Positions 1 through 64,000 of a stretch of 64,000 bases of DNA are shown here, piece after piece; positions within the stretch are counted from its first letter, which is position 1, and the number at the start of each line of letters is the position of its first letter. A program made the position numbers and the translations under genes. The notes under the pieces are model-generated. The model was not told the origin of the DNA, did no database searches, and saw only the letters and a list, made by a program, of their open reading frames with translations. This DNA is from Neptunomonas concharum (GTDB lineage: Bacteria > Pseudomonadota > Gammaproteobacteria > Pseudomonadales > Balneatricaceae), in the NCBI RefSeq assembly GCF_008630635.1, contig NZ_CP043869.1, positions 310,001-374,000 on the forward strand. Direction: 5' to 3'.

Positions 1-189
1 GGTTTCAGTGGGCTGTTGCGCCAAGGTGATCTCTAGCGTTCTGATAGGAGGCGCTTTTTGGGTGTTAACGAAGGAGCTACCCATAATGGCAACAGCATGT
101 AGAGCCACTGCCATAAACAGGGTGAAACCAAGTCGGTCAACCGGGGTGATCGACTTGGGTTTTGGTAGAGAAGGTGCTGCGTTGATCAC
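1..189 (-). CDS. tonB: TonB energy transducer, N-terminal fragment (runs off the window)
   Basis: The first 63 codons are present, read leftwards from a GTG at 189 that overlaps the TGA stop of gshB. The protein has a short cytoplasmic segment, a DRLGFTLF motif entering one hydrophobic helix (about residues 20-40) with the histidine typical of TonB membrane anchors, and then LEITLAQ, which begins the periplasmic part. TonB family proteins couple the proton motive force, through ExbB/ExbD, to outer-membrane siderophore and vitamin receptors. A tonB gene directly after gshB is also the arrangement known from Pseudomonas. The proline-rich linker and C-terminal domain lie outside the window. The GTG start is inferred from the overlap, since no ATG lies before the membrane helix. 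Confidence 0.85.
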   Translation of the reverse strand, partial: MINAAPSLPKPKSITPVDRLGFTLFMAVALHAVAIMGSSFVNTQKAPPIRTLEITLAQQPTET

Positions 190-1142
190 TCAGAACCTTT
201 CCGTTGTGCTTCGATGGCATCCATGAGTTGACCAGCAATGTCTAGATCGAACTGCGTATCCAACTCGCGGATACAGGTTGGGCTGGTTACGTTGATTTCG
301 GTTAGGTAATCACCAATCACGTCTAGGCCAACAAAAAGCAATCCCTGTGCTTTTAATGAAGGGCCTACTTGTTCGCAGATCCAGCGGTCACGATCTGTCA
401 GTGGTCTGCCTTCTCCTCGCCCACCTGCTGCTAAGTTACCTCGTGTTTCGCCCCCTGTAGGGATGCGAGCAAGCGCATAAGGGATAGGTTCGCCATTAAT
501 CATTAAAATACGTTTGTCACCGTCTACAATTTCGGGGATATACTTTTGCGCCATGATTGTCTGCTTCCCATGATCGGTCAGCGTTTCGATGATTACGCCC
601 AAGTTGACACCATCTTCGCGAATACGAAAAATCGAAGCGCCGCCCATGCCATCTAATGGTTTGAAAATGACATCGCCATGCTCTTTGTGAAAATCCCTTA
701 GAAGCTGATTGTCGCGAGTAACCAAGACTGGAGGGCAGCATTGGGGGAAATGTGTCGCAAACAGCTTTTCGTTGAAGTCTCGTAAACTCTGGGGACGATT
801 AACAACTAAAGTTCCCTCTTTTTCAGCCATTTCAAGCAGGTGAGTGGTGTACATAAACTCATTGTCGAACGGAGGATCTTTGCGCATTAAAATGACATCT
901 AGGTCACTTAAAGGTGCGCTACGATATTCGCCGCGGGTAAACCAATTTTCTGGATCCATTCTAACCGTCAGCGGTGCCATCTTCGCTAAAGCTTTACCAT
1001 CTCGAAGATATACATGGCTTTGCTCCATGTACCAAAGCTCCCAGCCTTTCTCCTGGGCGGCACGCAACATCGCAAGCGAACTGTCTTTTTTAAAATTGAT
1101 ACTGTCAATGGGATCCATGACGATGCCGACTTTTAGTGCCAT
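186..1142 (-). CDS. gshB: Glutathione synthetase
   Basis: This enzyme joins gamma-glutamylcysteine and glycine with ATP, the second step of glutathione synthesis in the cytoplasm. At 318 residues it has the usual length. The N-terminal MALKVGIVMDPI segment, the central FKPLDGMGGASIFR ATP-grasp loop (about residues 160-173) and the C-terminal FVGLDVIGDYLTEINVTSPT metal/ATP-binding segment match the bacterial GshB family. The ATG at 1142 is preceded by a GAGGAA ribosome-binding site 9 nt away. The stop overlaps the tonB start, so the two are probably co-translated. rsmE lies 57 nt upstream on the same strand. Confidence 0.97.
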   Translation of the reverse strand: MALKVGIVMDPIDSINFKKDSSLAMLRAAQEKGWELWYMEQSHVYLRDGKALAKMAPLTVRMDPENWFTRGEYRSAPLSDLDVILMRKDPPFDNEFMYTTHLLEMAEKEGTLVVNRPQSLRDFNEKLFATHFPQCCPPVLVTRDNQLLRDFHKEHGDVIFKPLDGMGGASIFRIREDGVNLGVIIETLTDHGKQTIMAQKYIPEIVDGDKRILMINGEPIPYALARIPTGGETRGNLAAGGRGEGRPLTDRDRWICEQVGPSLKAQGLLFVGLDVIGDYLTEINVTSPTCIRELDTQFDLDIAGQLMDAIEAQRKGSE

Positions 1143-1199
1143 TTGATCGATTCCTCAGGTTATTTGCCGCCAAAGTGTAGTCTATTTAGGTGTCTGTAC

Positions 1200-1928
1200 C
1201 TAGCCCAGATCGCCCCATAAGTATTGCAGAATTGATAAAGCAGCAACAGGCGCGGTTTCGGTGCGCATAACTCGCGGCCCCAGAGTTACGGGTTGAAAGC
1301 CTGCATCAACCGCCATAGATATTTCTTCATCAGTTAGCCCACCTTCGGGCCCGATCAGCAGAGCTATGCTGGTTGGTGTTGCCATTTGGTTAAGAGGGGT
1401 TTGCGTATGGTGATGCAAGACTAGTTTCAAATCGGCTTCTACGCTGCCAAGCCAATCTTGTAATTTGTCTGCAGGGTTAATAACAGGCAACGTATTGCGC
1501 AATGATTGTTCGCAGGCGCTGATAGCGACTTGTTGCCAATGGCGTATCCGCTTATCTTGCCGCTCACTGTTTAATCTGACTTCGCAGCGCTCTGTAAACA
1601 GCGGCGTCATCGCATACATTCCCATCTCGGTTGCTTTTTGTACGGCATAGTCCATACGCTCGCCGCGGGAGATGGACTGCCCTATGTGAATGTTAAGAGG
1701 ACTCTGGCGGTTGATAGCGCGGGTGGCTTGTACTTTTACACTTGCGCTACGTTTGTCTGCTTGCTCAATGATGCACGAGTACTCATTGCCGTTGCCGTCA
1801 AATAGATGTATGTGATCCCCTGTTTTCATGCGCAATACTTTGCAAACATGCTGAACCACTGTGTCGCTTAGGGAGTGGAGTTGCCCTTCTGCTAATTGCG
1901 TGGGTTCGTAGAATCGGGGTATCCGCAT
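1200..1928 (-). CDS. rsmE: 16S rRNA (uracil1498-N3)-methyltransferase
   Basis: RsmE is a SPOUT-fold enzyme that methylates N3 of U1498 in 16S rRNA using S-adenosylmethionine. The 242-residue product has the family's N-terminal PUA-like part (MRIPRFYEP, VLRMKTGDHIHLFDGNG) and the C-terminal trefoil-knot signature LLIGPEGGLTDEEI (about residues 189-202) followed by LGPRVMRTETA, which forms the SAM pocket. It lies upstream of gshB on the same strand with 57 nt between them and could share its transcript. Nothing unusual is seen. Confidence 0.96.
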   Translation of the reverse strand: MRIPRFYEPTQLAEGQLHSLSDTVVQHVCKVLRMKTGDHIHLFDGNGNEYSCIIEQADKRSASVKVQATRAINRQSPLNIHIGQSISRGERMDYAVQKATEMGMYAMTPLFTERCEVRLNSERQDKRIRHWQQVAISACEQSLRNTLPVINPADKLQDWLGSVEADLKLVLHHHTQTPLNQMATPTSIALLIGPEGGLTDEEISMAVDAGFQPVTLGPRVMRTETAPVAALSILQYLWGDLG

Positions 1929-1979
1929 GGTCGTTTTCCGGCAAACTAAAAGGGCTATTATGCCATTGTTAAGAGCGAG

Positions 1980-4094
1980 TTAGGCCACTTCTATGACTAA
2001 ATTCTGATTATCCATCAGTCTTTCCAGTTGCGAAGCCATTAGGGGTTTACTTAGCAAGAATCCTTGTACGATGTCGCAGTTCAGGTTGCGTAGAATACTC
2101 AGTTGTTCAGCCGTTTCTACCCCTTCTGCAACGACGCTAAAGCCTAGTCCTTGTGCCATTTGAATAATCGCCTCGACGACTTTCTTATCGCCTGTACTGC
2201 CATCAAGATCCTCAATAAAGGCACGGTCAATTTTGACTTTGTTGATATCTAAACTACGGATTCGACTGAGTGAGGAGTAGCCTGTCCCAAAATCATCTAT
2301 AGAGATTGATAAGCCGGTTTTACGAATAGCTGCGATCTTTTTCTGTAATAAATCTACGGATTCGATAAGAACGCCTTCGGTTAACTCAAGCTCCAGCATT
2401 GCAAGGGGAAACTGATAGCGCTCGGTTATACTGCTGATTATCGAGTCCCAATCGCTACGCATAAAGGTTAAGCCTGATAAGTTAATAGCTAAATGGGGTG
2501 GTTCGATCCCTTGGTCGATCCACTGCTGTATCTGTTTGGCCGCAGCATTTAGCACCCAGTTATCTAAGCGGGATACCAAACCACTCTGTTCAGCGAAGGT
2601 GACAAATTTAGCTGGGGAGATAAACCCCCTTGTAGGGTGCTCCCATCTCAGTAACACCTCTGCAGAAATCATGTGATTACTTTTAAGATCATAGAGCGGT
2701 TGGAATACGAGGTAGAATTGGTCCTCTTCGAGGGCTTGTTGTATATCTTTCCAGAGTTCCAGTCTTTCATCTAGCGCGAAGGTTCTGAGCTGATTAAAAA
2801 ACATATAGTCTAACTCTAGGCGTCTGGCTTCACCGAGCGCTTCTTCTGCATGACTGATCAATTGTAACTCTTGTGATCCGTCCTCTGGTGAGATGCTAAT
2901 CCCTGTCCTTGACTGAAAAGACAGCTGCTGACCTTCTATTGTTGTGGGTTGCATGATGATCTCTTGCAGGTCATTTACAAAGCTGCTTATCTCATGAAAG
3001 CCCACCACTTCGCTTTTTACGATGGCAAGTGAGTCGTCGCTATGTCTGGCGAGCAGATCATGTGTGTTTAACAGCGTGTTTATTCTGTTCGTCAGGCTGT
3101 TAAGCACTTGGTTGCAGTACTCTGTTCCCCACTGTGCTTGAATGTCCCGTAACAATGGGATTTTTGTGATGATCAAGGTACAAGGATTGGAATTGGGGCC
3201 GACGAGTCTCAGTCGAGAGGAAAGTTGCTCGCTCAAAGCCTTGCGAGTTAACAACTGAGTGGCAGGGTCGAAAGTTTCGAGGTATTTGGCTTGCTCGTTT
3301 TCTTGTCTGAGTTTGGCGTTTTCCTCGATTTGTTTTCGATAGTGCAGGAGTGCTTGTGCGATTTTTCCCAATTCATCCTGCCTATCAGTATCTTGAATAT
3401 CCCCGTCAAATTCATCACGTGTGATTCTTTCTATTTCGTCGACGATTCTTGAAGCTGGTGCTGTAATGTTATGAGCGATCCAAGAGGCGATCAGGTACGC
3501 TAATAGTAAAGAGACGATAATCGCTAGTGTATAAGTCATGCTACGTTGAGATAGGGTCTGGTCTAAATCATCAAGATAGATACCTGTACCTAGAATCCAG
3601 TCTGTTCCGGGTATGAGCATGGCGTACCCCAATTTATCCACAGGTAAGTCTGTTCCAGGTCTTGGCCAAAGGAATTGCCAGTAAGCTTGCCCTGACGCTT
3701 TAATGCCTGTGAGCATGAGTTGTGTAATTGCGACGCCATTTTTATCGGTGATGTGGCTAAGGTCTTGACCTTCTAATTCTGGCTTGATCGGGTGGACAAT
3801 GTTGAAGCCGTTTAGGTTATAGAGGAATAAATAGTTGTCATCGTCGTAGCGTAAATTGTTGAGTATTGAACGTGTTTGGTGGAGTTTTTCTGCCTCGCTG
3901 ATGTTGGCATTTAGCATAGGCTGAAGGATGCTTGCAGTGCTCTCGACAACGCTTTGTATAACATTCTTATGGGAGTTTATAAGGTCCTGTTGGGAATATC
4001 TTAGAGAGAGTGTGTAGGACGATAAAATGCTGACTACCATCAGCCCAACAAGGCTTAGGAGCTTCCAGCGAATGCTGATATCTTTTAGGCGCAT
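1980..4094 (-). CDS. Membrane sCache-HAMP-GGDEF(degenerate)-EAL protein, probable c-di-GMP phosphodiesterase
   Basis: Visible in order: a transmembrane helix (about residues 12-32), a periplasmic cache-type sensor (about 35-185, with LFLYNLNGFNIVHP), a second helix (about 188-206), HAMP (about 207-265), a GGDEF-like domain (about 275-430) and an EAL domain (about 445-695). The GGDEF signature is replaced by HSDDS (351-355), so cyclase activity is unlikely. The EAL domain keeps the catalytic set: EVLLRW (E479), N538, E573, the DDFGTGYSSL loop at 600-609, K621, E658 and Q677. The signature reads EVL instead of EAL, a conservative change that keeps the metal-binding glutamate. I infer c-di-GMP hydrolysis controlled by a small periplasmic ligand. 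The gene is downstream of metK but separated by its terminator, so it is probably transcribed alone. Confidence 0.9.
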   Translation of the reverse strand: MRLKDISIRWKLLSLVGLMVVSILSSYTLSLRYSQQDLINSHKNVIQSVVESTASILQPMLNANISEAEKLHQTRSILNNLRYDDDNYLFLYNLNGFNIVHPIKPELEGQDLSHITDKNGVAITQLMLTGIKASGQAYWQFLWPRPGTDLPVDKLGYAMLIPGTDWILGTGIYLDDLDQTLSQRSMTYTLAIIVSLLLAYLIASWIAHNITAPASRIVDEIERITRDEFDGDIQDTDRQDELGKIAQALLHYRKQIEENAKLRQENEQAKYLETFDPATQLLTRKALSEQLSSRLRLVGPNSNPCTLIITKIPLLRDIQAQWGTEYCNQVLNSLTNRINTLLNTHDLLARHSDDSLAIVKSEVVGFHEISSFVNDLQEIIMQPTTIEGQQLSFQSRTGISISPEDGSQELQLISHAEEALGEARRLELDYMFFNQLRTFALDERLELWKDIQQALEEDQFYLVFQPLYDLKSNHMISAEVLLRWEHPTRGFISPAKFVTFAEQSGLVSRLDNWVLNAAAKQIQQWIDQGIEPPHLAINLSGLTFMRSDWDSIISSITERYQFPLAMLELELTEGVLIESVDLLQKKIAAIRKTGLSISIDDFGTGYSSLSRIRSLDINKVKIDRAFIEDLDGSTGDKKVVEAIIQMAQGLGFSVVAEGVETAEQLSILRNLNCDIVQGFLLSKPLMASQLERLMDNQNLVIEVA

Positions 4095-4199
4095 GAGTTC
4101 TCTGAATATCCTTATTAATCCTACTGCGTTTTACATACTGCTGTTAATCATTAGCTGAATTATCTGATTTTGCTAGTCTTATACTAGATTAAAGGCAAT

Positions 4200-4223
4200 A
4201 AAAAAGGCGCTAATGCGCCTTTT
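4200..4223 (-). terminator. Rho-independent terminator of metK
   Basis: Read on the minus strand, an AAAGGCGC arm, an ATTA loop and a GCGCCTTT arm are followed by further Ts. It lies about 20 nt after the metK stop and ahead of the EAL gene. Confidence 0.85.
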
Positions 4224-4243
4224 CTTGAGAAGCGTCAGAAGAT

Positions 4244-5434
4244 TTAAAGGCCTGCGTCGGCTTTAAGTGCTTCAACTTTATCCGTGCGTTCCCATGTGAA
4301 AGCGGTGAACGTGTCATCGTTTACCGTCATCTCATAGGGGTTGCGACCAAAATGACCGTAGGCTGCCGTAGCTCGGTACATTGGGTGAAGCAGATCTAGC
4401 ATACGTGTAATGGCATGAGGGCGAAGGTCAAAATGACGGTTGACCAGCTCGATGATCTTCTCGTCAGAGATCTTACCTGTGCCAAATGTGTTTAATGATA
4501 CTGATGTCGGCTCCGCAACGCCAATTGCATAGGAAACCTGGATTTCACAGCGATCCGCTAAACCAGCGGCTACAATGTTTTTAGCAACATAGCGGCCAGC
4601 GTATGCAGCAGATCGATCTACTTTTGAAGGATCCTTACCAGAGAATGCTCCTCCACCGTGGCGTGCCATGCCGCCGTAGGTGTCAACGATAATCTTTCGG
4701 CCAGTCAAACCGCAATCACCCACTGGGCCACCAATGACGAAATTGCCTGTTGGGTTGATATGGAATTTGGTCTCTTTGCTGATCCACTCTGCGGGCAGAA
4801 CGTGCTTAATGATCAGCTCCATTACTGCCTCTTTCAGGTCGCTCTGAGAGACTTCAGGATTGTGCTGAGTTGATAAGACAACTGCATCAATTCCGGCAGG
4901 TTTGCCGTTTTCGTAACGGAAAGTTACCTGAGATTTTGCATCGGGACGTAACCAAGGTAGTAGGCCTGATTTACGTGCTTCCGCTTGACGCTCCACTAGG
5001 CGGTGTGAGTAAGTGATTGGTGCTGGCATTAGAACATCTGTTTCGTTAGATGCATAACCAAACATTAAGCCTTGGTCGCCTGCGCCTTGGTCTTCTGGTT
5101 TGGCACGATCGACACCTTGATTGATATCTGGTGATTGCTTACCGATGATGTTGATAACACCACAGGTCTCACCATCGTAGCCCACTTCCGATGAGGTATA
5201 ACCGATATCGCAGATTACACCACGTACTAGATCTTCAAGGTCGACCCATGCGGATGTTGTAATCTCACCAGAAACAACAGCAACCCCGGTTTTTACCAGT
5301 GTTTCACAGGCAACGCGCGCATATTTATCTTCGCTGATAATAGCGTCCAGTACGGCATCAGAGATCTGATCGGCAATCTTGTCTGGGTGTCCTTCAGAAA
5401 CGGACTCAGAGGTAAATAGGCTGTATTCGCTCAT
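4244..5434 (-). CDS. metK: S-adenosylmethionine synthetase
   Basis: MetK makes S-adenosylmethionine from methionine and ATP. The 396-residue protein carries the family signatures: [19 protein letters not shown] near the N-terminus (residues 13-31), [12 protein letters not shown] in the centre and the [16 protein letters not shown] loop towards the C-terminal third, which binds triphosphate, Mg2+ and K+. Length and sequence are normal. It is transcribed leftwards, away from tkt, out of a 287-nt divergent intergenic region that holds a dyad (5558-5592). This places metK beside the tkt/epd/pgk/fba cluster, an arrangement also known in pseudomonads. Confidence 0.98.
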
Positions 5435-5557
5435 CGCGTGTGGGTATCCTCAAAAACTGGGTTAAGTAGATGTCGGTAAAAAGGTACGTACGGACATCAT
5501 AGCAATATGAAAGTCAGGGAAGCATTTTATCGCCCTTACTGAGGTAATGCATGATTT

Positions 5558-5592
5558 ATGATTCAATTTTTAATGAAAATTTCATGAATCAT
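5558..5592. promoter_or_regulatory. Nested dyad in the metK/tkt divergent intergenic region
   Basis: Within the 287 nt between the metK and tkt starts there is an 8-bp perfect inverted repeat, ATGATTCA (5558-5565) and TGAATCAT (5585-5592), around an inner palindrome ATGAAAATTTCAT (5573-5585). It is about 125 nt from the metK start and 130 nt from the tkt start. It may be an operator for either gene. Spacing does not fit the MetR consensus, and no regulator is identified. I see no riboswitch-like leader here. Confidence 0.4.
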
Positions 5593-5721
5593 CATGAAAA
5601 TCCTTCACTTTTTGTTTTATTCCGGTTTTTTCGTTGAAGATAAACCGCATCTGCGAGAAAATTGCGCCAGTTTTTTTCCTTCCCCTTTACTGAAATTGGG
5701 TATATCCCAGGAGTTGATTGA

Positions 5722-7716
5722 ATGTCCTCTCGCAGAGAACTGGCTAATGCTATTCGTGCATTAAGTATGGATGCTGTTCAGAAAGCAAAATCGGGCCATC
5801 CGGGCGCGCCAATGGGCATGGCAGATATTGCCGAAGTGCTCTGGAATGATTTTCTGAAACATAATCCAACTAATCCACAATGGTTTGATCGTGACCGCTT
5901 TATTTTGTCGAACGGTCATGGCTCCATGTTGATCTATTCTCTGCTGCATCTGACGGGCTACGATGTATCGATTGATGACATCAAAAACTTCCGTCAGCTT
6001 CATGCTAAAACGGCAGGTCACCCTGAATATGGTTACTGCCCTGGCGTTGAAACAACAACTGGACCATTAGGGCAGGGTGTTACCAATGCGGTAGGTTTTG
6101 CGATTGCCGAAAAAGCAATGGCCGCACAATTCAATAAAGAAGGCCACGCGCTGATTGACCATAACACCTATGTGTTTATGGGAGACGGTTGCATGATGGA
6201 GGGTATCTCCCATGAAGCGTGCTCTTTGGCAGGAACCTTAGGCCTAGGTAAGCTAATCGCATTTTGGGATGACAACGGCATATCTATCGACGGTGAAGTG
6301 GAAGGTTGGTATACCGACGATAACGTAAAACGTTTTGAATCTTATGGCTGGCAAGTGATTCCGGGTGTTGATGGCCATGATGCTGATCAAATCCGTGCCG
6401 CTATTGAGCAGGCTCAAGCAAACACGGATCAACCGACGCTGATCTGCTGCAAAACCATTATCGGTTTTGGTTCACCAAACAAAGAAGGCAAAGAAGATTG
6501 TCATGGTGCTCCACTTGGGGATGATGAGATCGCATTGACCCGTGAACGTTTGGGTTGGACACATTCAGCGTTTGAGGTGCCAGAAGATATTTATGCCGAT
6601 TGGGATGCAAAAGAAGCTGGTCAGCACGCAGAAAATGAGTGGAATGAGCGTTTTGCGGCTTACCGAGCGGCTTACCCTGAACTGGCTGACGAGCTGCTGC
6701 GTCGTATTTCTGGTGAACTGCCTGCTGATTTCGCTGAGAAAGCGGATGCCTATATTGCTGATGTTGCTGCAAAAGGTGAGACGATTGCGTCACGTAAAGC
6801 CTCTCAGAACGCACTCAATGCTTATGGCCCGCTTCTACCGGAACTACTGGGTGGTTCTGCAGACTTGGCAGGTTCTAACCTGACCTTGTGGTCCGGTGCT
6901 AAAGGTATCGAGAAAAATGATGCCTCCGGTAACTACTTATTCTATGGTGTGCGCGAGTTCGGCATGTCTGCCATCATGAATGGTATCGCCTTGCATGGTG
7001 GTTTTGTTCCTTACGGTGCTACCTTCCTCGTATTTATGGAGTACGCGCGCAACGCTTTGCGTATGGCTGCTCTTATGAAGCAGCGCACGATTCATGTTTA
7101 TACGCATGATTCGATCGGTCTTGGTGAAGATGGCCCGACTCACCAACCAATCGAGCAAGTTTCGAACCTTCGTCATACGCCCAATATGAGCTGTTGGCGC
7201 CCTGCGGATGCGGTTGAATCCGCGGTTGCATGGAAGGCGGCTCTAGAGCGTACAGATGGCCCAACAGCTATGGTATTCTCTCGTCAGAATCTGCCACACC
7301 AGGTGCGAACACCTGAACAGATCGCTAACATTGCCCGTGGTGGTTACATTTTGCGCGATACAGACGGACAGCCTGATGCGATTTTGATTGCGACAGGTTC
7401 CGAAGTGGGCTTGGCAATGGATGCTGCAGAAGTATTAGCCTCAGAAGGTAAGCAAGTACGTGTTGTCTCGATGCCTGAAACGGGTGTGTTCGATAAACAG
7501 GATGCAGCTTACCGCGAATCTGTATTGCCAGCGTCTGTCACAGCGCGTGTTGCTGTAGAGGCGCTACAGGCTGACTTCTGGTACAAATATGTTGGCCTCA
7601 ATGGTGCTATCGTTGGTATGACTACTTTTGGCGAATCGGCCCCTGCAGATCAACTGTTTAAGCACTTCGGCTTTACGGTTGATAATGTTGTTGCCACGGC
7701 TAAATCCGTTCTGTGA
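5722..7716 (+). CDS. tkt: Transketolase
   Basis: Transketolase is the thiamine-diphosphate enzyme that moves two-carbon ketol units between sugar phosphates in the pentose phosphate pathway. The 664-residue protein has the expected layout: SGHPGAPMG near the N-terminus (24-32), the ThDP/Mg2+ motif beginning GDG (154-156) and ending with the asparagine of WDDNG, a pyrimidine-binding middle domain ([28 protein letters not shown]) and a C-terminal domain. The ATG is preceded by CAGGAG 7-8 nt upstream. It heads the epd-pgk-fba run and supplies erythrose 4-phosphate, the substrate of the next gene's enzyme. A hairpin follows the stop. Confidence 0.98.
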
Positions 7717-7724
7717 TAAATATC

Positions 7725-7760
7725 AAGCCGGGCAATCATGTCCGGCTTCTTTCTTTTCTT
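7725..7760 (+). terminator. Terminator between tkt and epd
   Basis: A 7-bp perfect stem, AAGCCGG (7725-7731) and CCGGCTT (7742-7748), is followed by a T-rich tail interrupted by single Cs. It probably lowers rather than abolishes readthrough into epd, whose ATG is at 7778. Confidence 0.7.
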
Positions 7761-7777
7761 GTGTTATAGCGAATCCA

Positions 7778-8806
7778 ATGAGCTACCGAATAGCAATTAA
7801 TGGTTATGGTCGTATCGGGCAGTGCGTGTTGCGTGCTATCTATGCTAATAATTTGCAAAAAAAATTGCAGGTTGTCGCCATTAACGAGCTTTCTGATATT
7901 GAAACGGTCACTTATTTGACCCGCTATGATACAACTCACGGACGTTTTCCGATCGCGGTTGAGCATGATGGTAAAGACTTATGGGTTGGTGGGGACCGTA
8001 TCCATATCTTGAATCAGCCGGATCCGCGAAGCGTTCCTTGGGGTGAGTTAAATATTGATCTGGTCATTGAGTGCTCGGGGTCTTTTAGTGATCGGGAAAC
8101 AGCAGATCTACACATCCAATCTGGTGCTAAGCGCTTATTGTTTTCGCAGCCTGCCCGTCCAGAGGTTGATGCCACCATCGTTTATGGTCTGAACCAAAGG
8201 TTACTATCTAATGATATGCAAGTTGTATCAGCGGCATCCTGTACCACTAACTGTGTGGTGCCCGTCTTGTCATTGTTACATGACTCCTTTGGGATTATTA
8301 ACGGTGTGACAACAACTATCCACTCGGCTATGAATGACCAGCCTGTGATTGATAGTTATCATCAAACGGATCTGCGCCTGACTCGAAGTGCTATGCAGTC
8401 CATCATCCCCGTTGATACCGGTCTTGCGAAAGGTATTGATCGTCTTTTACCGGCGCTTGCAGGGCGCTTTGATTGTTTGCATCTGCGTGTGCCGACCATC
8501 AACGTTTCGGTGATGGATATGAGTATTAATGTAAGTCAGAGTGTCACACCCCAAAGCGTCAATGAATTGCTAAGTCAGGCAGCCAAAGGCCATCTAAGCG
8601 GGTTAATAGGTTATACCGAAGAACCCCACGCATCCGTAGATTTTAATAGTGATCCGCGCTCGGCCATTGTGGACGGAACGCAGACCCGTGTCAGCGGTGG
8701 CTCGTTAATTAAGTTGCTATGCTGGTTTGATAACGAATGGGGTTTCGCTAATCGAATGTTAGATGTTGCTACCGACTGGCTGCAGCTTGAAGATCGAATT
8801 AACTAA
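7778..8806 (+). CDS. epd: D-erythrose-4-phosphate dehydrogenase
   Basis: Epd oxidises erythrose 4-phosphate to 4-phosphoerythronate with NAD+, the first step towards pyridoxal 5'-phosphate. The product from the ATG at 7778 is 342 residues and begins MSYRIAINGYGRIG, a Rossmann glycine motif. Longer in-frame starts would run into the tkt coding region. The catalytic cysteine is C155 in SAASCTTNC. INEL after the second beta strand, TIHSAMNDQPVIDSYH, SIIPVDTGLAKGI and the VDGTQTRVSGG/WFDNEWGFANRM C-terminal segment match Epd better than glycolytic GAPDH, which normally has Asp in the INEL region for NAD ribose binding. The ribosome-binding site is weak. The position after tkt and before pgk fits the E. 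coli and Pseudomonas order. Confidence 0.92.
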   Translation: MSYRIAINGYGRIGQCVLRAIYANNLQKKLQVVAINELSDIETVTYLTRYDTTHGRFPIAVEHDGKDLWVGGDRIHILNQPDPRSVPWGELNIDLVIECSGSFSDRETADLHIQSGAKRLLFSQPARPEVDATIVYGLNQRLLSNDMQVVSAASCTTNCVVPVLSLLHDSFGIINGVTTTIHSAMNDQPVIDSYHQTDLRLTRSAMQSIIPVDTGLAKGIDRLLPALAGRFDCLHLRVPTINVSVMDMSINVSQSVTPQSVNELLSQAAKGHLSGLIGYTEEPHASVDFNSDPRSAIVDGTQTRVSGGSLIKLLCWFDNEWGFANRMLDVATDWLQLEDRIN

Positions 8807-8840
8807 TTTTTATGTTTAATTAAGTAAGTAGGACATGACC

Positions 8841-10007
8841 ATGAGTGTATTGAAGATGACTGATCTGGATCTAAGCGGTAAACGCGTCTTGATCCGTGAA
8901 GACCTCAATGTTCCCGTTAAGGATGGACGGGTAACCTCGGACGCGCGTATCCGTGCATCATTGCCCACCATTGAGTTAGCTATGAAAGCCGGTGCAAAAG
9001 TGATGGTGATGTCTCACCTTGGGCGCCCCACCGAAGGTGAATATGAAGAGCAGTACTCGTTAGCACCTGTGGCGGCGCATCTGTCTGAAATGCTAGGTTG
9101 TGAAGTGCCTCTGATTAAAGATTGGTTGGATGGCGGCTTTGATGTGGCAGAAGGTGAACTGGTATTACTTGAAAACGTTCGCTTTAATGCAGGCGAGAAA
9201 AAAGATAACGAAGCCTTGTCACAAAAAATGGCAACTTTATGTGATATCTATGTGATGGACGCCTTCGGTACGGCACATCGCGCTCAAGCTTCAACCCATG
9301 GTGTAGCACGCTTTGCAGAGGTTGCTTGTGCGGGGCCCTTATTGGCTAATGAATTAGATGCATTAGGTAAAGCGTTAGATAACCCAGCGAGACCGCTTGC
9401 AGCGATTGTTGGGGGTTCCAAAGTGTCGACTAAGCTGGAAGTATTGAACTCTTTATCAGACAAAGTTGATCAGCTCATTGTAGGTGGTGGGATCGCTAAT
9501 ACCTTCTTGGCGGCAGCTGGCAAACCGGTTGGTAAATCGCTTTGTGAACATGATCTCATTCCTGTTGCCCAAGAGTTGATGAAGAGAGTCAATATTCCTC
9601 TGCCGGTTGATGTGGCCGTGGCGACAGAGTTTGCGGAGACCGCAGAAGCTACTGTCAAGCTGGTAGATGATGTTACTGAAGATGACATGATTCTAGATAT
9701 AGGGCCTCAATCAGCACAAAATTTAGCAGCCTTATTAAAAAGCGCAGGCACCATCATTTGGAATGGTCCTGTGGGTGTTTTTGAGTTTGATCAGTTTGGT
9801 AACGGCACCAAAGTATTGTCATTGGCGATTGCGGAAAGTGAAGGCTTTTCCATCGCCGGTGGTGGTGATACGCTGGCGGCTGTTGATAAATATGGCATTG
9901 CCGCTCAGGTATCCTATATCTCGACAGGTGGTGGCGCCTTTTTAGAGTTTGTAGAAGGCAAGGTTTTACCTGCAGTAGCGATTTTAGAGACCCGCGCGGC
10001 TCAGTAA
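8841..10007 (+). CDS. pgk: Phosphoglycerate kinase
   Basis: Pgk transfers phosphate between 1,3-bisphosphoglycerate and ADP in glycolysis and gluconeogenesis. Signatures are [12 protein letters not shown] near the N-terminus, [30 protein letters not shown] and the C-terminal GGGDTLAA nucleotide loop. Two in-frame ATGs exist, 8835 and 8841. An AGGA at 8830-8833 is 7 nt from the second but only 1 nt from the first, and 8841 gives MSVLKMTD as in E. coli Pgk, so 8841 is chosen (388 residues). The gene follows epd by 34 nt and precedes fba by 48 nt, which suggests one transcript. Confidence 0.97.
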
Positions 10008-10055
10008 TCGAGTGCTCGTTGAGCGACAATCATTTTTTAAAATAGGTGAACAAGC

Positions 10056-11120
10056 ATGGCTTTAATTTCAATGCGTCAGCTGCTGGATCACGCGGCGGAA
10101 AACGGATATGGCATTCCTGCATTCAATGTAAATAACCTTGAGCAGATGCGTGCCATCATGGAAGCGGCTGATAAGACCGACTCCCCAGTGATCGTTCAGG
10201 CTTCTGCCGGTGCCCGAAAATATGCAGGCTCAAATTTCCTGCGTCATATGATTTTGGCGGCAACGGCTGAGTTTCCGCATATTCCTGTATGTATGCATCA
10301 GGATCACGGTACATCTCCGGCGATCTGCCAGCGCTCAATCGCCATGGGCTTTTCATCCGTCATGATGGATGGTTCTTTGATGAGTGATGGTAAAACACCA
10401 TCAAGCTACGAGTACAATGTTGATGTGACTCGTCGCACTGTTGAAATGGCACATGCGTGTGGTGTTTCTGTTGAGGGTGAGCTAGGCTGCTTAGGCTCAT
10501 TGGAAACAGGGCAGGCTGGTGAAGAAGATGGTGTCGGTGCTGAAGGTATTTTGTCCCACGATCAGATGCTAACAGACCCTGATGAAGCGGCTGACTTTGT
10601 CAGCAAAACCAATGTGGATGCTCTAGCGATCGCTTGTGGAACATCCCACGGGGCCTATAAATTTACACGTCCGCCGACAGGGGATATTCTGGCCATCGAC
10701 CGTATTCGTGCAATTCATGAGCGTTTACCTAATACGCACTTGGTTATGCATGGCTCTTCTTCTGTACCGCAGGAGTGGTTGGCGATCATTAACGAATTTG
10801 GCGGAGAGATCCCAGAAACCTACGGCGTGCCAGTTGAGCAAATTGTAGAAGGGATCAAATATGGCGTTCGTAAAGTCAATATCGATACCGACTTGCGTTT
10901 AGCATCAACGGGTGCGATTCGCCGCTTTTTGGCAGAAAACCCGTCTGAATTTGATCCGCGTAAATATTTGAAGAAGACGATAGATGCAATGAGCGAGATT
11001 TGTATTGCTCGCTATGAAGCCTTTGGCACAGCAGGTCAGGCTTCTAAAATTACGTCTATCTCTTTAGAGAATATGGCGGCAGCCTATGAAGCGGGCAAGC
11101 TGGATGCAAAGATTGCTTAA
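10056..11120 (+). CDS. fba: Fructose-bisphosphate aldolase, class II
   Basis: Class II aldolases are zinc enzymes that cleave fructose 1,6-bisphosphate to dihydroxyacetone phosphate and glyceraldehyde 3-phosphate. The 354-residue protein has [10 protein letters not shown] near the N-terminus, the zinc-ligand region [21 protein letters not shown], a second zinc histidine in [21 protein letters not shown] and the substrate loop [12 protein letters not shown]. This is the CbbA-type long class II form found in Pseudomonas and autotrophs. It is the last gene of the central carbon run and is closed by a strong terminator. Confidence 0.97.
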
Positions 11121-11136
11121 TCTTTGAGAAATACTG

Positions 11137-11165
11137 AAAAGCCGCCGCTTTTTGGCGGCTTTTTT
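11137..11165 (+). terminator. Rho-independent terminator after fba
   Basis: GCCGCC pairs with GGCGGC around a short T-rich loop, flanked by a run of As before and six Ts after. It is a textbook intrinsic terminator closing the tkt-fba run. Confidence 0.93.
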
Positions 11166-11212
11166 GATGGTACTTTTTTATTAATGATGAATGCCTGAGC
11201 AGAGAGATCTAA

Positions 11213-11827
11213 ATGGCCCTGATTGTATCCACGTGGATAAAGTTTGTATTTTTATTTGCACCCTTCTTCGTGGTGTCAATGTTTCTCGCACTCACGCGAA
11301 CGGATAGCGCAGCAGAGCGGAGGAAAATCGCTAACCGAGCCGTCTTGGCTGCATTGCTGACCAGTTTGGTATTATTCTTTTTTGGCTCACCCTTGTTTGA
11401 GTTGTTAGGCATAACCTTGGACTCTTTTAGGATTGGTGCGGGAATTCTGCTTTTTTTATCGGCTATCAGCTTGGTAAGAGATGGTGTTAGAGTGAATGCA
11501 GAGGTGCCGGCAGAGCAGCGCGATGATGTATCTGTGGTGCCGCTAGCTATTCCTACCATTATCGGCCCTGCGACGATTGGTGCCATTCTTGTTTATGGTG
11601 CAGAGTTGAATGGTGTAGATATTATTTATGGATTAGTAGGCTTGGTATTGGCGCTGCTCTGTTTACTGATCTGCTTACACCTATCGACTTGGCTTGAGAG
11701 AATCTTAGGCAAAACAGGGTTAAATGTACTGAGTAAAATAACCGGTTTGATTCTGGCGGCTATGGCGTCGCAGATTGTACTGACAGGTATTCATGGATTT
11801 ATAGCAACTTCTGGTTTAGTAAATTAA
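11213..11827 (+). CDS. MarC family integral membrane protein
   Basis: This is a 204-residue, very hydrophobic protein with about six transmembrane segments. The pattern FAPFFVVSMFLALT at the start, RIGAGILLFLSAISLV in the middle, PLAIPTIIGPATIGAILV and a C-terminal LILAAMASQIVLTGI is that of the MarC/UPF0056 family (YchE, YhgN). Members resemble LysE-type exporters, but the substrate is not established and an early link to multiple antibiotic resistance was not upheld. It begins just after the fba terminator and is probably transcribed separately. Confidence 0.85.
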   Translation: MALIVSTWIKFVFLFAPFFVVSMFLALTRTDSAAERRKIANRAVLAALLTSLVLFFFGSPLFELLGITLDSFRIGAGILLFLSAISLVRDGVRVNAEVPAEQRDDVSVVPLAIPTIIGPATIGAILVYGAELNGVDIIYGLVGLVLALLCLLICLHLSTWLERILGKTGLNVLSKITGLILAAMASQIVLTGIHGFIATSGLVN

Positions 11828-11893
11828 TACCGGATTCATAACACATCCCGTAACCTTTCGGGTAACTATCTAGACTATGTGGGGAACGAACAG

Positions 11894-12316
11894 ATGGATT
11901 TAATGAAAATGGCGACTGACCTTTTTCTTCAGAAGCTGGGCAGCTCTGCAGGAAACCTTAATAGCGACGTAGTAGCGTCGGCGCTTAGCGCATTGCTAGG
12001 TGGGGAGAATGGCCAACTGGATTTAGGTGCCTTAGTGGCAAAATTCAGTCAAGGGGATTTAGCATCGTTGGCACAATCTTGGTTAGGTGACGGTGCTAAC
12101 GCTAATTTTTCTATTGACCAAGTTTTGTCAGTACTGGGTGCATCTCAAGTGAGTGAGTTTTCGGCAGGTTTGGGCATAGAAGAGAGCGATGCAAGCTCAG
12201 CGCTATCTGAAATGATTCCTGAACTTATTGATCAGAATAGCTCTGCAGGTGGTTTGCTGGATGCTGTTGGCGGTGTCGGTGGTCTGGCAGGTATGGCTTC
12301 GAAGTTCTTTCGCTAG
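11894..12316 (+). CDS. YidB/DUF937-like protein
   Basis: A 140-residue acidic, Ala/Gly/Ser-rich protein. Features are a central LLGGENGQLDLGALVAKFSQ, repeated short helices with SxxQV (FSIDQVLSVLG, SQVSEF), and a glycine-rich C-terminus ending GGLAGMASKFF. These resemble the YidB/DUF937 family, whose biochemical function is not settled. I chose the ATG at 11894 because GGGGA at 11881-11885 is 8 nt upstream; an in-frame GTG at 11879 has no such site. It has no signal peptide or membrane helix. A bidirectional terminator separates it from the cold-shock gene. Confidence 0.65.
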   Translation: MDLMKMATDLFLQKLGSSAGNLNSDVVASALSALLGGENGQLDLGALVAKFSQGDLASLAQSWLGDGANANFSIDQVLSVLGASQVSEFSAGLGIEESDASSALSEMIPELIDQNSSAGGLLDAVGGVGGLAGMASKFFR

Positions 12317-12341
12317 TCACACCCTTTCTAACAGATAAAAT

Positions 12342-12371
12342 AAAAGCAGGCTCTGATGAGCCTGCTTTTTT
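12342..12371. terminator. Bidirectional terminator between the YidB-like gene and the cold-shock gene
   Basis: A perfect stem GCAGGCTC/GAGCCTGC with a 4-nt TGAT loop is preceded by AAAA and followed by TTTTTT, so it can end transcripts from either side of this convergent pair. Confidence 0.92.
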
Positions 12372-12392
12372 AGGAATCGGGTAGATTACGCT

Positions 12393-12602
12393 TTACAGCG
12401 GAGTTACCTGATCAGCCTGTGGGCCTTTCTGGCCTTGCACTTCAACGAAGCTTACAGCCTGACCTTCAGTTAGGGTACGACGACCTTCACCGATGATTGA
12501 ACGGAAGTGAACGAACAGATCCGAACCGCTATCGCGCTGGATGAATCCGTAACCTTTTTCGTCATTGAACCACTTAACGGTTCCAGTTTGTGTATCTGAC
12601 AC
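12393..12602 (-). CDS. Cold-shock domain protein (CspA family)
   Basis: This is a single cold-shock domain that binds single-stranded RNA/DNA and melts secondary structure. RNP1 (KGYGFIQ) and RNP2 (LFVHFRSI) are intact, and the TGTVKWFN start is canonical. I propose a GTG start at 12602, giving [12 protein letters not shown] and 69 residues, the usual family length, with GAGTG 8 nt upstream. The longer reading uses a TTG at 12617 and adds five residues. There is no ATG. The roughly 300-nt upstream gap would allow a long structured leader, as in E. coli cspA, but I cannot assign a cold box. Confidence 0.93.
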
Positions 12603-12912
12603 GGTAATAACACTCAATAGTAATTAACGGTAGCTTCTTAGAATAATCCAAGAGGGCTTAATCACTGCGTCAGGAGCACAAGAGAGAGGGCTGGAGCAGA
12701 TAAAGCTTTGTAAGATGTAACCACTTCAACACAAAACACTTGATCTCAAAACACAGATCAGATATCGAGTGTATATCCTCATTTAAAGTAACGCAAATAT
12801 CTTAGGTAAAAAATCTATCAGAAGAAAGGAAGGGGCTTATCGAGTGATTCTCATAAACGATAGACTCCCCTAAAGTCCGTTTTTAGGGGAGGATCAAAGA
12901 GGTAGGCGTTTG
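12603..12912 (-). other. Intergenic region: probable csp leader and promoter, plus a hairpin after the chemoreceptor gene
   Basis: About 310 nt hold no credible coding sequence on either strand. Read towards csp, it begins after the chemoreceptor stop with a perfect 9-bp hairpin at 12866-12890 and continues as AT-rich sequence with T-runs up to the csp start. A long untranslated leader is plausible for a cold-shock gene. No defined RNA family is recognised. Confidence 0.4.
12866..12890 (-). terminator. Hairpin downstream of the chemoreceptor gene
   Basis: TCCCCTAAA (12866-12874) and TTTAGGGGA (12882-12890) form a perfect 9-bp stem with a 7-nt loop, 23 nt past the chemoreceptor stop. There is no U-tract on either strand, so it is a weak terminator candidate or a 3'-end stabilising hairpin. 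Confidence 0.45.
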
Positions 12913-14547
12913 TTAGACGGTGAAGCGTCTCACTAATGAATCCAGGTTTGCAGCCAGCTTGGCGAGTTCATCACTGGATTGGAGAATCTGAGTTGTGCCT
13001 GCGGTAGAGGCATCCGATGCATCGTTTATGGTTACTAAAGAGCGGTTAATCTCTTCCGCTACACTGCTTTGCTCTTCAGATGCACTGGCAATCTGCGCAT
13101 TCATATCTGTGATGCTAGATACTGCCTGCTGGATAGCAATCAAAGCTTCACCGGCTGCAGCGGCTTGCTCACCCGTTGCTTCTGCCCGTTGACGGCTATG
13201 TTCCATTGCTTCAGCCGCTGTTTTTGTTCCTGTTTGTAAGCGCTCAATGGCCTGCTGAATTTCTGCAGTGGATTGTTGTGTGCGTTGCGCCAAGGTTCTT
13301 ACTTCATCGGCAACTACCGCAAAACCACGCCCTTGATCACCTGCGCGGGCTGCTTCAATCGCCGCATTCAATGCTAGTAGGTTAGTTTGCTCTGCGATAC
13401 CCCGTATCACTTCGATAATTGATCCGATATTGTTGCTATCAGTTTCAACAGCACCAATTTTATCAGCAACTGAACGTACTTCTTCTATTAGCTCGTTGGT
13501 AGCGCTCACCGCTTTCGCCACGATGTTGTTACCTTCTTGTGCCTTCACTAGCGTATCTTGGGCTGCCAAATCCGCCATCTCTGCGCTTTTGGCAACGTCT
13601 ATGACGGTGGAGGCCATTTCATTCATTGCTGCAGCAACTTGCTGCACTTCCTGGTTTTGGAAGCTGATATTTTCCTGTGCAGTTCCACTGACGGTATTTA
13701 GCTCTTTAGCGGATGTTGAGAGATGCTTGGATGAGGTATTGATCTGGTTAATCAACTCGCGCATTTGTGCAATCATGGTATTGAAACTGAGGCCTATTGT
13801 AGCCAGCTCATCTTTACCTTTAACATTGACAGCTAGCGTTAGGTCAGACTGTTGCGATATCGCCTCCATGGTTGACCTTAGATGCTCAATGGGCTGGCGA
13901 ATCGACTGGTAGATGAAGTAGCCAAGTAGTGCTAACACCGCAATTAATATACCGGAGATCGTTAGCAGCAGCGTAAAGTTCTTTTCGTAAGCTTTATCGA
14001 GAGTGTCTACCGTTTTCTGCGTGTTTGCTAATTGGTAATTAACTAAATCAGTTATTTTTCCACCAATAGGATCAATCGTGGCGTATAGCGGGCCGTCATA
14101 TTTATCCACTTTTCCTTCTAGATTGGTGCCTTGGTTGGCCGTTAGAAAAGAGCGAAATCCTGCAATAGAATCATTCGCGGGGCCGAAAAATTGCTCGGCT
14201 TCTTTGCTAAGACGTTTTTCCTCTGGTGAATGCTTTAATGATAGATAGTCAGCCCATTTCTCTTTTATGCGTGCTGTGGCTGTATCTAAGTTGGAGATGG
14301 CTTCATTGGAATCCATCAGGCCTGCGTTAACTTTGTTAGCGGTATCTATTACGAGTACGGCATAGTCATCAGCGATCACCTTAAGGTCTTTAAGTGGAAC
14401 GACTCTATTGTGATAAACCCTCTCAAGCCCATCGTGGGAGTTTTTGAGTTCTGAAAGGCTAATCAGCAATACGGCAATAAGAGCAATAATGGGTAAAACC
14501 AGCAGGATAAGAAGTTTTATGCGAATGCTCAGGGATGATATCAGCAT
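12913..14547 (-). CDS. Methyl-accepting chemotaxis protein (four-helix-bundle sensor)
   Basis: This is a 544-residue transmembrane chemoreceptor that should signal through CheW/CheA. It has a first membrane helix (about residues 8-30), a mostly helical periplasmic domain of roughly 170 residues resembling the 4HB_MCP type, a second helix (about 195-215), HAMP (about 216-270) and a long cytoplasmic coiled coil. The hairpin tip is conserved: [18 protein letters not shown] followed by [13 protein letters not shown] chose the ATG at 14547 because GAGG lies 7 nt upstream; a TTG seven codons earlier is less likely. The ligand cannot be told from sequence. No CheBR-binding pentapeptide is seen at the C-terminus. 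A flagellar-type promoter candidate lies upstream. Confidence 0.95.
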
Positions 14548-14625
14548 AGTCGTGCCTCGTAGCAACAAAAATTGAAATAGAACTGCCCTCCTTGTCGGCG
14601 ACCAAAGAGATATATTAAGTATAAA

Positions 14626-14652
14626 TATGCGGCTCTTTGATCTTATTTTTGA
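14626..14652 (-). promoter_or_regulatory. Candidate sigma-28 (FliA) promoter of the chemoreceptor gene
   Basis: On the minus strand TCAAAAAT, an 11-nt spacer and GCCGCATA resemble the FliA consensus TAAAGTTT-N11-GCCGATAA, with exact spacing and the GCCG core intact. It lies about 80 nt upstream of the proposed ATG. This is a by-eye match only. Confidence 0.4.
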
Positions 14653-14782
14653 CTATCATGCAGTACTCAACTACAGATGAAATGGACCATCTGTGATTAC
14701 ATCAGTACCTTGAGGTTAGGATAGAATTTTCATATATACAAGGAAGTATAAAAAGATAGTTACATACTGAAAAAGGGAATAC

Positions 14783-15619
14783 TTAGCTTTTGATTAAGTG
14801 TTTCAATGTGTCATTGATAGAGGTGTTAAGCTTTAAAGTGAGTAGCTCGTCTGCGCGGGTTTTTCCCAAACTAAGTGCAGCAATAGGTAGTCTCCACTCG
14901 TAAGCTCGTTTGCAAAAGCGATAGCCGGAATAGACCATCAACGAGGAACCTATGACTAATAAAGCATCTGCTTGGCTGAGTGTCTGAAGGGTCTCTGCTA
15001 CGGTTGATTTGGGTACATTATCGCCAAAAAATACAACGTCGGGTTTGAGGATGCCGCCGCAGTTTGGGCATTCTGATACGTGAAACTGGCTAAAGTCGAC
15101 ATTGTCTAGGTCGGCATCGCCATCGGGAGCGGGTGAGGCTTTGAAGTGCATAAATGATGGGTTGTGATCCATCATCATATTGTGCGTTTCGTCCCTACTC
15201 AGTATTACAGAGCAGTTTATACATACAACTCGATCTGAGCGGCCATGAAGATCAATAATATTTTTGTGCCCTGCTTTTTGGTGCAGCCCGTCGACGTTTT
15301 GTGTAATGAGAAGCTCAATGATGCCTTGCTGCTCAAGCTGTACTAAATGGTGATGAGCTTGGTTAGGCTCTGCATCGCGCATGATAGGCCAACCTATTAG
15401 GCTTCTTGCCCAGAACCGTTGACGTGTGGCTTTATCAGTAATGAAAGCGTGATGTTGCACGGGTTGTTTGCGCTTCCATTCGCCTTGCTGATCGCGGTAG
15501 TCCGGTATGCCAGAGTCGGTACTGATGCCAGCACCGGTCAGTACTACCAAGCGTGGGTGCTTCTCGATGAAGTCACGCAATGCGTTGCCAGCTTCGTTGG
15601 TCTTATTAAACAGCTGCAT
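14783..15619 (-). CDS. NAD-dependent deacylase of the Sir2 family (class II-like)
   Basis: Sirtuins remove acyl groups from lysine using NAD+, producing nicotinamide and O-acyl-ADP-ribose. Visible motifs are GAGISTDSGIPDYRD (29-43), TQNVDGLHQKAG (107-118), catalytic H125 in DLHG, a zinc site C133-x2-C136 with C184-x2-C187, and GSSLMVYSGYRF. GIPDYRD rather than GIPDFR, plus the RDQQGEWKRKQP segment, places it with class II (SIRT4-like) sirtuins rather than E. coli CobB. At 278 residues it is full length. Its ATG lies inside the 3' end of the antiporter gene (14-nt overlap), so translation is probably coupled. Substrates are unknown; lipoamidase or deacylase roles known for relatives are possibilities only. 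Confidence 0.92.
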   Translation of the reverse strand: MQLFNKTNEAGNALRDFIEKHPRLVVLTGAGISTDSGIPDYRDQQGEWKRKQPVQHHAFITDKATRQRFWARSLIGWPIMRDAEPNQAHHHLVQLEQQGIIELLITQNVDGLHQKAGHKNIIDLHGRSDRVVCINCSVILSRDETHNMMMDHNPSFMHFKASPAPDGDADLDNVDFSQFHVSECPNCGGILKPDVVFFGDNVPKSTVAETLQTLSQADALLVIGSSLMVYSGYRFCKRAYEWRLPIAALSLGKTRADELLTLKLNTSINDTLKHLIKS

Positions 15620-17444
15620 GTTTTGGGTCTGTAGATGTTTCTGGTGGTTTTTCCTGACGGCTATCTATCGAGATAATTATCCAGCCTTCTTTAATGGTGG
15701 TCTGGTGTTCAGGCGAGAGTATTCTCAGTCGCCCTTCTGGTGATATCGCCATTAATAGAGAGCGGTCAGATTGATTTGCTTCGCGCCATGCTTCTAGAGA
15801 GTAGTCCACAGTTAAGCGTGTTGCCTTAATATTGGCACCTTGGCTTAGTAAACTGGAAAGCTTTTTGAAGGAAAAGGCATCCTCACCTAAAAAGTGTCCT
15901 TGGTGGGTATGGGATACTGACGCTCTAGCGGTCGACTCTTCAGGTTTTTCGGTTGATACAGAGTAAATATTGCGCTCATCAAACTCGTTTCTAAAGTGCA
16001 GGCTTGCGAGCGTATTAACATCGCGCTGAGGCGTGGTGGCTAAGAGTTGTCCATAACCTCCAAACTCCAGCTTTTCTGAAACGCGTAAAGATAGTGGATT
16101 GGCATGGAAGGTGTTTAGGCCTTTCATACGTGCTTCGCTGATATTTTCCCAGCTAGGATCAATTAATAGGGTCGGAATATCTTGCTTTTGAAGAATATCA
16201 GCAATAGCTCTGGCTACTCTGTTTGCTCCTATAATAACTAGTCCTCTAGGTTCAGGTTCCGTGACCTTTAAGCGTTTTGCTATCCATTTTGAGGTGGCGC
16301 TTTGAAAGACTACAGTCCCGATGATGACCGCAAAAGTAAGTGCTGTCAGAATATTGGCTTGCTCATATCCGCTCTCTTCAAGCCGTAAAGCAAACAGTGC
16401 TGATACCGCAGCTGCAACAATACCGCGTGGTCCTACCCAAGCAATTAGCGTGCGCTCACGCCAATTCAAATCACTACCTAGTGTGCATAGGGCGACAGAA
16501 ATCGGCCGTACAACAAATTGGATAACCGCCAGTAACAAAAGGGCAGGAACTCCCAGCGTTATAAGTTCGTTAAGATTAAGACGTGCGGCCAATAGAATAA
16601 ATAGGCCAGAGATCAGTAAAATGGTGAGATGTTCTTTAAACGATAGAATCTCGCTCAGGTTAATATTGCGCGAGTTTGCCAGCCAGATCCCCATGACGGT
16701 AACCGCCAGAAGTCCGGATTCATGCGCTAAATGGTTGGATAGGGTAAAGATACTCAGTACCAATGCAAGGGTTCCGAAAGCCTGCAAATAGTGGGGCAGC
16801 CAATGGCGACGGATAACAAAGGCAAGGCAGTAGGCGGCCAATCCACCCAGAAAGGTACCTATCAAGATGATCTCTGCAAAGAGGAATGCTGTATGAGCGA
16901 GCTTCTCTCCCTGTTGGCTGCTGATGATCCATTCATAGACTAATACTGCCATAAGAGCACCGATTGGATCGATGATAATGCCTTCCCAGCGTAAGACGTT
17001 AGATATTCGGCTGGTAGCGCGTAAGGTTCTCAGCATAGGGACAATAACGGTTGGCCCTGTGACGACGACCAAGGCGCCAAAGAGTGCTGAAAGCTCTACC
17101 GATAAACCAATAAGCCAATGGCTGGCTAAAGCAATCATTCCCCAAGTCACTAAAGCGCCCCATGTGACTAAACGCCTGACCACTTTGCTGACGTCACGTA
17201 CTTCTGAAAAATGAAGTGTCAGACTGCCCTCAAATAAAATAATTGCGATCGATAAGGAAACAACAGGGAAAAGCAGGTCTCCCAGTAGCTGGTCAGGATT
17301 GAGTACACCGAAAACAGGGCCAAGCAAAACACCTGCAATCAATAGAAAGAGAATAGCGGGCAGCTTAAGCCGCCAGGCGCTCCACTGGCAGGCAATACTG
17401 ATTAAAGCAATGAGAGCAAGTAGTGCAGTATCTGAAAGCAACAT
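15606..17444 (-). CDS. CPA1-type cation:proton antiporter with a C-terminal RCK/TrkA module
   Basis: This is a 612-residue inner-membrane protein. Residues 1 to about 400 hold roughly 12 hydrophobic segments with family hallmarks: LLIAGVLLGP, IILFEGSLTL, GALVVVTGPTVIVPMLR and WEGIIIDPIGA (an acidic ion-site region), then RTLIAWVGPRGIVAAAVSALFA. This is the NhaP-like CPA1 pattern for Na+ or K+/H+ exchange. Residues from about 408 form a TrkA-N-like Rossmann unit (GLVIIGANRVARAIADIL, with LLIDPS supplying the ribose-binding Asp), followed by a TrkA-C-like end. Such modules bind NAD(H) or nucleotides in related transporters. Ion specificity cannot be told. It is divergent from the DUF1445 operon and overlaps the downstream sirtuin gene. 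Confidence 0.92.
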   Translation of the reverse strand: MLLSDTALLALIALISIACQWSAWRLKLPAILFLLIAGVLLGPVFGVLNPDQLLGDLLFPVVSLSIAIILFEGSLTLHFSEVRDVSKVVRRLVTWGALVTWGMIALASHWLIGLSVELSALFGALVVVTGPTVIVPMLRTLRATSRISNVLRWEGIIIDPIGALMAVLVYEWIISSQQGEKLAHTAFLFAEIILIGTFLGGLAAYCLAFVIRRHWLPHYLQAFGTLALVLSIFTLSNHLAHESGLLAVTVMGIWLANSRNINLSEILSFKEHLTILLISGLFILLAARLNLNELITLGVPALLLLAVIQFVVRPISVALCTLGSDLNWRERTLIAWVGPRGIVAAAVSALFALRLEESGYEQANILTALTFAVIIGTVVFQSATSKWIAKRLKVTEPEPRGLVIIGANRVARAIADILQKQDIPTLLIDPSWENISEARMKGLNTFHANPLSLRVSEKLEFGGYGQLLATTPQRDVNTLASLHFRNEFDERNIYSVSTEKPEESTARASVSHTHQGHFLGEDAFSFKKLSSLLSQGANIKATRLTVDYSLEAWREANQSDRSLLMAISPEGRLRILSPEHQTTIKEGWIIISIDSRQEKPPETSTDPKHAAV

Positions 17445-17520
17445 ACAGATTCCATGGTTTATAAGCTAAGGCTGCTGATACTCTACCGATTATGTCCGGA
17501 AAAGCCAGCTGCTTGTTTTT

Positions 17521-17541
17521 CTGATAAAAATTATTTATCAG
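17521..17541. promoter_or_regulatory. Perfect 21-bp palindrome upstream of the D-glutamate/5-oxoproline operon
   Basis: CTGATAAA (17521-17528) and TTTATCAG (17534-17541) are separated by AATTA, in the 203-nt gap between the antiporter start and the DUF1445 start. It is 107 nt upstream of the DUF1445 ATG and 77 nt upstream of the antiporter ATG. The symmetry and position suggest an operator for a dimeric regulator. As a transcript hairpin it would be AT-rich and weak. Confidence 0.5.
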
Positions 17542-17647
17542 TCGTAGAAATTATTTTTCATTGGACAGGGTGTTAAGAGTCGAGGCAATCTATTGTCATA
17601 ACAACAATGGCTATAAGTGCTGATTTAACAGGCCAAGTGGAGGCGTG

Positions 17648-18436
17648 ATGGACTTAAATATTACACCCTATGATCTGAGACAAATGATCCGCAAGGGCGA
17701 GTTTAGTGGAAATACTTCCGGTTACTCGCAAGGTTTTGTACAGGGTAACTTAGCAATCATGCCGCAAGAGTGGGCGAATGAGTTTTTACAATTTTGCCAG
17801 CTGAATCCAAAGCCGTGTCCTGTGATTGGTATGTCTGCGAACCCCGGTGATTTTTTGTTACCTGATCTGGGTCGGGATGTAGATATTCGAACAGACCTAC
17901 CCCGCTATCGAATCTATGAAGAGGGGGTAATGACGCAGGAGGTCACGGATGTACGTGAGTTCTGGCGTGATGATCTGGTGACATTCCTGCTGGGATGCTC
18001 CTTCTCCTTCGAAGAATCCCTGATTGCTGACGGTTTAGAAGTGCGCAATATAACCGAAGGCGTCAATGTGCCTATGTATCGTACCAATATCCCTTGTCGG
18101 CCAGCGGGGCGTTTCAGTGGTACCACGGTTGTCAGTATGCGACCGATGAAGCCTAAAGATGCGATACGGGCTATTCAGATCTGTACGCGCTTCCCTTCGG
18201 TTCATGGTGCACCACTTCACTTTGGGAACCCAGAAGATATTGGCATCAGTAATATTAACGCGCCTGACTTTGGAGATGCGGTAACTATTAACGATGGTGA
18301 AGTGCCGGTCTTTTGGGCCTGTGGTGTGACACCGCAGGTTGCTATTGAGCAAGCGCGTCCTCCGTTTTGTATCACCCATAGTCCAGGCCACATGTTGGTA
18401 ACTGATATCCCGAACAGCCATTTGGCTATTATGTAA
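17648..18436 (+). CDS. DUF1445/UPF0317 protein (D-glutamate cyclase N-terminal-domain homologue)
   Basis: A 262-residue cytoplasmic protein of the UPF0317 putative hydro-lyase family (B. subtilis YcsI). Recognisable family blocks are an N-terminal [87 protein letters not shown] and the C-terminal FWACGVTPQ ... [17 protein letters not shown]. In mammals this domain is fused to a DUF4392 domain to make mitochondrial D-glutamate cyclase, which interconverts D-glutamate and 5-oxo-D-proline. Here the DUF4392 partner is encoded separately four genes downstream. The ATG at 17648 is preferred, with GGAGG at 17639-17643; an in-frame GTG at 17645 is too close to it. The catalytic role of this half is inference. 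Confidence 0.85.
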
Positions 18437-18455
18437 TGTGCTGCAGGAGAAGAGT

Positions 18456-19199
18456 ATGCGTCTCAAACTAAATTGTGATCTAGGCGAAAGCTTTGGTGCT
18501 TGGAAAATGGGTCTGGATGATGAGGTTATGCCCCATATTGATCAAGCTAATATTGCGTGCGGTTTTCATGCGGGTGATCCGTTGGTCATGCAAAAGACGT
18601 TGGCGCTGGCGAAAACTCATGGTGTAGAAGTGGGTGCGCATCCTGGATACCCTGATTTGGTAGGTTTTGGTCGTCGCTCACTAAAAGCTACCTCGGATGA
18701 GATACGCGCGTTAATGTGCTATCAAATGTCTGCACTGGATGGAATGGCCGCCTGTGAGGGCTTAACTATGAGTTATGTAAAGCCCCATGGAGCACTCTAT
18801 AACGACATGATGGCTGACAGTTCAGTACGTGCTGCGGTTATGGCTGCGGTGGCAAGCTACCACCGGCCTATTGTGCTGGTATTGCAAGGTACGCCGGATG
18901 CTGAACAGCATAGAGCCGAAGCCGAGCAGTATGGTCTGAAGCTGTCTTTCGAAGCCTTTGCTGATCGCTGTTATGACGATGATGGGAAATTGCTTTCACG
19001 AACACGTGAAGGTGCAGTTCATTCCAAAGAGAAGATGCTGGCGCAAGTAAAGCAGCTCAAAGAAACAGGAACCGTGACCAGCATTAGTGGGCATACGCTC
19101 AATCTGTATGCTGACACCCTCTGCGTGCATGGTGACAATATGGCGGGTGTACAAGCGATTCAAACCATTCGCGCTATGATTGATAGTGAGGAATGTTAG
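18456..19199 (+). CDS. pxpA: 5-oxoprolinase subunit A (LamB/YcsF family)
   Basis: PxpA with PxpB and PxpC forms the prokaryotic ATP-dependent 5-oxoprolinase, which opens 5-oxoproline to glutamate. The 247-residue product starts MRLKLNCDLGESFG and contains DQANIACGFHAGDP, the family metal/active-site segment, then GAHPGYPDLVGFGRR, YVKPHGALYN and FADRCYDDDGKLLSR. AGGAGA at 18445-18450 lies 5 nt before the ATG at 18456; a longer in-frame GTG start at 18438 overlaps that site and is rejected. It follows the DUF1445 gene by 19 nt and precedes pxpB by 3 nt. Full length. Confidence 0.94.
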   Translation: MRLKLNCDLGESFGAWKMGLDDEVMPHIDQANIACGFHAGDPLVMQKTLALAKTHGVEVGAHPGYPDLVGFGRRSLKATSDEIRALMCYQMSALDGMAACEGLTMSYVKPHGALYNDMMADSSVRAAVMAAVASYHRPIVLVLQGTPDAEQHRAEAEQYGLKLSFEAFADRCYDDDGKLLSRTREGAVHSKEKMLAQVKQLKETGTVTSISGHTLNLYADTLCVHGDNMAGVQAIQTIRAMIDSEEC

Positions 19200-19202
19200 G
19201 CC

Positions 19203-19880
19203 ATGCTAATAGAAGTTGCAGGTGAGAATGCACTGATCGTCTATTTTGGCGAAACGGCTAATCCGCAAGTATCGGCACGCGTGCAGCAGGCAGTAGATTT
19301 GCTGTCTCAGACAATGGGTGATGCGCTGGTGGATTTGGTGCCTTCCTACGCTTCGTTACTGGTGATCTACAATCCACTCGTGACAGATCATTTTGCCGTT
19401 AAACGGCAGATTAGGGCGCTGCAATATGCAGAAGAAAGTGACCAGCCCCAAACAGGTAATTTAATAGAGCTACCCGTTTATTACGGAACGGATGCAGGCC
19501 CAGATTTGCAGTCACTGGCAGATAATGCGGGACTTACTACTAACGAAGTGATTCAGATCCATAGCGAGATGGAATATCGCGTTTACGCCATTGGCTTTGC
19601 TCCAGGGTTTGCTTACTTAGGTGAAGTTGATGAGCGTATTGCAGCGGCACGTTTAAGTACGCCACGCTTGAAAGTGCCTCGCGGCGCGGTGGCGATTGCT
19701 GACCGGCAAACGGCGGTATATCCAGCAGTATCCCCTGGCGGCTGGAATCTGATTGGCTTGTGCCCGATTCGTATGTTTGACCCTGCTGCTGAGCCGACGA
19801 TGCCCGTACAAGTCGGTGATCGTGTAAAGTTTGCACCGATCTCAAAGCAAGAATTTCTATCCTTGGGAGGTGAGTTATGA
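19203..19880 (+). CDS. pxpB: 5-oxoprolinase subunit B (KipI family)
   Basis: A 225-residue protein matching the KipI/allophanate hydrolase subunit 1 family. The diagnostic block GFAPGFAYLG (about residues 123-132) is present, followed by TPRLKVPRGAVAIADRQTAVYP and SPGGWNLIG. It works with PxpA and PxpC in ATP-dependent hydrolysis of 5-oxoproline. The ATG begins 3 nt after pxpA, and the stop overlaps the pxpC start by 4 nt (ATGA), the usual translational coupling in this operon. In B. subtilis the homologue KipI was first described as an inhibitor of the sporulation kinase KinA, a role with no meaning here. Confidence 0.94.
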   Translation: MLIEVAGENALIVYFGETANPQVSARVQQAVDLLSQTMGDALVDLVPSYASLLVIYNPLVTDHFAVKRQIRALQYAEESDQPQTGNLIELPVYYGTDAGPDLQSLADNAGLTTNEVIQIHSEMEYRVYAIGFAPGFAYLGEVDERIAAARLSTPRLKVPRGAVAIADRQTAVYPAVSPGGWNLIGLCPIRMFDPAAEPTMPVQVGDRVKFAPISKQEFLSLGGEL

Positions 19881-20827
19881 GCCTTGCTGAAACAGGATTT
19901 AAAGTACTCCAGCCAGGTCTTCTCACTCTGATTCAGGATGCTGGTCGATTTGGGTATCATCGCATAGGACTCACCAATGGTGGTCCCTTAGATATGGCCT
20001 CCTTTCGCTGGGCCAATCAATTGTGTGGTAATCCAGAAGGTACTACTGCACTGGAGGTGAGTATTGGTGGTCTGGTCATGGAAGCTCAGCTGGATACCTA
20101 CTTTGCCGTGACCGGTGCTAACCTTCCGTTAAAAGTAAACGGTGTGGAATTAGAAGGATGGCAAACACACGCAATTAAAGCGGGTGATCGTATTGAATTG
20201 GGCTTTACGCAAGCTGGTGCACGGGCTTATTTGGCCGTTGCTGGTGGCTTCTCGATTCCTGTCTCGTTTGCCAGCAGCGCAACCGTGACCCGTGAAGGAA
20301 TCGGAGGTTTAACAGGAGATAAGCTACAACAAGGGGATTTTTTGCCCTGCGCTCCTCATGCAACAAAAGCGATGTATCGCTTGGCAGCAGCTTATCGCCC
20401 CTCTTTTTCACAGCAGGAAACGCTGCGATTGGTATTAGGTTATCAGCATGCAAGTTTTGATAATGTGCAAAAGCGTTTGTTCTTCTCCAGTGAATACCGT
20501 CTGACTGATCGTGCTGATCGTATGGGCTTTCGCTTAGAGGGGCAGGCAGTACGTTCCTCGCTTACGGGTATTTTGTCAGAGGGGATTTGTCATGGCGCTG
20601 TACAGATTCCAGCAGATGGGCAGCCAATCGTACTCTTGAATGATCGACAGACTATCGGTGGCTATCCCAAGATAGGCTCTGTCATCTCCCTTGATACGGC
20701 AAAACTAAGCCAACTATTGCCGGGAAGCTGTATCCACTTTGAAGAAGTATCGATCGAGCAATCTCATAACCTTATCTGTTTGGCAGCACACCGCTTTGCC
20801 AATACCCCTTTAGAACGTATCGCTTAA
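19877..20827 (+). CDS. pxpC: 5-oxoprolinase subunit C (KipA family)
   Basis: A 316-residue protein of the KipA/allophanate hydrolase subunit 2 family. Signatures are LQPGLLTLIQDAGRFGYHRIGLTNGGPLD near the N-terminus, NGGPLD being typical, then LEVSIGGL, ARAYLAVAGGF and the C-terminal GAVQIPADGQPIVLLNDRQTIGGYPKIG. It forms the larger part of the PxpBC complex that acts with PxpA. It overlaps pxpB by ATGA. The DUF4392 gene begins 23 nt after its stop, so all five genes from 17648 to 21708 look like one transcript. Confidence 0.94.
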   Translation: MSLAETGFKVLQPGLLTLIQDAGRFGYHRIGLTNGGPLDMASFRWANQLCGNPEGTTALEVSIGGLVMEAQLDTYFAVTGANLPLKVNGVELEGWQTHAIKAGDRIELGFTQAGARAYLAVAGGFSIPVSFASSATVTREGIGGLTGDKLQQGDFLPCAPHATKAMYRLAAAYRPSFSQQETLRLVLGYQHASFDNVQKRLFFSSEYRLTDRADRMGFRLEGQAVRSSLTGILSEGICHGAVQIPADGQPIVLLNDRQTIGGYPKIGSVISLDTAKLSQLLPGSCIHFEEVSIEQSHNLICLAAHRFANTPLERIA

Positions 20828-20850
20828 CTGTCGATAGTGGAGAAATTAAA

Positions 20851-21708
20851 GTGACGAATGCAAGTATAGCGCGAGATGACACAGCGTTAAGTAAACTTAT
20901 TGAAGACCTGTTAGTCGCTAGAAACTTGCGAGGTATGAAGACTATTCAACCCGCCTTGCAGACAGGTTACTACTTACGTGCTGCGCGTATCTTGAATAAA
21001 TGTCGAGGCCACGTGCTGATAGGCACTGGCTTTCCTGTTGTAGACACCTTTGAAACGGATGGCCCCGTCGGTGCGATTGCGTTATATCGTGCATTAGAGA
21101 CATTAGGTGCAACCCCCGTGTTGGTGTGTGGTCCGCCGGTATCGCAAGCGCTTATGAAGGATTTTCGGGTTCATGAAATCCGAGTGGGAGAGCACCAAGA
21201 GCAGAAGCTGGAAGCATTTGAAGCGCTCTATAAATTCCACCCTGATGCCGTAGTCTCGATTGAGCGCCCAGGGCAAGCCGAGGATGGTGGTTATTACAAT
21301 ATGCGTGGTGAAAGCATCAGTGCGCGGACAGCCTGTTTCGATACGTTTGTAAAACATGCCAAATGTCCGACCATTGGTATTGGTGATGGCGGCAATGAGA
21401 TCGGCATGGGCAATGTAGTCAGTGCCTTAAAAGATCTAGATATTGTTGCATCGGCTACCTGTGTAGATGAGTTACTGATTGCCGACGTCTCTAACTGGGG
21501 AGCCTATGGGATCATGGCATTTTTAAGTGTCTGGAACCAAACGGATCTACTGGGTCAGGTGAAACCCCGTGAAATTCTCGACTATCTATCGGGGTTAGGC
21601 AGTGTAGATGGCGTAACACGCCAAAATGAGTTGACCGAAGATGGTCTGGATCCGAGTGAAGGTGAGTCCGTTTTATTGGCGCTACGTCAGCTGATTAATG
21701 TGGCCTGA
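20851..21708 (+). CDS. DUF4392 protein (D-glutamate cyclase C-terminal-domain homologue)
   Basis: A 285-residue protein resembling the C-terminal domain of animal D-glutamate cyclase. Conserved blocks are LIGTGFPVVDTFETDGPVGAIAL (about residues 56-78), VSIERPGQAEDGGYYNMRGESI (about 136-157) and GIGDGGNEIGMGNV (about 176-189), the last two rich in acidic and glycine residues likely to form the active site. The start is GTG at 20851 with GGAG 8 nt upstream. It is the last gene of the DUF1445-pxpABC-DUF4392 operon and converges on the LysR gene with only 6 nt between stops. The proposed reaction is D-glutamate to 5-oxo-D-proline plus water, by homology and context; whether it acts alone or with the DUF1445 protein is open. 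Confidence 0.85.
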   Translation: MTNASIARDDTALSKLIEDLLVARNLRGMKTIQPALQTGYYLRAARILNKCRGHVLIGTGFPVVDTFETDGPVGAIALYRALETLGATPVLVCGPPVSQALMKDFRVHEIRVGEHQEQKLEAFEALYKFHPDAVVSIERPGQAEDGGYYNMRGESISARTACFDTFVKHAKCPTIGIGDGGNEIGMGNVVSALKDLDIVASATCVDELLIADVSNWGAYGIMAFLSVWNQTDLLGQVKPREILDYLSGLGSVDGVTRQNELTEDGLDPSEGESVLLALRQLINVA

Positions 21709-21714
21709 TAAGTT

Positions 21715-22596
21715 TTAGGGTATTTGCATGATGGCCAGACTACTTTCAGCTAGTTGCTGGGGTAGTATTCGGTCATCATCCTGTCGCCAAGCATAGCAAA
21801 ACGTTAGTTCGGCAGGGGTCTGTTCGGTTTCCATCTTGATCAGTGAGCCCTCTGATAGAGGCTGTTCTAAAAGTGGAATTGGCAACAAAGCGATCCCCAC
21901 TCCTTGCTGAATCAGCTTTAACATATTCGCAACCGAGCTACAGGTGTGAATCGGCGGCGGCTCATCCAATGTATTGAAAAGCTGATGCAAATAATGCCAA
22001 GGTCGTGTGTCTCGGGGGAAGCTGATTATAGGGAAGGTGGCTAAGTCTGCCACGCTCAGTGGCGTTGAGTGGTGGTGAAGATTAGGGCTGCAAACCCAGC
22101 ATTGAGGGTAGCTGCTTAATTGTCCGACACTGATATCAGCTGGCGTTGATTGATCTGCTACCATGAGCGCAAAGTCGATCTGGTGGTTCTGCAATTGGCG
22201 TATCAATATAGGGGTCATATCGCTGGTCAGTTCAAAAGAGATCAGCGGATGTTTAGTTTGCCAGTGTTTCAGTAATTTGGTTAACCAAAGATGCGCTAAA
22301 GTATCGGAAATACCGATACGTAAGCTGCCTTTTTCAGGAATTTCTTGGCTAATTTGTGCTTTCATCTCCTGACTTATGGCGATGAGCTTTTCGGCATAAG
22401 GTAACAGTTGAGTGCCACGAGCAGTGAGTTGGGTGCCGCTCTTATCTCTTAGAAGCAAAGCCACACCTAGCTCGGCCTCTAGTGCAGCAATCCGTGCGGA
22501 GATTGCCGGTTGGCTTGTATGCAGTTGCTGAGCGGCTGCATGGAAGCTGCCAAGGCGGGCTACTTTAATAAAGGTAGAAAGGTTGCGTAATCGCAT
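21715..22596 (-). CDS. LysR-type transcriptional regulator
   Basis: A 293-residue LysR regulator with an N-terminal winged helix-turn-helix (MRLRNLSTFIKVARLGSFHAAAQ through QPAISARIAALEAELG, residues 1-45) and a C-terminal periplasmic-binding-protein-like effector domain (about 90-293). It lies between the D-glutamate cyclase/oxoprolinase operon and the D-amino-acid transaminase gene, convergent with the former and divergent from the latter. This makes it the obvious candidate regulator of both. The effector is unknown; D-glutamate, 5-oxoproline or a related metabolite is a guess from context. Confidence 0.92.
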   Translation of the reverse strand: MRLRNLSTFIKVARLGSFHAAAQQLHTSQPAISARIAALEAELGVALLLRDKSGTQLTARGTQLLPYAEKLIAISQEMKAQISQEIPEKGSLRIGISDTLAHLWLTKLLKHWQTKHPLISFELTSDMTPILIRQLQNHQIDFALMVADQSTPADISVGQLSSYPQCWVCSPNLHHHSTPLSVADLATFPIISFPRDTRPWHYLHQLFNTLDEPPPIHTCSSVANMLKLIQQGVGIALLPIPLLEQPLSEGSLIKMETEQTPAELTFCYAWRQDDDRILPQQLAESSLAIMQIP

Positions 22597-22660
22597 GATG
22601 GCACCGTGCTAAATAAGCAAAATACTATAACGTGGCTTTGTGTTTGCATTATAGGTTTTT

Positions 22661-22698
22661 TTGTAATGGTTTTTTTTGCTGTTTTATTGTAAAGGTTT
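22661..22698. repeat. Direct repeat TTGTAAWGGTTT in the lysR/dat intergenic region
   Basis: TTGTAATGGTTT (22661-22672) and TTGTAAAGGTTT (22687-22698) differ by one base and are spaced 26 bp start to start. They sit in a T-rich, AT-rich stretch upstream of dat, and related TTTGTAATA recurs in the dyad at 22756-22783. They may be regulator half-sites. Confidence 0.35.
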
Positions 22699-22755
22699 GA
22701 TATTATTTTATGCTAAATGAAAAATATTGGGTGTTTTTTGTTTAATTTTTATACG

Positions 22756-22783
22756 TATTGCAAATAATTGCCTATTTGTAATA
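22756..22783. promoter_or_regulatory. Dyad upstream of the D-amino-acid transaminase gene
   Basis: TATTGCAAATA (22756-22766) and TATTTGTAATA (22773-22783) match as inverted repeats at 10 of 11 positions across a 6-nt ATTGCC centre, 55 nt before the dat ATG. Position and symmetry fit a binding site for the divergently transcribed LysR protein. Confidence 0.45.
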
Positions 22784-22838
22784 TAAAGTCGCTATTGAAT
22801 CTGACTGTTAGTCAAGTAGCTTAAGGGGCAGTTAACAA

Positions 22839-23705
22839 ATGAGTATTGCATATTTAAATGGTGAATACCTCCCACTCGAAGAAGCACGTATCTCTCCTTT
22901 AGATCGTGGTTTTCTTTTTGGTGACGGTATCTATGAAGTGATCCCTTACTACGCAGGTAAGCCAGTTGGTTTGGTAGCTCATATCGAACGTATGATTGAT
23001 GGCTTGGCCGCTGTTGAAATCCAGTCAAAAACTACGCTGGAACAATGGTCTGCTCTTTTAAATGATCTGATTAGCCGTAACGGCGGCGCAGAAAAGAACT
23101 TGGGCGTTTATGTTCATGTCTCTCGCGGTGCAGATGTTAAGCGTTTTCATGCATACCCGGAAAACGTAGAGCCAACGGTTTTCTGTTTTACTTTTGACAT
23201 CAAAGACCCTGAGCCGGTAGATCGCACAGCTGTGCACGCTTATACCGTGACTACTGCGCAAGATCTGCGCTGGCGCCGTTGCCATATCAAATCAACGGCA
23301 CTGTTGGGTAATGTCATGCACTTTCAGCAAGGCTATGCATCGGGTAACAGCGAATGTTTGCTGTACAACGACAAAAACGAACTGACTGAAGGTAGTTCGG
23401 TCAATGCTTACATTGTTAAAGATGGTGTCGTTATTACTCCGATCCAAGATAACCAGATTTTGCCAGGCATTACCCGTCGAATCATCATTGATAGCCTAAA
23501 AGAGGAAGGCTCTATTAAGGTTGAAGAGCGTACGGTGACCATGGATGAAGTCTATGCCGCTGACGAAGTATGGATCAGCTCCTCATCTAAAGAGATAGCC
23601 CCTGTTACACAGATAGACGGTAAGCCTGTAGGTGATGGCACCGTAGGTGAAGTTTGGGAAAAAGCTTTCCGTATCTATACCGATGCAAAGTTTACACACC
23701 GCTAA
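22839..23705 (+). CDS. dat: D-amino-acid transaminase (class IV PLP enzyme)
   Basis: A 288-residue fold-type IV aminotransferase. The start (YLNGEYLPLEEARISPLDRGFLFGDGIYEV), the lysine expected to bind PLP (K151 in HIKSTALLGNV), NELTEGSSVNAYIV and LPGITRRIII are the pattern of D-alanine/D-amino-acid transaminases rather than branched-chain enzymes. The known reaction is D-alanine plus 2-oxoglutarate to pyruvate plus D-glutamate. AAGGGG lies about 10 nt before the ATG. It has its own upstream dyad and its own terminator, so it is a single-gene transcript. Its position next to D-glutamate cyclase genes suggests that it makes or consumes D-glutamate for that pathway. Confidence 0.88.
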   Translation: MSIAYLNGEYLPLEEARISPLDRGFLFGDGIYEVIPYYAGKPVGLVAHIERMIDGLAAVEIQSKTTLEQWSALLNDLISRNGGAEKNLGVYVHVSRGADVKRFHAYPENVEPTVFCFTFDIKDPEPVDRTAVHAYTVTTAQDLRWRRCHIKSTALLGNVMHFQQGYASGNSECLLYNDKNELTEGSSVNAYIVKDGVVITPIQDNQILPGITRRIIIDSLKEEGSIKVEERTVTMDEVYAADEVWISSSSKEIAPVTQIDGKPVGDGTVGEVWEKAFRIYTDAKFTHR

Positions 23706-23741
23706 TTGACACTCTGCTCTTCATTGACAAAAGACGTTTTG

Positions 23742-23768
23742 CCCCGGTTTTCCGGGGTTTTTTTTGTC
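23742..23768 (+). terminator. Rho-independent terminator after dat
   Basis: CCCCGG and CCGGGG around a TTTT loop, followed by eight Ts, form a strong intrinsic terminator about 40 nt after the dat stop. Confidence 0.93.
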
Positions 23769-23825
23769 TGGATTTTCTTAGGCAGCCTTAACTGTATTTT
23801 CCTTGCAACGAGAATGTAGCTTCCG

Positions 23826-23978
23826 TTACCTACTATGTTTCAATCTATATTCGCCCAAAAATTCGAATAGGTAGGTTTATGATCAAGAATCTGAATAACT
23901 CGTAAGAGGATGACTAAAGTAGTAGTCTCTAGCCAGCTTTGCATCATAAATCTCACCCTGGGTACAGGTAAGTTACCT
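23826..23978. promoter_or_regulatory. TTACCT/AGGTAA repeats upstream of the beta-helix gene
   Basis: The 13-nt palindrome AGGTAAGTTACCT (23966-23978) lies 3 nt before the AAGGAG ribosome-binding site of the next gene. A further divergent pair, TTACCTA near 23826 and TAGGTAGG near 23869, lies upstream. The one next to the ribosome-binding site could be an operator or a small translational hairpin. No RNA family is recognised. Confidence 0.35.
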
Positions 23979-23993
23979 CTGAAGGAGTGGAAC

Positions 23994-26900
23994 ATGAAAA
24001 GAATAAGAATAGATAGTGTTAGAAAAGTAGTGATTAGCCTGCTTGCAACATGCAGTTTAGCTCTAGTATCAGAGGCTCAAGCTCTTGAGTTTGTAAACAT
24101 TGCTAACAGCAATGTCGATGTTAGAGAGGCGCAGATAAATGTGCAAACTGACGAGCCAAGCGAAGTCTATGTTAAGTATGGGTTGAACTCCGCCAATTTT
24201 GTTAACTCTCAAGTGTCTGGTAGTAAAAGAAATCATGCTATCTCTCTAAATAACTTAAAGTTGGGGCACATTTATCACTATCGTGTTGTCGCAAAGTCGA
24301 GTATTGGCGAAGAGTTTATTAGTGATGGGCAGTTGTTACGACTTAAAAAGACGAGTGATGCCTTTCCTGTCGCTGTTATTAATAAAATAGATAAGCAAAA
24401 CATTACCTCTTCTAGTGCAACTATTAACGTTGAGCTTGATAGAGCGGCAACTGCTACGTTAAATTTTGGGCGAGGGGCCTATAATGGGGGGACTTTGGTT
24501 TCCTCTGTTGCTGTTAATCACCAATTTGAGTTAAGTGGGTTGGATGAAGGGGAAATCTATCATTTTGAAATCGATACAGAAACGCCTGACGGCTTTTTCG
24601 CTGATGGATCAGATCAGCTACTTCGTCTCAAAGAGGCATCGGGTCCAGATATTACCCACCTGTTTGTGAGCGAACGAGGTACCACATCTTCTACCATCAC
24701 CTGGAATACCAGCCGCCATGCAACCGGACGTGTTTTATACCGTAAGGTTGGTGAGCCAGACTACCAAAAAATAGAAAGCTTTGAGTTTCTGAAAGAGCAT
24801 AGCGTTACACTACCCAATTTAGCAGACTACTCTGAATATGAATTCTTTGTTGAATCAGCTGATGCTAATGGTTTGACCTCCGCATCCAAATCATTATTTT
24901 TCTACACACTGGATAGCTCACCTGAACAGCCATCCATTGCGAAAATAGAGGTCAGCTACCTGAATTACTTAAAAAACGAAGGTTTTGCCAAGGTAGTTAC
25001 TGCAGAGGACACGCGTGTCTGGATTACTTTTGGTCCAAGCTTCAGGCCTAATACCTCTCTTGTATCAGATTTTAAGAAAGAGCATGGTATTCGATTACCA
25101 TCGTTGATTCCTGGTTTGTTTTATCGACTAGAAGTTCACGTCGAAGATGCAGACGGAAATCTCCATAAGCAAATTCAATTTTTTGATCCTGAAAAACTTG
25201 CGATAATTACAGAGAGTGAGATAACAACCGAGCCTGAGTACCTTGTAAATAGTTTTCTTACCCCAAGAACAACCAAGGTTTGTAATTATAATGTGAGTGA
25301 TATCGTTGCATACAGTTATATTAAATTAGACTGTTTGCTTGATTTAAATAATCAGCATGTATTCCTTAATGAAGGTGTTTCTTTACTTGCGGCTGGTGGC
25401 GACGTTATTAACGGCACTTTGCATATGCCTGATGGTGAAATCGATCCTCGATTACTGAACTCGTCTGTTACCGTTAGTGGTGTGGGGGTTAGTCCTACAT
25501 CGGACAATTATCTGTTAGATAAAAAACGCTGGCCTCTTACTGAGGGTGTTGTTGAAGATTCTGTTGCAAAAATAAATAGACAAATTCTTCAGCACGCTTT
25601 CAATCAAATGGCCGCTATCCAGATAGCTACATTTACATTGCCTAGCTTTGATGTTTATTTCTTAGTAGGGCAATACGATTCGCGTATTGATGGTAGTAAA
25701 AGTGGAATGCTATTACCTTCGAACACTAATTTAGTAATGCACGCAGATACTACATTGCGTGTACAACCAAATGGATACGAAAAGTACAGTCTGCTTGGTA
25801 CCTTCAATGCTAGTAATGTTAAGGTAAAAGGTGGGGTGCTAATTGGTGAGCGAGATCAGCATAACTACGAAGACCCGCTTTCAGATAAGAATAAACAGTG
25901 GGCTGGCACGCTAATGCGGATCCAAGGTTCGACGAATGTTTTGATTGATGGCGTTAGCTTTATTGATGCGATGGGTGATGGCCTATCAATCAGCTCTCTT
26001 CGAGGGTATGGTCGACCTGACCACATTGAAACGAAAGATGTTACGGTCATTAATAGTACTTTTGACAATAACCGTCGACTTGGTATGGCTATCACCAGTG
26101 GTTCCGATATCTTAGTGGATAGCAATACATTCTTAAACTCAGGCCAACCTACTGAATACTCTACTTTTGCCTCTCCCGGTTGGGCGCTGGATGTTGAGGG
26201 GGCTCGCTTACGCAATAACGAGGGCGAGCTTTACTATATTGAACGTCCGCATAACATTGTTATCAGTAACAATGTCGAGAAAAATAGCTACGAGGGTGCT
26301 TTCATTGCCGCTATAGGTGATCATATCGACATCATCAAAAATACGACTGAAAGTCGTTTAGGTATAGGACAGTCCTCTTTTGTAACTATTACTGATAATA
26401 AAGTGACGTACAACGACAGCTCTCATACCGCAAAATTTGCCATACTCAATGGTCACGATGGGGAAACAACTTTTTACCCAATCACTGATGGTGTGCCACT
26501 GGAAAATAATATTATTGCTAATAATGAGCTCCGAAATGCAGGTATCTTTATCTCGGGAAGTAATACTGATATCTATGATAACACTATAATAAATGCTCCA
26601 TTGGCCTTCTCTATATATAGAGCAAAAGATACAAATATCTTTAATAATAAAGCAGTGGTTGATAACGATGCTCCTAGCACTGATAGTGATGGTAGAGTAA
26701 AAAGCTATAATGGTATGCGAGCAAGATTCTCAGTAAATAATGTTAGCTTTAATGGTAATAAAGTACATGTAAGGGGTAACCCGCTATGGGTTCAGGGAAT
26801 AAATACCGAACCAAATCAAAGTGCTTATATGATGGAAGTTAAAGATAATGTCTTCACAACATCTACTGATAGTAAAGTTTCAGTTTTTAGCAAGGCGAAA

Positions 26901-27146
26901 AATGTAACACTTCAAGGAAATGAAATTAATGGATTGCAGATATCTACAGAATCTCACGATCTATCAATTTTGGATAATGTTATTAATCAGACCTTGTCGC
27001 ATGGTATTCATGTTAATACAGGAAGTAACAATATTGATATACAAGGCAATACAATTGGTTTCAGTGGAAGCCGGTCTGTTTGCATTAAAGTGTCTACCGA
27101 TAGTGCAGTTAATGAAAAAGATAATGTGTGTCATGAAATAGAATAA
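23994..27146 (+). CDS. Large secreted protein: four Fn3-like modules plus right-handed parallel beta-helix
   Basis: I do not recognise a characterised family. The product from the ATG at 23994 (AAGGAG 6 nt upstream) is 1050 residues. It has a signal peptide (basic start, hydrophobic core, cleavage likely after AQA at residue 30). Four fibronectin-III-like modules follow (about 35-420), recognisable by repeated L-x-L-x-x-G-x-x-Y/F-x-x-x-V blocks such as NLKLGHIYHYRVVAKS and GLDEGEIYHFEIDTE. After a linker, about residues 570-1050 show NosD/PbH1-type turns with N-x-F/N-x-I asparagine ladders (SNNVEKNSYEG, YDNTIINAP, QGNTIGFSG). The C-terminus has a cysteine pair (SVCIKV and DNVCHE). Such proteins often bind or cleave polysaccharides, but no catalytic motif is evident. 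The 3' third is clearly richer in A+T than its neighbours, hinting at transfer or surface diversification. Confidence 0.75.
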   Translation: MKRIRIDSVRKVVISLLATCSLALVSEAQALEFVNIANSNVDVREAQINVQTDEPSEVYVKYGLNSANFVNSQVSGSKRNHAISLNNLKLGHIYHYRVVAKSSIGEEFISDGQLLRLKKTSDAFPVAVINKIDKQNITSSSATINVELDRAATATLNFGRGAYNGGTLVSSVAVNHQFELSGLDEGEIYHFEIDTETPDGFFADGSDQLLRLKEASGPDITHLFVSERGTTSSTITWNTSRHATGRVLYRKVGEPDYQKIESFEFLKEHSVTLPNLADYSEYEFFVESADANGLTSASKSLFFYTLDSSPEQPSIAKIEVSYLNYLKNEGFAKVVTAEDTRVWITFGPSFRPNTSLVSDFKKEHGIRLPSLIPGLFYRLEVHVEDADGNLHKQIQFFDPEKLAIITESEITTEPEYLVNSFLTPRTTKVCNYNVSDIVAYSYIKLDCLLDLNNQHVFLNEGVSLLAAGGDVINGTLHMPDGEIDPRLLNSSVTVSGVGVSPTSDNYLLDKKRWPLTEGVVEDSVAKINRQILQHAFNQMAAIQIATFTLPSFDVYFLVGQYDSRIDGSKSGMLLPSNTNLVMHADTTLRVQPNGYEKYSLLGTFNASNVKVKGGVLIGERDQHNYEDPLSDKNKQWAGTLMRIQGSTNVLIDGVSFIDAMGDGLSISSLRGYGRPDHIETKDVTVINSTFDNNRRLGMAITSGSDILVDSNTFLNSGQPTEYSTFASPGWALDVEGARLRNNEGELYYIERPHNIVISNNVEKNSYEGAFIAAIGDHIDIIKNTTESRLGIGQSSFVTITDNKVTYNDSSHTAKFAILNGHDGETTFYPITDGVPLENNIIANNELRNAGIFISGSNTDIYDNTIINAPLAFSIYRAKDTNIFNNKAVVDNDAPSTDSDGRVKSYNGMRARFSVNNVSFNGNKVHVRGNPLWVQGINTEPNQSAYMMEVKDNVFTTSTDSKVSVFSKAKNVTLQGNEINGLQISTESHDLSILDNVINQTLSHGIHVNTGSNNIDIQGNTIGFSGSRSVCIKVSTDSAVNEKDNVCHEIE

Positions 27147-27163
27147 AATAATTGGCTAATGAG

Positions 27164-27192
27164 GCTGCTGGACATCATGCTATGCCAGCGGC
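27164..27192 (+). terminator. Hairpin after the beta-helix gene
   Basis: GCTGCTGG (27164-27171) pairs with CCAGCGGC (27185-27192), with one G-T pair, 18 nt after the stop. There is no U-tract, so it is only a weak terminator candidate between this gene and the convergent EamA gene. Confidence 0.4.
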
Positions 27193-27217
27193 CCATTCCA
27201 TTTACCTGACTTTAACG

Positions 27218-28102
27218 CTAGCTTTCAGGTTTTGTTCTTTGCCTCATCGTTAAAACAGAGTTCAGTGCGATGGCCGATAGAATAATGGCACCGCCTAAGA
27301 AAGTGCGCTCTGGGATCTGTTCATTGACAGCGAACCATACCCAAATTGGGCCTAAGATCGTTTCTATCAGTAGAAATAAACTGACTTCCGCTGAGGGTAA
27401 ATAGCGGGGTGCTCTCATCAGTAACCAAGTCGCTACAGGGATTTGGAAAATACCCATAATGCCCAGCCAGATATAGCTTTGTGGCGGTAGTGATAACGGG
27501 TTAGCTTGGCTGCTAGAAAGCAAGCCTGCGACAGCCCCAGATAGGGCAATGACGGGCAAAATAGAGAAATTATGAGCACGGCGTAGCAAAGTGAGTACCG
27601 CACCGGTAGAGATAGCGAGGATCAGGGCAGCCAGATCACCTTTCCAATGCAATGAGTCTAATGATCCAGCAAAGATGTAAATCACGCCGCAAAAGGTGAT
27701 AAGCATTGTGATCAGCGTGCTCGTTTTTAGCTTCTCTTTTAAAAACAGGCTAGAAAAAAGCGCCGAAAATAATGGGGAGCTGGCAAGAATTATAACCGTA
27801 TTCGCTGTGCTTGTATGGCTGATAGAGTAGACAAACAGTAAAGTGTTGATGCCATAAAGGAGAGCAACCGCAAGTGCCAGCTGCCAGCTACGCGCGTTTG
27901 GTGGTAGTACGGTTTGTTTTCGTGCCAGTAAGCTCAGAGTAGTGAAGGTGGCGCACATTAACCAGCCCCGCCAAAAAGCAATATCCCACGCACTAGCACC
28001 TGCCAAGCGAATAAGCATGGCATCAAAGCTGAGTATAAACACACCGCAGGCGGCAATAAAAATCCCTTTTTGATGTTCAGAATATGTCAAACTACAGACC
28101 AT
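27218..28102 (-). CDS. EamA/DMT family transporter
   Basis: A 294-residue inner-membrane protein with about ten hydrophobic helices arranged as two EamA repeats. The first begins GIFIAACGVFILSFDAMLIRLAGASAWDIAFWRGWLM, the second WKGDLAALILAISTGAVLTLLRR. Between them is the typical NTLLFVYSISHTSTANTVIILASSPLFSALFSSLFLKEK block, and the second repeat ends LIETILGPIWVWFAVNE. The drug/metabolite transporter superfamily exports amino acids and other metabolites; the substrate here cannot be told. It is transcribed convergently with the beta-helix gene and divergently from the corA-like gene. Confidence 0.88.
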   Translation of the reverse strand: MVCSLTYSEHQKGIFIAACGVFILSFDAMLIRLAGASAWDIAFWRGWLMCATFTTLSLLARKQTVLPPNARSWQLALAVALLYGINTLLFVYSISHTSTANTVIILASSPLFSALFSSLFLKEKLKTSTLITMLITFCGVIYIFAGSLDSLHWKGDLAALILAISTGAVLTLLRRAHNFSILPVIALSGAVAGLLSSSQANPLSLPPQSYIWLGIMGIFQIPVATWLLMRAPRYLPSAEVSLFLLIETILGPIWVWFAVNEQIPERTFLGGAIILSAIALNSVLTMRQRTKPES

Positions 28103-28185
28103 GATGATGAAGTATAAGGTGTGAGGGTATATGACAACGGTGTTTGGAGCTAGTCATCAGCTTATGGCCTTGAGGGAGAGATGTA

Positions 28186-29151
28186 GTGATTACGATTAGG
28201 TATGTTAATAAGCCTGAAAAACAATGTACACAGGTGAGTGAGCTGCTGGATCTGTTACCTGAGGTGACAGAGCCCGTTTGGGTGGATCTCTACTCCAATG
28301 ATGATCAGTTAATAAAAACACTGTTGACTGCATTGCATTGCCATGAGTTGGCGATAGGGGATACTTTGCGCCATCGACATCCGCCTAAGATAGAGTATTT
28401 TGATGATCAGATTTTTATCCTTTACCGAGGTATTCATCAGGTGGAGGATACGCTCTCTTTTGAGCACCAGCAGATTGCTTTTTTTATATCGGAAAACCTG
28501 TTGATCAGTGTTCATCGGCGAGAGGTACAGGGGATCAATAAAGTTTTACAGGGCAATATCCAGTCGTTAATTAATATCCCTTTGGATTTGGCTTGTAAAA
28601 TCATGCACTTATCGGCAGGCATTTATTTGGAGTCGATATTAGAATTTGATGAAACGCTAGCGACTCTTGAGGATGTACTGCTGAATGCTGGTAATGATCA
28701 AACTTTACGTGAGCTCACCAGTTATCAATCCCGGCTATTGAAGCTAATAAGAACCTTTAATTACCACCTTTCTATTTCTCACTGCTTAGTCACAGAGGAG
28801 GAGGGGGGATTGCCGGTCAGTTGTTCACAAGAGAGCCAGCACCGCATTAACGATTTGAATGATCGATTTGAACGCCTCTATAGTCTCTCGCGGATGCACT
28901 ACGATATTTGTGGTGATCTAATCAATGGCTATCTGTCGATTACCTCTCATCAGCTAAATAACACGATGCGTGTATTAACAGTCATCACGGCGATTTTTGT
29001 ACCTTTGAGCTTTCTGGCTGGCTTGTATGGAATGAATTTCGAGCATATACCGGAGCTGCATTACCGTTATGGATACTTTGTACTGCTCGGGGTGATGTTG
29101 CTACTGGCGGCTGGTTTGGTTTGGTTGTTTAAGAAAAAACGCTGGTTTTAA
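28186..29151 (+). CDS. CorA/ZntB-type divalent cation transporter
   Basis: A 321-residue protein of the CorA superfamily: a long cytoplasmic alpha/beta and helical N-terminal part, then two C-terminal membrane helices (about residues 262-282 and 295-315) with the GMN motif in YGMNFEHIP between them. The family forms pentameric channels or carriers for Mg2+, Co2+, Ni2+ or Zn2+. The sequence FIPLSFLAGLYGMNF-like end could fit either CorA or ZntB, so the metal is left open. The start is GTG at 28186, with GGGAG 7 nt upstream. A bidirectional terminator separates it from glcB. Confidence 0.88.
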   Translation: MITIRYVNKPEKQCTQVSELLDLLPEVTEPVWVDLYSNDDQLIKTLLTALHCHELAIGDTLRHRHPPKIEYFDDQIFILYRGIHQVEDTLSFEHQQIAFFISENLLISVHRREVQGINKVLQGNIQSLINIPLDLACKIMHLSAGIYLESILEFDETLATLEDVLLNAGNDQTLRELTSYQSRLLKLIRTFNYHLSISHCLVTEEEGGLPVSCSQESQHRINDLNDRFERLYSLSRMHYDICGDLINGYLSITSHQLNNTMRVLTVITAIFVPLSFLAGLYGMNFEHIPELHYRYGYFVLLGVMLLLAAGLVWLFKKKRWF

Positions 29152-29162
29152 GTGACGGGTAT

Positions 29163-29189
29163 AAAAAAGCCACCGGTCGGTGGCTTTTT
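29163..29189. terminator. Bidirectional terminator between the corA-like gene and glcB
   Basis: GCCACC and GGTGGC around a GGTC loop are flanked by six As on the left and five Ts on the right, serving both converging genes. Confidence 0.92.
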
Positions 29190-29204
29190 GTGTAAGACTA
29201 GATT

Positions 29205-31382
29205 TTAAATACCAAACTTGGCTTTAGCCTCGATACGACGACGGTGCAGCACGGGCTCGGTATAACCGGCAGGCTGTGCACAACCTTCAAAGATCAATTC
29301 GCACGCTGCTGCAAAGGCAACGCTGCCGTCAAAATCAGTCGCCATTGGGCGATAGGTTGGATCACCTGCATTCTGACCGTCGACCACTGCTGCCATGCGC
29401 TTGAGGGTTTCCATTACCTGCTCTTTGGTACAGATGCCATGGTGCAGCCAGTTAGTGATGTGTTGGCTGGAGATTCGAAGTGTTGCGCGGTCTTCCATCA
29501 AGCCAACATTGTTAATGTCGGGTACTTTTGAGCAACCTACACCACCGTCTACCCAACGCACCACATAGCCTAATAGGCCTTGAGCATTGTTATCCAATTC
29601 TTGCTGAACCTCTTCAGCTGACCAGCTTGGATTGGCTTCAACCGGGATCGTAAGGATATCATCCAAGCTTGCGCGCGGACGACTGCGCAACTCAGTCTGA
29701 CGGGCAAACACATCGACTTTATGGTAGTGCAAAGCATGGAGTGTTGCCGCTGTTGGTGACGGAACCCATGCGGTATTAGCCCCCGACATTGGGTGTGCAA
29801 TTTTAGCTTCCAGCATGTTAGCCATCTGGTCAGGGATTGCCCACATGCCTTTACCAATTTGCGCGCGACCGCTTAAACCGCACATCAAGCCAGTATCAAC
29901 GTTCCAGTCTTCATAAGCGCTGATCCATTTCGCGGCTTTCATGTCCCCTTTACGAACCATTGGACCAGCTTCCATAGAGGTATGGATTTCGTCGCCGGTA
30001 CGGTCAAGGAAGCCTGTATTGATAAAGACCACACGTTCTTTAGCGGCGCGGATGCACTCTTTCAGGTTAACGGTAGTACGACGTTCTTCATCCATAATAC
30101 CCATTTTCAGGGTATAACGATCGAGACCAAGTGCGTCTTCGACGCGCCCGAACAGTTCGTTAGAGAAGGCAACCTCTTCAGGGCCATGCATTTTCGGTTT
30201 TACGATATACATGGAGCCGGTAACCGTATTGCGGAACTTACCTAAGCCCTTCATATCGTGTAACGACACCAGTGTGGTCATCATGGCGTCCATAATGCCT
30301 TCTGGTACTTCATTACCCTCTTTGTCGATGATGGCGCTGTTGGTCATTAAATGACCTACGTTACGCACGAACATTAGGCTGCGGCCTTTCAGTGTTATCG
30401 TGCTGCCGTCCAGAGCGGTGTATTCACGATCAGGATTCATAACACGGGTAAAGGTTTTACCGCCTTTGCTCACATCCTCAGACAGGTCTCCTTTCATGAG
30501 GCCCAACCAATTACGGTATACAACGATTTTGTCGTCAGCATCCACAGCAGCAACGGAGTCTTCACAGTCCATAATCGTGGTTAGCGCAGACTCCATGACG
30601 ATATCTTTTACACCAGCAGCGTCATCTTTACCGATTTGGCTGTTACGGTCGATCTGGATCTCAAAATGCAGGCCGTTATTTTTCAGAAGAATGCTGTCAG
30701 GGTCGCCTGCTTCGCCGATAAAGCCTACGAGTTTTTCTGGTTGTGCCAGAGCCGACTCGCTGCCATCACGTAAGGAGATAACCAGTTGTCCATTCTGGAT
30801 ACTATAGCCAGCAGAGTCTTTGTGAGAGCCTGCGGATAATGGTGCCGCTTCGTCTAAAAAGCTGCGTGCAAAAGCAATGGTTTTTGCGCCGCGAACCGGG
30901 TTATAGCTGCTGCCAGCTTCTGCGCCGCCTTCTGACGAGATGGCGTCGGTGCCGTAGAGCGCATCGTATAGGCTACCCCAGCGTGCATTTGCAGCGTTCA
31001 GGGCAAAGCGAGCGTTCATCACAGGTACCACTAACTGTGGGCCTGCCATCGTCGCCATTTCAGGGTCGACATTGTTGGTTTCTGCTGTGAAGTCTTCACC
31101 TTCTGGCAGCAGATAGCCAATCTCCTGTAGAAACGCTTTGTATGCTTGCGCGTCGAACCCTTGGCCTTTTCGGCTCAAGTGCCACTGATCGATCTGTTTT
31201 TGCAGATCATCGCGCTTAGCTAATAATTCGCGATTTCGTGGCGCTAGGTCGTGGATAATAGAATCCAGCGCTGCCCAGAACTGTTCGTTGCTGATTCCTG
31301 TACCAGGAATTGCGTCGTTGTTAACGAAATCATATAGACCTTGTGCAACGCTCAGGCCGCCGGTCTGTACCCTTTGACTCAT
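29205..31382 (-). CDS. glcB: Malate synthase G
   Basis: Malate synthase condenses glyoxylate and acetyl-CoA to malate in the glyoxylate bypass and glycolate use. At 725 residues this is the long monomeric G isoform. Landmarks are an N-terminal [22 protein letters not shown]-like segment, [40 protein letters not shown], the acetyl-CoA/Mg2+ region [38 protein letters not shown] and [17 protein letters not shown]. No glycolate oxidase or isocitrate lyase gene is adjacent. It stands as a single gene between a terminator and a thioesterase terminator. Confidence 0.98.
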
Positions 31383-31493
31383 AGTAGTAATGCCTCATTG
31401 TATATTGTCCAGCCTGGAGCGAGGCAACCATGGCCGGTCGTTATGGTTAGTCACATCCCAGACAACAGGGATTGTGCAATGCAAAAATACATC

Positions 31494-31525
31494 AAAAAAG
31501 ACGTGTTTGTCGCCCCTGTCACGCC
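31494..31525 (-). terminator. Candidate terminator after the thioesterase gene
   Basis: On the minus strand GGCGTG and CACGTC pair, with one wobble, around a 14-nt loop and are followed by TTTTTT, about 30 nt past the thioesterase stop and before glcB. Confidence 0.65.
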
Positions 31526-31553
31526 TAAAGTATGAGAGCTTCGGGCATAAAGA

Positions 31554-31967
31554 TCAGGGGATGATTTTAGTGCGAATTGCATCAGGAAGCGGGACAGACT
31601 TTCCGCTGTGATGATCCATCCAGACGACCTTGGCGTAACCTTCACTGACGGGGCTTTCTGGGTTGGATGCACTAAAAATTTCATATAGCGTCATAAAGCT
31701 GGAGCGGCCAGGATCTTTAACGTAGCAGTTGATTTTGAGCGTGTCAGGATAGACGACAGGTTGGAAAAAGGTACAGCCGACATTAATCACAACAGGGTCG
31801 GTGCCGCCCCCGTCCATGGATGCGCCCATCTCAGCCAGTAATTGTACCCTGGCCTCTTCGAGGTATCGCATGTACATGGCGTTATTCACATGTCCGTAAG
31901 CGTCCATATCTCCCCAGCGGACAGCGATATCACAACTGTAGATTAGTTTTCCCTTGTCGGTACTCAT
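31554..31967 (-). CDS. Hotdog-fold acyl-CoA thioesterase
   Basis: A 137-residue single hotdog domain of the 4-hydroxybenzoyl-CoA thioesterase/YbgC type. The active-site block RWGDMDAYGHVNNAMYMRYLEEARVQ (near residues 17-42) carries the catalytic Asp in WGDMD and the GHVNN turn. It should hydrolyse an acyl-CoA; the chain length is not predictable. The ATG at 31967 gives MSTDKGKL and has GAGA about 7 nt upstream. An earlier in-frame ATG at 31985 has no ribosome-binding site and sits in the loop of a long dyad. The upstream neighbour on the same strand is the MscK-like channel gene. Confidence 0.85.
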   Translation of the reverse strand: MSTDKGKLIYSCDIAVRWGDMDAYGHVNNAMYMRYLEEARVQLLAEMGASMDGGGTDPVVINVGCTFFQPVVYPDTLKINCYVKDPGRSSFMTLYEIFSASNPESPVSEGYAKVVWMDHHSGKSVPLPDAIRTKIIP

Positions 31968-31972
31968 TGGCG

Positions 31973-32003
31973 TGTCTCTGATCATTTAGTGTGATCAGAG
32001 ACA
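31973..32003. repeat. 12-bp perfect inverted repeat just upstream of the thioesterase start
   Basis: TGTCTCTGATCA (31973-31984) and TGATCAGAGACA (31992-32003) flank a 7-nt TTTAGTG loop, 39 nt past the MscK-like stop and 5 nt from the thioesterase ATG. The GAGA of the likely ribosome-binding site is part of the stem. It may be an operator, an intergenic mRNA hairpin or a non-canonical terminator; no U-tract follows on either strand. Confidence 0.6.
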
Positions 32004-32041
32004 ATAAGTGAGCGGCTGCCGTTTGTGAATAACATTTTCGT

Positions 32042-35000
32042 TCAGGGTTTATTGCCTCGGTGAAGATGTATGTCCAGTTGCGGGAAGGCAATCTCTATAT
32101 TATGGGCTTTAAACGCTGCATCAATGGCTTGATTGATTTCATGAGTGGTCGTCAGACGATCTGACATGCTACTCACAAATAAGCGCAGTTCCATATCCAA
32201 CGTGCTGGCACCAAAAGCTAAAAAGTACGCATTAGGTTCGGGGTCCTTGAGAACTTTGGGATGCTGATGAGCAACGTCTAGCAGAAGCTCTTGCGCCAGA
32301 TGGGTATCGGATCCGTAAGCAACCCCCACAGGAATGACAAGGCGGGTGATAGGGTCGGTCAAAGACCAGTTAATCAATTGGTCGGTGACGAAGTTTTTAT
32401 TGGGGATGATCACCTCTTTTCTATCCCAATCGACAATAGTCGTGGCTCGAATTTGTATCCGTGTCACGGTGCCCGAAAAATTACCGATCGTCACGGTATC
32501 GCCAATACGGATCGGTTTTTCAAATAACAGAATCAAACCGGAGACAAAGTTAGCGACGATCTCTTGCAAGCCAAAACCTAAACCGACACCCAAGGCGGCC
32601 ACTAGCCATTGTAGTTTGGCCCACTCCAGACCCAACTGGGAAGCTCCGGCCATAATACTGACAACCAACAGAATATATTTGGTTATGCTGGTAATGGCGT
32701 AGGAGGTGCCTGGGGATAAGTCTATGTGCCTGAGTACGAGTAGTTCCAGCAGGCCAGGGAGGTTATAAGCTGCAAGGATACAAAGCACAATAATACTGAT
32801 ACTAAAAAGAATGTTCTTAAGGGTGATCGACTCCGAAATAATGCCTGTTGAGGTCGTGATATCATTGCTCCAGAGTACGATTTTATCCAGCACATCCAGT
32901 GTGGGCAGAGCATTTTTCAATAATAGCCACACCAATGAAAAGAACACGAGCACCGTAGCTGCCTTGAGCAGTACCCTAGCTTGGTCAGAGATGGTTTGCA
33001 GGTTGATATAGTTCTCTTCTAAAGGCGGAACATCCTCATTCTTTTCCCTTGCTTCAAGGATTTCTGTGCGGCGTGCTTTTGCACGGTCGAATGCAAGGCA
33101 GCGTTCTTCGATCAGCAGCCAGCGGTTACCTAGCTTGAAGAAAATGAAGGTCGCATAGAAAATGCTGGTAAGTACCAGCAGAATCAGCATGATTACGCTG
33201 CCGGTGAACACGTAGCCCAAAAAAGCCGCCAGAATAATCAGTAAGTGGACACCGACTAAACCCGCTAACCAAAGTTGGGCACGTTGCCACCAATGAGTGC
33301 TGTGAGTCACCTGATTAATCTGCGGGGCAACTTTCCAAAGGGCGGTCCAGAACAGTGTAATCAGTATCGCCAACATCAAAAATGCCAAGCGACCAATACC
33401 TGAACGAAGTGTTATAGAGTCCGATTCATCAATTAATAGAATCAGTGTGACCAATGGGGTCGCGATCCAAAAGAGAGGGTGTAGCAGTTTGATCAGTGTG
33501 CTGCAGAGCTTTTCGGGTGCCGAAAAGTGGTGTTGCATCAGCCCGTGTTCGGAGTTGAGCCATAATAGTAATGTTGCATAGGCCCAGCTAAATACGGCTA
33601 GCATCTGACTGATAAGGGGGATTGCTTCGTGGCTCCATGCCAGCGTGTTGAACACCTCTTGCGATAGAAACAGGATACTGGCTGGAATCGGTAGTGTAAT
33701 AAGTAATGGAAGCAAAACTAAATTGAAGGTGTGACTAAATCGGTCATGTATGACGTTGCCAATCTGCTCTTTCCAACGAAGTGCATTACGTCGATAGTGC
33801 TTTCTTGCAAAGGCTGCCAAAAGGCTAAGTAGCACCAATACAACTGCTTCAGGAAGCCAATTTTCGGGTGCTTTCCAAAGCGTATGCGTTTGGTTGGGCA
33901 GTATCAGATTCTGTAAAGCAGGTAGTCCTTGGTGGATCTCTGTTAACCAGTTGGTTGAAACAGGTAAAATGCTTGGAATCCAAAGCAGGTGTTTGGATAT
34001 CAAATCCTTACCGAGTTTAATCTGCTTGTTAATCTGTTCCTGAATCGATAGCAGCTGTGACAGCTCATTAATGGTTTGATTACTTGCCTCGCGAATACGA
34101 TTTGAGAGTGTACGTCTATCATTCAGTAATTGCTCCAGCTTACTGGCTTCCTCTTCTGTCAAAAAAGGAAGCGATTTTTCAGGTTGCTCTGCTGTAAATT
34201 GCTGCTGCGCGATCTCCAAATTAATCAATCGTAATTGATTAATTTGTCCGCGCGTCTCTTCTGTGTTGATGGGTTTCGTGAGTCGTCGGGTAAATTTGCG
34301 TAACTCGACACCAAGCGGTTTAGTACTCAGTTCAAGCTGTTGCTGTACGGCGATGTAGCTCTCTCTCACAAGGTTGAGCTTTGCTTCAAGAAATCGTCGT
34401 TGTTTAAGCGCTTTTTCACCATCGGCAAGCACATCCCTTAGTTGCTTGCTGAGCGCTTGGTTTTCAGAGAGTTGTGCCGCAATTAGCGGATTCATGGATG
34501 TTTTAGCATCATCGGCGCTGAGGCTTTGTAGGGTTTCTTCAGCATCGACGCGACGCTTTGACTGAATAAGGTCCTGCAGCTGGATAATGAGCAGGCTCTC
34601 TTGGTCTAGCTTTCGGTTGGTAATCTCTAAGTTGAGGCGGTTATGCTCATTCTGGCCAGGTAAACTCAGTATCTCTAACTCAAGCGCCTGAATTTTCGCA
34701 GCGCGCAATGCAAAAAGTGCATCTGATAATTCGACATTCTCCTGACCGTTAGGGAGCGCTTTCTGTTTTAGTTGAACGAGTGTCTCTCGAAGGGAGATAA
34801 GTTTCTGATCACTCTGTTCTATCTCCTTACGTAATCGGTCTCTTGATTGCTCAAGTTCAAGAGAGCGAGCTTTTGCTAGGGCGAGTTTTTGCTCAAGTTC
34901 CGCTAGACTGAATTTTTGGAGTGCGAATGAGTTAGGCGGTGATGCCTCTTCTTTTAGCAACCCTTCTAACTTTTTAGTTTCTTCAGGTTGCCTCTCCAGC

Positions 35001-35227
35001 AGGTTTCTGAGCTGCACAGCTCTTTCTTCGTGTTGCACTGCCTCTTGGTAGGCGCTCAGAATTTGTTGATATAGCTCTTTTTGGGCAACAGATAGAGGGT
35101 TGCTTTCATCGACATTGATCTGTTCAAGTCGTTGCTTGTATTGTGTTACGGCATCTTGGTTGGCGGCAAACGTCAGGCCACTAATGCAAAAGAAGAGTGA
35201 AATGAGGATGAAGCGAATACTAGTCAT
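32042..35227 (-). CDS. MscK/KefA-like mechanosensitive channel
   Basis: A 1061-residue inner-membrane protein of the large MscS subfamily. It has a signal peptide (ending TFAANQ near residue 23) and a long periplasmic coiled-coil region of about 430 residues rich in Leu/Glu/Gln (MscS porin-like). About ten hydrophobic helices follow (about 455-870), then the pore helix and MscS core: LGVGLGFGLQEIVANFVSGLILLFEKPIRIGDTV (about 890-923), then IRATTIVDWDRKEVIIPNKNFVTDQLINWS. Such channels open under membrane tension to release solutes on hypo-osmotic shock. The pair with the downstream thioesterase gene on the same strand may be incidental. Confidence 0.93.
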   Translation of the reverse strand: MTSIRFILISLFFCISGLTFAANQDAVTQYKQRLEQINVDESNPLSVAQKELYQQILSAYQEAVQHEERAVQLRNLLERQPEETKKLEGLLKEEASPPNSFALQKFSLAELEQKLALAKARSLELEQSRDRLRKEIEQSDQKLISLRETLVQLKQKALPNGQENVELSDALFALRAAKIQALELEILSLPGQNEHNRLNLEITNRKLDQESLLIIQLQDLIQSKRRVDAEETLQSLSADDAKTSMNPLIAAQLSENQALSKQLRDVLADGEKALKQRRFLEAKLNLVRESYIAVQQQLELSTKPLGVELRKFTRRLTKPINTEETRGQINQLRLINLEIAQQQFTAEQPEKSLPFLTEEEASKLEQLLNDRRTLSNRIREASNQTINELSQLLSIQEQINKQIKLGKDLISKHLLWIPSILPVSTNWLTEIHQGLPALQNLILPNQTHTLWKAPENWLPEAVVLVLLSLLAAFARKHYRRNALRWKEQIGNVIHDRFSHTFNLVLLPLLITLPIPASILFLSQEVFNTLAWSHEAIPLISQMLAVFSWAYATLLLWLNSEHGLMQHHFSAPEKLCSTLIKLLHPLFWIATPLVTLILLIDESDSITLRSGIGRLAFLMLAILITLFWTALWKVAPQINQVTHSTHWWQRAQLWLAGLVGVHLLIILAAFLGYVFTGSVIMLILLVLTSIFYATFIFFKLGNRWLLIEERCLAFDRAKARRTEILEAREKNEDVPPLEENYINLQTISDQARVLLKAATVLVFFSLVWLLLKNALPTLDVLDKIVLWSNDITTSTGIISESITLKNILFSISIIVLCILAAYNLPGLLELLVLRHIDLSPGTSYAITSITKYILLVVSIMAGASQLGLEWAKLQWLVAALGVGLGFGLQEIVANFVSGLILLFEKPIRIGDTVTIGNFSGTVTRIQIRATTIVDWDRKEVIIPNKNFVTDQLINWSLTDPITRLVIPVGVAYGSDTHLAQELLLDVAHQHPKVLKDPEPNAYFLAFGASTLDMELRLFVSSMSDRLTTTHEINQAIDAAFKAHNIEIAFPQLDIHLHRGNKP

Positions 35228-35329
35228 GGTTGCCCTGAAAAAATGGTAACGTATTGATGGTGTGTGCTAATTGATAGTATCTCTGACTATAAGAATTAAA
35301 AATAGTGCGGCTTTCACAGGAGGATCTTA

Positions 35330-36346
35330 ATGGCCCTTTTCACAGGGAAAATATTGCGAGATGTGCTTCCTGTTTTTGCGTATGAGCATAGTTTTTCGCC
35401 TTCATCGGATTGGCAGAATTATTTTAAGATCTATGAACTAGATAACATATTATCGAGTTATCATGTTTCTATTGGCTTAGTAGAAAGTGCTGAGCATCAG
35501 CTTGCCGTTTACTCATACCAGCAAGTACAACGACCAGCCGCTGGTACGGTCATTATTGTTCACGGTTATATGGACCATGCTGGGCTGTATACCAAGATTA
35601 TTCGCCAATTGCTTGCCTTGAACTGGAATGTGCTCAGTTATGATCTCCCAGGGCATGGCGTTTCCTCGGGTGATGCCCATGCTATTTTGCATTTTTCTGA
35701 GTACGCGCTGCAATTGCAGCGTGTGCTTAACTTAATACCTCATGCTGATCATGGCCCTATGGTATTGGTGGGGCAAAGTACGGGTGGTGCTATTATTCTT
35801 GAACACCACCGATTATACCCCCAATCAGATGATTCGATTCTACACCGTATCCTGTTAGCGCCCTTGGTCAGGCCTTCTGAATATCGGCTTATTCAGGCCA
35901 AATACCTATTACTTAAGCCCTTCCTCAATCGGGTTAAACGATACTATTCTGATAACTCCCATGATTCTGCATTCTTGAGCTTTATTCGTAATGAGGATCC
36001 ACTTCAGCAGCAAACGGTTTCTGTCGATTGGATTGGTGCGATGCTGGAGTGGGTACCGTTAATTGAGCAATCAGAGGTAAATGAGCATCCGCTAACCGTT
36101 ATTCAAGGAACGGCGGACACGACAGTTGACTGGCAACACAATCTTTCGATCATCAGTAAGATTTATCCCCACAGTGTGGTGCGTTTGATAGATGAAGGAC
36201 GTCATCATTTAGTTAATGAAGCTGACGCATGGTTTATGCAGGTGTGGGAAGCTGTTGAAGTAGTACTTCGTCAAGTGGAAAGCGACTGGAGGCAGCGGGG
36301 AAGGCTGCCCCCAGATAAGATTAGAACAAACGACGGCAGCGAATAG
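35330..36346 (+). CDS. Alpha/beta hydrolase (monoacylglycerol lipase/lysophospholipase-like)
   Basis: A 338-residue alpha/beta-hydrolase. The oxyanion segment VHGYMDHAGLY, SYDLPGHGVSSGD, the nucleophile elbow GQSTGG (Ser about residue 150), Asp in QGTADTTVDW and His in EGRHHLVNE form the expected triad of the Hydrolase_4 family. No signal peptide is seen. The natural ester substrate is unknown. AGGAGG lies about 8 nt upstream of the ATG. The 3' end overlaps the convergent serA gene by 26 nt. Confidence 0.85.
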   Translation: MALFTGKILRDVLPVFAYEHSFSPSSDWQNYFKIYELDNILSSYHVSIGLVESAEHQLAVYSYQQVQRPAAGTVIIVHGYMDHAGLYTKIIRQLLALNWNVLSYDLPGHGVSSGDAHAILHFSEYALQLQRVLNLIPHADHGPMVLVGQSTGGAIILEHHRLYPQSDDSILHRILLAPLVRPSEYRLIQAKYLLLKPFLNRVKRYYSDNSHDSAFLSFIRNEDPLQQQTVSVDWIGAMLEWVPLIEQSEVNEHPLTVIQGTADTTVDWQHNLSIISKIYPHSVVRLIDEGRHHLVNEADAWFMQVWEAVEVVLRQVESDWRQRGRLPPDKIRTNDGSE

Positions 36347-37553
36347 TGCCTTCGATCTGTAGCAGTTTTTCAAGAGCAACGTCCGAGCAATCGGCATCTA
36401 CGTCAATTACTACATAGCCAACTTTGTCATTGGTTTGCAAATACTGACCAGAGATGTTGATGTTGTTCTCAGAGAATACGTTGTTGATGGCTGAAAGCAC
36501 GCCTGGCACATTGCGATGAACGTGCAACAAACGGTGAACGTTTGGATGCTCAGGCAACGCCACTTCAGGGAAGTTAACAGAGGTGATAGAAGAGCCGTTA
36601 TCGCTGTATTTCACCAGCTTTTCTGCTACTTCGTAACCAATGTTCTCCTGCGCTTCCATGGTGGAACCACCAACATGTGGTGTCAGGATTACGTTATCAA
36701 ATTCACGTAGCGGAGAGATGAACTCGTCATCGTTTGAGCGTGGCTCAACAGGGAATACATCAATGGCAGCACCATGGAGTTTTCCTGAACGAAGCGCGTC
36801 ACAAAGATCATCAATAACAACCACGGTACCACGGGCTGCGTTGATGAAAATAGCGCCATCTTTCATCTGCTCAAATTGAGCAGCTGCCATCATATCTTTA
36901 GTGGATGCTGTTTCAGGCACGTGTAGGGAGATGATGTCACATGTACGTAGCAGCTCATTCAAATCTGCGGTTTGTTTCGCATTACCAAGAGTAAGTTTAT
37001 TGACTACATCATGGAAGTACACGTCCATGCCTAGCCCTTCAGCCAGTACGCTGAGCTGCGAGCCGATGCTACCGTAACCTACGATACCTAGTTTCTTGCC
37101 ACGAATCTCATAGGAATTCTTTGCGGACTTCTGCCATTCTCCACGGTGCGCTTTTGCATTCTTCTCGGCAACGCCACGTAACAAAATGATCGCCTCAGCC
37201 AGTACTAATTCAGCTACCGAGCGGGTATTAGAATACGGTGCATTGAAGACAGCCACACCTTGACGAGTCGCTGCTGCTAGATCTACCTGATTAGTGCCGA
37301 TACAGAAACAGCCAACAGCTACTAATTTCTGAGCGGCTTCAAACACTTGCTCAGTTAATTGAGTGCGGGAGCGAATACCGATAAAGTGCACGTCAGCTAT
37401 ACGCTCTAGTAATTCCTCTTCCGGTAGCGAGCCGGTGTGAAATTCAATGTTGGTGTAGCCTTGGGAGTTTAGGGTGTCGATTGCGGACTGATGTACGCCT
37501 TCCAACAACAGAATTTTAATTTTGCTCTTATCCAGAGAGGTAGCTTTACTCAT
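36321..37553 (-). CDS. serA: D-3-phosphoglycerate dehydrogenase
   Basis: SerA oxidises 3-phosphoglycerate to 3-phosphohydroxypyruvate, the first step of serine synthesis, and is usually inhibited by serine. From the ATG at 37553 it is 410 residues, as in E. coli, whose SerA also has the LLLEGVHQ-like start. The NAD-binding loop GIVGYGSIGSQLSVLAEGLGMDVYFHD, catalytic Arg/Glu/His segments (INAARGTVV, DVFPVEP, LTPHVGGST) and a C-terminal ACT domain (VPGVLSAINNVFSENNINISGQYL) are present, so allosteric control is likely retained. A TTG three codons upstream is a possible but less likely start. GAAGAG lies about 9 nt before the ATG. Confidence 0.97.
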   Translation of the reverse strand: MSKATSLDKSKIKILLLEGVHQSAIDTLNSQGYTNIEFHTGSLPEEELLERIADVHFIGIRSRTQLTEQVFEAAQKLVAVGCFCIGTNQVDLAAATRQGVAVFNAPYSNTRSVAELVLAEAIILLRGVAEKNAKAHRGEWQKSAKNSYEIRGKKLGIVGYGSIGSQLSVLAEGLGMDVYFHDVVNKLTLGNAKQTADLNELLRTCDIISLHVPETASTKDMMAAAQFEQMKDGAIFINAARGTVVVIDDLCDALRSGKLHGAAIDVFPVEPRSNDDEFISPLREFDNVILTPHVGGSTMEAQENIGYEVAEKLVKYSDNGSSITSVNFPEVALPEHPNVHRLLHVHRNVPGVLSAINNVFSENNINISGQYLQTNDKVGYVVIDVDADCSDVALEKLLQIEGTIRCRRLF

Positions 37554-37696
37554 CTTCTGCAACTCTTCGATAGTGGTCAGAAAAAAATGCCGAGTACTCG
37601 ACAGCGTGAAAGGGCGCTATCTTACCACAGTGATAAATGAAAGGGATTGCGTCTAAAGAGGGAATTGTTGGAAAAATATTCAATTTATGATGAATA

Positions 37697-37742
37697 GGTT
37701 TGCTGCAGAGCACAAGAGGCTGGCAGCAAACCCGAGCAGCCG
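37697..37742 (-). terminator. Hairpin immediately after ppnP
   Basis: GGTTTGCTGC (37697-37706) and GCAGCAAACC (37733-37742) form a perfect 10-bp stem with a 26-nt loop, starting one base past the ppnP stop on the minus strand. No U-tract follows, so the role (termination or 3'-end protection) is uncertain. Confidence 0.5.
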
Positions 37743-37743
37743 T

Positions 37744-38025
37744 TTAGCTGTAGAAGCAAAGGTAAGCGGTTGCTTGCTCGACTTTCAATTGGAAAGACTG
37801 GTTGGCATCAACATTAAACTCAGTACCTGCTGGGAAACTTTGAAACTCAGCAGCACCGGGCAGCTTAACGATTAACTCACCACTGACGACTTTCATTAAC
37901 TCTTTTTGGGAAGTGCCAAATTCATACTCGCCAGGTGCCATAACGCCTGCGGTGACGTTGCCTTCTTTATTCTCAAAACCAATGGATTTTACTTGGCCAT
38001 CAAAATACTCGTTTACATTCAGCAT
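37744..38025 (-). CDS. ppnP: Pyrimidine/purine nucleoside phosphorylase
   Basis: A 93-residue single-domain cupin of the PpnP (YaiE, formerly DUF1255) family, which phosphorolyses many nucleosides to base and ribose 1-phosphate. The start [17 protein letters not shown] and the blocks [49 protein letters not shown] and YLCFYS are nearly diagnostic. It is monocistronic, between a terminator-like hairpin and a LysR gene, all on the minus strand. Confidence 0.93.
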
Positions 38026-38064
38026 GGGAAAACTCTCCGGTTAGTAATGCGCGAATCATAGTCG

Positions 38065-38952
38065 TTAGGAAGGAGTTTGGCTACTTCGATACGCTAGCAT
38101 AAAGTCGACAAAGGTTTGGTTAGCGTGGGACAGGTATCGGTCTTTTGCCCAAGCTATTGATAAGTCCAGCCATACTGGCTCGGTAAAAGGGATAGAGATA
38201 AGGTCTGCATCGTCCTCTACCACCATACCGAGTAGAGTAGATATACCAAACCCCTGCTTCACAATGGATTTTATTAAGGGAATCAGGTTTGTCTCGAAGG
38301 CAATATTGGGTTTAGCACCAATGCTGGTTGCGATGCGGTCAACGATTTTACGGTGGAAGTAGCCCTCTTTGAACATCACCAGTTCTTCTGCAAAAAAAGC
38401 ATCATAGGGAATAGCATGTTGCGCTGCAAAATGGTGATCTTTAGCAACGGTGACAAGCATTTGTTCCCTAAGGAATAGTTCGGTGTGTAAGTTTTCAGGG
38501 ACAAATTCTGAGACAATAACACCAAGATCTAACTCGCCCCGCTCAACCATTTGTTGTAATTGCCCCGTGCCGCCTTCAATCACTTCGAGGTTTAGCAGTG
38601 GGTATTGGTGTTTAAATGCCATCAAGATGGGGGGAAAGTAGTACGACCCCAACATGCTAGGGATACCGATGCGCACTGCGCCCCTTTGTAGTCCTTTTAG
38701 CTCGGACATCTCGGTTTCGGCATCTTTAAGGTTCTTTAGTAGTGTTTCTGCATGGGGTAAAAGGCGCTTTCCTTCATCGGTCAGACGTATTTTTCGCTCA
38801 TTCCTATGGAATAGTCTAAGGCCGAGTTCGCTCTCTAGTTTACTCATCGCCATGCTAATAGCCGGTTGCGCAATATGCAGCCGCTCTGCTGCCTTGGAAA
38901 AGCTTTGTTGTTGGCTAATTTCATGAAAGTAGCGTAGTTGTTTAAGGTTCAT
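38065..38952 (-). CDS. LysR-type transcriptional regulator
   Basis: A 295-residue LysR protein starting MNLKQLRYFHEISQQQSFSKAAERLHIAQPAISMAMSKLESELG (helix-turn-helix, residues 1-45), with a C-terminal effector domain. The ATG at 38952 is the normal LysR start; in-frame codons further upstream would extend into the divergent MFS gene and are rejected. The ribosome-binding site is weak. The divergent arrangement with the MFS gene, 95 nt apart, implies that it controls that transporter. Confidence 0.92.
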   Translation of the reverse strand: MNLKQLRYFHEISQQQSFSKAAERLHIAQPAISMAMSKLESELGLRLFHRNERKIRLTDEGKRLLPHAETLLKNLKDAETEMSELKGLQRGAVRIGIPSMLGSYYFPPILMAFKHQYPLLNLEVIEGGTGQLQQMVERGELDLGVIVSEFVPENLHTELFLREQMLVTVAKDHHFAAQHAIPYDAFFAEELVMFKEGYFHRKIVDRIATSIGAKPNIAFETNLIPLIKSIVKQGFGISTLLGMVVEDDADLISIPFTEPVWLDLSIAWAKDRYLSHANQTFVDFMLAYRSSQTPS

Positions 38953-38974
38953 ATCAATATTTTTGATGACTAAG

Positions 38975-38994
38975 GTAAAAATAATATATTTTAC
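38975..38994. promoter_or_regulatory. Dyad between the divergent lysR and MFS genes
   Basis: GTAAAA (38975-38980) and TTTTAC (38989-38994) are separated by 8 nt, giving a T-N-A type dyad in the 95-nt intergenic region. It is a candidate LysR binding site overlapping both promoters. Confidence 0.4.
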
Positions 38995-39047
38995 TGATTC
39001 TAAGTGACTGCCTATTGTTAGCGCTACTGTTTTGAGGGGTTCTAACG

Positions 39048-40250
39048 ATGATTGAGTCCGGTAGCACTGCATTCTGGCGGGCAACATTAGCGCTATGTCT
39101 TGGCTCGTTTATGATTTTTGCCAATGTCTATGTAACTCAGCCGCTCCTGCCAACGCTGATGAATCATTTTGCGATTTCAGAGCTTCAGGCTGGGTGGAGC
39201 TTTACGATAACAACCTTGGCGTTGGGCTTTTCATTGCTTATTTATGGGCCATTGTCTGATGCATTTGGCCGAAAAAATATTATGTTGATCAGTATGGCGG
39301 GCGTGGTAGTAACCACATTTCTACTGTCGCAGACGGAGCAATACACAACGCTACTTGTATTACGGGGTATGCAAGGGTTTTGCTTGGGTGGATTGCCTGC
39401 CATTGCGATTGCTTATATGGGAGATGAGTTTCGTCGTAATGCGATGTTGCTAGCTGTCGGGTTCTACATTAGTGGCAATACGCTTGGCGGGATCGGTGGG
39501 CGCTTGATTGGTGGTTTTGTAGGTGAGTGGTTGGACTGGCCATCGGTGTTTTTGGTCATGACCCTACTCAGTTTTCTATTACTCGCGCTATTCGCTTTTT
39601 TGCTACCGGCATCCGAACACTTTGTTGCAAAGCCCCCTAAACCGAAGGCGATGGTACGTCAATTGGGATGCCACTTGGCTAATCCTTTGCTATTGGTGGC
39701 TTATTTGATTGGTGGTTTAAACTTTTTTATTTTTATTAATCAGTACAGTTTTGTCACTTTCTTACTGGCGGATGCTCCCTATCATCTTTCACCTTCATGG
39801 TTAGGCCTGCTGTTTTTAACCTATCTAACCGGGACGATTGGCTCTGCGTTGTCGGGTCGCATCGTGCAGTCGTTATCCCAACCTCGCTGCATCTTGTTAG
39901 GCATTGTTATTTTTATGAGCGGTACGTTAGTGACGTTAATTCCGGGGCTTACTGCAATTATTACAGGGTTTTTCATTAACGCTTTTGGATTCTTCTTTGC
40001 GCACTCTTCTGCTAGTAGTTGGGTGAGTCATCAGGCGACCGAGGGGAGAGCGAGTGCTTCATCTTTGTACCTTGTTTTTTACTATGTGGGCGCTAGCTCC
40101 GGTGGTTTTTATCTACAGCCGTTCTGGCAATGGCAGGGGTGGCCAGGTGTAGTGCTGGCGTCACTGCTGATTTTGAGTGTTACGCTAAGTTTGTCTATGT
40201 GGCTGCACAGAAGAACAACCAAGCGAAATTTACTCAGTTGTCATGCTTGA
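39048..40250 (+). CDS. MFS transporter (DHA-type)
   Basis: A 400-residue, 12-helix major facilitator protein. The early block FMIFANVYVTQPLLPTLMNHFAISELQAGW, motif A-like GPLSDAFGRKNIMLIS between helices 2 and 3, and AIAYMGDEFRRNAMLLAVGFYISGNTLGGIGGRLIGG in helices 4-5 resemble the YnfM/CynX-type drug-H+ antiporter group. The substrate is unknown. GAGGGG lies 9 nt before the ATG. Its stop overlaps the convergent ogt gene by 10 nt. Confidence 0.9.
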   Translation: MIESGSTAFWRATLALCLGSFMIFANVYVTQPLLPTLMNHFAISELQAGWSFTITTLALGFSLLIYGPLSDAFGRKNIMLISMAGVVVTTFLLSQTEQYTTLLVLRGMQGFCLGGLPAIAIAYMGDEFRRNAMLLAVGFYISGNTLGGIGGRLIGGFVGEWLDWPSVFLVMTLLSFLLLALFAFLLPASEHFVAKPPKPKAMVRQLGCHLANPLLLVAYLIGGLNFFIFINQYSFVTFLLADAPYHLSPSWLGLLFLTYLTGTIGSALSGRIVQSLSQPRCILLGIVIFMSGTLVTLIPGLTAIITGFFINAFGFFFAHSSASSWVSHQATEGRASASSLYLVFYYVGASSGGFYLQPFWQWQGWPGVVLASLLILSVTLSLSMWLHRRTTKRNLLSCHA

Positions 40251-40720
40251 GCTTCTATTGCCAATAAGTGTTGCTTAAGCTCTAGTCCTGCTGCAAACCC
40301 TGTTAGTTTGCCATTTTTGCCGAGAACGCGGTGGCAAGGAATGATGATCAGTAGCGGATTCTTTCCTATCGCCGCGGCAACGGCTCGTACGGATGCAGGT
40401 TTACCGATTTTCTCTGCTAATTCTTGATAGTAATAGGTTTCGCCTGGAGGAATTTGTGTCAGGGCTTGCCATACGGTTTTCTGAAAAGGGGTACCTTTTG
40501 GGGCCAGTGGTAGTGTGAAGGGTGAGTCAGGTTGCTCGGCATAGCGATTAAGTTGTTCTTCTGTCTGGCATAAAAGGGAATCGCTTTGATTCTCGTACCA
40601 AGATGAGGCGATTTCAGGTTGGTATTTTTGCCCGATTAGGTAGCACCCTGTGAGCTGGCCACCTTCTTGAGTGGCCAATATTTTTCCGAAAGGGCTTGTC
40701 CAGATACGGTAAGTGATCAT
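40241..40720 (-). CDS. ogt: Methylated-DNA-protein-cysteine methyltransferase
   Basis: A 159-residue suicide enzyme that takes the alkyl group from O6-alkylguanine onto its own cysteine. The acceptor is C129 in IIPCHRV, preceded by the helix-turn-helix Arg finger segment SVRAVAAAIGKNP. From the ATG at 40720, GGAG lies 8 nt upstream, and the ATGA overlaps the stop of the ada-alkA fusion gene by 4 nt, so the two are translationally coupled. This gives one transcript with methyl sensing, base excision and direct reversal. Length matches E. coli Ogt. Confidence 0.95.
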   Translation of the reverse strand: MITYRIWTSPFGKILATQEGGQLTGCYLIGQKYQPEIASSWYENQSDSLLCQTEEQLNRYAEQPDSPFTLPLAPKGTPFQKTVWQALTQIPPGETYYYQELAEKIGKPASVRAVAAAIGKNPLLIIIPCHRVLGKNGKLTGFAAGLELKQHLLAIEAQA

Positions 40721-42165
40721 AGGGGATTCTCCAGTCGCTTCCACAAATGCATGACAGCATAGGCACGCCATGGTCGCCATTGCTCCGCTGTGGCTAATAG
40801 GGTTTTAGGGTGCGTTTCATTGAGTGCCTTCATAATGCCGAGGTCTTTATGGGGGAAGGCATCTGGCCAATGTAGTGCACGCATCGCGATATAGTGGGCT
40901 GTCCAGTCCCCAATACCGGGTAAGCAAACAAGCGATTGAATCGTCATTTCTGGAGCGGCGGCCGGTGATAGATCAAGGTTACCCTCCGCAATCGCTTTAG
41001 CAAGTGTAATGATGGTATCGGCCCGTTTCCCGATAATGCCTAATGAAGCGATCTCATCTTTAGATAAAGATGCAACTGTTTGAGGGGAGGGAAACAGAAC
41101 CGAAAGATTTTCAAAGGGCGTATCTACTTTTTCCCCAAAGGCTTCAGCGAAGCGACCTGCGAGGGTATGAGCCGCTTTAACGGTGATTTGCTGGCCTAAA
41201 ATGGCACGTATAGCCATCTCGAAACCGTCAAAAGCTCCTGGCAAACGCACTCCTTGATGAGGTACGGCAAGCGCCCCCAATGCTTGATCGATACGCATTG
41301 GGTCAGCATGCAGGTCAAATTGATGCTGTAAGCGATATAAAATCAGAGGAAGCGCCCCACTTAGGCGTTCGCTGATATCGATGTTCAGCGCATTGTTGAT
41401 CGTAGGGTGAGGTTTTACTGCTAACCAACCTTGGTGAATAGCTGATTGATAGTGTACTTGCACGGTACGGTAGTAAACGCCTTCGTGCACATGTTCAACC
41501 TTAGCAATGGTTCTGTTGCCTAAGAATTGTATAAGACCATGCCAATCATAGGGCGGTCGATAGCTGAGCATCAAACTTAATATATTATCTGTAGGAGGTT
41601 TCTTGTGCTGAGCAGATTTACGAATCGCCGTGGGCGTTAGGCGATATGCTTTTTGAAAGTGGTGGTGCAAACTACGTAAGCTACCAAACCCGCAAAGAAA
41701 AGCGATTTCAGTGATACTTAGGTGTGTTTCGGTGAGCAGCTTTTTCGCTTTAAGTAAGCGACGAGTCTGTAGGAAGCGTGTTAAAGGTACACCTAAGTGA
41801 TCAAGGGCCAGTCGGTTTAGATGACGAGTGCTCAGGTCAAGATGTTTGGCAACAGAGGTTAGATCACACACACCGTGGCCTGCAAGCTCGACTGTTTCTA
41901 TGGCTGCGATGATAGCCTGCCCTCGCGTGTCATGCCATGTATGGGCTGGGGCGAGTTCTGGTCGACAGCGTAAGCACGGGCGATAGCCTGCTGCTTCAGC
42001 TAAAGCCGCGGATGCGTAAAAATGGCAATTCTCAGGCTTTGGAGTTCTAACACGGCAGACTGGCCGACAATAAACTCCGGTGCTGGAAACGCCGACAAAA
42101 AACGCACCATCAAACCGAGGGTCTCGGGAGATCAGTGCCTGATAATAGTGTTCGTGTGTGTTCAT
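40717..42165 (-). CDS. Ada N-terminal/AraC regulator fused to AlkA 3-methyladenine DNA glycosylase
   Basis: A 482-residue fusion. Residues 1-75 are the Ada metal-binding methyl-acceptor domain with all four cysteines, C33, C37, C64 and C67, in TGVYCRPVC and CLRC contexts. Residues about 85-190 are an AraC-type double helix-turn-helix (LTRFLQTRRLLKAKKLL, ITEIAFLCGFGSLRSLHHHFQKAYRLTPTAIRK). Residues about 195-480 are AlkA: an N-terminal domain, then HhH-GPD with CLPGIGDWTAHYIAMRAL and the catalytic Asp region FPHKDLG. The C-terminal Ada methyltransferase is absent and is supplied by the overlapping ogt gene. Such fusions are known in actinobacteria and some proteobacteria. It should sense methylphosphotriesters, activate its own operon and excise alkylated bases. 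Confidence 0.93.
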   Translation of the reverse strand: MNTHEHYYQALISRDPRFDGAFFVGVSSTGVYCRPVCRVRTPKPENCHFYASAALAEAAGYRPCLRCRPELAPAHTWHDTRGQAIIAAIETVELAGHGVCDLTSVAKHLDLSTRHLNRLALDHLGVPLTRFLQTRRLLKAKKLLTETHLSITEIAFLCGFGSLRSLHHHFQKAYRLTPTAIRKSAQHKKPPTDNILSLMLSYRPPYDWHGLIQFLGNRTIAKVEHVHEGVYYRTVQVHYQSAIHQGWLAVKPHPTINNALNIDISERLSGALPLILYRLQHQFDLHADPMRIDQALGALAVPHQGVRLPGAFDGFEMAIRAILGQQITVKAAHTLAGRFAEAFGEKVDTPFENLSVLFPSPQTVASLSKDEIASLGIIGKRADTIITLAKAIAEGNLDLSPAAAPEMTIQSLVCLPGIGDWTAHYIAMRALHWPDAFPHKDLGIMKALNETHPKTLLATAEQWRPWRAYAVMHLWKRLENPL

Positions 42166-42233
42166 CTCCTGACTATAAGTCTAATGCGGTGAGGATGCTC
42201 GCAAAAAACGGACAGGATGTTTTTAGATGAAGG

Positions 42234-42255
42234 AGCGGCATGATGAAATGCCGCT
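42234..42255 (-). terminator. Hairpin after ppiC
   Basis: AGCGGCAT (42234-42241) and ATGCCGCT (42248-42255) form an 8-bp perfect stem with a 6-nt loop, 11 nt after the ppiC stop. The following minus-strand sequence reaches a short A-run rather than a U-tract, so termination is uncertain. Confidence 0.5.
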
Positions 42256-42265
42256 ACGATACCGC

Positions 42266-42544
42266 TTAAGAGCGGCTAGTCACTTCCAGAAGGTGGTAAC
42301 CAAACTGAGTTTTCACTGGACCTTGTACTTTGTTCAGGTCAGCACTAAAGACGACTTCATCGAATTCACGAACCATTTGGCCTGGTCCAAAAGAACCCAA
42401 TTCACCGCCTTGGCGGCCAGAAGGGCAGGTAGAAAACTGTTTTGCGATCTCTGCAAAGTCTGCACCGGCCTCAATTTGTTGTTTTAGTTCTTCGCATTGG
42501 GCTTGTGTGTCGACAAGAATATGGCGCGCACTGGCTTTAGCCAT
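42266..42544 (-). CDS. ppiC: Parvulin-type peptidyl-prolyl cis-trans isomerase
   Basis: A 92-residue single-domain cytoplasmic parvulin, the size of E. coli PpiC. ASARHILVDTQAQCEELKQQI at the start, FAEIAKQFSTCPSGRQGGELGSFGPGQMVREFDEVVF in the middle and PVKTQFGYHLLEVTSR at the end form the complete rotamase fold with the expected His, Cys, Met and Phe positions. There is no signal peptide, so it is cytoplasmic rather than SurA/PpiD-like. It is monocistronic. Confidence 0.95.
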   Translation of the reverse strand: MAKASARHILVDTQAQCEELKQQIEAGADFAEIAKQFSTCPSGRQGGELGSFGPGQMVREFDEVVFSADLNKVQGPVKTQFGYHLLEVTSRS

Positions 42545-42626
42545 GAGTAAATCCTCTTATTGATTCGTAGAGAGAAGGGTATAGCATAACGGCTATTATG
42601 TCATAACCAAACCGTGGGGATAAAAA

Positions 42627-43292
42627 ATGGCGTATCAACACCGTTTTGCCAATGGGCAGCCATGTTCGTGGACGTTAGGGAAAGTTGTCTGTGTAGGGCG
42701 TAACTATGCAGATCATGCGAAAGAGTTAAACAATCCAATACCGACAGAACCTATGTTGTTCATCAAACCTGCGACCTCTGCGGTTGAGCTTGAGAGCCCT
42801 TTCTCCATACCGAAGACGCTGGGTAGTGTCCACTTTGAAACCGAGATGTCGATTCTTATTGGCAATACGTTGTGTCATGCCAGTGAGGCAGAGGCTAAAC
42901 AGGCGATAGCCGGTATCGGTTTGGGGCTGGATCTTACTCTAAGGGATGTTCAAGATAACTTAAAAGCGAAAGGCCACCCTTGGGAAAAAGCAAAAGGGTT
43001 TGATGGTGCTTGCCCGCTGTCTGCTTTTGTTGAGCCTGCACTTGTGCCAGATTTGCAAGATGTTTCGATTCGTTTAAGGGTTAACGGTGAAGTACGACAA
43101 GATGGTAACAGTAGTCATATGTTGAACAAGGTTGTCCCCCTGATCAGTTACATAAGCCAGTTTTTTACGCTGCAACCTGGGGATGTTGTGTTAACCGGTA
43201 CGCCTGCTGGTGTGGGGCCTATAGAGAGCGGTGACCGTCTCGAAGTTGAACTGACTGGTATTTTAAACTGTAAGACGCAGGTGACCAGTTGA
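42627..43292 (+). CDS. Fumarylacetoacetate hydrolase family protein (acylpyruvase-like)
   Basis: A 221-residue protein of the FAH superfamily, the YcgM/FAHD1 subgroup. VVCVGRNYADHAKEL at residues 20-34, MLFIKPATSAV, HFETEMSILIG (metal-binding Glu residues), LGLDLTLRDVQDNLKAKGHPWEKAKGFDGACPLS and GDVVLTGTPAGVGPI are the family blocks. Relatives cleave acylpyruvates or decarboxylate oxaloacetate with Mg2+; which applies is not settled here. GGGGA precedes the ATG. The stop overlaps the TTG start of the DUF2927 gene (TTGA). Confidence 0.9.
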   Translation: MAYQHRFANGQPCSWTLGKVVCVGRNYADHAKELNNPIPTEPMLFIKPATSAVELESPFSIPKTLGSVHFETEMSILIGNTLCHASEAEAKQAIAGIGLGLDLTLRDVQDNLKAKGHPWEKAKGFDGACPLSAFVEPALVPDLQDVSIRLRVNGEVRQDGNSSHMLNKVVPLISYISQFFTLQPGDVVLTGTPAGVGPIESGDRLEVELTGILNCKTQVTS

Positions 43293-44080
43293 GCATCACT
43301 ATTTTCCGCTCGTTCGTTATCTGGGTTATGGCTGCTATTCATCCGGCCGTCGCTTCATCCATTCATTGGCAACAGCCTGCTTTCTTATTACAAAGCTTTG
43401 AAGAGGTTGCATTAGGCAGTGAAGATGGCCGGGCTAAGCCCATCGTGCATAAATGGCTGAGGCCAGTAAAAGTGTATGTGGATCACCAAGTGGGGGATGT
43501 GCAGCTACATGATCGTATGCTCAATGCTCATATCCGGCATCTGAAACTTATTTCGGGACATAATATTCAACGAGTGAGCTCAGCCCATTTAGCGAATGTT
43601 CGAGTTCTCTTCACCCAAGAGCAGCAGCTATATGAGATGGCATTGAAGTACTCAGGCAAGCCCACAGCAAAGCAAACAAGTAATGCCGTTTGTTTAGCCG
43701 GTGTAAGAGGTAAAAAAAGTGGTGAGATTGTGGCGGCCACAATCTATATTCCAGTGGATCGTGCCCGACAGCGCGGTAAGCTGGTTGCGTGTATTGTTGA
43801 AGAGCTAACGCAAGTGCTCGGTTTGCCGCGAGATTCCGATAAGGTTTTCCCTTCGATATTTAATGACCATTCTACCGATAATCTCCTGAGTGGCTTAGAT
43901 GATCTATTACTTCGAATACTTTTTGATCAACGTATTCAACCGGGTATGGATCGGAGTGCACTTCGTCAGCAGGTGCCTTTAATCATAAAAGACTTACAAA
44001 GCCAAGGGATGATTCAGACAGCAGAGCAGCGGGTTCGACAGCAAAGTCCTTTGTACGATTGGCTAGAGCCGTTAAAATAA
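43289..44080 (+). CDS. DUF2927 protein, exported, function unknown
   Basis: A 263-residue protein. Reading from the TTG at 43289, coupled by TTGA to the FAH stop and with AGGTGA upstream, gives a good signal peptide (residues 1-20, ending PAVASS). The first ATG, 13 codons later, would destroy it. The conserved DUF2927 block ACIVEELTQVLGLPRDSDKVFPSIFND is present, followed by LSGLDDLLLRILFD and PGMDRSALRQQVPLII. The EELTQ helix plus downstream Asp residues resemble a metallopeptidase-like fold, without a clear HExxH, so activity is not claimed. Location: periplasm, by signal peptide. Confidence 0.75.
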   Translation: MSITIFRSFVIWVMAAIHPAVASSIHWQQPAFLLQSFEEVALGSEDGRAKPIVHKWLRPVKVYVDHQVGDVQLHDRMLNAHIRHLKLISGHNIQRVSSAHLANVRVLFTQEQQLYEMALKYSGKPTAKQTSNAVCLAGVRGKKSGEIVAATIYIPVDRARQRGKLVACIVEELTQVLGLPRDSDKVFPSIFNDHSTDNLLSGLDDLLLRILFDQRIQPGMDRSALRQQVPLIIKDLQSQGMIQTAEQRVRQQSPLYDWLEPLK

Positions 44081-44124
44081 CAGACTTTGCTAATAAAAGA
44101 AGTTGACTGCTAAAGGGAATCAGT

Positions 44125-44538
44125 ATGCTGTGGGTAAAAATGTTTCATATTCTCGCTATGACGAGTTGGATGGCGGGTATCTTTTATCTGCCTAGAATCT
44201 TCGTTCATTACGTTGAAGGTAAAGAAGCGGGACAAGATGTTGCTCGGTTACAAATTATGGGAAGAAAGCTATATGGGTTTATGTCCATTATGGCTATTTT
44301 TACCTTGGGGTTGGGGCTCTGGCTGTGGTTGGGGTACGGTTTTAGTGGTGGTTGGCTGCACGCAAAGCTAGCCTTTGTTGTGCTGCTTATGGGTTATCAT
44401 TTTTGGTGCCATAGCTACTTAAAGAGGATGCAAGCAGATGTGCTGGATCGTAGTGGCAGGTACTTTCGGTTATTTAATGAGCTGCCCTTACTCATCTTTA
44501 TCCCGATTCTGATTTTTGTCGTGGTTAAGCCGTTTTAA
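44125..44538 (+). CDS. hemJ: Protoporphyrinogen IX oxidase, HemJ type
   Basis: A 137-residue membrane protein with four hydrophobic helices. KMFHILAMTSWMAGIFYLPRIFVHYVE at the start (conserved His and the Trp-Met-Ala-Gly block), RKLYGFMSIMAIFTLGLGLWLW, GWLHAKLAFVVLLMGYHFWC and RLFNELPLLIFIPILIFVVVKPF at the end are the HemJ pattern. HemJ makes protoporphyrin IX in heme synthesis when HemG/HemY are absent. It converges on ubiJ with one base between the stops. Confidence 0.9.
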   Translation: MLWVKMFHILAMTSWMAGIFYLPRIFVHYVEGKEAGQDVARLQIMGRKLYGFMSIMAIFTLGLGLWLWLGYGFSGGWLHAKLAFVVLLMGYHFWCHSYLKRMQADVLDRSGRYFRLFNELPLLIFIPILIFVVVKPF

Positions 44539-44539
44539 T

Positions 44540-45157
44540 TCAAAGTTGTTCTTCTAGCCGCTGGATACGGGCGGCTAAACGATCAGAGCGTTCTCTTAGC
44601 TCATCAACTTGCTGAAGAAAGTGCTCGGTTTCCGGTTGTGTGGGTAAGGCGGCAATCTCTTCCTGTATATATTCCTGAAGATTCGCTTTCATGCTGCGAG
44701 TTGCCTGCTGGAGGAACGTCAGTTGGCTGCGCCCAAAAGAGGCAATTTGGTGTGCCGGTAGATCGCCAACGGCATCGGCAAGCAAGGCCTCCCAGTCTAT
44801 CTGCATATCAGCCAGTAATGCTTGGAAACGATTGGCTAAACTGGCATCCCCTTGAATATTAATGCCGTTACCAAAGAAGTGTTCTGCTTTATCGTCACTG
44901 GTGAGTAATTGCAGCAGTCGGGTTGAGCTGCCAGAGAGAGTCACGTCGGCGTCGCCTTCCAAATACGCCTGTAGCTGCGCACCTTGATCAAACGGCAAAA
45001 TGTAAACGGATTGATTAAGGTCCTCAGCTAGTATTTGAATAATACGACCCTCTAAAGTTGCCAGCGCGCTGCAAGTGACAGGGTCTGAGCGTAACGCCTT
45101 ATTCATTGCCGCTTCAAGGGATGTCAGGATAAAAGCGTTCAACATATCCGCTGCCAT
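44540..45157 (-). CDS. ubiJ: Ubiquinone biosynthesis accessory factor UbiJ (SCP2 domain)
   Basis: A 205-residue soluble protein. The SCP2-like lipid-binding domain occupies about residues 1-120 (GAQLQAYLEGDADVTLSGSSTRLLQLLTSDD), and the C-terminal 60 residues form a coiled coil rich in Glu/Gln/Arg. UbiJ with UbiK and the Ubi hydroxylases forms the soluble aerobic ubiquinone metabolon. It follows ubiE by 10 nt. The usual next gene, ubiB, is missing; the convergent hemJ occupies that place. Confidence 0.9.
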   Translation of the reverse strand: MAADMLNAFILTSLEAAMNKALRSDPVTCSALATLEGRIIQILAEDLNQSVYILPFDQGAQLQAYLEGDADVTLSGSSTRLLQLLTSDDKAEHFFGNGINIQGDASLANRFQALLADMQIDWEALLADAVGDLPAHQIASFGRSQLTFLQQATRSMKANLQEYIQEEIAALPTQPETEHFLQQVDELRERSDRLAARIQRLEEQL

Positions 45158-45167
45158 AGCGCTATCC

Positions 45168-45926
45168 TCAGGGTTTGATCCCAGTATGTAGTGCGACGAT
45201 GCCGCCTGTCATATTTTGATATTTACAGTTAACTAAGCCGGCATTTTGCATCATTCCTTTGAGGGTTTCCTGATCGGGATGCATACGGATCGATTCTGCA
45301 AGGTATTGGTAGCTTTCGGCATCTCCTGCAATCATCTGTCCCATTTTAGGAAGAATGTTGAAGGAGTAAAAATCGTACAGCTTTGTGAGTGCGATATTAT
45401 CGGTTTTGGAAAACTCCAATACCATCACTTTTCCACCAGGTTTTAAAACACGTGCCATAGAGCGCAAGGCTGCATCTTTATCTGTAACGTTGCGTAAACC
45501 AAAAGCTATAGTAATGATATCAAACGTATTGTCCGGGAAGGGTAAGCACTCGGCGTTTGCTTGGACGAACTCCACATTACCGGCTACGCCTTTGTCCATA
45601 AGACGGTCGCGACCTACTTTTAGCATAGAGTCGTTGATATCGGCTAAAACGACTTTACCATCAGCGCCTACAATCCGAGAGAAGCGCATGGTCAAGTCGC
45701 CGGTACCACCTGCAATATCAAGAATTGTATTGCCACGTCGGGCACCGCTTTGCTCAATGGTGAGTTTTTTCCAAAGACGATGAACACCACCTGACATCAG
45801 ATCGTTCATCAGATCATACTTACCAGCGACAGAGTGAAAGACATCCGCAACACGCTTTACTTTATCTTCGACGGGTACTTCGCGAAAGCCAAAGTCTGTA
45901 GTGGATTTGTTGTTTTGTTCGCTCAT
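45168..45926 (-). CDS. ubiE: Ubiquinone/menaquinone C-methyltransferase
   Basis: A 252-residue SAM-dependent methyltransferase that adds the C-2 methyl group in ubiquinone (and menaquinone) synthesis. SAM motif I is [16 protein letters not shown] (about residues 68-83). The family signatures [24 protein letters not shown] and [12 protein letters not shown] are intact, and the C-terminus ends [13 protein letters not shown]. It is upstream of ubiJ on the same strand. DUF971 precedes it by 63 nt. Confidence 0.97.
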
Positions 45927-45989
45927 TATGTTTAGCTCAACCAGTGCATTTGACGGTAATTGTACCTAGCCTACAGTAATTTGTCCTGC

Positions 45990-46355
45990 TTAGAACTTAC
46001 CGATCAGGCCTTCGTCTCGGCTTTCTCCTGCCTCGGCCAGTTTTGCTAGGTAGCGTTCCCAGTACGACGTTTGGTGTGTGCAAAGCTCTCGTAGATAGCT
46101 CCATGTGAAAAGTCCACTGTCGTGGCCATCACTGAAAAAGATCTTTAGAGCATAATTACCTGCCGGCTCCAAGCTATTGATGGCGACGAATTTTTTACCG
46201 GTCTGTAATACGCCGTTGCCAATTCCATGCCCTCTAACTTCGGCAGAAGGAGAGTGGACACGCAAAAACTCGGCGCTTAATTCAAAACTGCCATCAGGAT
46301 ACACCAGCTCTAAGGTGCGGGATTTTTTGTGTAGTTTGATATTATCAGGAACCAT
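45990..46355 (-). CDS. DUF971 domain protein
   Basis: A 121-residue protein of the DUF971 family, which is related to the N-terminal zinc-binding domain of gamma-butyrobetaine hydroxylases. LVYPDGSFELSAEFLRVHSPSAEVRGHG and YALKIFFSDGHDSGLFTWSYLRELC are characteristic. Iron-sulfur or P-loop maturation functions have been suggested for the family but are not shown here. Position between hslU and ubiE matches pseudomonads, except that the pha genes found there are absent. Confidence 0.88.
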   Translation of the reverse strand: MVPDNIKLHKKSRTLELVYPDGSFELSAEFLRVHSPSAEVRGHGIGNGVLQTGKKFVAINSLEPAGNYALKIFFSDGHDSGLFTWSYLRELCTHQTSYWERYLAKLAEAGESRDEGLIGKF

Positions 46356-46370
46356 GATTCACCCCTTAGG

Positions 46371-46396
46371 AAAAAAGCCAGCGATAAGCTGGCTTT
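46371..46396 (-). terminator. Rho-independent terminator of hslU
   Basis: On the minus strand AAAGCCAGC, a 5-nt TTATC loop and GCTGGCTTTTTT form a strong intrinsic terminator 12 nt after the hslU stop, closing the hslVU transcript before DUF971. Confidence 0.92.
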
Positions 46397-46407
46397 ATGG
46401 TCACATT

Positions 46408-47742
46408 TTACAGAATGTAGTGACTGAGATCTTCATCCTGACTGAGTTCGCCTAACTGGGAGTTTACATAGTCCGTATCAATAATGATCTGTTTGCCCGC
46501 TTCGTCAGAGGCGTGATAGGAAAGATCTTCCAGCAAACGCTCCATCATGGTGTGCAAGCGGCGTGCGCCAATATTCTCGGTACTCTCGTTAACTTGGAAA
46601 GCGAGTTCCGCAATACGTGCAATGCCATCATCCGTAAAGCTGACATCAACGCCTTCAGTCTTCAATAGTGCGGTATATTGCGCAGTGAGTGAAGCACTGG
46701 GTTCTGTCAATATACGGCGAAAATCTTCAGGTGTGAGCGCGCTTAATTCAACGCGGATAGGTAAACGTCCCTGAAGCTCAGGAATTAAGTCTGAAGGGCG
46801 TGCTAAATGGAAAGCGCCCGAGGCAATAAATAAAATATGATCTGTTTTTACCATGCCATATTTTGTATTGACCGTGCTGCCTTCGATGAGTGGTAATAGA
46901 TCCCTTTGTACGCCTTCACGGGAAACATCCGCACCACCTGCATCGGCTCGTTTGCAGACTTTGTCGATCTCGTCTAGAAAGACAATACCATTTTGCTCGA
47001 CGAGCTCCACAGCGTTTTGCTTGATATCTTCCTCTTTAATAAGGCCTGCTGCCTCTTCTTCTATCAGGAGTTTCAGAGCTTCTTTAACCGGCATGCGGCG
47101 ACTTTGCTTTTGACCTCCGCCTAAATTAGAGAACATGCTTTGCAGTTGATTGGTCATCTCTTCCATGCCGGGAGGTGCCATGATTTCGACACCAACTTTG
47201 GGTGGCGCAATGTCAATGTCGATCTCTTTGTCGTCTAACTGCCCTTCACGTAACTTTTTACGGAAGACCTGACGGGTAGCGTTGTCAGTTTTATGGGTGG
47301 ACTCTGCAGCACCGAAGTCTGTTCTTGCTGGTGGAAGCAGTGCGTCTAGGATGCGCTCTTCTGCTGCATCTTCTGCACGAAAGCGCACTTTTTCGGTTTC
47401 CTGCTCGCGAATCATCTTCACGGCCATGTCGATAAGATCCCTAACGATCGTTTCAACATCACGGCCTACGTAACCTACTTCGGTGAATTTTGTGGCCTCC
47501 ACCTTAATAAAGGGGGCGTTCGCTAATTTTGCCAGACGGCGGGCAATCTCGGTTTTACCGACGCCTGTTGGCCCAATCATTAAAATATTCTTCGGGGTGA
47601 CCTCAGCGCGAAGCTCTTCATTAAGCTGCATTCTGCGCCAACGGTTGCGCAGGGCAATCGCAACAGAGCGTTTGGCATCCTGTTGGCCAACGATATGGCG
47701 ATCCAGTTCGTGAACGATCTCACGGGGTGTCATATTTGACAT
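46408..47742 (-). CDS. hslU: ATP-dependent protease ATPase subunit HslU
   Basis: HslU is the AAA+ unfoldase of the HslUV protease. The ATG at 47742 gives 444 residues starting [25 protein letters not shown] lies 7 nt upstream. A longer in-frame start 25 codons earlier would overlap the intergenic region and adds a Cys/Lys/Pro stretch absent from the family. Walker A is GPTGVGKT (57-64). Walker B is FLDEIDK, followed by [23 protein letters not shown]. The C-terminal HYIL tail, which docks into HslV, is intact. It follows hslV by 22 nt. Confidence 0.97.
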
Positions 47743-47764
47743 CTTTAGCTCCTGAATAGTTGGC

Positions 47765-48295
47765 TTACACTTTGGATGGCAAGGTTTCGATAGTGAGATT
47801 GTGGTTGGTAAATACACAAATATCAGCTGCGATATTCAGGCTCTTCTCAACAATCTCTTTGGCGCTGAAATCAGTATTTTCGAGTAAGGCTTTCGCGGCT
47901 GCTTGAGCATAGTTACCCCCAGAGCCAATTGCGATAACGCCATCTTCCGGCTCGATGACATCGCCGGTGCCAGAGAGTAGATAGGTTTTCTCTTCATTGG
48001 CAACTAACATCAGAGCTTCTAGGCGGCGTAAAACGCGATCACTTCGCCACTCCCTTGCGAGGTGGATAACTGCATTAACAATATTGCCCTGGTGCTTATC
48101 CAGTTGTTGTTCAAAGAGATCTCGTAGGGTAATAGCGTCAGCGGTACTGCCGGCGAAGCCTGTGATAACTTTATGTTTTTGCAGACAATTTACTTTGCGG
48201 GCGGTGCCCTTCATGACGGTGTTGCCTAGGGAAACTTGACCGTCACCGCCAACGACGATCTGATCACCACGGCGTACTGATACAATTGTTGTCAT
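47765..48295 (-). CDS. hslV: ATP-dependent protease peptidase subunit HslV
   Basis: HslV is the N-terminal-threonine peptidase of the HslUV protease, a two-ring dodecamer that degrades misfolded proteins and SulA. The 176-residue protein starts [10 protein letters not shown]; after removal of Met, Thr2 is the nucleophile. [23 protein letters not shown]-like spacing, [12 protein letters not shown] and [16 protein letters not shown] are conserved. It heads the hslVU operon, and a sigma-32-type promoter lies directly upstream. Confidence 0.97.
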
Positions 48296-48329
48296 AGAGA
48301 CTGACCTTATTGAGGTTCGAATACCCTTG

Positions 48330-48360
48330 ATATGGGATGCCTAGTGGCGTATTTCAAGGG
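48330..48360 (-). promoter_or_regulatory. Sigma-32 heat-shock promoter of hslVU
   Basis: On the minus strand CCCTTGAAA, a 14-nt spacer and TCCCATAT match the RpoH consensus CTTGAAA-N14-CCCCATNT closely. Transcription should start about 27-30 nt before hslV. This is a by-eye match, but hslVU is a known RpoH target. Confidence 0.8.
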
Positions 48361-48377
48361 TGGACCACAAAAAGCCA

Positions 48378-49109
48378 TTATTCTATGCGTATTGTCATCG
48401 CATTAATGTTTAGGCGAGCGAGTTTGTCGTGGGCTTTATTCATCGCCGAGCGGTTGTCAAATGGCCCCACTCTAACGCGATACCAAACACCGTTTTGCCC
48501 ATCCGATTTGTTGGTATGTACGTTCGGTAGTCCGGATAACAGGAGTTGTGCCCGCATCTTTTCAGCATCAGACTCACTTCTAAATGAGCCCGCTTGTAGA
48601 ACATAACGCTTATCCAGCTTGGCATCTTTGGGGGTTGATTTATAAGCTTCTACTTTTGAAGGAGTGACCTCGTTTTTACGTAATAGCTCATAGAATTCAT
48701 ATTTATTGCCGACGCTTTCTTCGCTGGCTGGTGTTGAGTTTTCAACAACGGGCGTTGCGTTCGAGTCTGCACTTGCAGCAGGGGCAGGCTTTTGTTGTGG
48801 TTTGGGAGCGGGTGCTTTAGTTGTGGTTTGTGTTTTTACTGGTTGTGGTTTTTGAGCAATAGGCTTCTGGGATGTGCTGTCAGAGTGTTTTTGTATCGCG
48901 ACAGGCTGAGTCTGTGGAGTGACACTGATAAGCTGATTAAGAATATAGACTAAGCCTGCCAATGCTAGCAGGCTTAATAAAGCGAGTTTCCATGGCTTAC
49001 GCTTTGGTGGAGCGGGCGCGGGTTTTGTCCTAGGTTTAGCAGCTGGCCGAGAAGGGCTGGCCGCTGAGCGTTTTCGGGACTTTTGGACAAAATCTTTGCG
49101 TGAAGCCAT
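48378..49109 (-). CDS. SPOR-domain membrane protein (FtsN-like)
   Basis: A 243-residue protein in the FtsN position between argS and hslV. Layout: basic cytoplasmic N-terminus (KDFVQKSRKRSAAS, PKRKPWK), one membrane helix (about residues 43-62, LALLSLLALAGLVYILNQLI), a Lys/Pro/Ala/Gln-rich periplasmic linker (about 70-160) and a SPOR domain (about 165-243, YVLQAGSFRSESDAEKMRAQLLLSGL and VWYRVRVGPFDNRSAMNKAHDKLARLNI). SPOR domains bind denuded septal peptidoglycan. Whether it is the essential divisome protein FtsN or a relative cannot be settled here. It follows argS by 13 nt. Confidence 0.88.
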   Translation of the reverse strand: MASRKDFVQKSRKRSAASPSRPAAKPRTKPAPAPPKRKPWKLALLSLLALAGLVYILNQLISVTPQTQPVAIQKHSDSTSQKPIAQKPQPVKTQTTTKAPAPKPQQKPAPAASADSNATPVVENSTPASEESVGNKYEFYELLRKNEVTPSKVEAYKSTPKDAKLDKRYVLQAGSFRSESDAEKMRAQLLLSGLPNVHTNKSDGQNGVWYRVRVGPFDNRSAMNKAHDKLARLNINAMTIRIE

Positions 49110-49122
49110 GATGCTCTCCCGG

Positions 49123-50883
49123 TTACATCTGCTCAGGCGCGCTGACGCCTAAGAGTGTCAGGCCGTTATAGATAACTTGTCGAGCGGCTTCGCTCAATGT
49201 AACTCGGGCATTGCGCAAGTCGGCTTCCTCAATAAGCATTTTGTTCGCGTTATAATATGAATGGAAGTCATTCGCTAACTCACGAAGGTAGTTTGCCAAC
49301 TGGTGGGGCTCATAGTTAAGTGCTGAGTGAGTGAGTATTTCTGGGTATTTAGATAGTTTGGCTATGAGGTCTTTCTCATATTCCGTGTCTAGTTTATCTA
49401 GATTGGCCAGTCCTGCTTCACGATCCCAAGCCCAGCCTTGCTCTGCAAGTTTGCGCTGTACCGAACAGACGCGAGCGTGAGCGTACTGGATATAATAGAC
49501 GGGGTTATCTTTTGACTGTGACTTGGCCAGCTCTAGGTCGAAGTCCATATGTTGATCGGCTTTGCGGGTCACATAGAAGAAGCGGCAGGCATCATTGCTG
49601 ACCTCTTCACGAAGTTCGCGTAGCGTTACGAAAGAGCCTGAACGGGTGGACATTTGAACGCGCTCTTCGCCGCGGTACAGGATGGCAAATTGTACCAAAC
49701 GCACGAGAAGTCTTTCTGGATCATAGCCCAATGCTTGGCAGGCTGCTTTCATGCGGGCGATGTAGCCATGGTGATCCGCGCCCCAAATGTAGAGTACTTT
49801 GTCAAAACCACGCTCAAATTTGTTCATTAAATAAGCGATGTCTGAGGCAAAATAGGTGGTTTGGCCATTAGCTCTTCGGACCACACGATCTTTATCATCG
49901 CCAAAGTCAGTGGATCGGAACCAAAGGTTGCCTTCCTCTTCGAATAGATAGCCATTTTCTTGTAGCTTGTTCAGTGCGCTATCAACATCGCCGTTGGTGG
50001 TTAGGCTGCGTTCTGAAAACCATTCCTGATAGGTGACGCCGAACTCAGACAGGTCATCACGAATATCCGTTAAGATGGAGTCGAGTGCTGCATCAAAGAA
50101 GATGGCGTAACCTGCTTCGCCCAGTAACGCTTTTGCACGTTCGATCAGCGCATCAATGTGTATTTCTTTATCGCCCCCTGCTGGTTCGTCAGCAGGAATA
50201 TCTAGCATTACGTCCTCAGGGGAGTGGTTAAACGCATCGCTGTGGTTGTTGCGGACCGCTGCAGCAATGTCGTAAATATAGTCGCCTTTATAGCCGTTGC
50301 TAGGGAAGGTGATACCGTTACCTGCTTGTTCGAGATAGCGAAGCCATACACTGGTGGCAAGAATATTCATTTGACGGCCAGCGTCATTGACATAGTACTC
50401 ACGTTCAACAGGTACGCCTGCCGCTTCCAGTAAATCGGCCACAGAGGCACCATAAGCCGCACCGCGCCCGTGGCCAACATGCAATGGACCTGTCGGGTTG
50501 GCAGAAACAAATTCCACCTGTGTTCTTGCTGTTTCTTTAGCAAGGCCACGGCCGAATTTGTCTTTTTGCGCCAATATCTGCGCAACAACAGCTGCGGTTG
50601 ACGCTTGTGTAACAAAGAAGTTAATAAACCCGGGTCCTGCGATTTCGGTTTTTTCTAAGGTGTCTGACTCCGGGAGTGCATCTACAATCAACTGCGCTAA
50701 TTCACGAGGGTTTCGTCGGGCCGCTTTTGCCAAAGTAAGGGCGATGTTTGAAGCAAAGTCACCGTGGGTTTTATCACGGGTGTTCTCCACCATGATCTGC
50801 GGTTGTGTATCGGCAGCCAGCGTGCCGTTGTCGCTCAGTGTTTTAATCGCTGCACTGATCAGATCTGCAATATGCTGTTTCAT
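49123..50883 (-). CDS. argS: Arginyl-tRNA synthetase
   Basis: ArgS charges tRNA-Arg. The 586-residue class I enzyme has the Arg-specific N-terminal domain, the HIGH-type motif HVGH (135-138) in SANPTGPLHVGHGRG, YINDAGRQM-like YVNDAGRQ, the ADHHGYIARMKAA segment, MSTRSGSFVTLRELREEV in place of KMSKS (common in ArgS) and a C-terminal anticodon-binding domain ending LLGVSAPEQM. The upstream neighbour is a chemoreceptor gene instead of the usual priA. argS, the SPOR gene and perhaps hslVU are in line on the minus strand. Confidence 0.97.
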   Translation of the reverse strand: MKQHIADLISAAIKTLSDNGTLAADTQPQIMVENTRDKTHGDFASNIALTLAKAARRNPRELAQLIVDALPESDTLEKTEIAGPGFINFFVTQASTAAVVAQILAQKDKFGRGLAKETARTQVEFVSANPTGPLHVGHGRGAAYGASVADLLEAAGVPVEREYYVNDAGRQMNILATSVWLRYLEQAGNGITFPSNGYKGDYIYDIAAAVRNNHSDAFNHSPEDVMLDIPADEPAGGDKEIHIDALIERAKALLGEAGYAIFFDAALDSILTDIRDDLSEFGVTYQEWFSERSLTTNGDVDSALNKLQENGYLFEEEGNLWFRSTDFGDDKDRVVRRANGQTTYFASDIAYLMNKFERGFDKVLYIWGADHHGYIARMKAACQALGYDPERLLVRLVQFAILYRGEERVQMSTRSGSFVTLRELREEVSNDACRFFYVTRKADQHMDFDLELAKSQSKDNPVYYIQYAHARVCSVQRKLAEQGWAWDREAGLANLDKLDTEYEKDLIAKLSKYPEILTHSALNYEPHQLANYLRELANDFHSYYNANKMLIEEADLRNARVTLSEAARQVIYNGLTLLGVSAPEQM

Positions 50884-50941
50884 TTGGCTGTTGTTACCGG
50901 TCCGGGGAAATTACGATCAATAAGGAACCGGCTATTATCCC

Positions 50942-50977
50942 CTGTTGGCGGGGTTATGTTAACCCCCCTGCCAACAG
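50942..50977 (-). terminator. Large hairpin between the second chemoreceptor gene and argS
   Basis: CTGTTGGC (50942-50949) with GCCAACAG (50970-50977), continued by GGGGTTA with TAACCCC, makes a 15-bp stem with a 3-nt bulge and a 3-nt loop, just after the chemoreceptor stop. No U-tract follows on either strand. Confidence 0.6.
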
Positions 50978-50995
50978 AAGTCGTGAAGAATTTGC

Positions 50996-52966
50996 TTAGA
51001 TTCTGAACCTTTGGATCAGTTCTCGTTGTATCTTGGCAATTCTTAATAAGGTTGAGCTGCTTTCTGATGCTTTGGATGCGCCCTCAGCCGTCTCGGTTGC
51101 GGCATGGTTGATGCTGACCAGCGTTCGGCTTACTTCTTGTACGGCCGTACTTTGCTGAGAGGCGGCTTCTGCAATGTGGGTATTCATATCTCGAATCGTC
51201 TCTATGGCCGCGCGCATCGCTTTTAGCGCATCGCTGGAGGATTGAGCATACTCAACACATTCCGTTGCTTGGTCGTGGCTTTCATGCATACGCCCGGCGA
51301 CACTTCGAATCCGCATCTGCATGCTGCCGACCATAGATTGAATCTCTTCTGTGGAGTTTTGTGTACGGCTGGCAAGCTGTCTGACTTCATCAGCTACTAC
51401 GGCGAATCCGCGACCATGGTCCCCGGCCCGAGCGGCCTCTATGGCAGCATTAAGGGCAAGTAGGTTGGTTTGTTCTGCGATGGTGTTGATCGTTTCTAAT
51501 ATGGTGTCGATCTTCTTGCTATCTTGCTCCAGCTCGTTGGATGCATTGACGGCTTCTTCTATAACGGAGGCTTGGGAGGTAATGCTTGAACGGGTGAGCT
51601 CCATTTTGTTGTCTACGTCACTGCTGAGTTCTTCGCAATGTTGCACGGCCGACAGTGTAGAGTCTGAGTGGTGAGAAACTTCTGATACGGTATTTTCCAT
51701 CTCCGTTGCAGCAGATGAGGTCATTTCCAGTTGCTGGCTTTGTTCCGCCATGGCTGCTTTTGCTTCCCGGCTGATATTGGCATTGTCTTCGGCGACTCGC
51801 GAAAGTTCTTGTGAGTTGTTAATAACTTGTTGAAGGATATCTTGCAGCCCGCTGACAACGGTATTCAAACTGCCGCCGAGCTCGCCAAACTCGTCCTTGC
51901 GTTGATCATCAAAGCGAACCGTTAAATCGCCACCGCCTACAGAAGTTAACTGCGTTTGTATAACGGTCAGAGGCCTGCGAATGGCATTAAAGACGATCCA
52001 GCCAACAAGTAGTGCGATTAATAAGCCTGCAGCACTCAAACCATAAATGAGAGCTTGGCTGGTTTTGATCGTGCCTGCCGCCTGAGTTTGTGCGCTTTCT
52101 GTTTGTTGATATGAAAGGCTAAGTACTTCACCTAGTGCTGTTTCTGCATTGTTTAAATGAGATTCTGCTTCTTCCATCTTAATTTGGAGGCGCTTACTGG
52201 TATCGTCTTGGCGGATATATACACCTAACAGGCCGATCTCTTCATTGATGGAGCTTTCAATGCCAACAATAATGCCCTCTATGCGTTCAGCTTCTTTGTC
52301 AAATGATAGAAAGGCCTGATAGTTTTCGCGTAATAGCTTTTTTAGCTTAAGTGCTGTTTTTTTGAGGGTGTCGATGTTGTTGGTTTTTTGATATATCCGT
52401 GTGGCAAGTCTCACGCGATTTACGGTTCTCATGAGCACGCGAATACTATCAAGTGCATCTTGAGGAGGATTGGTTGTGAGGTAGCGTTGCCCCCAGTTAG
52501 ACATCGAGTCAATTTGTGCTTGGAACATCTGGGTTTCGGTAATAATTTCGCTACTTAACAGTGTTCGTTCACCATGTAGTACTTGAACCTGCTGAGCGGT
52601 TTCGGCATATCTTTGTGCAGCATCTTGTGTTTTGCTGAGAGCGCTGAAGAGCTCACTGCCTTCCTGTTGCGTGCTCTTCAGCTGTTCCAACGCTGCCTTG
52701 AAATTGCTGTATTGCTTCTCAAAATTTTCGCTGTGTATCTGGAAATTATCTTCTCGGCTGTTCAGGTATTTGAGTAGAGACTGGTTGGCTTGGTTGAGCG
52801 CTAACGTTTGCTGGTAGCTACCCGTCAATTGAGGAATTGATTGATTGGATACAACGTGCAATTGCTTGTTGATCTCGCTAATGCCTTGAATCCCTCCTGT
52901 CCCTACGATCAGTATTGTGATGGCAAGAACAGCAAAACCCAGAATGATCTTCTTTGATATATTCAT
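50996..52966 (-). CDS. Methyl-accepting chemotaxis protein with a long helical periplasmic sensor
   Basis: A 656-residue chemoreceptor. A first membrane helix (about residues 6-28) is followed by a wholly helical periplasmic domain of about 270 residues, the size of HBM-type (McpS-like) bimodular sensors that in Pseudomonas bind TCA-cycle acids. A second helix lies at about 307-330. HAMP (about 331-385) and a methyl-accepting domain follow, with the tip [34 protein letters not shown]. It sits between argS and priA, which are adjacent in pseudomonads, so it looks like an insertion into a conserved block. The C-terminus shows no CheR-docking pentapeptide. Ligand not known. Confidence 0.93.
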
Positions 52967-52999
52967 CTGTATTTAATCGCTTTTATTATTAGACTTTAA

Positions 53000-53021
53000 A
53001 CGTAAGGGTAGCCCTTTACGT
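53000..53021 (-). terminator. Candidate terminator after priA
   Basis: ACGTAAGGG pairs with CCCTTTACGT (one bulged base) around a 3-nt loop, between the priA stop and the chemoreceptor start. The minus strand continues TTTAAAG, so the U-tract is very short. Confidence 0.45.
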
Positions 53022-53048
53022 CGGCCGATACCAAAAAAGCATTAATAT

Positions 53049-55238
53049 TCAGTTAAGGTCGTAAGGGTCGACATCAATCGACCATCGAACTCGATTTGCC
53101 AAAGGGTGATCGGTTAGTAATAAGCATAGACGACTTAGTGTATTTTGCAGCAAAGGGCGATTCGTTGCTGAGAGAAGTAACTGTGCTCTGAATACGCCCG
53201 CTTTTTTCTCCATAGGAGATGGGAACGGACCGCTCCACTGGATGGATTCAGGGAAGTTAGTCTGTTGCTCTCTCATGCTTTGTAAAAAAGCTTCTGCTCT
53301 GCCTGATTGCGTAGCTTCTGCTCGAATAATAGCTAAATAGCAAAAAGGTGGGAGCTGGAACTTTTGTCGTTGTGTTAGTTCTTCTAGTGCAAATTTTTCG
53401 TAGCCTTGGGTGGTAAGCAGTGTGAGTAGTGGGTGGTCACCATGGTGAGTTTGTAAAATGACGCTCCCAGGATGGTCTGCGCGTCCTGCACGGCCAGCTA
53501 CTTGAATGATCATTTGTGCAGTCCGTTCCATGCCTCGAAAATCCGTACTAAATAATCCGGCGTCGGCATCGAGAATGGCGACTAAAGTAACCTTGGGGAA
53601 GTGGTGTCCTTTAGCCAGCATTTGTGTGCCCACCAGAATGCAGGGTGCACCGGTGTTGACCTTATCCATAATTTTAGACATGGCGCCCTTTCGGGATGTG
53701 CTGTCTCTGTCCACCCGAATAACAGGAGTATCGGGGAATAAGCCCGCGAGTGTTTGTTCTGTTCGCTCGGTGCCTGCTCCTACAGGTTTTAGGTCTTGGC
53801 TACCGCAGTGGTCGCACTGTTTTGGGACGGGACGTTGACTATCGCAGTGATGACAATGCAAGTGCGCAGGAGAATGATGCAGTGTCATACGCGCATCACA
53901 ACGGCGGCACTCGGCCAGCCAGCCGCAGTCGTGGCAAATCAGGCTCGGAGAAAACCCGCGACGATTAATAAATACCAGTACTTGAGTGCCCTGGTTCAGG
54001 TGAGTACGGATCGCTTCAAGTAAAGCGGCGGATAAACCGTTATTTAGTGGTTGTTTTTTGATATCTAATAGCTGAAAGCCGGGAGCATTTGCATTGCCTG
54101 CACGCGTCTTCAGAGTGAGATGCTGATAGCGGCTTAGCACACAATTTTGTAATGACTCTAGTGAAGGTGTTGCGCTGCCAAGAATGATAGGGACCTGCTC
54201 GGCGTGTGCTCTAACGACAGCCAGATCTCTTGCTGAATAACGAAAGCCTTCTTGTTGTTTGAAAGAGGAGTCGTGTTCCTCGTCCAGAATAATAATGCCG
54301 GGTGATTTAAGGGGCGTGAAAATAGCTGAGCGTGTTCCAATCACGATAGGGGCTTCTCCCTGCGTTGCTTGGGCCCATGCATCAAAACGCTGCTTGTCGG
54401 TTAAGCCTGAGTGGAGAACGGCCACGGGTACACGAAATCGACTCTGAAATCGATGTACGGTTTGTGGGGTTAAGCCTATCTCTGGAACAAGGATGAGTGC
54501 TTGCAAGTTCTGTTTTAAATAGTGGTGAATGGCTTGAAGGTAGACTTCTGTTTTTCCTGAGCCGGTAATGCCATCGAGCAAAAAAGCGTTGAAACCTTGT
54601 TGCGAAGTGATCTTTTTCAGGGCTGTGGATTGCTCGGTGTTTAAGGTAAGGGGGGCTTCTTTGAGCAGGTGCTCTGCAGCGGGGAGTGCATGAACTAAGC
54701 GCTCCTGTTTGATGAGCCCTTTTTCAAGTAACGTAGATAGAAGTTGTGTAGCGCCGCCTTCCGCTTTTATGGCTTCTTTGCTGATGCCATGAGGGTGTTC
54801 TGTAATAAGTTTAAATAGATCTCTTTGTTGATTGGCTCTTTGGGAGATGTCATCAACGGTAAAAGGTGGTACAGCTTTCCAAATAAAGGTATGACTGGGT
54901 TCGTTAAGGCCGCCTTTGCGCAAATAAGTAGGGAGCGACTGTAAGGCGGCTTCACCTATAGGGTATTGATAGTAGTCAGCTGCCCAGATCGCCAAATCTA
55001 AAATATAATTGGGCTGTAACGGTTGCTGATCCAGAACTTCAAGCGCAGATTTAAGTTTTGAAAGAGGAACATCGGTTTTATCGGTTATCTCTAAAATAAG
55101 GCCAATCACTTCTCGTCGCCCAAAGGTGATGCGCACTCGTAAGCCTCTTTCCAGTGTATCGGTTTTGCAATCGATAGGCGGTAAGTAGTCGAACAGCTTC
55201 CTCAAAGGAGAGGGAATGGCGACGCGAAGAATTTTCAT
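53049..55238 (-). CDS. priA: Primosomal protein N', replication restart helicase
   Basis: PriA recognises stalled forks and loads the replisome via PriB/PriC/DnaT. The 729-residue protein has the N-terminal 3'-end-binding domain, Walker A GITGSGKT (223-230), DEEH box (319-322) and the helicase C-terminal motifs (TQMLAKGHHFPKV, QVAGRAGR). Eight cysteines in four CxxC pairs (CHDCGW, CRRC, CHHC, CDHC) form the two zinc sites. Its start faces rpmE across 210 nt, the conserved priA/rpmE divergent arrangement. Confidence 0.97.
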   Translation of the reverse strand: MKILRVAIPSPLRKLFDYLPPIDCKTDTLERGLRVRITFGRREVIGLILEITDKTDVPLSKLKSALEVLDQQPLQPNYILDLAIWAADYYQYPIGEAALQSLPTYLRKGGLNEPSHTFIWKAVPPFTVDDISQRANQQRDLFKLITEHPHGISKEAIKAEGGATQLLSTLLEKGLIKQERLVHALPAAEHLLKEAPLTLNTEQSTALKKITSQQGFNAFLLDGITGSGKTEVYLQAIHHYLKQNLQALILVPEIGLTPQTVHRFQSRFRVPVAVLHSGLTDKQRFDAWAQATQGEAPIVIGTRSAIFTPLKSPGIIILDEEHDSSFKQQEGFRYSARDLAVVRAHAEQVPIILGSATPSLESLQNCVLSRYQHLTLKTRAGNANAPGFQLLDIKKQPLNNGLSAALLEAIRTHLNQGTQVLVFINRRGFSPSLICHDCGWLAECRRCDARMTLHHSPAHLHCHHCDSQRPVPKQCDHCGSQDLKPVGAGTERTEQTLAGLFPDTPVIRVDRDSTSRKGAMSKIMDKVNTGAPCILVGTQMLAKGHHFPKVTLVAILDADAGLFSTDFRGMERTAQMIIQVAGRAGRADHPGSVILQTHHGDHPLLTLLTTQGYEKFALEELTQRQKFQLPPFCYLAIIRAEATQSGRAEAFLQSMREQQTNFPESIQWSGPFPSPMEKKAGVFRAQLLLSATNRPLLQNTLSRLCLLLTDHPLANRVRWSIDVDPYDLN

Positions 55239-55309
55239 GTGTTTCCTGAATATGCAATAGATAGGCTAGTCTAAGGGGTTTTCTCTTAGGATTAAATGCT
55301 CATGGGTTG

Positions 55310-55338
55310 TTGCGAACAGAGCGACTCATCCGTATAAT
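55310..55338 (+). promoter_or_regulatory. Sigma-70 promoter of rpmE
   Basis: TTGCGA (55310-55315), a 17-nt spacer and a perfect TATAAT (55333-55338) lie about 110 nt upstream of the rpmE start. The resulting leader of about 100 nt contains the inverted repeat GCCT/AGGC, compatible with structured leader control known for ribosomal protein genes. Confidence 0.75.
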
Positions 55339-55448
55339 CTCCCGCCTGTCAATAATAGGCTGGTTTCTGCCAGTGTATTTTTAATCTTTGTACGGTGCTT
55401 GGCGTAAGTGATCAGGTGGCGGTGCAGAAACTACTCTCGAGGTTAATG

Positions 55449-55667
55449 ATGAAAGCGGATATCCATCCTAAGTATGAAGGCGTTACCGTTACGTGTTCTT
55501 GCGGTAATGAAATGAAAATACGTTCTACTATGTCTAACGATATGCACGTCGACGTATGTAGCCAGTGCCACCCTTTCTATACTGGTAAACAGAAAGAAGC
55601 GACTTCTGGTGGCCGTATTGATCGATTCAACAAGCGTTTTGGTGGTATCGGTACCAAATCTGCTTAA
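55449..55667 (+). CDS. rpmE: 50S ribosomal protein L31
   Basis: A 72-residue L31 of the zinc-binding (C+) type: TCSC and VCSQC supply the four cysteines, and the [13 protein letters not shown] start and RFNKRFG end match RpmE. Two ATGs are adjacent (55446 and 55449); 55449 gives MKADIHPKY as in E. coli, with GAGG 6 nt upstream. It faces priA. Its TAA stop shares one base with the ATG of the nuclease gene (TAATG). Confidence 0.97.
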
Positions 55668-56437
55668 TGCTAAGGCATTCTTTCAAAAAGGCACTCATAG
55701 CGAGTGCCTTTTTTGTCTCTGGGCTAGGCATCAATGATGCTCAGGCCAAATGTTCATTTCCTTCTCAATCAGAGCGTGTTTCCGTTCGACAGGTGCTAGA
55801 TGGTGATACATTGCTGCTATCTGATCGCCGCCGTGTGCGTTTGATCGGTATTAATACTCCTGAGCTAGACGATGACGGTGATTTGCAGCGGTGGGCCCAT
55901 CAAGCTAAAACGGTTCTTGAGGCATGGGTGGCTGATAGCGAAGGGGATGTTGTTATCTACCCTGGTTTGGAGAAACGAGATGCTTATGGGCGGATGCTTG
56001 CTTATGTGTCAGATCTCAATGGCGTGGATCTGGCTGAGCGTCTGCTAAAGAAGGGGTTAGCTTTTTCAATTGCGATGGCTCCTGAAGTCAGAAAGAAGCG
56101 TTGTTATTTTTCAGCGGAGCAGGCGGCTCGTAAAGCGCGGTTGGGGGTCTGGGGTGATAAGCTGACGCGGGTCCGAGATCTGAAGGAAGGGGGTTTTTCC
56201 CTCTTGAAAGGGATGGTGAGTCATCAATGGCGTTTGAAAACGGTTGATGTGTTGGTTCTGGATAATAAGCTGGCAGTTGTTTTTAAGCGTATAAGGTTGC
56301 CAGTTAACATGCTCGGCCAGACAGTCGAAGTTCGCGGTTGGGTTGTTACGCGTTCATTTAAAAGAGATCGGCTTTCTTTTCCTTACACGATCTATCTGAA
56401 TGATCGTGATAATTTATTGCTCATAGAGCAGGATTGA
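55667..56437 (+). CDS. Exported thermonuclease-like (SNase-fold) protein
   Basis: A 256-residue protein with a signal peptide ([17 protein letters not shown]..., cleavage likely after DAQA near residue 27). A staphylococcal-nuclease-like domain spans about residues 38-165: VLDGDTLLLSDRRRVRLIGINTPELD, then EKRDAYGRMLAYV and LLKKGLAFSI, carrying the Asp, Arg and Glu residues expected for Ca2+-dependent phosphodiesterase activity. A C-terminal extension of about 90 residues is unassigned. It is likely exported. The gene begins on the last base of rpmE's stop, and the rpmE terminator lies inside codons 7-16, so expression presumably depends on terminator readthrough. Confidence 0.82.
   Translation: MLRHSFKKALIASAFFVSGLGINDAQAKCSFPSQSERVSVRQVLDGDTLLLSDRRRVRLIGINTPELDDDGDLQRWAHQAKTVLEAWVADSEGDVVIYPGLEKRDAYGRMLAYVSDLNGVDLAERLLKKGLAFSIAMAPEVRKKRCYFSAEQAARKARLGVWGDKLTRVRDLKEGGFSLLKGMVSHQWRLKTVDVLVLDNKLAVVFKRIRLPVNMLGQTVEVRGWVVTRSFKRDRLSFPYTIYLNDRDNLLLIEQD
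55685..55714 (+). terminator. Rho-independent terminator of rpmE, inside the nuclease coding region
   Basis: AAAAA, then GGCACTC (55690-55696), a 5-nt ATAGC loop, GAGTGCC (55702-55708) and six Ts form a complete intrinsic terminator. It lies 18 nt past the rpmE stop and within the signal-peptide codons of the nuclease gene. Confidence 0.92.
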
Positions 56438-56552
56438 CGAAGATCAAATGATACCTTTGGTTCCCTATTTGGGCACTTTGGGAGGTTGTTCGTATTCCGG
56501 CTTTTCTATATGATTGAGCGTCCGTCTTTTGTTAAAAATTGGAAAAGCAACC

Positions 56553-57821
56553 ATGTCTGAAGATCTAAAACAAGCGGCATTGGATTACCACGAGTTTCCT
56601 CGTCCAGGTAAAATTAGTGTCGAGCTGACAACCTCAGCTGCAACTGCCCGTGATCTTGCGTTGGCTTATAGCCCTGGTGTAGCGGAACCTGTCCGCGAAA
56701 TTGCCAAAGATCCCGATAATGCCTATCGCTATACAGCCAAGGGTAACTTGGTGGCAGTGATCTCAAACGGTTCTGCTATTCTGGGTCTGGGTGATTTAGG
56801 TCCATTGGCTTCTAAGCCAGTAATGGAAGGTAAATCATTACTGTTCAAAAAGTTCGCTGGTATCGACTCGATCGATATTGAGGTGGATGCAGAAAGCCCA
56901 CAGGCTTTCATTGATACAGTTGCACGTATTGCAGAAACGTTTGGTGGTATTAATCTTGAAGATATCAAGGCGCCAGAGTGTTTCGAAATTGAGCGTGCCC
57001 TGATCGAACGTTGCAATATCCCTGTTTTCCATGATGATCAACACGGCACAGCTATTGTGACTGCCGCTGGCATGATCAACGCGTTAGAGTTAGCAGGGAA
57101 AAAACTTGAAGACGCTACTATCGTTACCCTAGGTGCAGGTGCAGCAGCAGTGGCATGTATGAAGCTACTGTTGAATATGGGAGCCAAGGTTGAGAACATT
57201 TATATGCTCGACCGTAAGGGTGTGATCCACTCTGGCCGTAATGACCTGACTACCGAGAAAGCAATTTTCGCAACAGAAACAGATAAGCGTACATTGGATG
57301 ACGCGATCAATGGTGCTGACGTTTTCGTTGGCCTGTCTGGTCCTAATCTTCTGTCTGCAGAGCAACTTAAAATGATGGCAGACAACCCTGTGGTGTTTGC
57401 TTGTGCTAACCCTGATCCTGAAATTCGTCCAGAAGTGGCTCATGAAGCGCGTTCGGATGTGATTATTGGCACAGGTCGTTCTGACTTCCCTAATCAGGTT
57501 AATAACGTATTGGGCTTCCCATTCATCTTCCGTGGTGCGTTGGATGTTCGTGCATCTGTAATCAATGAAGAGATGAAAGCAGCCGCGGTGCGTGCTTTGG
57601 CTGATTTGGCTAAAGAGCCTGTGACTCAGGAAGTGCTGGATGCTTATGGATTGGAGTCGTTGGAATTTGGGCGTGATTACATCATTCCTAAGCCTACGGA
57701 TTCTCGTTTGTTTAGCGCACTCTCAATGGCGGTTGCACAAGCTGCGATTGATACGGGCGTAGCGCGCTTACCTTTGCCTGCGTATTATCCTTTAACTACG
57801 CTGGATGCACTTTATAAATAA
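56553..57821 (+). CDS. NADP-type malic enzyme (short form)
   Basis: Malic enzyme decarboxylates malate to pyruvate and reduces NAD(P)+. The 422-residue protein from the ATG at 56553 starts MSEDLKQAALDYHEFPRPGKISVE, the bacterial MaeB-like start, and has AYSPGVAEPVREIA, GNLVAVISNGSAILGLGDLGPLASKPVMEGK, EDIKAPECFEIE (metal-binding), FHDDQHGTAIV and the GAGAAAVACMKLL dinucleotide loop. The C-terminal phosphotransacetylase-like domain of long MaeB enzymes is absent, as in the short form next to ponA in pseudomonads. A TTG start 13 codons earlier is less likely. Confidence 0.94.
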   Translation: MSEDLKQAALDYHEFPRPGKISVELTTSAATARDLALAYSPGVAEPVREIAKDPDNAYRYTAKGNLVAVISNGSAILGLGDLGPLASKPVMEGKSLLFKKFAGIDSIDIEVDAESPQAFIDTVARIAETFGGINLEDIKAPECFEIERALIERCNIPVFHDDQHGTAIVTAAGMINALELAGKKLEDATIVTLGAGAAAVACMKLLLNMGAKVENIYMLDRKGVIHSGRNDLTTEKAIFATETDKRTLDDAINGADVFVGLSGPNLLSAEQLKMMADNPVVFACANPDPEIRPEVAHEARSDVIIGTGRSDFPNQVNNVLGFPFIFRGALDVRASVINEEMKAAAVRALADLAKEPVTQEVLDAYGLESLEFGRDYIIPKPTDSRLFSALSMAVAQAAIDTGVARLPLPAYYPLTTLDALYK

Positions 57822-57840
57822 GTGTTTTAGGTGTAAGTAG

Positions 57841-57867
57841 AAAACCCGGCAATGCCGGGTTTTTTTA
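57841..57867. terminator. Bidirectional terminator between the malic enzyme gene and mrcA
   Basis: ACCCGGC and GCCGGGT around a 3-nt AAT loop, with As before and seven Ts after, end both converging transcripts. Confidence 0.93.
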
Positions 57868-57883
57868 TGTGCTGAAGAGTGTA

Positions 57884-60247
57884 TTAAAATATCTCTTCAG
57901 TTGAAGATCCTGAAGGGCTTCCGTGACTGTATGTACTTTCTTTTGGTGTTTGAGTGGCCTTGAAATACTCAAAAATTGTACCAGATTGACCCGAGCCTGC
58001 ACGTAGGCCTGTCGTTGGGTCAATTCTGAGTTGGATAATTCCCTCTGGTTGTGGAATCGGGGACTCTGGTTGATCAGCGAGAGCAGCTTTCATAAAGTCT
58101 ATCCAAATAGGTAGGGCTGCCGTGCCGCCATACTCTGATCTGCCTAATGGTGCTGGTTGATCGTAACCCACCCAGGCGCTGGCAACGATCTGGTTGTTGA
58201 AGCCGGTAAACCAAGCATCTTTCTGTTCGTTCGTTGTGCCTGTCTTTCCTGCGAGGTCATTACGCTCCAATACTCTCGCTTTAGTTGCAGTGCCTCGTCG
58301 GATTACATCCTGCAAAATACTATACAAGAGGAAGTTGGTTTGTTTGTCCATAATGCGTTGTGCAATAGGCATCTGATGGTTGTCTGATGTTTCAGAGCAT
58401 GTCTCACAAACCGTAGGGTGTTGATTGAGATAAATCGTATTGCCATTCTGGTCGTCGATTCTGTCGATAAAATAGGGTGATACTTTATAGCCGCCATTAG
58501 CAAAAGACGCATAGCCGGTTACCAGTTCAAGTGGTGTGACGTCGGCGCTTCCTAAGGAAAGCGACAAGTTTTGAGGAAGTCTTGCGGCATCAAAGCCGAA
58601 ACGTGTTAAGTACTCGACTGCGTTGCTGATCCCAATAGATCTTAATAGTCTGATTGAGACGAGATTGCGAGATTTGTATAGCCCTACTCGCAAACGTGTA
58701 GGGCCTGAGAAGTTTCGGCTTGAGTTTTCTGGCCTCCATCCACCATCCATTCCATCATCTTGCGTAACAACTGGAGCATCATTGATGATGCTCGCTGGAG
58801 TGAAGCCGTTTTCAAGCGCTGCTGCGTAAATGAAGGGTTTGAAGTTTGAACCTGGCTGGCGATGAGCCTGCGTTACGCGGTTGAATTTGTTGTGAGTGAA
58901 GCTAAACCCACCTACTAACGATCGAATGGCGCCGGTTTGTGGGGTAAGGGCTACGAGTGCGCCTTGTACTCTCGGGATTTGGGTTAGTTCCCATGTATCA
59001 GTTTCTGTGCTGATAATTCGCACCAAGTCTCCAGGTGTGACTACGTCGCTGGCAGTTTTTGGCGAAGGGCCGGTATAGTTGACCGTTTTGAATGCTTTCG
59101 CCCATTTCAAACCGTCCCAGTTAATTGATACAGTTTCACCATTTTTTCGAATAGCTGTCGCACTGTCTTCTGTAACTTCGAGTACGATTGCTGGTTCCAA
59201 TTGCGCAAAGCTGCTCTCATCTTTGAGTAACTCGACGATCTCTGGTATGGATAAGTTAGTAATATCTATTTGCTTTTCAGGACCTCTATAGCCGTGTCGT
59301 TTTACATAAGCAATCAATCCGTCCCTTACTGCTAGGTTGGCGCTGGTTTGCATCTTGCTATCAATCGTTGTGTAGACGGTGAAGCCGTCGGTATATAGCT
59401 CCTCTCCGTACTTTCCATACAGTTCGCTACGCACCATTTCTGCTATATAAGGTGCGTACAGCTCGATTTCCTTTGTATGGTATTTGGCTGTCACAGGTTT
59501 GGCCTGAGCTTCTTTCATTTGTTCGCTGGATATATACCCAAGACTCTGCATCCTCTCCAAGATCCAGTTTCTTCGTTCCAATGCTCTGGTTGGATTGGTG
59601 ATGGGGTTGAAAGCGGAAGGCGCTTTGGGTAACCCGGCAATCATGGCCAGTTGCTCAAGAGGGAGCTCGTTTATATCTTTGCCATAGTAAACATTGGCGG
59701 CTGCTTGAATGCCGTATGACCGATGCCCTAGGTATATTTTATTAATATAGAGTTCTAGTATTTCCTGCTTCGTCAGAGATCTCTCAATTTTCAGTGCCAG
59801 TAAGATCTCGTTAAATTTCCGCTCGAAAGTCTTATCCCGAGTTAAGAAGTAGTTTTTGGCGACTTGCATAGTGATCGTTGAGCCGCCGCTTTGGATCTTG
59901 CCGGTTGAGGCTAGCTGATAAGCTGCACGAGCTAGGCCGATAACGTCAATACCTGGATGCTCGAAGAAGCGGCTATCTTCTGCAGCTTGCAGTGCTTTAA
60001 TGAACTGTTCTGGGATCTCATCAAATGAGATGGGCGTACGTTTTTTCTCTCCAAACTCAGAGATAAGTTTCCCATCCGCAGAAAGTACTTTAAGGGGGGT
60101 TTGTAGTTTAATGTCTCTGAGTGTTTCGACATCCGGTAGGTTAGGGGCGAAGTGTTGATAGATTCCAAAGGCTGCAATAGCGCCTGCTAAAATGGCGATA
60201 ACACCAAGTATTAGAAAGAAACGGAGTAGCGATTTTAGGATGCGCAT
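57884..60247 (-). CDS. mrcA: Penicillin-binding protein 1A (bifunctional glycosyltransferase/transpeptidase)
   Basis: A 787-residue class A PBP that polymerises and cross-links peptidoglycan in the periplasm. It has a membrane anchor (about residues 8-30), a GT51 domain with catalytic E90 in AAEDSRFFEHPGID, then KIYLGHRSYGIQAAA, an OB-like insert and a transpeptidase domain: SxxK motif as SNFK in QPGSNFKPFIYAAALE, SRN in KSRNLVSIRL, and KTGTTNEQKDAWF. All motifs are intact. It is divergent from pilM, as ponA is in pseudomonads. Confidence 0.96.
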   Translation of the reverse strand: MRILKSLLRFFLILGVIAILAGAIAAFGIYQHFAPNLPDVETLRDIKLQTPLKVLSADGKLISEFGEKKRTPISFDEIPEQFIKALQAAEDSRFFEHPGIDVIGLARAAYQLASTGKIQSGGSTITMQVAKNYFLTRDKTFERKFNEILLALKIERSLTKQEILELYINKIYLGHRSYGIQAAANVYYGKDINELPLEQLAMIAGLPKAPSAFNPITNPTRALERRNWILERMQSLGYISSEQMKEAQAKPVTAKYHTKEIELYAPYIAEMVRSELYGKYGEELYTDGFTVYTTIDSKMQTSANLAVRDGLIAYVKRHGYRGPEKQIDITNLSIPEIVELLKDESSFAQLEPAIVLEVTEDSATAIRKNGETVSINWDGLKWAKAFKTVNYTGPSPKTASDVVTPGDLVRIISTETDTWELTQIPRVQGALVALTPQTGAIRSLVGGFSFTHNKFNRVTQAHRQPGSNFKPFIYAAALENGFTPASIINDAPVVTQDDGMDGGWRPENSSRNFSGPTRLRVGLYKSRNLVSIRLLRSIGISNAVEYLTRFGFDAARLPQNLSLSLGSADVTPLELVTGYASFANGGYKVSPYFIDRIDDQNGNTIYLNQHPTVCETCSETSDNHQMPIAQRIMDKQTNFLLYSILQDVIRRGTATKARVLERNDLAGKTGTTNEQKDAWFTGFNNQIVASAWVGYDQPAPLGRSEYGGTAALPIWIDFMKAALADQPESPIPQPEGIIQLRIDPTTGLRAGSGQSGTIFEYFKATQTPKESTYSHGSPSGSSTEEIF

Positions 60248-60392
60248 TGGTAGCCTTAAACTTTTTTCTGAGAAAAATGCATTATATCGACGCTAATATA
60301 GCCTCTCTAGATGAATTAGAGTTTAATTTTTCTTCATTTATAGCTAAAGTCTGTATATAAGGCGTAAATCTATATCTTTAAAGGGAAAACAC

Positions 60393-61454
60393 GTGGTCAT
60401 GTTCTTCGGAAAGAAAGCGGCTAGCTGGGTTGGAGTAGATATCGGCTCCTCGTCTGTTAAGCTTGTAGCTTTATCGAGACACGGCAGCACAATAGGGCTG
60501 GATGCCTATGCTACCGTATCGTTGCCCCCAACGGCCGTTGTTGATGGTAGTGTTCAAGAGGTTCAGCCTGTGGCTGAGGCCATCAGTCGGGCTGCCAAAA
60601 TATGTGGTCTTAAGCAGGCGTTAGCGGTGGCGGCGGTGCCTTCTTCTGCTGTTATCATCAAACGGATGGAGTTAAGTAAAGCGTTCACCAACATAGAGTT
60701 GGAAGATCAAGTTAAGGTTGAAGCCGATCAGTTCATTCCTTACCCGTTGGATGAGGTCGCTTTGGACTTTGAGGTTATTGGTGCATCCAGAGCGCATCCA
60801 GACCTTAATGAACTCTTGCTTGTGGCGTGCCGTCGAGATGATGTTGACCAGAGAGAAGATGCTATTAATGCGGCAGGCTTAAAATGCCAAATAGTGGATG
60901 TCGATACGTATGCTATGGAGCGGGTATTCCCTGTTCTGCTAACCGAACAGCATAGTAGTGAAGAGATGATTGCTATTGTAGATGTTGGCGCAGCTACACT
61001 GACATTAAATGTTCTACGGGATCAGAAAATTATCTACAATCGTGAACAGTCATTTGGCGGGAATGATTTAACAACGAGTATTCACCACCAATTTGGTATG
61101 TCGGTTGATGAGGTGGAGCAGGCCTTGCGTCTTGGTGAAATCAGCCAAGAGGTGCAGGAAGCGATGGTTCAGCCTTTCCGGTTTACTATTGCTCAGCAAG
61201 TCTCACGCGCACTGCAGTTCTTTTATTCATCTGGAGTGCAGCATCAGTTAACGAGAATTTACGTTTGTGGTGGTGCAACTGCTATTGATGGCTTGGTAGA
61301 TATACTGACAGAAGAGCTAGGGGTTCCGGTGAGTCTTGCCAACCCATTTGCGCAGATGGATATTGGATCGAGAGTGAATCGTGAGCGTCTTCTGAAAGAT
61401 ACGCCCTCCTTAGTTAAAGCGTGTGGCTTGGCATTAAGATCTTTTGATCAATAG
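60393..61454 (+). CDS. pilM: Type IV pilus assembly ATPase-like protein PilM
   Basis: PilM is a cytoplasmic, actin/FtsA-like protein that binds the N-terminus of PilN and anchors the inner-membrane pilus alignment complex. The 353-residue product has VGVDIGSSSVKLVAL near the start, the central IVDVGAATLTLNVL phosphate loop, EQSFGGNDLT and YVCGGATAIDGLVDIL near the end. Two starts are possible: GTG 60393, with GGGA 6 nt upstream, and ATG 60399, 12 nt away; GTG is preferred on spacing. It begins the pilMNOPQ operon. Confidence 0.95.
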   Translation: MVMFFGKKAASWVGVDIGSSSVKLVALSRHGSTIGLDAYATVSLPPTAVVDGSVQEVQPVAEAISRAAKICGLKQALAVAAVPSSAVIIKRMELSKAFTNIELEDQVKVEADQFIPYPLDEVALDFEVIGASRAHPDLNELLLVACRRDDVDQREDAINAAGLKCQIVDVDTYAMERVFPVLLTEQHSSEEMIAIVDVGAATLTLNVLRDQKIIYNREQSFGGNDLTTSIHHQFGMSVDEVEQALRLGEISQEVQEAMVQPFRFTIAQQVSRALQFFYSSGVQHQLTRIYVCGGATAIDGLVDILTEELGVPVSLANPFAQMDIGSRVNRERLLKDTPSLVKACGLALRSFDQ

Positions 61455-61463
61455 GGATGAATG

Positions 61464-62090
61464 ATGGCAAAAATTAATTTACGGCCCTGGCGAGAAGAGC
61501 AAGCTGCAGCAAGGCAAAAGGATTTCGTTACCAATTTGATTGCCACTGCACTGTGCGCAGCTGCTCTTGTTTTTTTAATGGGGTATTACTACGACATGCA
61601 AATGGATCGGCAGAATACGCGCAACAGCTTTCTTAAAACCAATATTTCCCAACTAGATGAAAAAATAAAAGAAATTGAAGACTTAAAACGTCAGCGTGAA
61701 CGATTATTGGAACGCTTGAATGCGATTCAAGCACTACAAGGCAACCGACCTGTGATCGTACGTAATTTTGATGAATTAGTCCGTGTATTACCGGATGGAC
61801 TTCATTACACAAGTCTGGAGCGTAAAGAGGGTGGTTTTGCAGAACAGAATCAGGAAACCATGCTGGCTGATGCTGTACGTATCAAAGGGTTAGCTGCACA
61901 GAATAAGGATGTTTCTGAGCTTATGCGTGGTTTTCAAGGCTCTATTTGGTTTGGAGAGGCTAATTTTTCGAAAGTTGTATCTTTAGATAGCAATGACTCC
62001 AAGCCGTCCAAAAAGGTCACGCTATCAGGCGTTCGGGAGTTTGACTTGACCGTACCGTTGGTCAAACCAAAAGCAGAGGAAGCGAAATGA
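61464..62090 (+). CDS. pilN: Type IV pilus inner-membrane protein PilN
   Basis: A 208-residue bitopic membrane protein starting MAKINLRPWREEQ, the PilM-binding motif INxxPWR, then one membrane helix (about residues 24-42) and a periplasmic coiled coil plus ferredoxin-like domain. It pairs with PilO in the periplasm. Two ATGs are adjacent (61461 and 61464); 61464 has the better spacing to AGGGA and matches the family start. The stop overlaps pilO by 4 nt (ATGA). Confidence 0.95.
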   Translation: MAKINLRPWREEQAAARQKDFVTNLIATALCAAALVFLMGYYYDMQMDRQNTRNSFLKTNISQLDEKIKEIEDLKRQRERLLERLNAIQALQGNRPVIVRNFDELVRVLPDGLHYTSLERKEGGFAEQNQETMLADAVRIKGLAAQNKDVSELMRGFQGSIWFGEANFSKVVSLDSNDSKPSKKVTLSGVREFDLTVPLVKPKAEEAK

Positions 62091-62695
62091 GCGTTCAATC
62101 ATCCTTTAAAAGTGCCTTTCAGGGATTTGATCCTAATAATCTTGATCTTAATGCTGCAGGAAACTGGCCTATCGGAATAAAGGTTATTGTTTACTTGCTG
62201 GTGCTAGGGTTGGTGATATTTGCGGGTATCCACTTTTATGTCAGTGAACATCACAACTTGCTAGAGAAAGAGATTCAGAAGGAAGCGCAACTAAAGCAAG
62301 AATATGAACGTAAGTCGTTTCAGGTTGCGAATTTGGCTGCCCTTCGTAAGCAGATGGAGGATGTGGAAGGAAAGTTCTCTGAATTGCTGGGGCAGCTCCC
62401 TACTCAAAAAGAAGTGCCGGGGCTTTTAGAAGATATCAGTGATATAGGTAAAGCAGCGGGACTGCAGATCGAGATTATAGCGCTTGAGGCAGAACGAAAG
62501 GATAAGTTCTACATTGAGCTGCCGATAAATATCGAAGTAAAAGGGGTTTATCATCAACTAGGACAATTTGTGAGCGGGGTGGCGGCTATTGAACGTATCG
62601 TTACGCTTCACGATTATAAAATTGAGCCTACTGATGATGGACAATTAAGGATGGTGATCAGTGCGAAGACATACCGCTATGATGATGAAGAGTAG
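62087..62695 (+). CDS. pilO: Type IV pilus inner-membrane protein PilO
   Basis: A 202-residue bitopic protein: one membrane helix (about residues 28-48, IKVIVYLLVLGLVIFAGIHFYV), a coiled coil (about 50-105), and a periplasmic domain with LPTQKEVPGLLEDISDIGKAAGLQIE and VKGVYHQLGQFVSGVAAIERIV. It forms the PilN/PilO heterodimer that links PilM to PilP/PilQ. It overlaps pilN by ATGA and is followed by pilP after 19 nt. Confidence 0.95.
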   Translation: MSVQSSFKSAFQGFDPNNLDLNAAGNWPIGIKVIVYLLVLGLVIFAGIHFYVSEHHNLLEKEIQKEAQLKQEYERKSFQVANLAALRKQMEDVEGKFSELLGQLPTQKEVPGLLEDISDIGKAAGLQIEIIALEAERKDKFYIELPINIEVKGVYHQLGQFVSGVAAIERIVTLHDYKIEPTDDGQLRMVISAKTYRYDDEE

Positions 62696-62714
62696 TAGGA
62701 AAAGGAGTTCTGTT

Positions 62715-63248
62715 GTGAGAGCATTCGCAGCGCTGGCTCTGTTGACGACACTATCGGGATGTATCTGGGTAGAGGATACCAGCGATTTGTCACAGTTTGT
62801 CACAGATGTACAAGCTAAGCCTAAGGGTAGAATTGAGCCTTTGCCAACATTTGAACCTTATCATAGCTTTGTCTATCAGGGGGCGAGCTTACGGGACCCG
62901 TTTGTGCCGTTAGTCAAAGTTGAGTCTTCTCTCGTTAACTTTGAATTGGATGATAGTGACGGTCTGCAGCCTGATTTTGATCGCCCAAGAAGCTATCTGG
63001 AACAGTTTTCAGCTGATGATCTGTCTATGGTTGGTACAATAGGAAAGGCAGAAGAAAAGCATTTCTGGGCCCTGATTTTGGATGAGAACAAAGAGATCCA
63101 CCGGGTCGCAATCGGTGACTATTTAGGACTGGATTTTGGGCGTGTAGTAGCTGTCTCTGAACAGCAAATAGACGTTATTGAGATTATTTCAAATGGGCGT
63201 GGAGGCTGGATGCAGCGCCCTAGAAGTATTGAGCTGACTGAGCAGTAA
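62715..63248 (+). CDS. pilP: Type IV pilus lipoprotein PilP
   Basis: PilP is an inner-membrane lipoprotein that bridges PilN/PilO to the PilQ secretin. I propose a GTG start at 62715: AGGAG (62703-62707) is 7 nt upstream and just follows the pilO stop, giving 178 residues and a short signal with lipobox LSGC (cysteine at residue 16). Longer in-frame ATG starts near 62679-62685 lie inside pilO without a ribosome-binding site, but would also give a positively charged signal. The conserved SLRDPFVP segment and the beta-rich C-terminal domain (MVGTIGKAEEKHFWALI) follow. Confidence 0.9.
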   Translation: MRAFAALALLTTLSGCIWVEDTSDLSQFVTDVQAKPKGRIEPLPTFEPYHSFVYQGASLRDPFVPLVKVESSLVNFELDDSDGLQPDFDRPRSYLEQFSADDLSMVGTIGKAEEKHFWALILDENKEIHRVAIGDYLGLDFGRVVAVSEQQIDVIEIISNGRGGWMQRPRSIELTEQ

Positions 63249-63267
63249 TTGAGCAAAGGATAGAAAG

Positions 63268-64000
63268 ATGAAAAATGTGAGTTCCTATTTTCACTCTCGG
63301 ATGCAGGGGACACCTATGAAGATGCTGAGATTATTGCTTTGTTTGTCTCTGCTTGGCTTGTTAGTGGAGAAATCGTTTGCAGGTGATGTTTCCTTGCAAA
63401 ATACCTCATTTGTGACACTGCCTGGTAACAAGGTGGAAGTAAAGCTAGATTTTGATGGGGCACCACCAGTGCCTAAAGCTTACTCTATCGATAGCCCTCC
63501 ACGTATAGTATTGGACTTCTGGGGAGTGGCGAACGATCTGGGTAAGAAAACGCTAGATGTTAGAACGGGCATTGTTAGCTCACTCAATTTTGCTCAGGGT
63601 GATGGGCGCTTACGCATAGTTACCAATCTTCAGGGAATGACAGATCATCATACTTTTACTGAAGGTAATAGCCTTTTTATCGTATTTGGTGAGAAAAATA
63701 GTTCCTCGGGTCAGCCGGTTGTTACGGCCGCTTCTCCCATGGCTCAGGCTCAAACTACTCGTGAAGTGTACGATGATCGTACACGTGTTCAGGGCATTGA
63801 TTTCGAACGTGTCGATGGTGGTATAGGGCGCGTCGTTGTTACCTTGTCAGATGATAGAGCAGGCCTTGAAATCGACGAAGAAGGCAACAATGTTGCCGTT
63901 AATCTCAGTGGGGCTATGCTATCTGAGGGTTTGCAGCAGCGCGTTAATGTTCAAGATTTTGCTACACCCGTTATGTTTGTTGATGCCATGGCCTCAGGTC
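63268..64000 (+). CDS. pilQ: Type IV pilus secretin PilQ, N-terminal part (runs off the window)
   Basis: 244 codons are present from the ATG at 63268, after AGGA 10 nt upstream. The signal peptide follows an extended N-region (MKNVSSYFHSRMQGTPMKMLRLLL), with cleavage likely after SFAG near residue 40; an internal ATG at 63316 is an alternative start. Two AMIN-type repeats are visible: VEVKLDFDGAPPVPKAYSIDSPPRIVLDFWGV and VEGGIGRVVVTLSDDRAGLEI-like IDFERVDGGIGRVVV. These bind peptidoglycan ahead of the secretin. The N1/N2 and secretin domains lie beyond the edge. Confidence 0.93.
   Translation, partial: MKNVSSYFHSRMQGTPMKMLRLLLCLSLLGLLVEKSFAGDVSLQNTSFVTLPGNKVEVKLDFDGAPPVPKAYSIDSPPRIVLDFWGVANDLGKKTLDVRTGIVSSLNFAQGDGRLRIVTNLQGMTDHHTFTEGNSLFIVFGEKNSSSGQPVVTAASPMAQAQTTREVYDDRTRVQGIDFERVDGGIGRVVVTLSDDRAGLEIDEEGNNVAVNLSGAMLSEGLQQRVNVQDFATPVMFVDAMASG

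Follow-up and report, generated by a model that had tools for sequence, protein, structure and literature searches.

A conserved gene set of a marine bacterium probably uses a transaminase to form D-glutamate and a ring intermediate to return it as L-glutamate

Known Systems for Glutamate Inversion and 5-Oxoproline Metabolism

In many bacteria, inverting glutamate is the task of a single racemase, and the DgcN-DgcA route inverts the N-acetyl form. MurI, one reversible and cofactor-free enzyme, interconverts L- and D-glutamate, as we propose for the genes described here, but their route would split the two directions, one of them driven by ATP. The DgcN-DgcA pathway of marine bacteria is likewise a multi-step, energetically costly way from D- to L-glutamate (accessible parts of PMC10845958 and PMC12363236), whereas our route would use other enzymes and acylate the nitrogen internally, as a lactam. 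In animal D-glutamate cyclase (DGLUCY, 9030617O03Rik, C14orf159), DUF1445 and DUF4392 are fused (PMC5132392), and the fusion converts D-glutamate to 5-oxo-D-proline without racemase activity on glutamate (accessible part of PMC5339696). Both domains are shared with the window, the 64,000-nt stretch of Neptunomonas concharum contig NZ_CP043869.1 that we analyzed and in which the locus occupies positions 17648-23705; its DUF4392 protein keeps the six acids of the domain. Unlike the animal enzyme, the locus has two genes, usually with pxpABC between them in its relatives, and a transaminase alongside, and its activity is predicted. The gut homologs of GLUCM_HUMAN comprise six split and no full-length forms, according to a table row in the available part of PMC12547972.

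The Bacillus subtilis PxpABC operon (ycsF, ycsG, ycsI, kipI, kipA) joins pxpABC and ycsI in one operon, as in the window (accessible part of PMC10448178). It differs in including the Mn2+ importer gene ycsG, and B. subtilis gave no DUF4392 match. We take ycsI to be the DUF1445 gene of this operon, and its gene order is likewise assumed. Among 14 control genomes, B. subtilis had a DUF1445 match and none had DUF4392. Moreover, the family of N. concharum holds a second type of operon, LysR-DUF1445-TRAP-pxpABC, in 13 complete or partial loci (L084-L096). It shares DUF1445, pxpABC, and LysR with the window, with 54-59% identity for DUF1445 and 42-56% for the Pxp subunits, but it carries a DctP-DctQ-DctM transporter and has neither DUF4392 nor dat2, the transaminase gene of our locus. 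The two cyclase halves are thus not an obligate pair. In the parts of the sources that it reached, a literature search found no D-glutamate pathway with pxpABC and dat; the accessible part of a paper on Corynebacterium pxpTABC (PMC13274462) does not mention 5-oxo-D-proline, D-glutamate, ycsI, stereo, enantiomer, or hydro-lyase.

Gene Organization and Protein Matches at the Locus

Searches with Pfam and NCBIfam profiles gave the order DUF1445-pxpA-pxpB-pxpC-DUF4392, then LysR, then dat2 (Table 1). The preliminary description had named these seven genes in this order, and each matches its Pfam profile; gene order and domain matches also bear out its view of the D-glutamate cyclase halves as split around pxpABC. 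DUF1445 starts at ATG 17648, preceded by GGAGG. For pxpA, ATG 18456, which follows AGGAG, is a likelier start codon than GTG 18438. With this start, the gaps from DUF1445 to DUF4392 are 19, 3, −4, and 23 bases, a spacing that fits a single transcription unit DUF1445-pxpABC-DUF4392. The LysR gene, on the opposite strand, converges on DUF4392 and diverges from dat2, so that dat2 in this genome is a neighbor outside the operon.

Table 1. Features of the locus and their coordinates in the window.
Feature	Position	Strand	Remarks
Perfect inverted repeat CTGATA-N9-TATCAG, 21 bp, candidate LysR-type operator	17521..17541	+	106 bases before DUF1445 start
DUF1445 / PF07286 "D-Glu_cyclase", NCBIfam "putative hydro-lyase"	17648..18436	+	Related to N-terminal half of animal D-glutamate cyclase
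pxpA, 5-oxoprolinase subunit A	18456..19199	+	PF03746; NF003816
pxpB, 5-oxoprolinase subunit B	19203..19880	+	PF02682; TIGR00370
pxpC, 5-oxoprolinase subunit C	19877..20827	+	PF02626; TIGR00724
DUF4392 / PF14336 GLUCM-like_C, metal-site domain	20851..21708	+	Related to C-terminal half of animal D-glutamate cyclase
LysR-type regulator	21715..22596	-	LysR profile match; often adjoins dat2 within family
dat2, class IV D-amino-acid transaminase	22839..23705	+	PF01063; canonical RxH carboxylate trap (R102, H104)
Intrinsic terminator-like stem-loop and T run, 3′ of dat2	23741..23758	+	Terminator scan

The inverted repeat before DUF1445 is the sole exact match in the window and one of only two in the whole genome; allowing up to two mismatches, the window holds seven matches against 2.4 expected. 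It contains T-N11-A within its 21 bp, which we take to be the pattern of LysR-type operators. Inverted repeats scoring 11 or 12 of 12 were present in 40 of 134 DUF1445 upstream regions, which are partly redundant, and a score of 11 was reached by about 1 in 2680 mononucleotide shuffles run as the control. We rejected a LysR operator at dat2: upstream of this gene, the window and six congeners share no conserved 12-base word, and the palindrome lies before DUF1445 only. A LysR gene was present in the flank of 29 of 80 named DUF4392 loci. The terminator scan returned three sites overall, the one at 23741 included, against 6.6 in shuffles, that is, fewer than chance.

The DUF1445 protein matches its profile with E 1.3e-67 (226.6 bits, cut-off 25) and the DUF4392 protein with E 4.2e-70 (236.9 bits, cut-off 27.9). 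The genes pxpA, pxpB, and pxpC are adjacent in a single operon, and their products are equally clear: PxpA (E 1.4e-90; NF003816 345.7 bits, cut-off 213), PxpB (E 1.1e-70; TIGR00370 175.5 bits, cut-off 145.6), and PxpC (E 5.4e-83; TIGR00724 265.8, cut-off 230.2). PxpC scored below the strict equivalog NF045499 (229.4, cut-off 500), and so did the PxpC of the TRAP-linked operon (233.5). The model is therefore narrow and its failure does not separate the operon types, and we dropped the idea of a new PxpC substrate. In DUF4392, residues E68, D70, E138, D179, E183, and D253 match the six metal ligands of the solved archaeal homolog TON_0340, and they are invariant in 14 of 14 sequences. The two domains sit in separate genes here, not in one protein as in DGLUCY, and the open frames of the PF14336 matches (275-346 aa) are too short for a DUF1445-DUF4392 fusion.

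Cofactor-free racemases have two cysteines in opposite motifs. Measured against this pattern, C118 and C226 of DUF1445 are two such invariant cysteines, present, with C51 and C58, in 67 of 67 aligned sequences; we regard them as a lead only. The structural relatives of DUF1445 are PDB 3db9 and 2pif, and among the best 50 of 371 matches of the fold search only MJ0159 passed E 0.001 beyond these two. MJ0159 is a nitrogen-repressor-like protein. No racemase of the MurI, DapF, or proline racemase fold was among the five matches with E ≤ 0.001 (50 of 371 matches listed), and the fold search thus gives no support to DUF1445 as a MurI-like two-cysteine racemase.

The dat2 product matches the class IV aminotransferase profile (E 1.6e-44), scores below the NCBIfam D-amino-acid transaminase cut-offs (TIGR01121, 223.1 against 277.5; NF005209, 247 against 320), and has D-amino acid aminotransferases as its closest PDB relatives. 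Aligned to 1daa, it keeps the canonical F26, Y31, V33, and RxH pair, and the carboxylate trap as a whole (Y31, RxH, F26, [VA]33, [KRPT]35) is present; in place of xYxQ at 88 it has VYVH. The canonical motif used for comparison is that in the accessible part of PMC10003956.

Gene Linkage and the Distribution of MurI

The flanking sequence of the 80 named DUF4392 loci contained pxpC in 74 cases, dat in 70, pxpA and pxpB in 69 each, DUF1445 in 66, and alr in 27; the dat counted for L207 is a 36% copy on the opposite strand. Contig ends account for nine of the 11 pxpA/B misses. Five loci whose upstream sequence was available lack DUF1445 (L199, L215, L221, L223, L224), and eight that have a flank lack dat (L147, L180, L191, L201, L218, L219, L220, L225). 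A frequent order in these relatives is DUF1445-pxpABC-DUF4392-dat-alr, with median gaps of −1 (pxpC-DUF4392), 47 (DUF4392-dat), and −1 (dat-alr), values biased short because they were taken from the first possible start codon. In Reinekea marinisedimentorum (L206), DUF1445-DUF4392-dat are directly adjacent without pxpABC, as are DUF1445-DUF4392 in Neptunicella marina (L219). This adjacency is the arrangement that is fused in animals.

Among 99 genomes of the family, 55 have both dat2 and DUF4392, 41 have neither, and three have one alone: DUF4392 in G014, and dat2 in G049 and G093, genomes 71% and 87% complete. The pairing persists where the genes are unlinked, with dat2 on a separate contig (G008, G023) or at a distance of about 10 kb (G095) and 21 kb (G085). 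The preliminary description had counted a dat unlinked to the operon in related genomes among the findings that would speak against it; the link held, with dat in the flank of 70 of the 80 loci and dat2 in 55 of 56 DUF4392-positive family genomes. The linkage of the operon genes and dat is not due to chance.

Unexpectedly, the glutamate racemase was mostly missing from family genomes with the operon. MurI exceeded the cut-off in 18 of 56 DUF4392-positive and 38 of 43 DUF4392-negative family genomes, and the contrast held within genera (CMH p 0.0098; one-sided permutation p 0.0045; G000 left out). Family genomes without MurI over the cut-off have dat in 42 of 43 cases, and those without dat have MurI in 15 of 16. 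In ten DUF4392-positive genomes without MurI over the cut-off, dat2 is the sole dat; there it very likely makes D-glutamate, as the preliminary description had proposed for Dat. Genomes G085 and G095, each a single contig, show a 16S start word some 660-680 bases after der, with no murI between the two and no MurI over the cut-off elsewhere in the genome. Nevertheless, the absence of MurI with the operon is not strict: the 18 carriers rule out dat2 as a universal MurI substitute, and MurI is present in all of genus g16, 4/5 of g8, and 5/7 of g12, mostly alongside the operon. In the window's own genome, the start of murI is seen after der, where only the start of the gene is covered. Outside the family, MurI was found in 10 of 50 DUF4392-positive genomes (covering 50 of the 80 named loci) against 115 of 369 class genomes, a comparison unmatched for kinship; as so few of the class have MurI, we take it as no evidence and keep the within-family and within-genus contrast alone. 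The MurD2/MurL alternative is listed for relatives of Xanthomonas, some alphaproteobacteria, and actinobacteria in the accessible part of PMC8788868, where the window's family is unnamed.

A Candidate D-Glutamate Hub and Its Alternatives

On balance, we lean toward reading the locus as a D-glutamate hub, in which Dat would make D-glutamate, DUF4392/DUF1445 would cyclize it, one step would invert it, and PxpABC would give L-glutamate. Dat2 would transfer the amino group of D-alanine, or another D-amino acid, to 2-oxoglutarate, and alr, where present in the cluster, would supply or drain D-alanine. D-Glutamate surplus to peptidoglycan would then become 5-oxoproline through the DUF4392/DUF1445 pair, with DUF4392, a metal enzyme, most likely the cyclase. 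The alpha carbon would be inverted in one step at the lactam stage; DUF1445 is the better candidate for this, as it occurs with pxpABC even in operons that lack DUF4392. Of the two ways that the preliminary description saw, acceptance of the D form by PxpABC or an epimerizing step by DUF1445, the hub reading thus takes the second. In the last step, PxpABC would use ATP to open 5-oxo-L-proline to L-glutamate, making the net conversion of D- to L-glutamate one-way and ATP-driven. Such a route and MurI together would make up a futile cycle, in keeping with how often MurI is missing alongside the operon, and the supply of D-glutamate would then fall to Dat. The genes, their operon and linkage, the metal residues, the co-occurrence, and the MurI contrast are results of the present comparison, and the literature supplies the cyclase activity of the animal fusion and the chemistry of PxpABC and Dat. 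We infer how DUF1445 and DUF4392 share the work, that an inversion takes place, which way the flux runs, and that MurI would make the cycle futile. Since the product of the animal fusion is reported as 5-oxo-D-proline, its DUF1445 does not visibly invert; this counts against the proposed route, as do the outcome of the DUF1445 fold search, the weak phosphatase activity given for a lone DUF4392 in PMC5132392, the MurI carriers, and the loci without DUF1445 or dat.

A stricter version is tentative at best. Here DUF4392 would close D-glutamate to 5-oxo-D-proline, DUF1445 would be a 5-oxoproline epimerase, and PxpABC would open the L form, and the set with Dat (and Alr) would perhaps replace MurI in one marine lineage of the Gammaproteobacteria. 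D-Glutamate would be made and unmade by separate arms, and ATP would set the direction.

Less likely than the hub, the same chemistry would serve nutrition: the cluster would feed on D-amino acids of marine organic matter or peptidoglycan, Dat gathering amino groups on 2-oxoglutarate as D-glutamate and the cyclase-oxoprolinase leg yielding L-glutamate. Dat is broad in substrate specificity, and alr, which adjoins the cluster at 27 of the 80 loci, could act as a catabolic DadX. Peptidoglycan-derived D-amino acids do belong to marine organic matter (accessible part of PMC10845958). However, no transporter recurs among the identified neighbors of the DUF4392 operon, while the type without DUF4392 has the TRAP transporter, and the MurI contrast is left unexplained. 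The preliminary description had framed the pathway through D-glutamate to 5-oxoproline and glutamate around D-amino acids from sources such as peptidoglycan turnover or marine organic matter. The split halves and the dat link were borne out, but we changed the frame: given that the operon goes with MurI absence in this family and has alr beside it in 27 of the 80 loci, it looks like part of the cell's own supply and disposal of D-glutamate as much as scavenging.

It is improbable that PxpABC, a known damage-control enzyme, and DUF1445 simply clear spontaneously formed 5-oxo-L-proline, with DUF4392 acting on small molecules as a phosphatase or in some other repair role and dat being only a genomic neighbor. 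The sole in vitro activity that PMC5132392 reports for the lone DUF4392 protein TON_0340 is indeed a weak phosphatase, and the control genomes show DUF1445 without DUF4392 in B. subtilis; but dat2 and DUF4392 stay paired across the family even when unlinked, and the animal DUF1445-DUF4392 protein has D-glutamate cyclase activity (accessible part of PMC5339696). Finally, a reverse flow, in which cells without MurI would invert 5-oxo-L-proline to 5-oxo-D-proline, open it with DUF4392 or PxpABC, and pass D-glutamate to D-alanine through Dat, accords with MurI scarcity and could be powered by the ATP use of PxpABC, but it is very improbable, as Dat alone can make D-glutamate and is present in nearly all family genomes without MurI over the cut-off, and as cyclization is, by general chemistry, the favored direction.

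D-Glutamate is an essential cell-wall amino acid whose supply and clearance in bacteria without MurI have mostly been assumed. As a D-glutamate hub, the operon would place the bacterial D-glutamate cyclase halves in a pathway and suggest a role for DUF1445, a "putative hydro-lyase" shared by pxpABC operons and a human mitochondrial enzyme. A direct test lies in which enantiomers three small proteins handle and in the D-glutamate phenotype of dat2 where it is the sole dat.

The locus and its products

The locus lies in a single-contig genome of 3.56 Mb (window at 310001-374000), and its genes follow one another as the preliminary description had claimed, from the tight DUF1445-pxpABC-DUF4392 unit to the LysR gene and dat2, which codes for a class IV D-amino-acid transaminase (DAAT). 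The repeat upstream of DUF1445 holds a LysR-type T-N11-A pattern; it has two exact occurrences in the whole genome and is kept in many relatives.

Features of the locus and its flanks in the window
Feature	Position	Strand	Remarks
DUF1445-pxpA-pxpB-pxpC-DUF4392		+	Tight single unit
LysR gene			Convergent to the DUF4392 unit
dat2			After the LysR gene, divergent from it
Perfect inverted repeat CTGATA-N9-TATCAG	17521-17541		21 bp; end 106 bases upstream of DUF1445
Gene for a long protein	23910-27146		Directly 3' of dat2; 1078 aa; by eye repetitive and exported-looking

DUF4392 matches archaeal TON_0340 (1e-30), which has a dinuclear Mn2+ site made by six acids and weak phosphatase activity; the available part of that source gives its physiological substrate as not known and already points out the DUF1445 fusion (PMC5132392). 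All six metal-site acids are present in DUF4392 and invariant across 14 sequences. The predicted model of DUF1445 (pLDDT 90) matches structures 2pif and 3db9. Among the matches listed was also the nitrogen-repressor-like MJ0159 (E 2.5e-6, TM 0.39-0.45), with poor superposition (rmsd 9.7), and this likeness of fold may point to a small ligand, either a dicarboxylate or an amino acid. The dat2 product has the canonical DAAT substrate trap, and the xYxQ motif of canonical DAAT was not found in it.

Linkage of the transaminase to the operon

Across the 99 family genomes, DUF4392 is present in 56, DUF1445 in 67, PF02626 (PxpC) in 92 and a transaminase like that of the window (E up to 1e-30) in 83. 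By identity to the window's enzyme these transaminases form two tiers, dat2 (57-100%, including a fragment in G093) and dat1 (37-47%). The genes for dat2 and DUF4392 were found together in 55 genomes, one alone in 3 (DUF4392 in G014; dat2 in G049 and G093) and neither in 41. Genera g1, g5, g7, g12, g13 and g16 are mixed, with genomes that have both and genomes that have neither, and both genes are present even where they lie on different contigs (G008, G023) or about 10 and 21 kb apart (G095 and G085, respectively). DUF4392 is rare at class level (3 of 369 genomes, the window's own counted).

A scan of genome contigs confirmed at least 552 relatives, of which the nearest 80 were used; the sample therefore leans to close kin, and its loci overlap with the family set. 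Record titles place them in the Gammaproteobacteria (a few say only Proteobacteria), including Oceanospirillaceae/Nitrincolaceae, Halieaceae, marine gamma proteobacterium HTCC2207, a SAR92 bin, Colwellia, Rheinheimera, Alkalimonas, Thiothrix and others. By tblastn, the fetched flanks of these 80 DUF4392 loci held pxpC in 74, dat in 70, pxpA and pxpB in 69 each, DUF1445 in 66, lysR in 29, alr in 27 and murI in none. The claimed link of dat to the operon is supported at 70 of the 80 loci, a count that includes a 36% copy on the opposite strand (L207). A contig end cuts 9 of the 11 loci without pxpA/B, 9 of the 14 without DUF1445 and 2 of the 10 without dat; dat was not found despite available flank at L147, L180, L191, L201, L218, L219, L220 and L225, nor DUF1445 despite upstream sequence at L199, L215, L221, L223 and L224. 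Where DUF4392 and dat share a strand (69 loci), dat is the immediately next called gene in 42. At L206 and L219, DUF1445 directly adjoins DUF4392 without pxpABC, the order that animal D-glutamate cyclase has as a fusion.

The alanine racemase gene follows dat in 26 of the 80 relatives' loci (median gap -1), and was found in 17 of the 80 loci L024-L103, a set including DUF4392-less control regions (TIGR00492, 356 bits). At eight loci of g2, a small-genome genus (L030, L064, L070, L072, L073, L075-L077), the cluster sits in its entirety, dat2 and alr included, inside a peptidoglycan region of rodA-, mltB- and rlpA-type genes; dat1 of G000 adjoins such genes in the corresponding region, and is absent from this place at the eight g2 loci. 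Six g15 loci (L054, L063, L065-L068) carry a PLP-dependent PALP-family enzyme, possibly a further D-amino acid enzyme, and an Lrp/AsnC regulator between DUF4392 and LysR-dat.

A TRAP-type operon and the proposed route

A second arrangement, LysR-DUF1445-DctP-DctQ-DctM-pxpABC, occurs whole or in part at 13 family loci (L084-L096), in genomes without DUF4392. In Bordetella pertussis, pyroglutamate is bound by two DctP proteins, according to the available part of the source (PMC12344293), and the TRAP-type operon is a candidate system for pyroglutamate uptake and opening. DUF1445 thus accompanies putative 5-oxoproline uptake and opening where D-Glu genes are not nearby, and mainly from this context we infer that DUF1445 acts on 5-oxoproline and DUF4392 on D-Glu. 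Four invariant cysteines are common to DUF1445 of both operon types (67 of 67 sequences). Some TRAP-type operons (L088, L092) have weaker, TTGATA-type versions of the palindrome. In G022 and G007 (L098, L099), DUF1445-pxpABC occurs a second time, at 64-77% identity to the set of the window, with TRAP-type genes near and no DUF4392 in the fetched stretch.

The animal DUF1445-DUF4392 fusion cyclises D-Glu to the D product and, according to the available part of the source, lacks glutamate racemase activity (PMC5339696). Simple reopening of the D form by PxpABC would give back D-Glu at the cost of ATP; for the pathway to be of use, inversion in the lactam would logically be needed. The most likely working route runs from Dat2 through D-Glu and 5-oxoproline to L-Glu: Dat2 would make D-Glu, DUF4392/DUF1445 would close it to 5-oxoproline, the alpha-carbon would be inverted at the lactam stage, and PxpABC would afterwards yield L-Glu. 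In the DgcN-DgcA route, an acetyl group plays the part that the lactam would play here. That route, too, leads from D-Glu to L-Glu in several steps, according to the available parts of its sources (PMC10845958, PMC12363236).

Glutamate racemase in genomes with and without DUF4392

With MurI called as a TIGR00067 match over the cut-off, 18 of the 56 DUF4392-positive family genomes have it, against 38 of the 43 negative ones; no match over the cut-off was found in 38 of the 56. Stratified by genus and with G000 excluded, the contrast gives a CMH p of 0.0098 and a one-sided permutation p of 0.0045. A dat gene is present in all 43 family genomes without MurI over the cut-off except G094 (84% complete), and MurI in 15 of the 16 dat-less ones. 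In ten of the 43 (completeness 89-100%) dat2 is the sole dat; these are nine g2 genomes and one of g10, and therefore not independent.

Single absences of MurI are weak, because murI often adjoins an rRNA operon, where contigs break. Among the drafts with a fetched der end, 22 have a contig that stops 128-636 bases past der, which leaves no room for murI. One of these is the DUF4392-negative G053; G049 (incomplete, with dat2) is likewise negative. The gene order is der-murI in DUF4392-negative G012. In single-contig G085 and G095, der leads directly to the 16S start word, with no MurI over the cut-off elsewhere in the genome; the same junction occurs in single-contig G064 and G015, each with a MurI match elsewhere, that of G064 being a distant copy (30% identity to that of G012). 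More sequence lies past der in G026, G073, G009 and the g2 genomes, and tblastn found no MurI there. In the window's genome murI is seen as its first 49 codons only. Outside the family, 10 of 50 DUF4392-positive genomes have MurI; set beside the 115 of 369 genomes for the class, this rate shows nothing.

If MurI were present, the proposed route would close an ATP-consuming cycle, and this would account for the tendency of MurI to be absent alongside the route. A limited literature search found neither the conserved dat- and alr-containing operon, nor the TRAP-type operon, nor a link to MurI absence. What emerges is a proposed route for D-Glu/L-Glu interconversion from known enzyme families, in an assembly that we have not found described. 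Its individual parts are already known.
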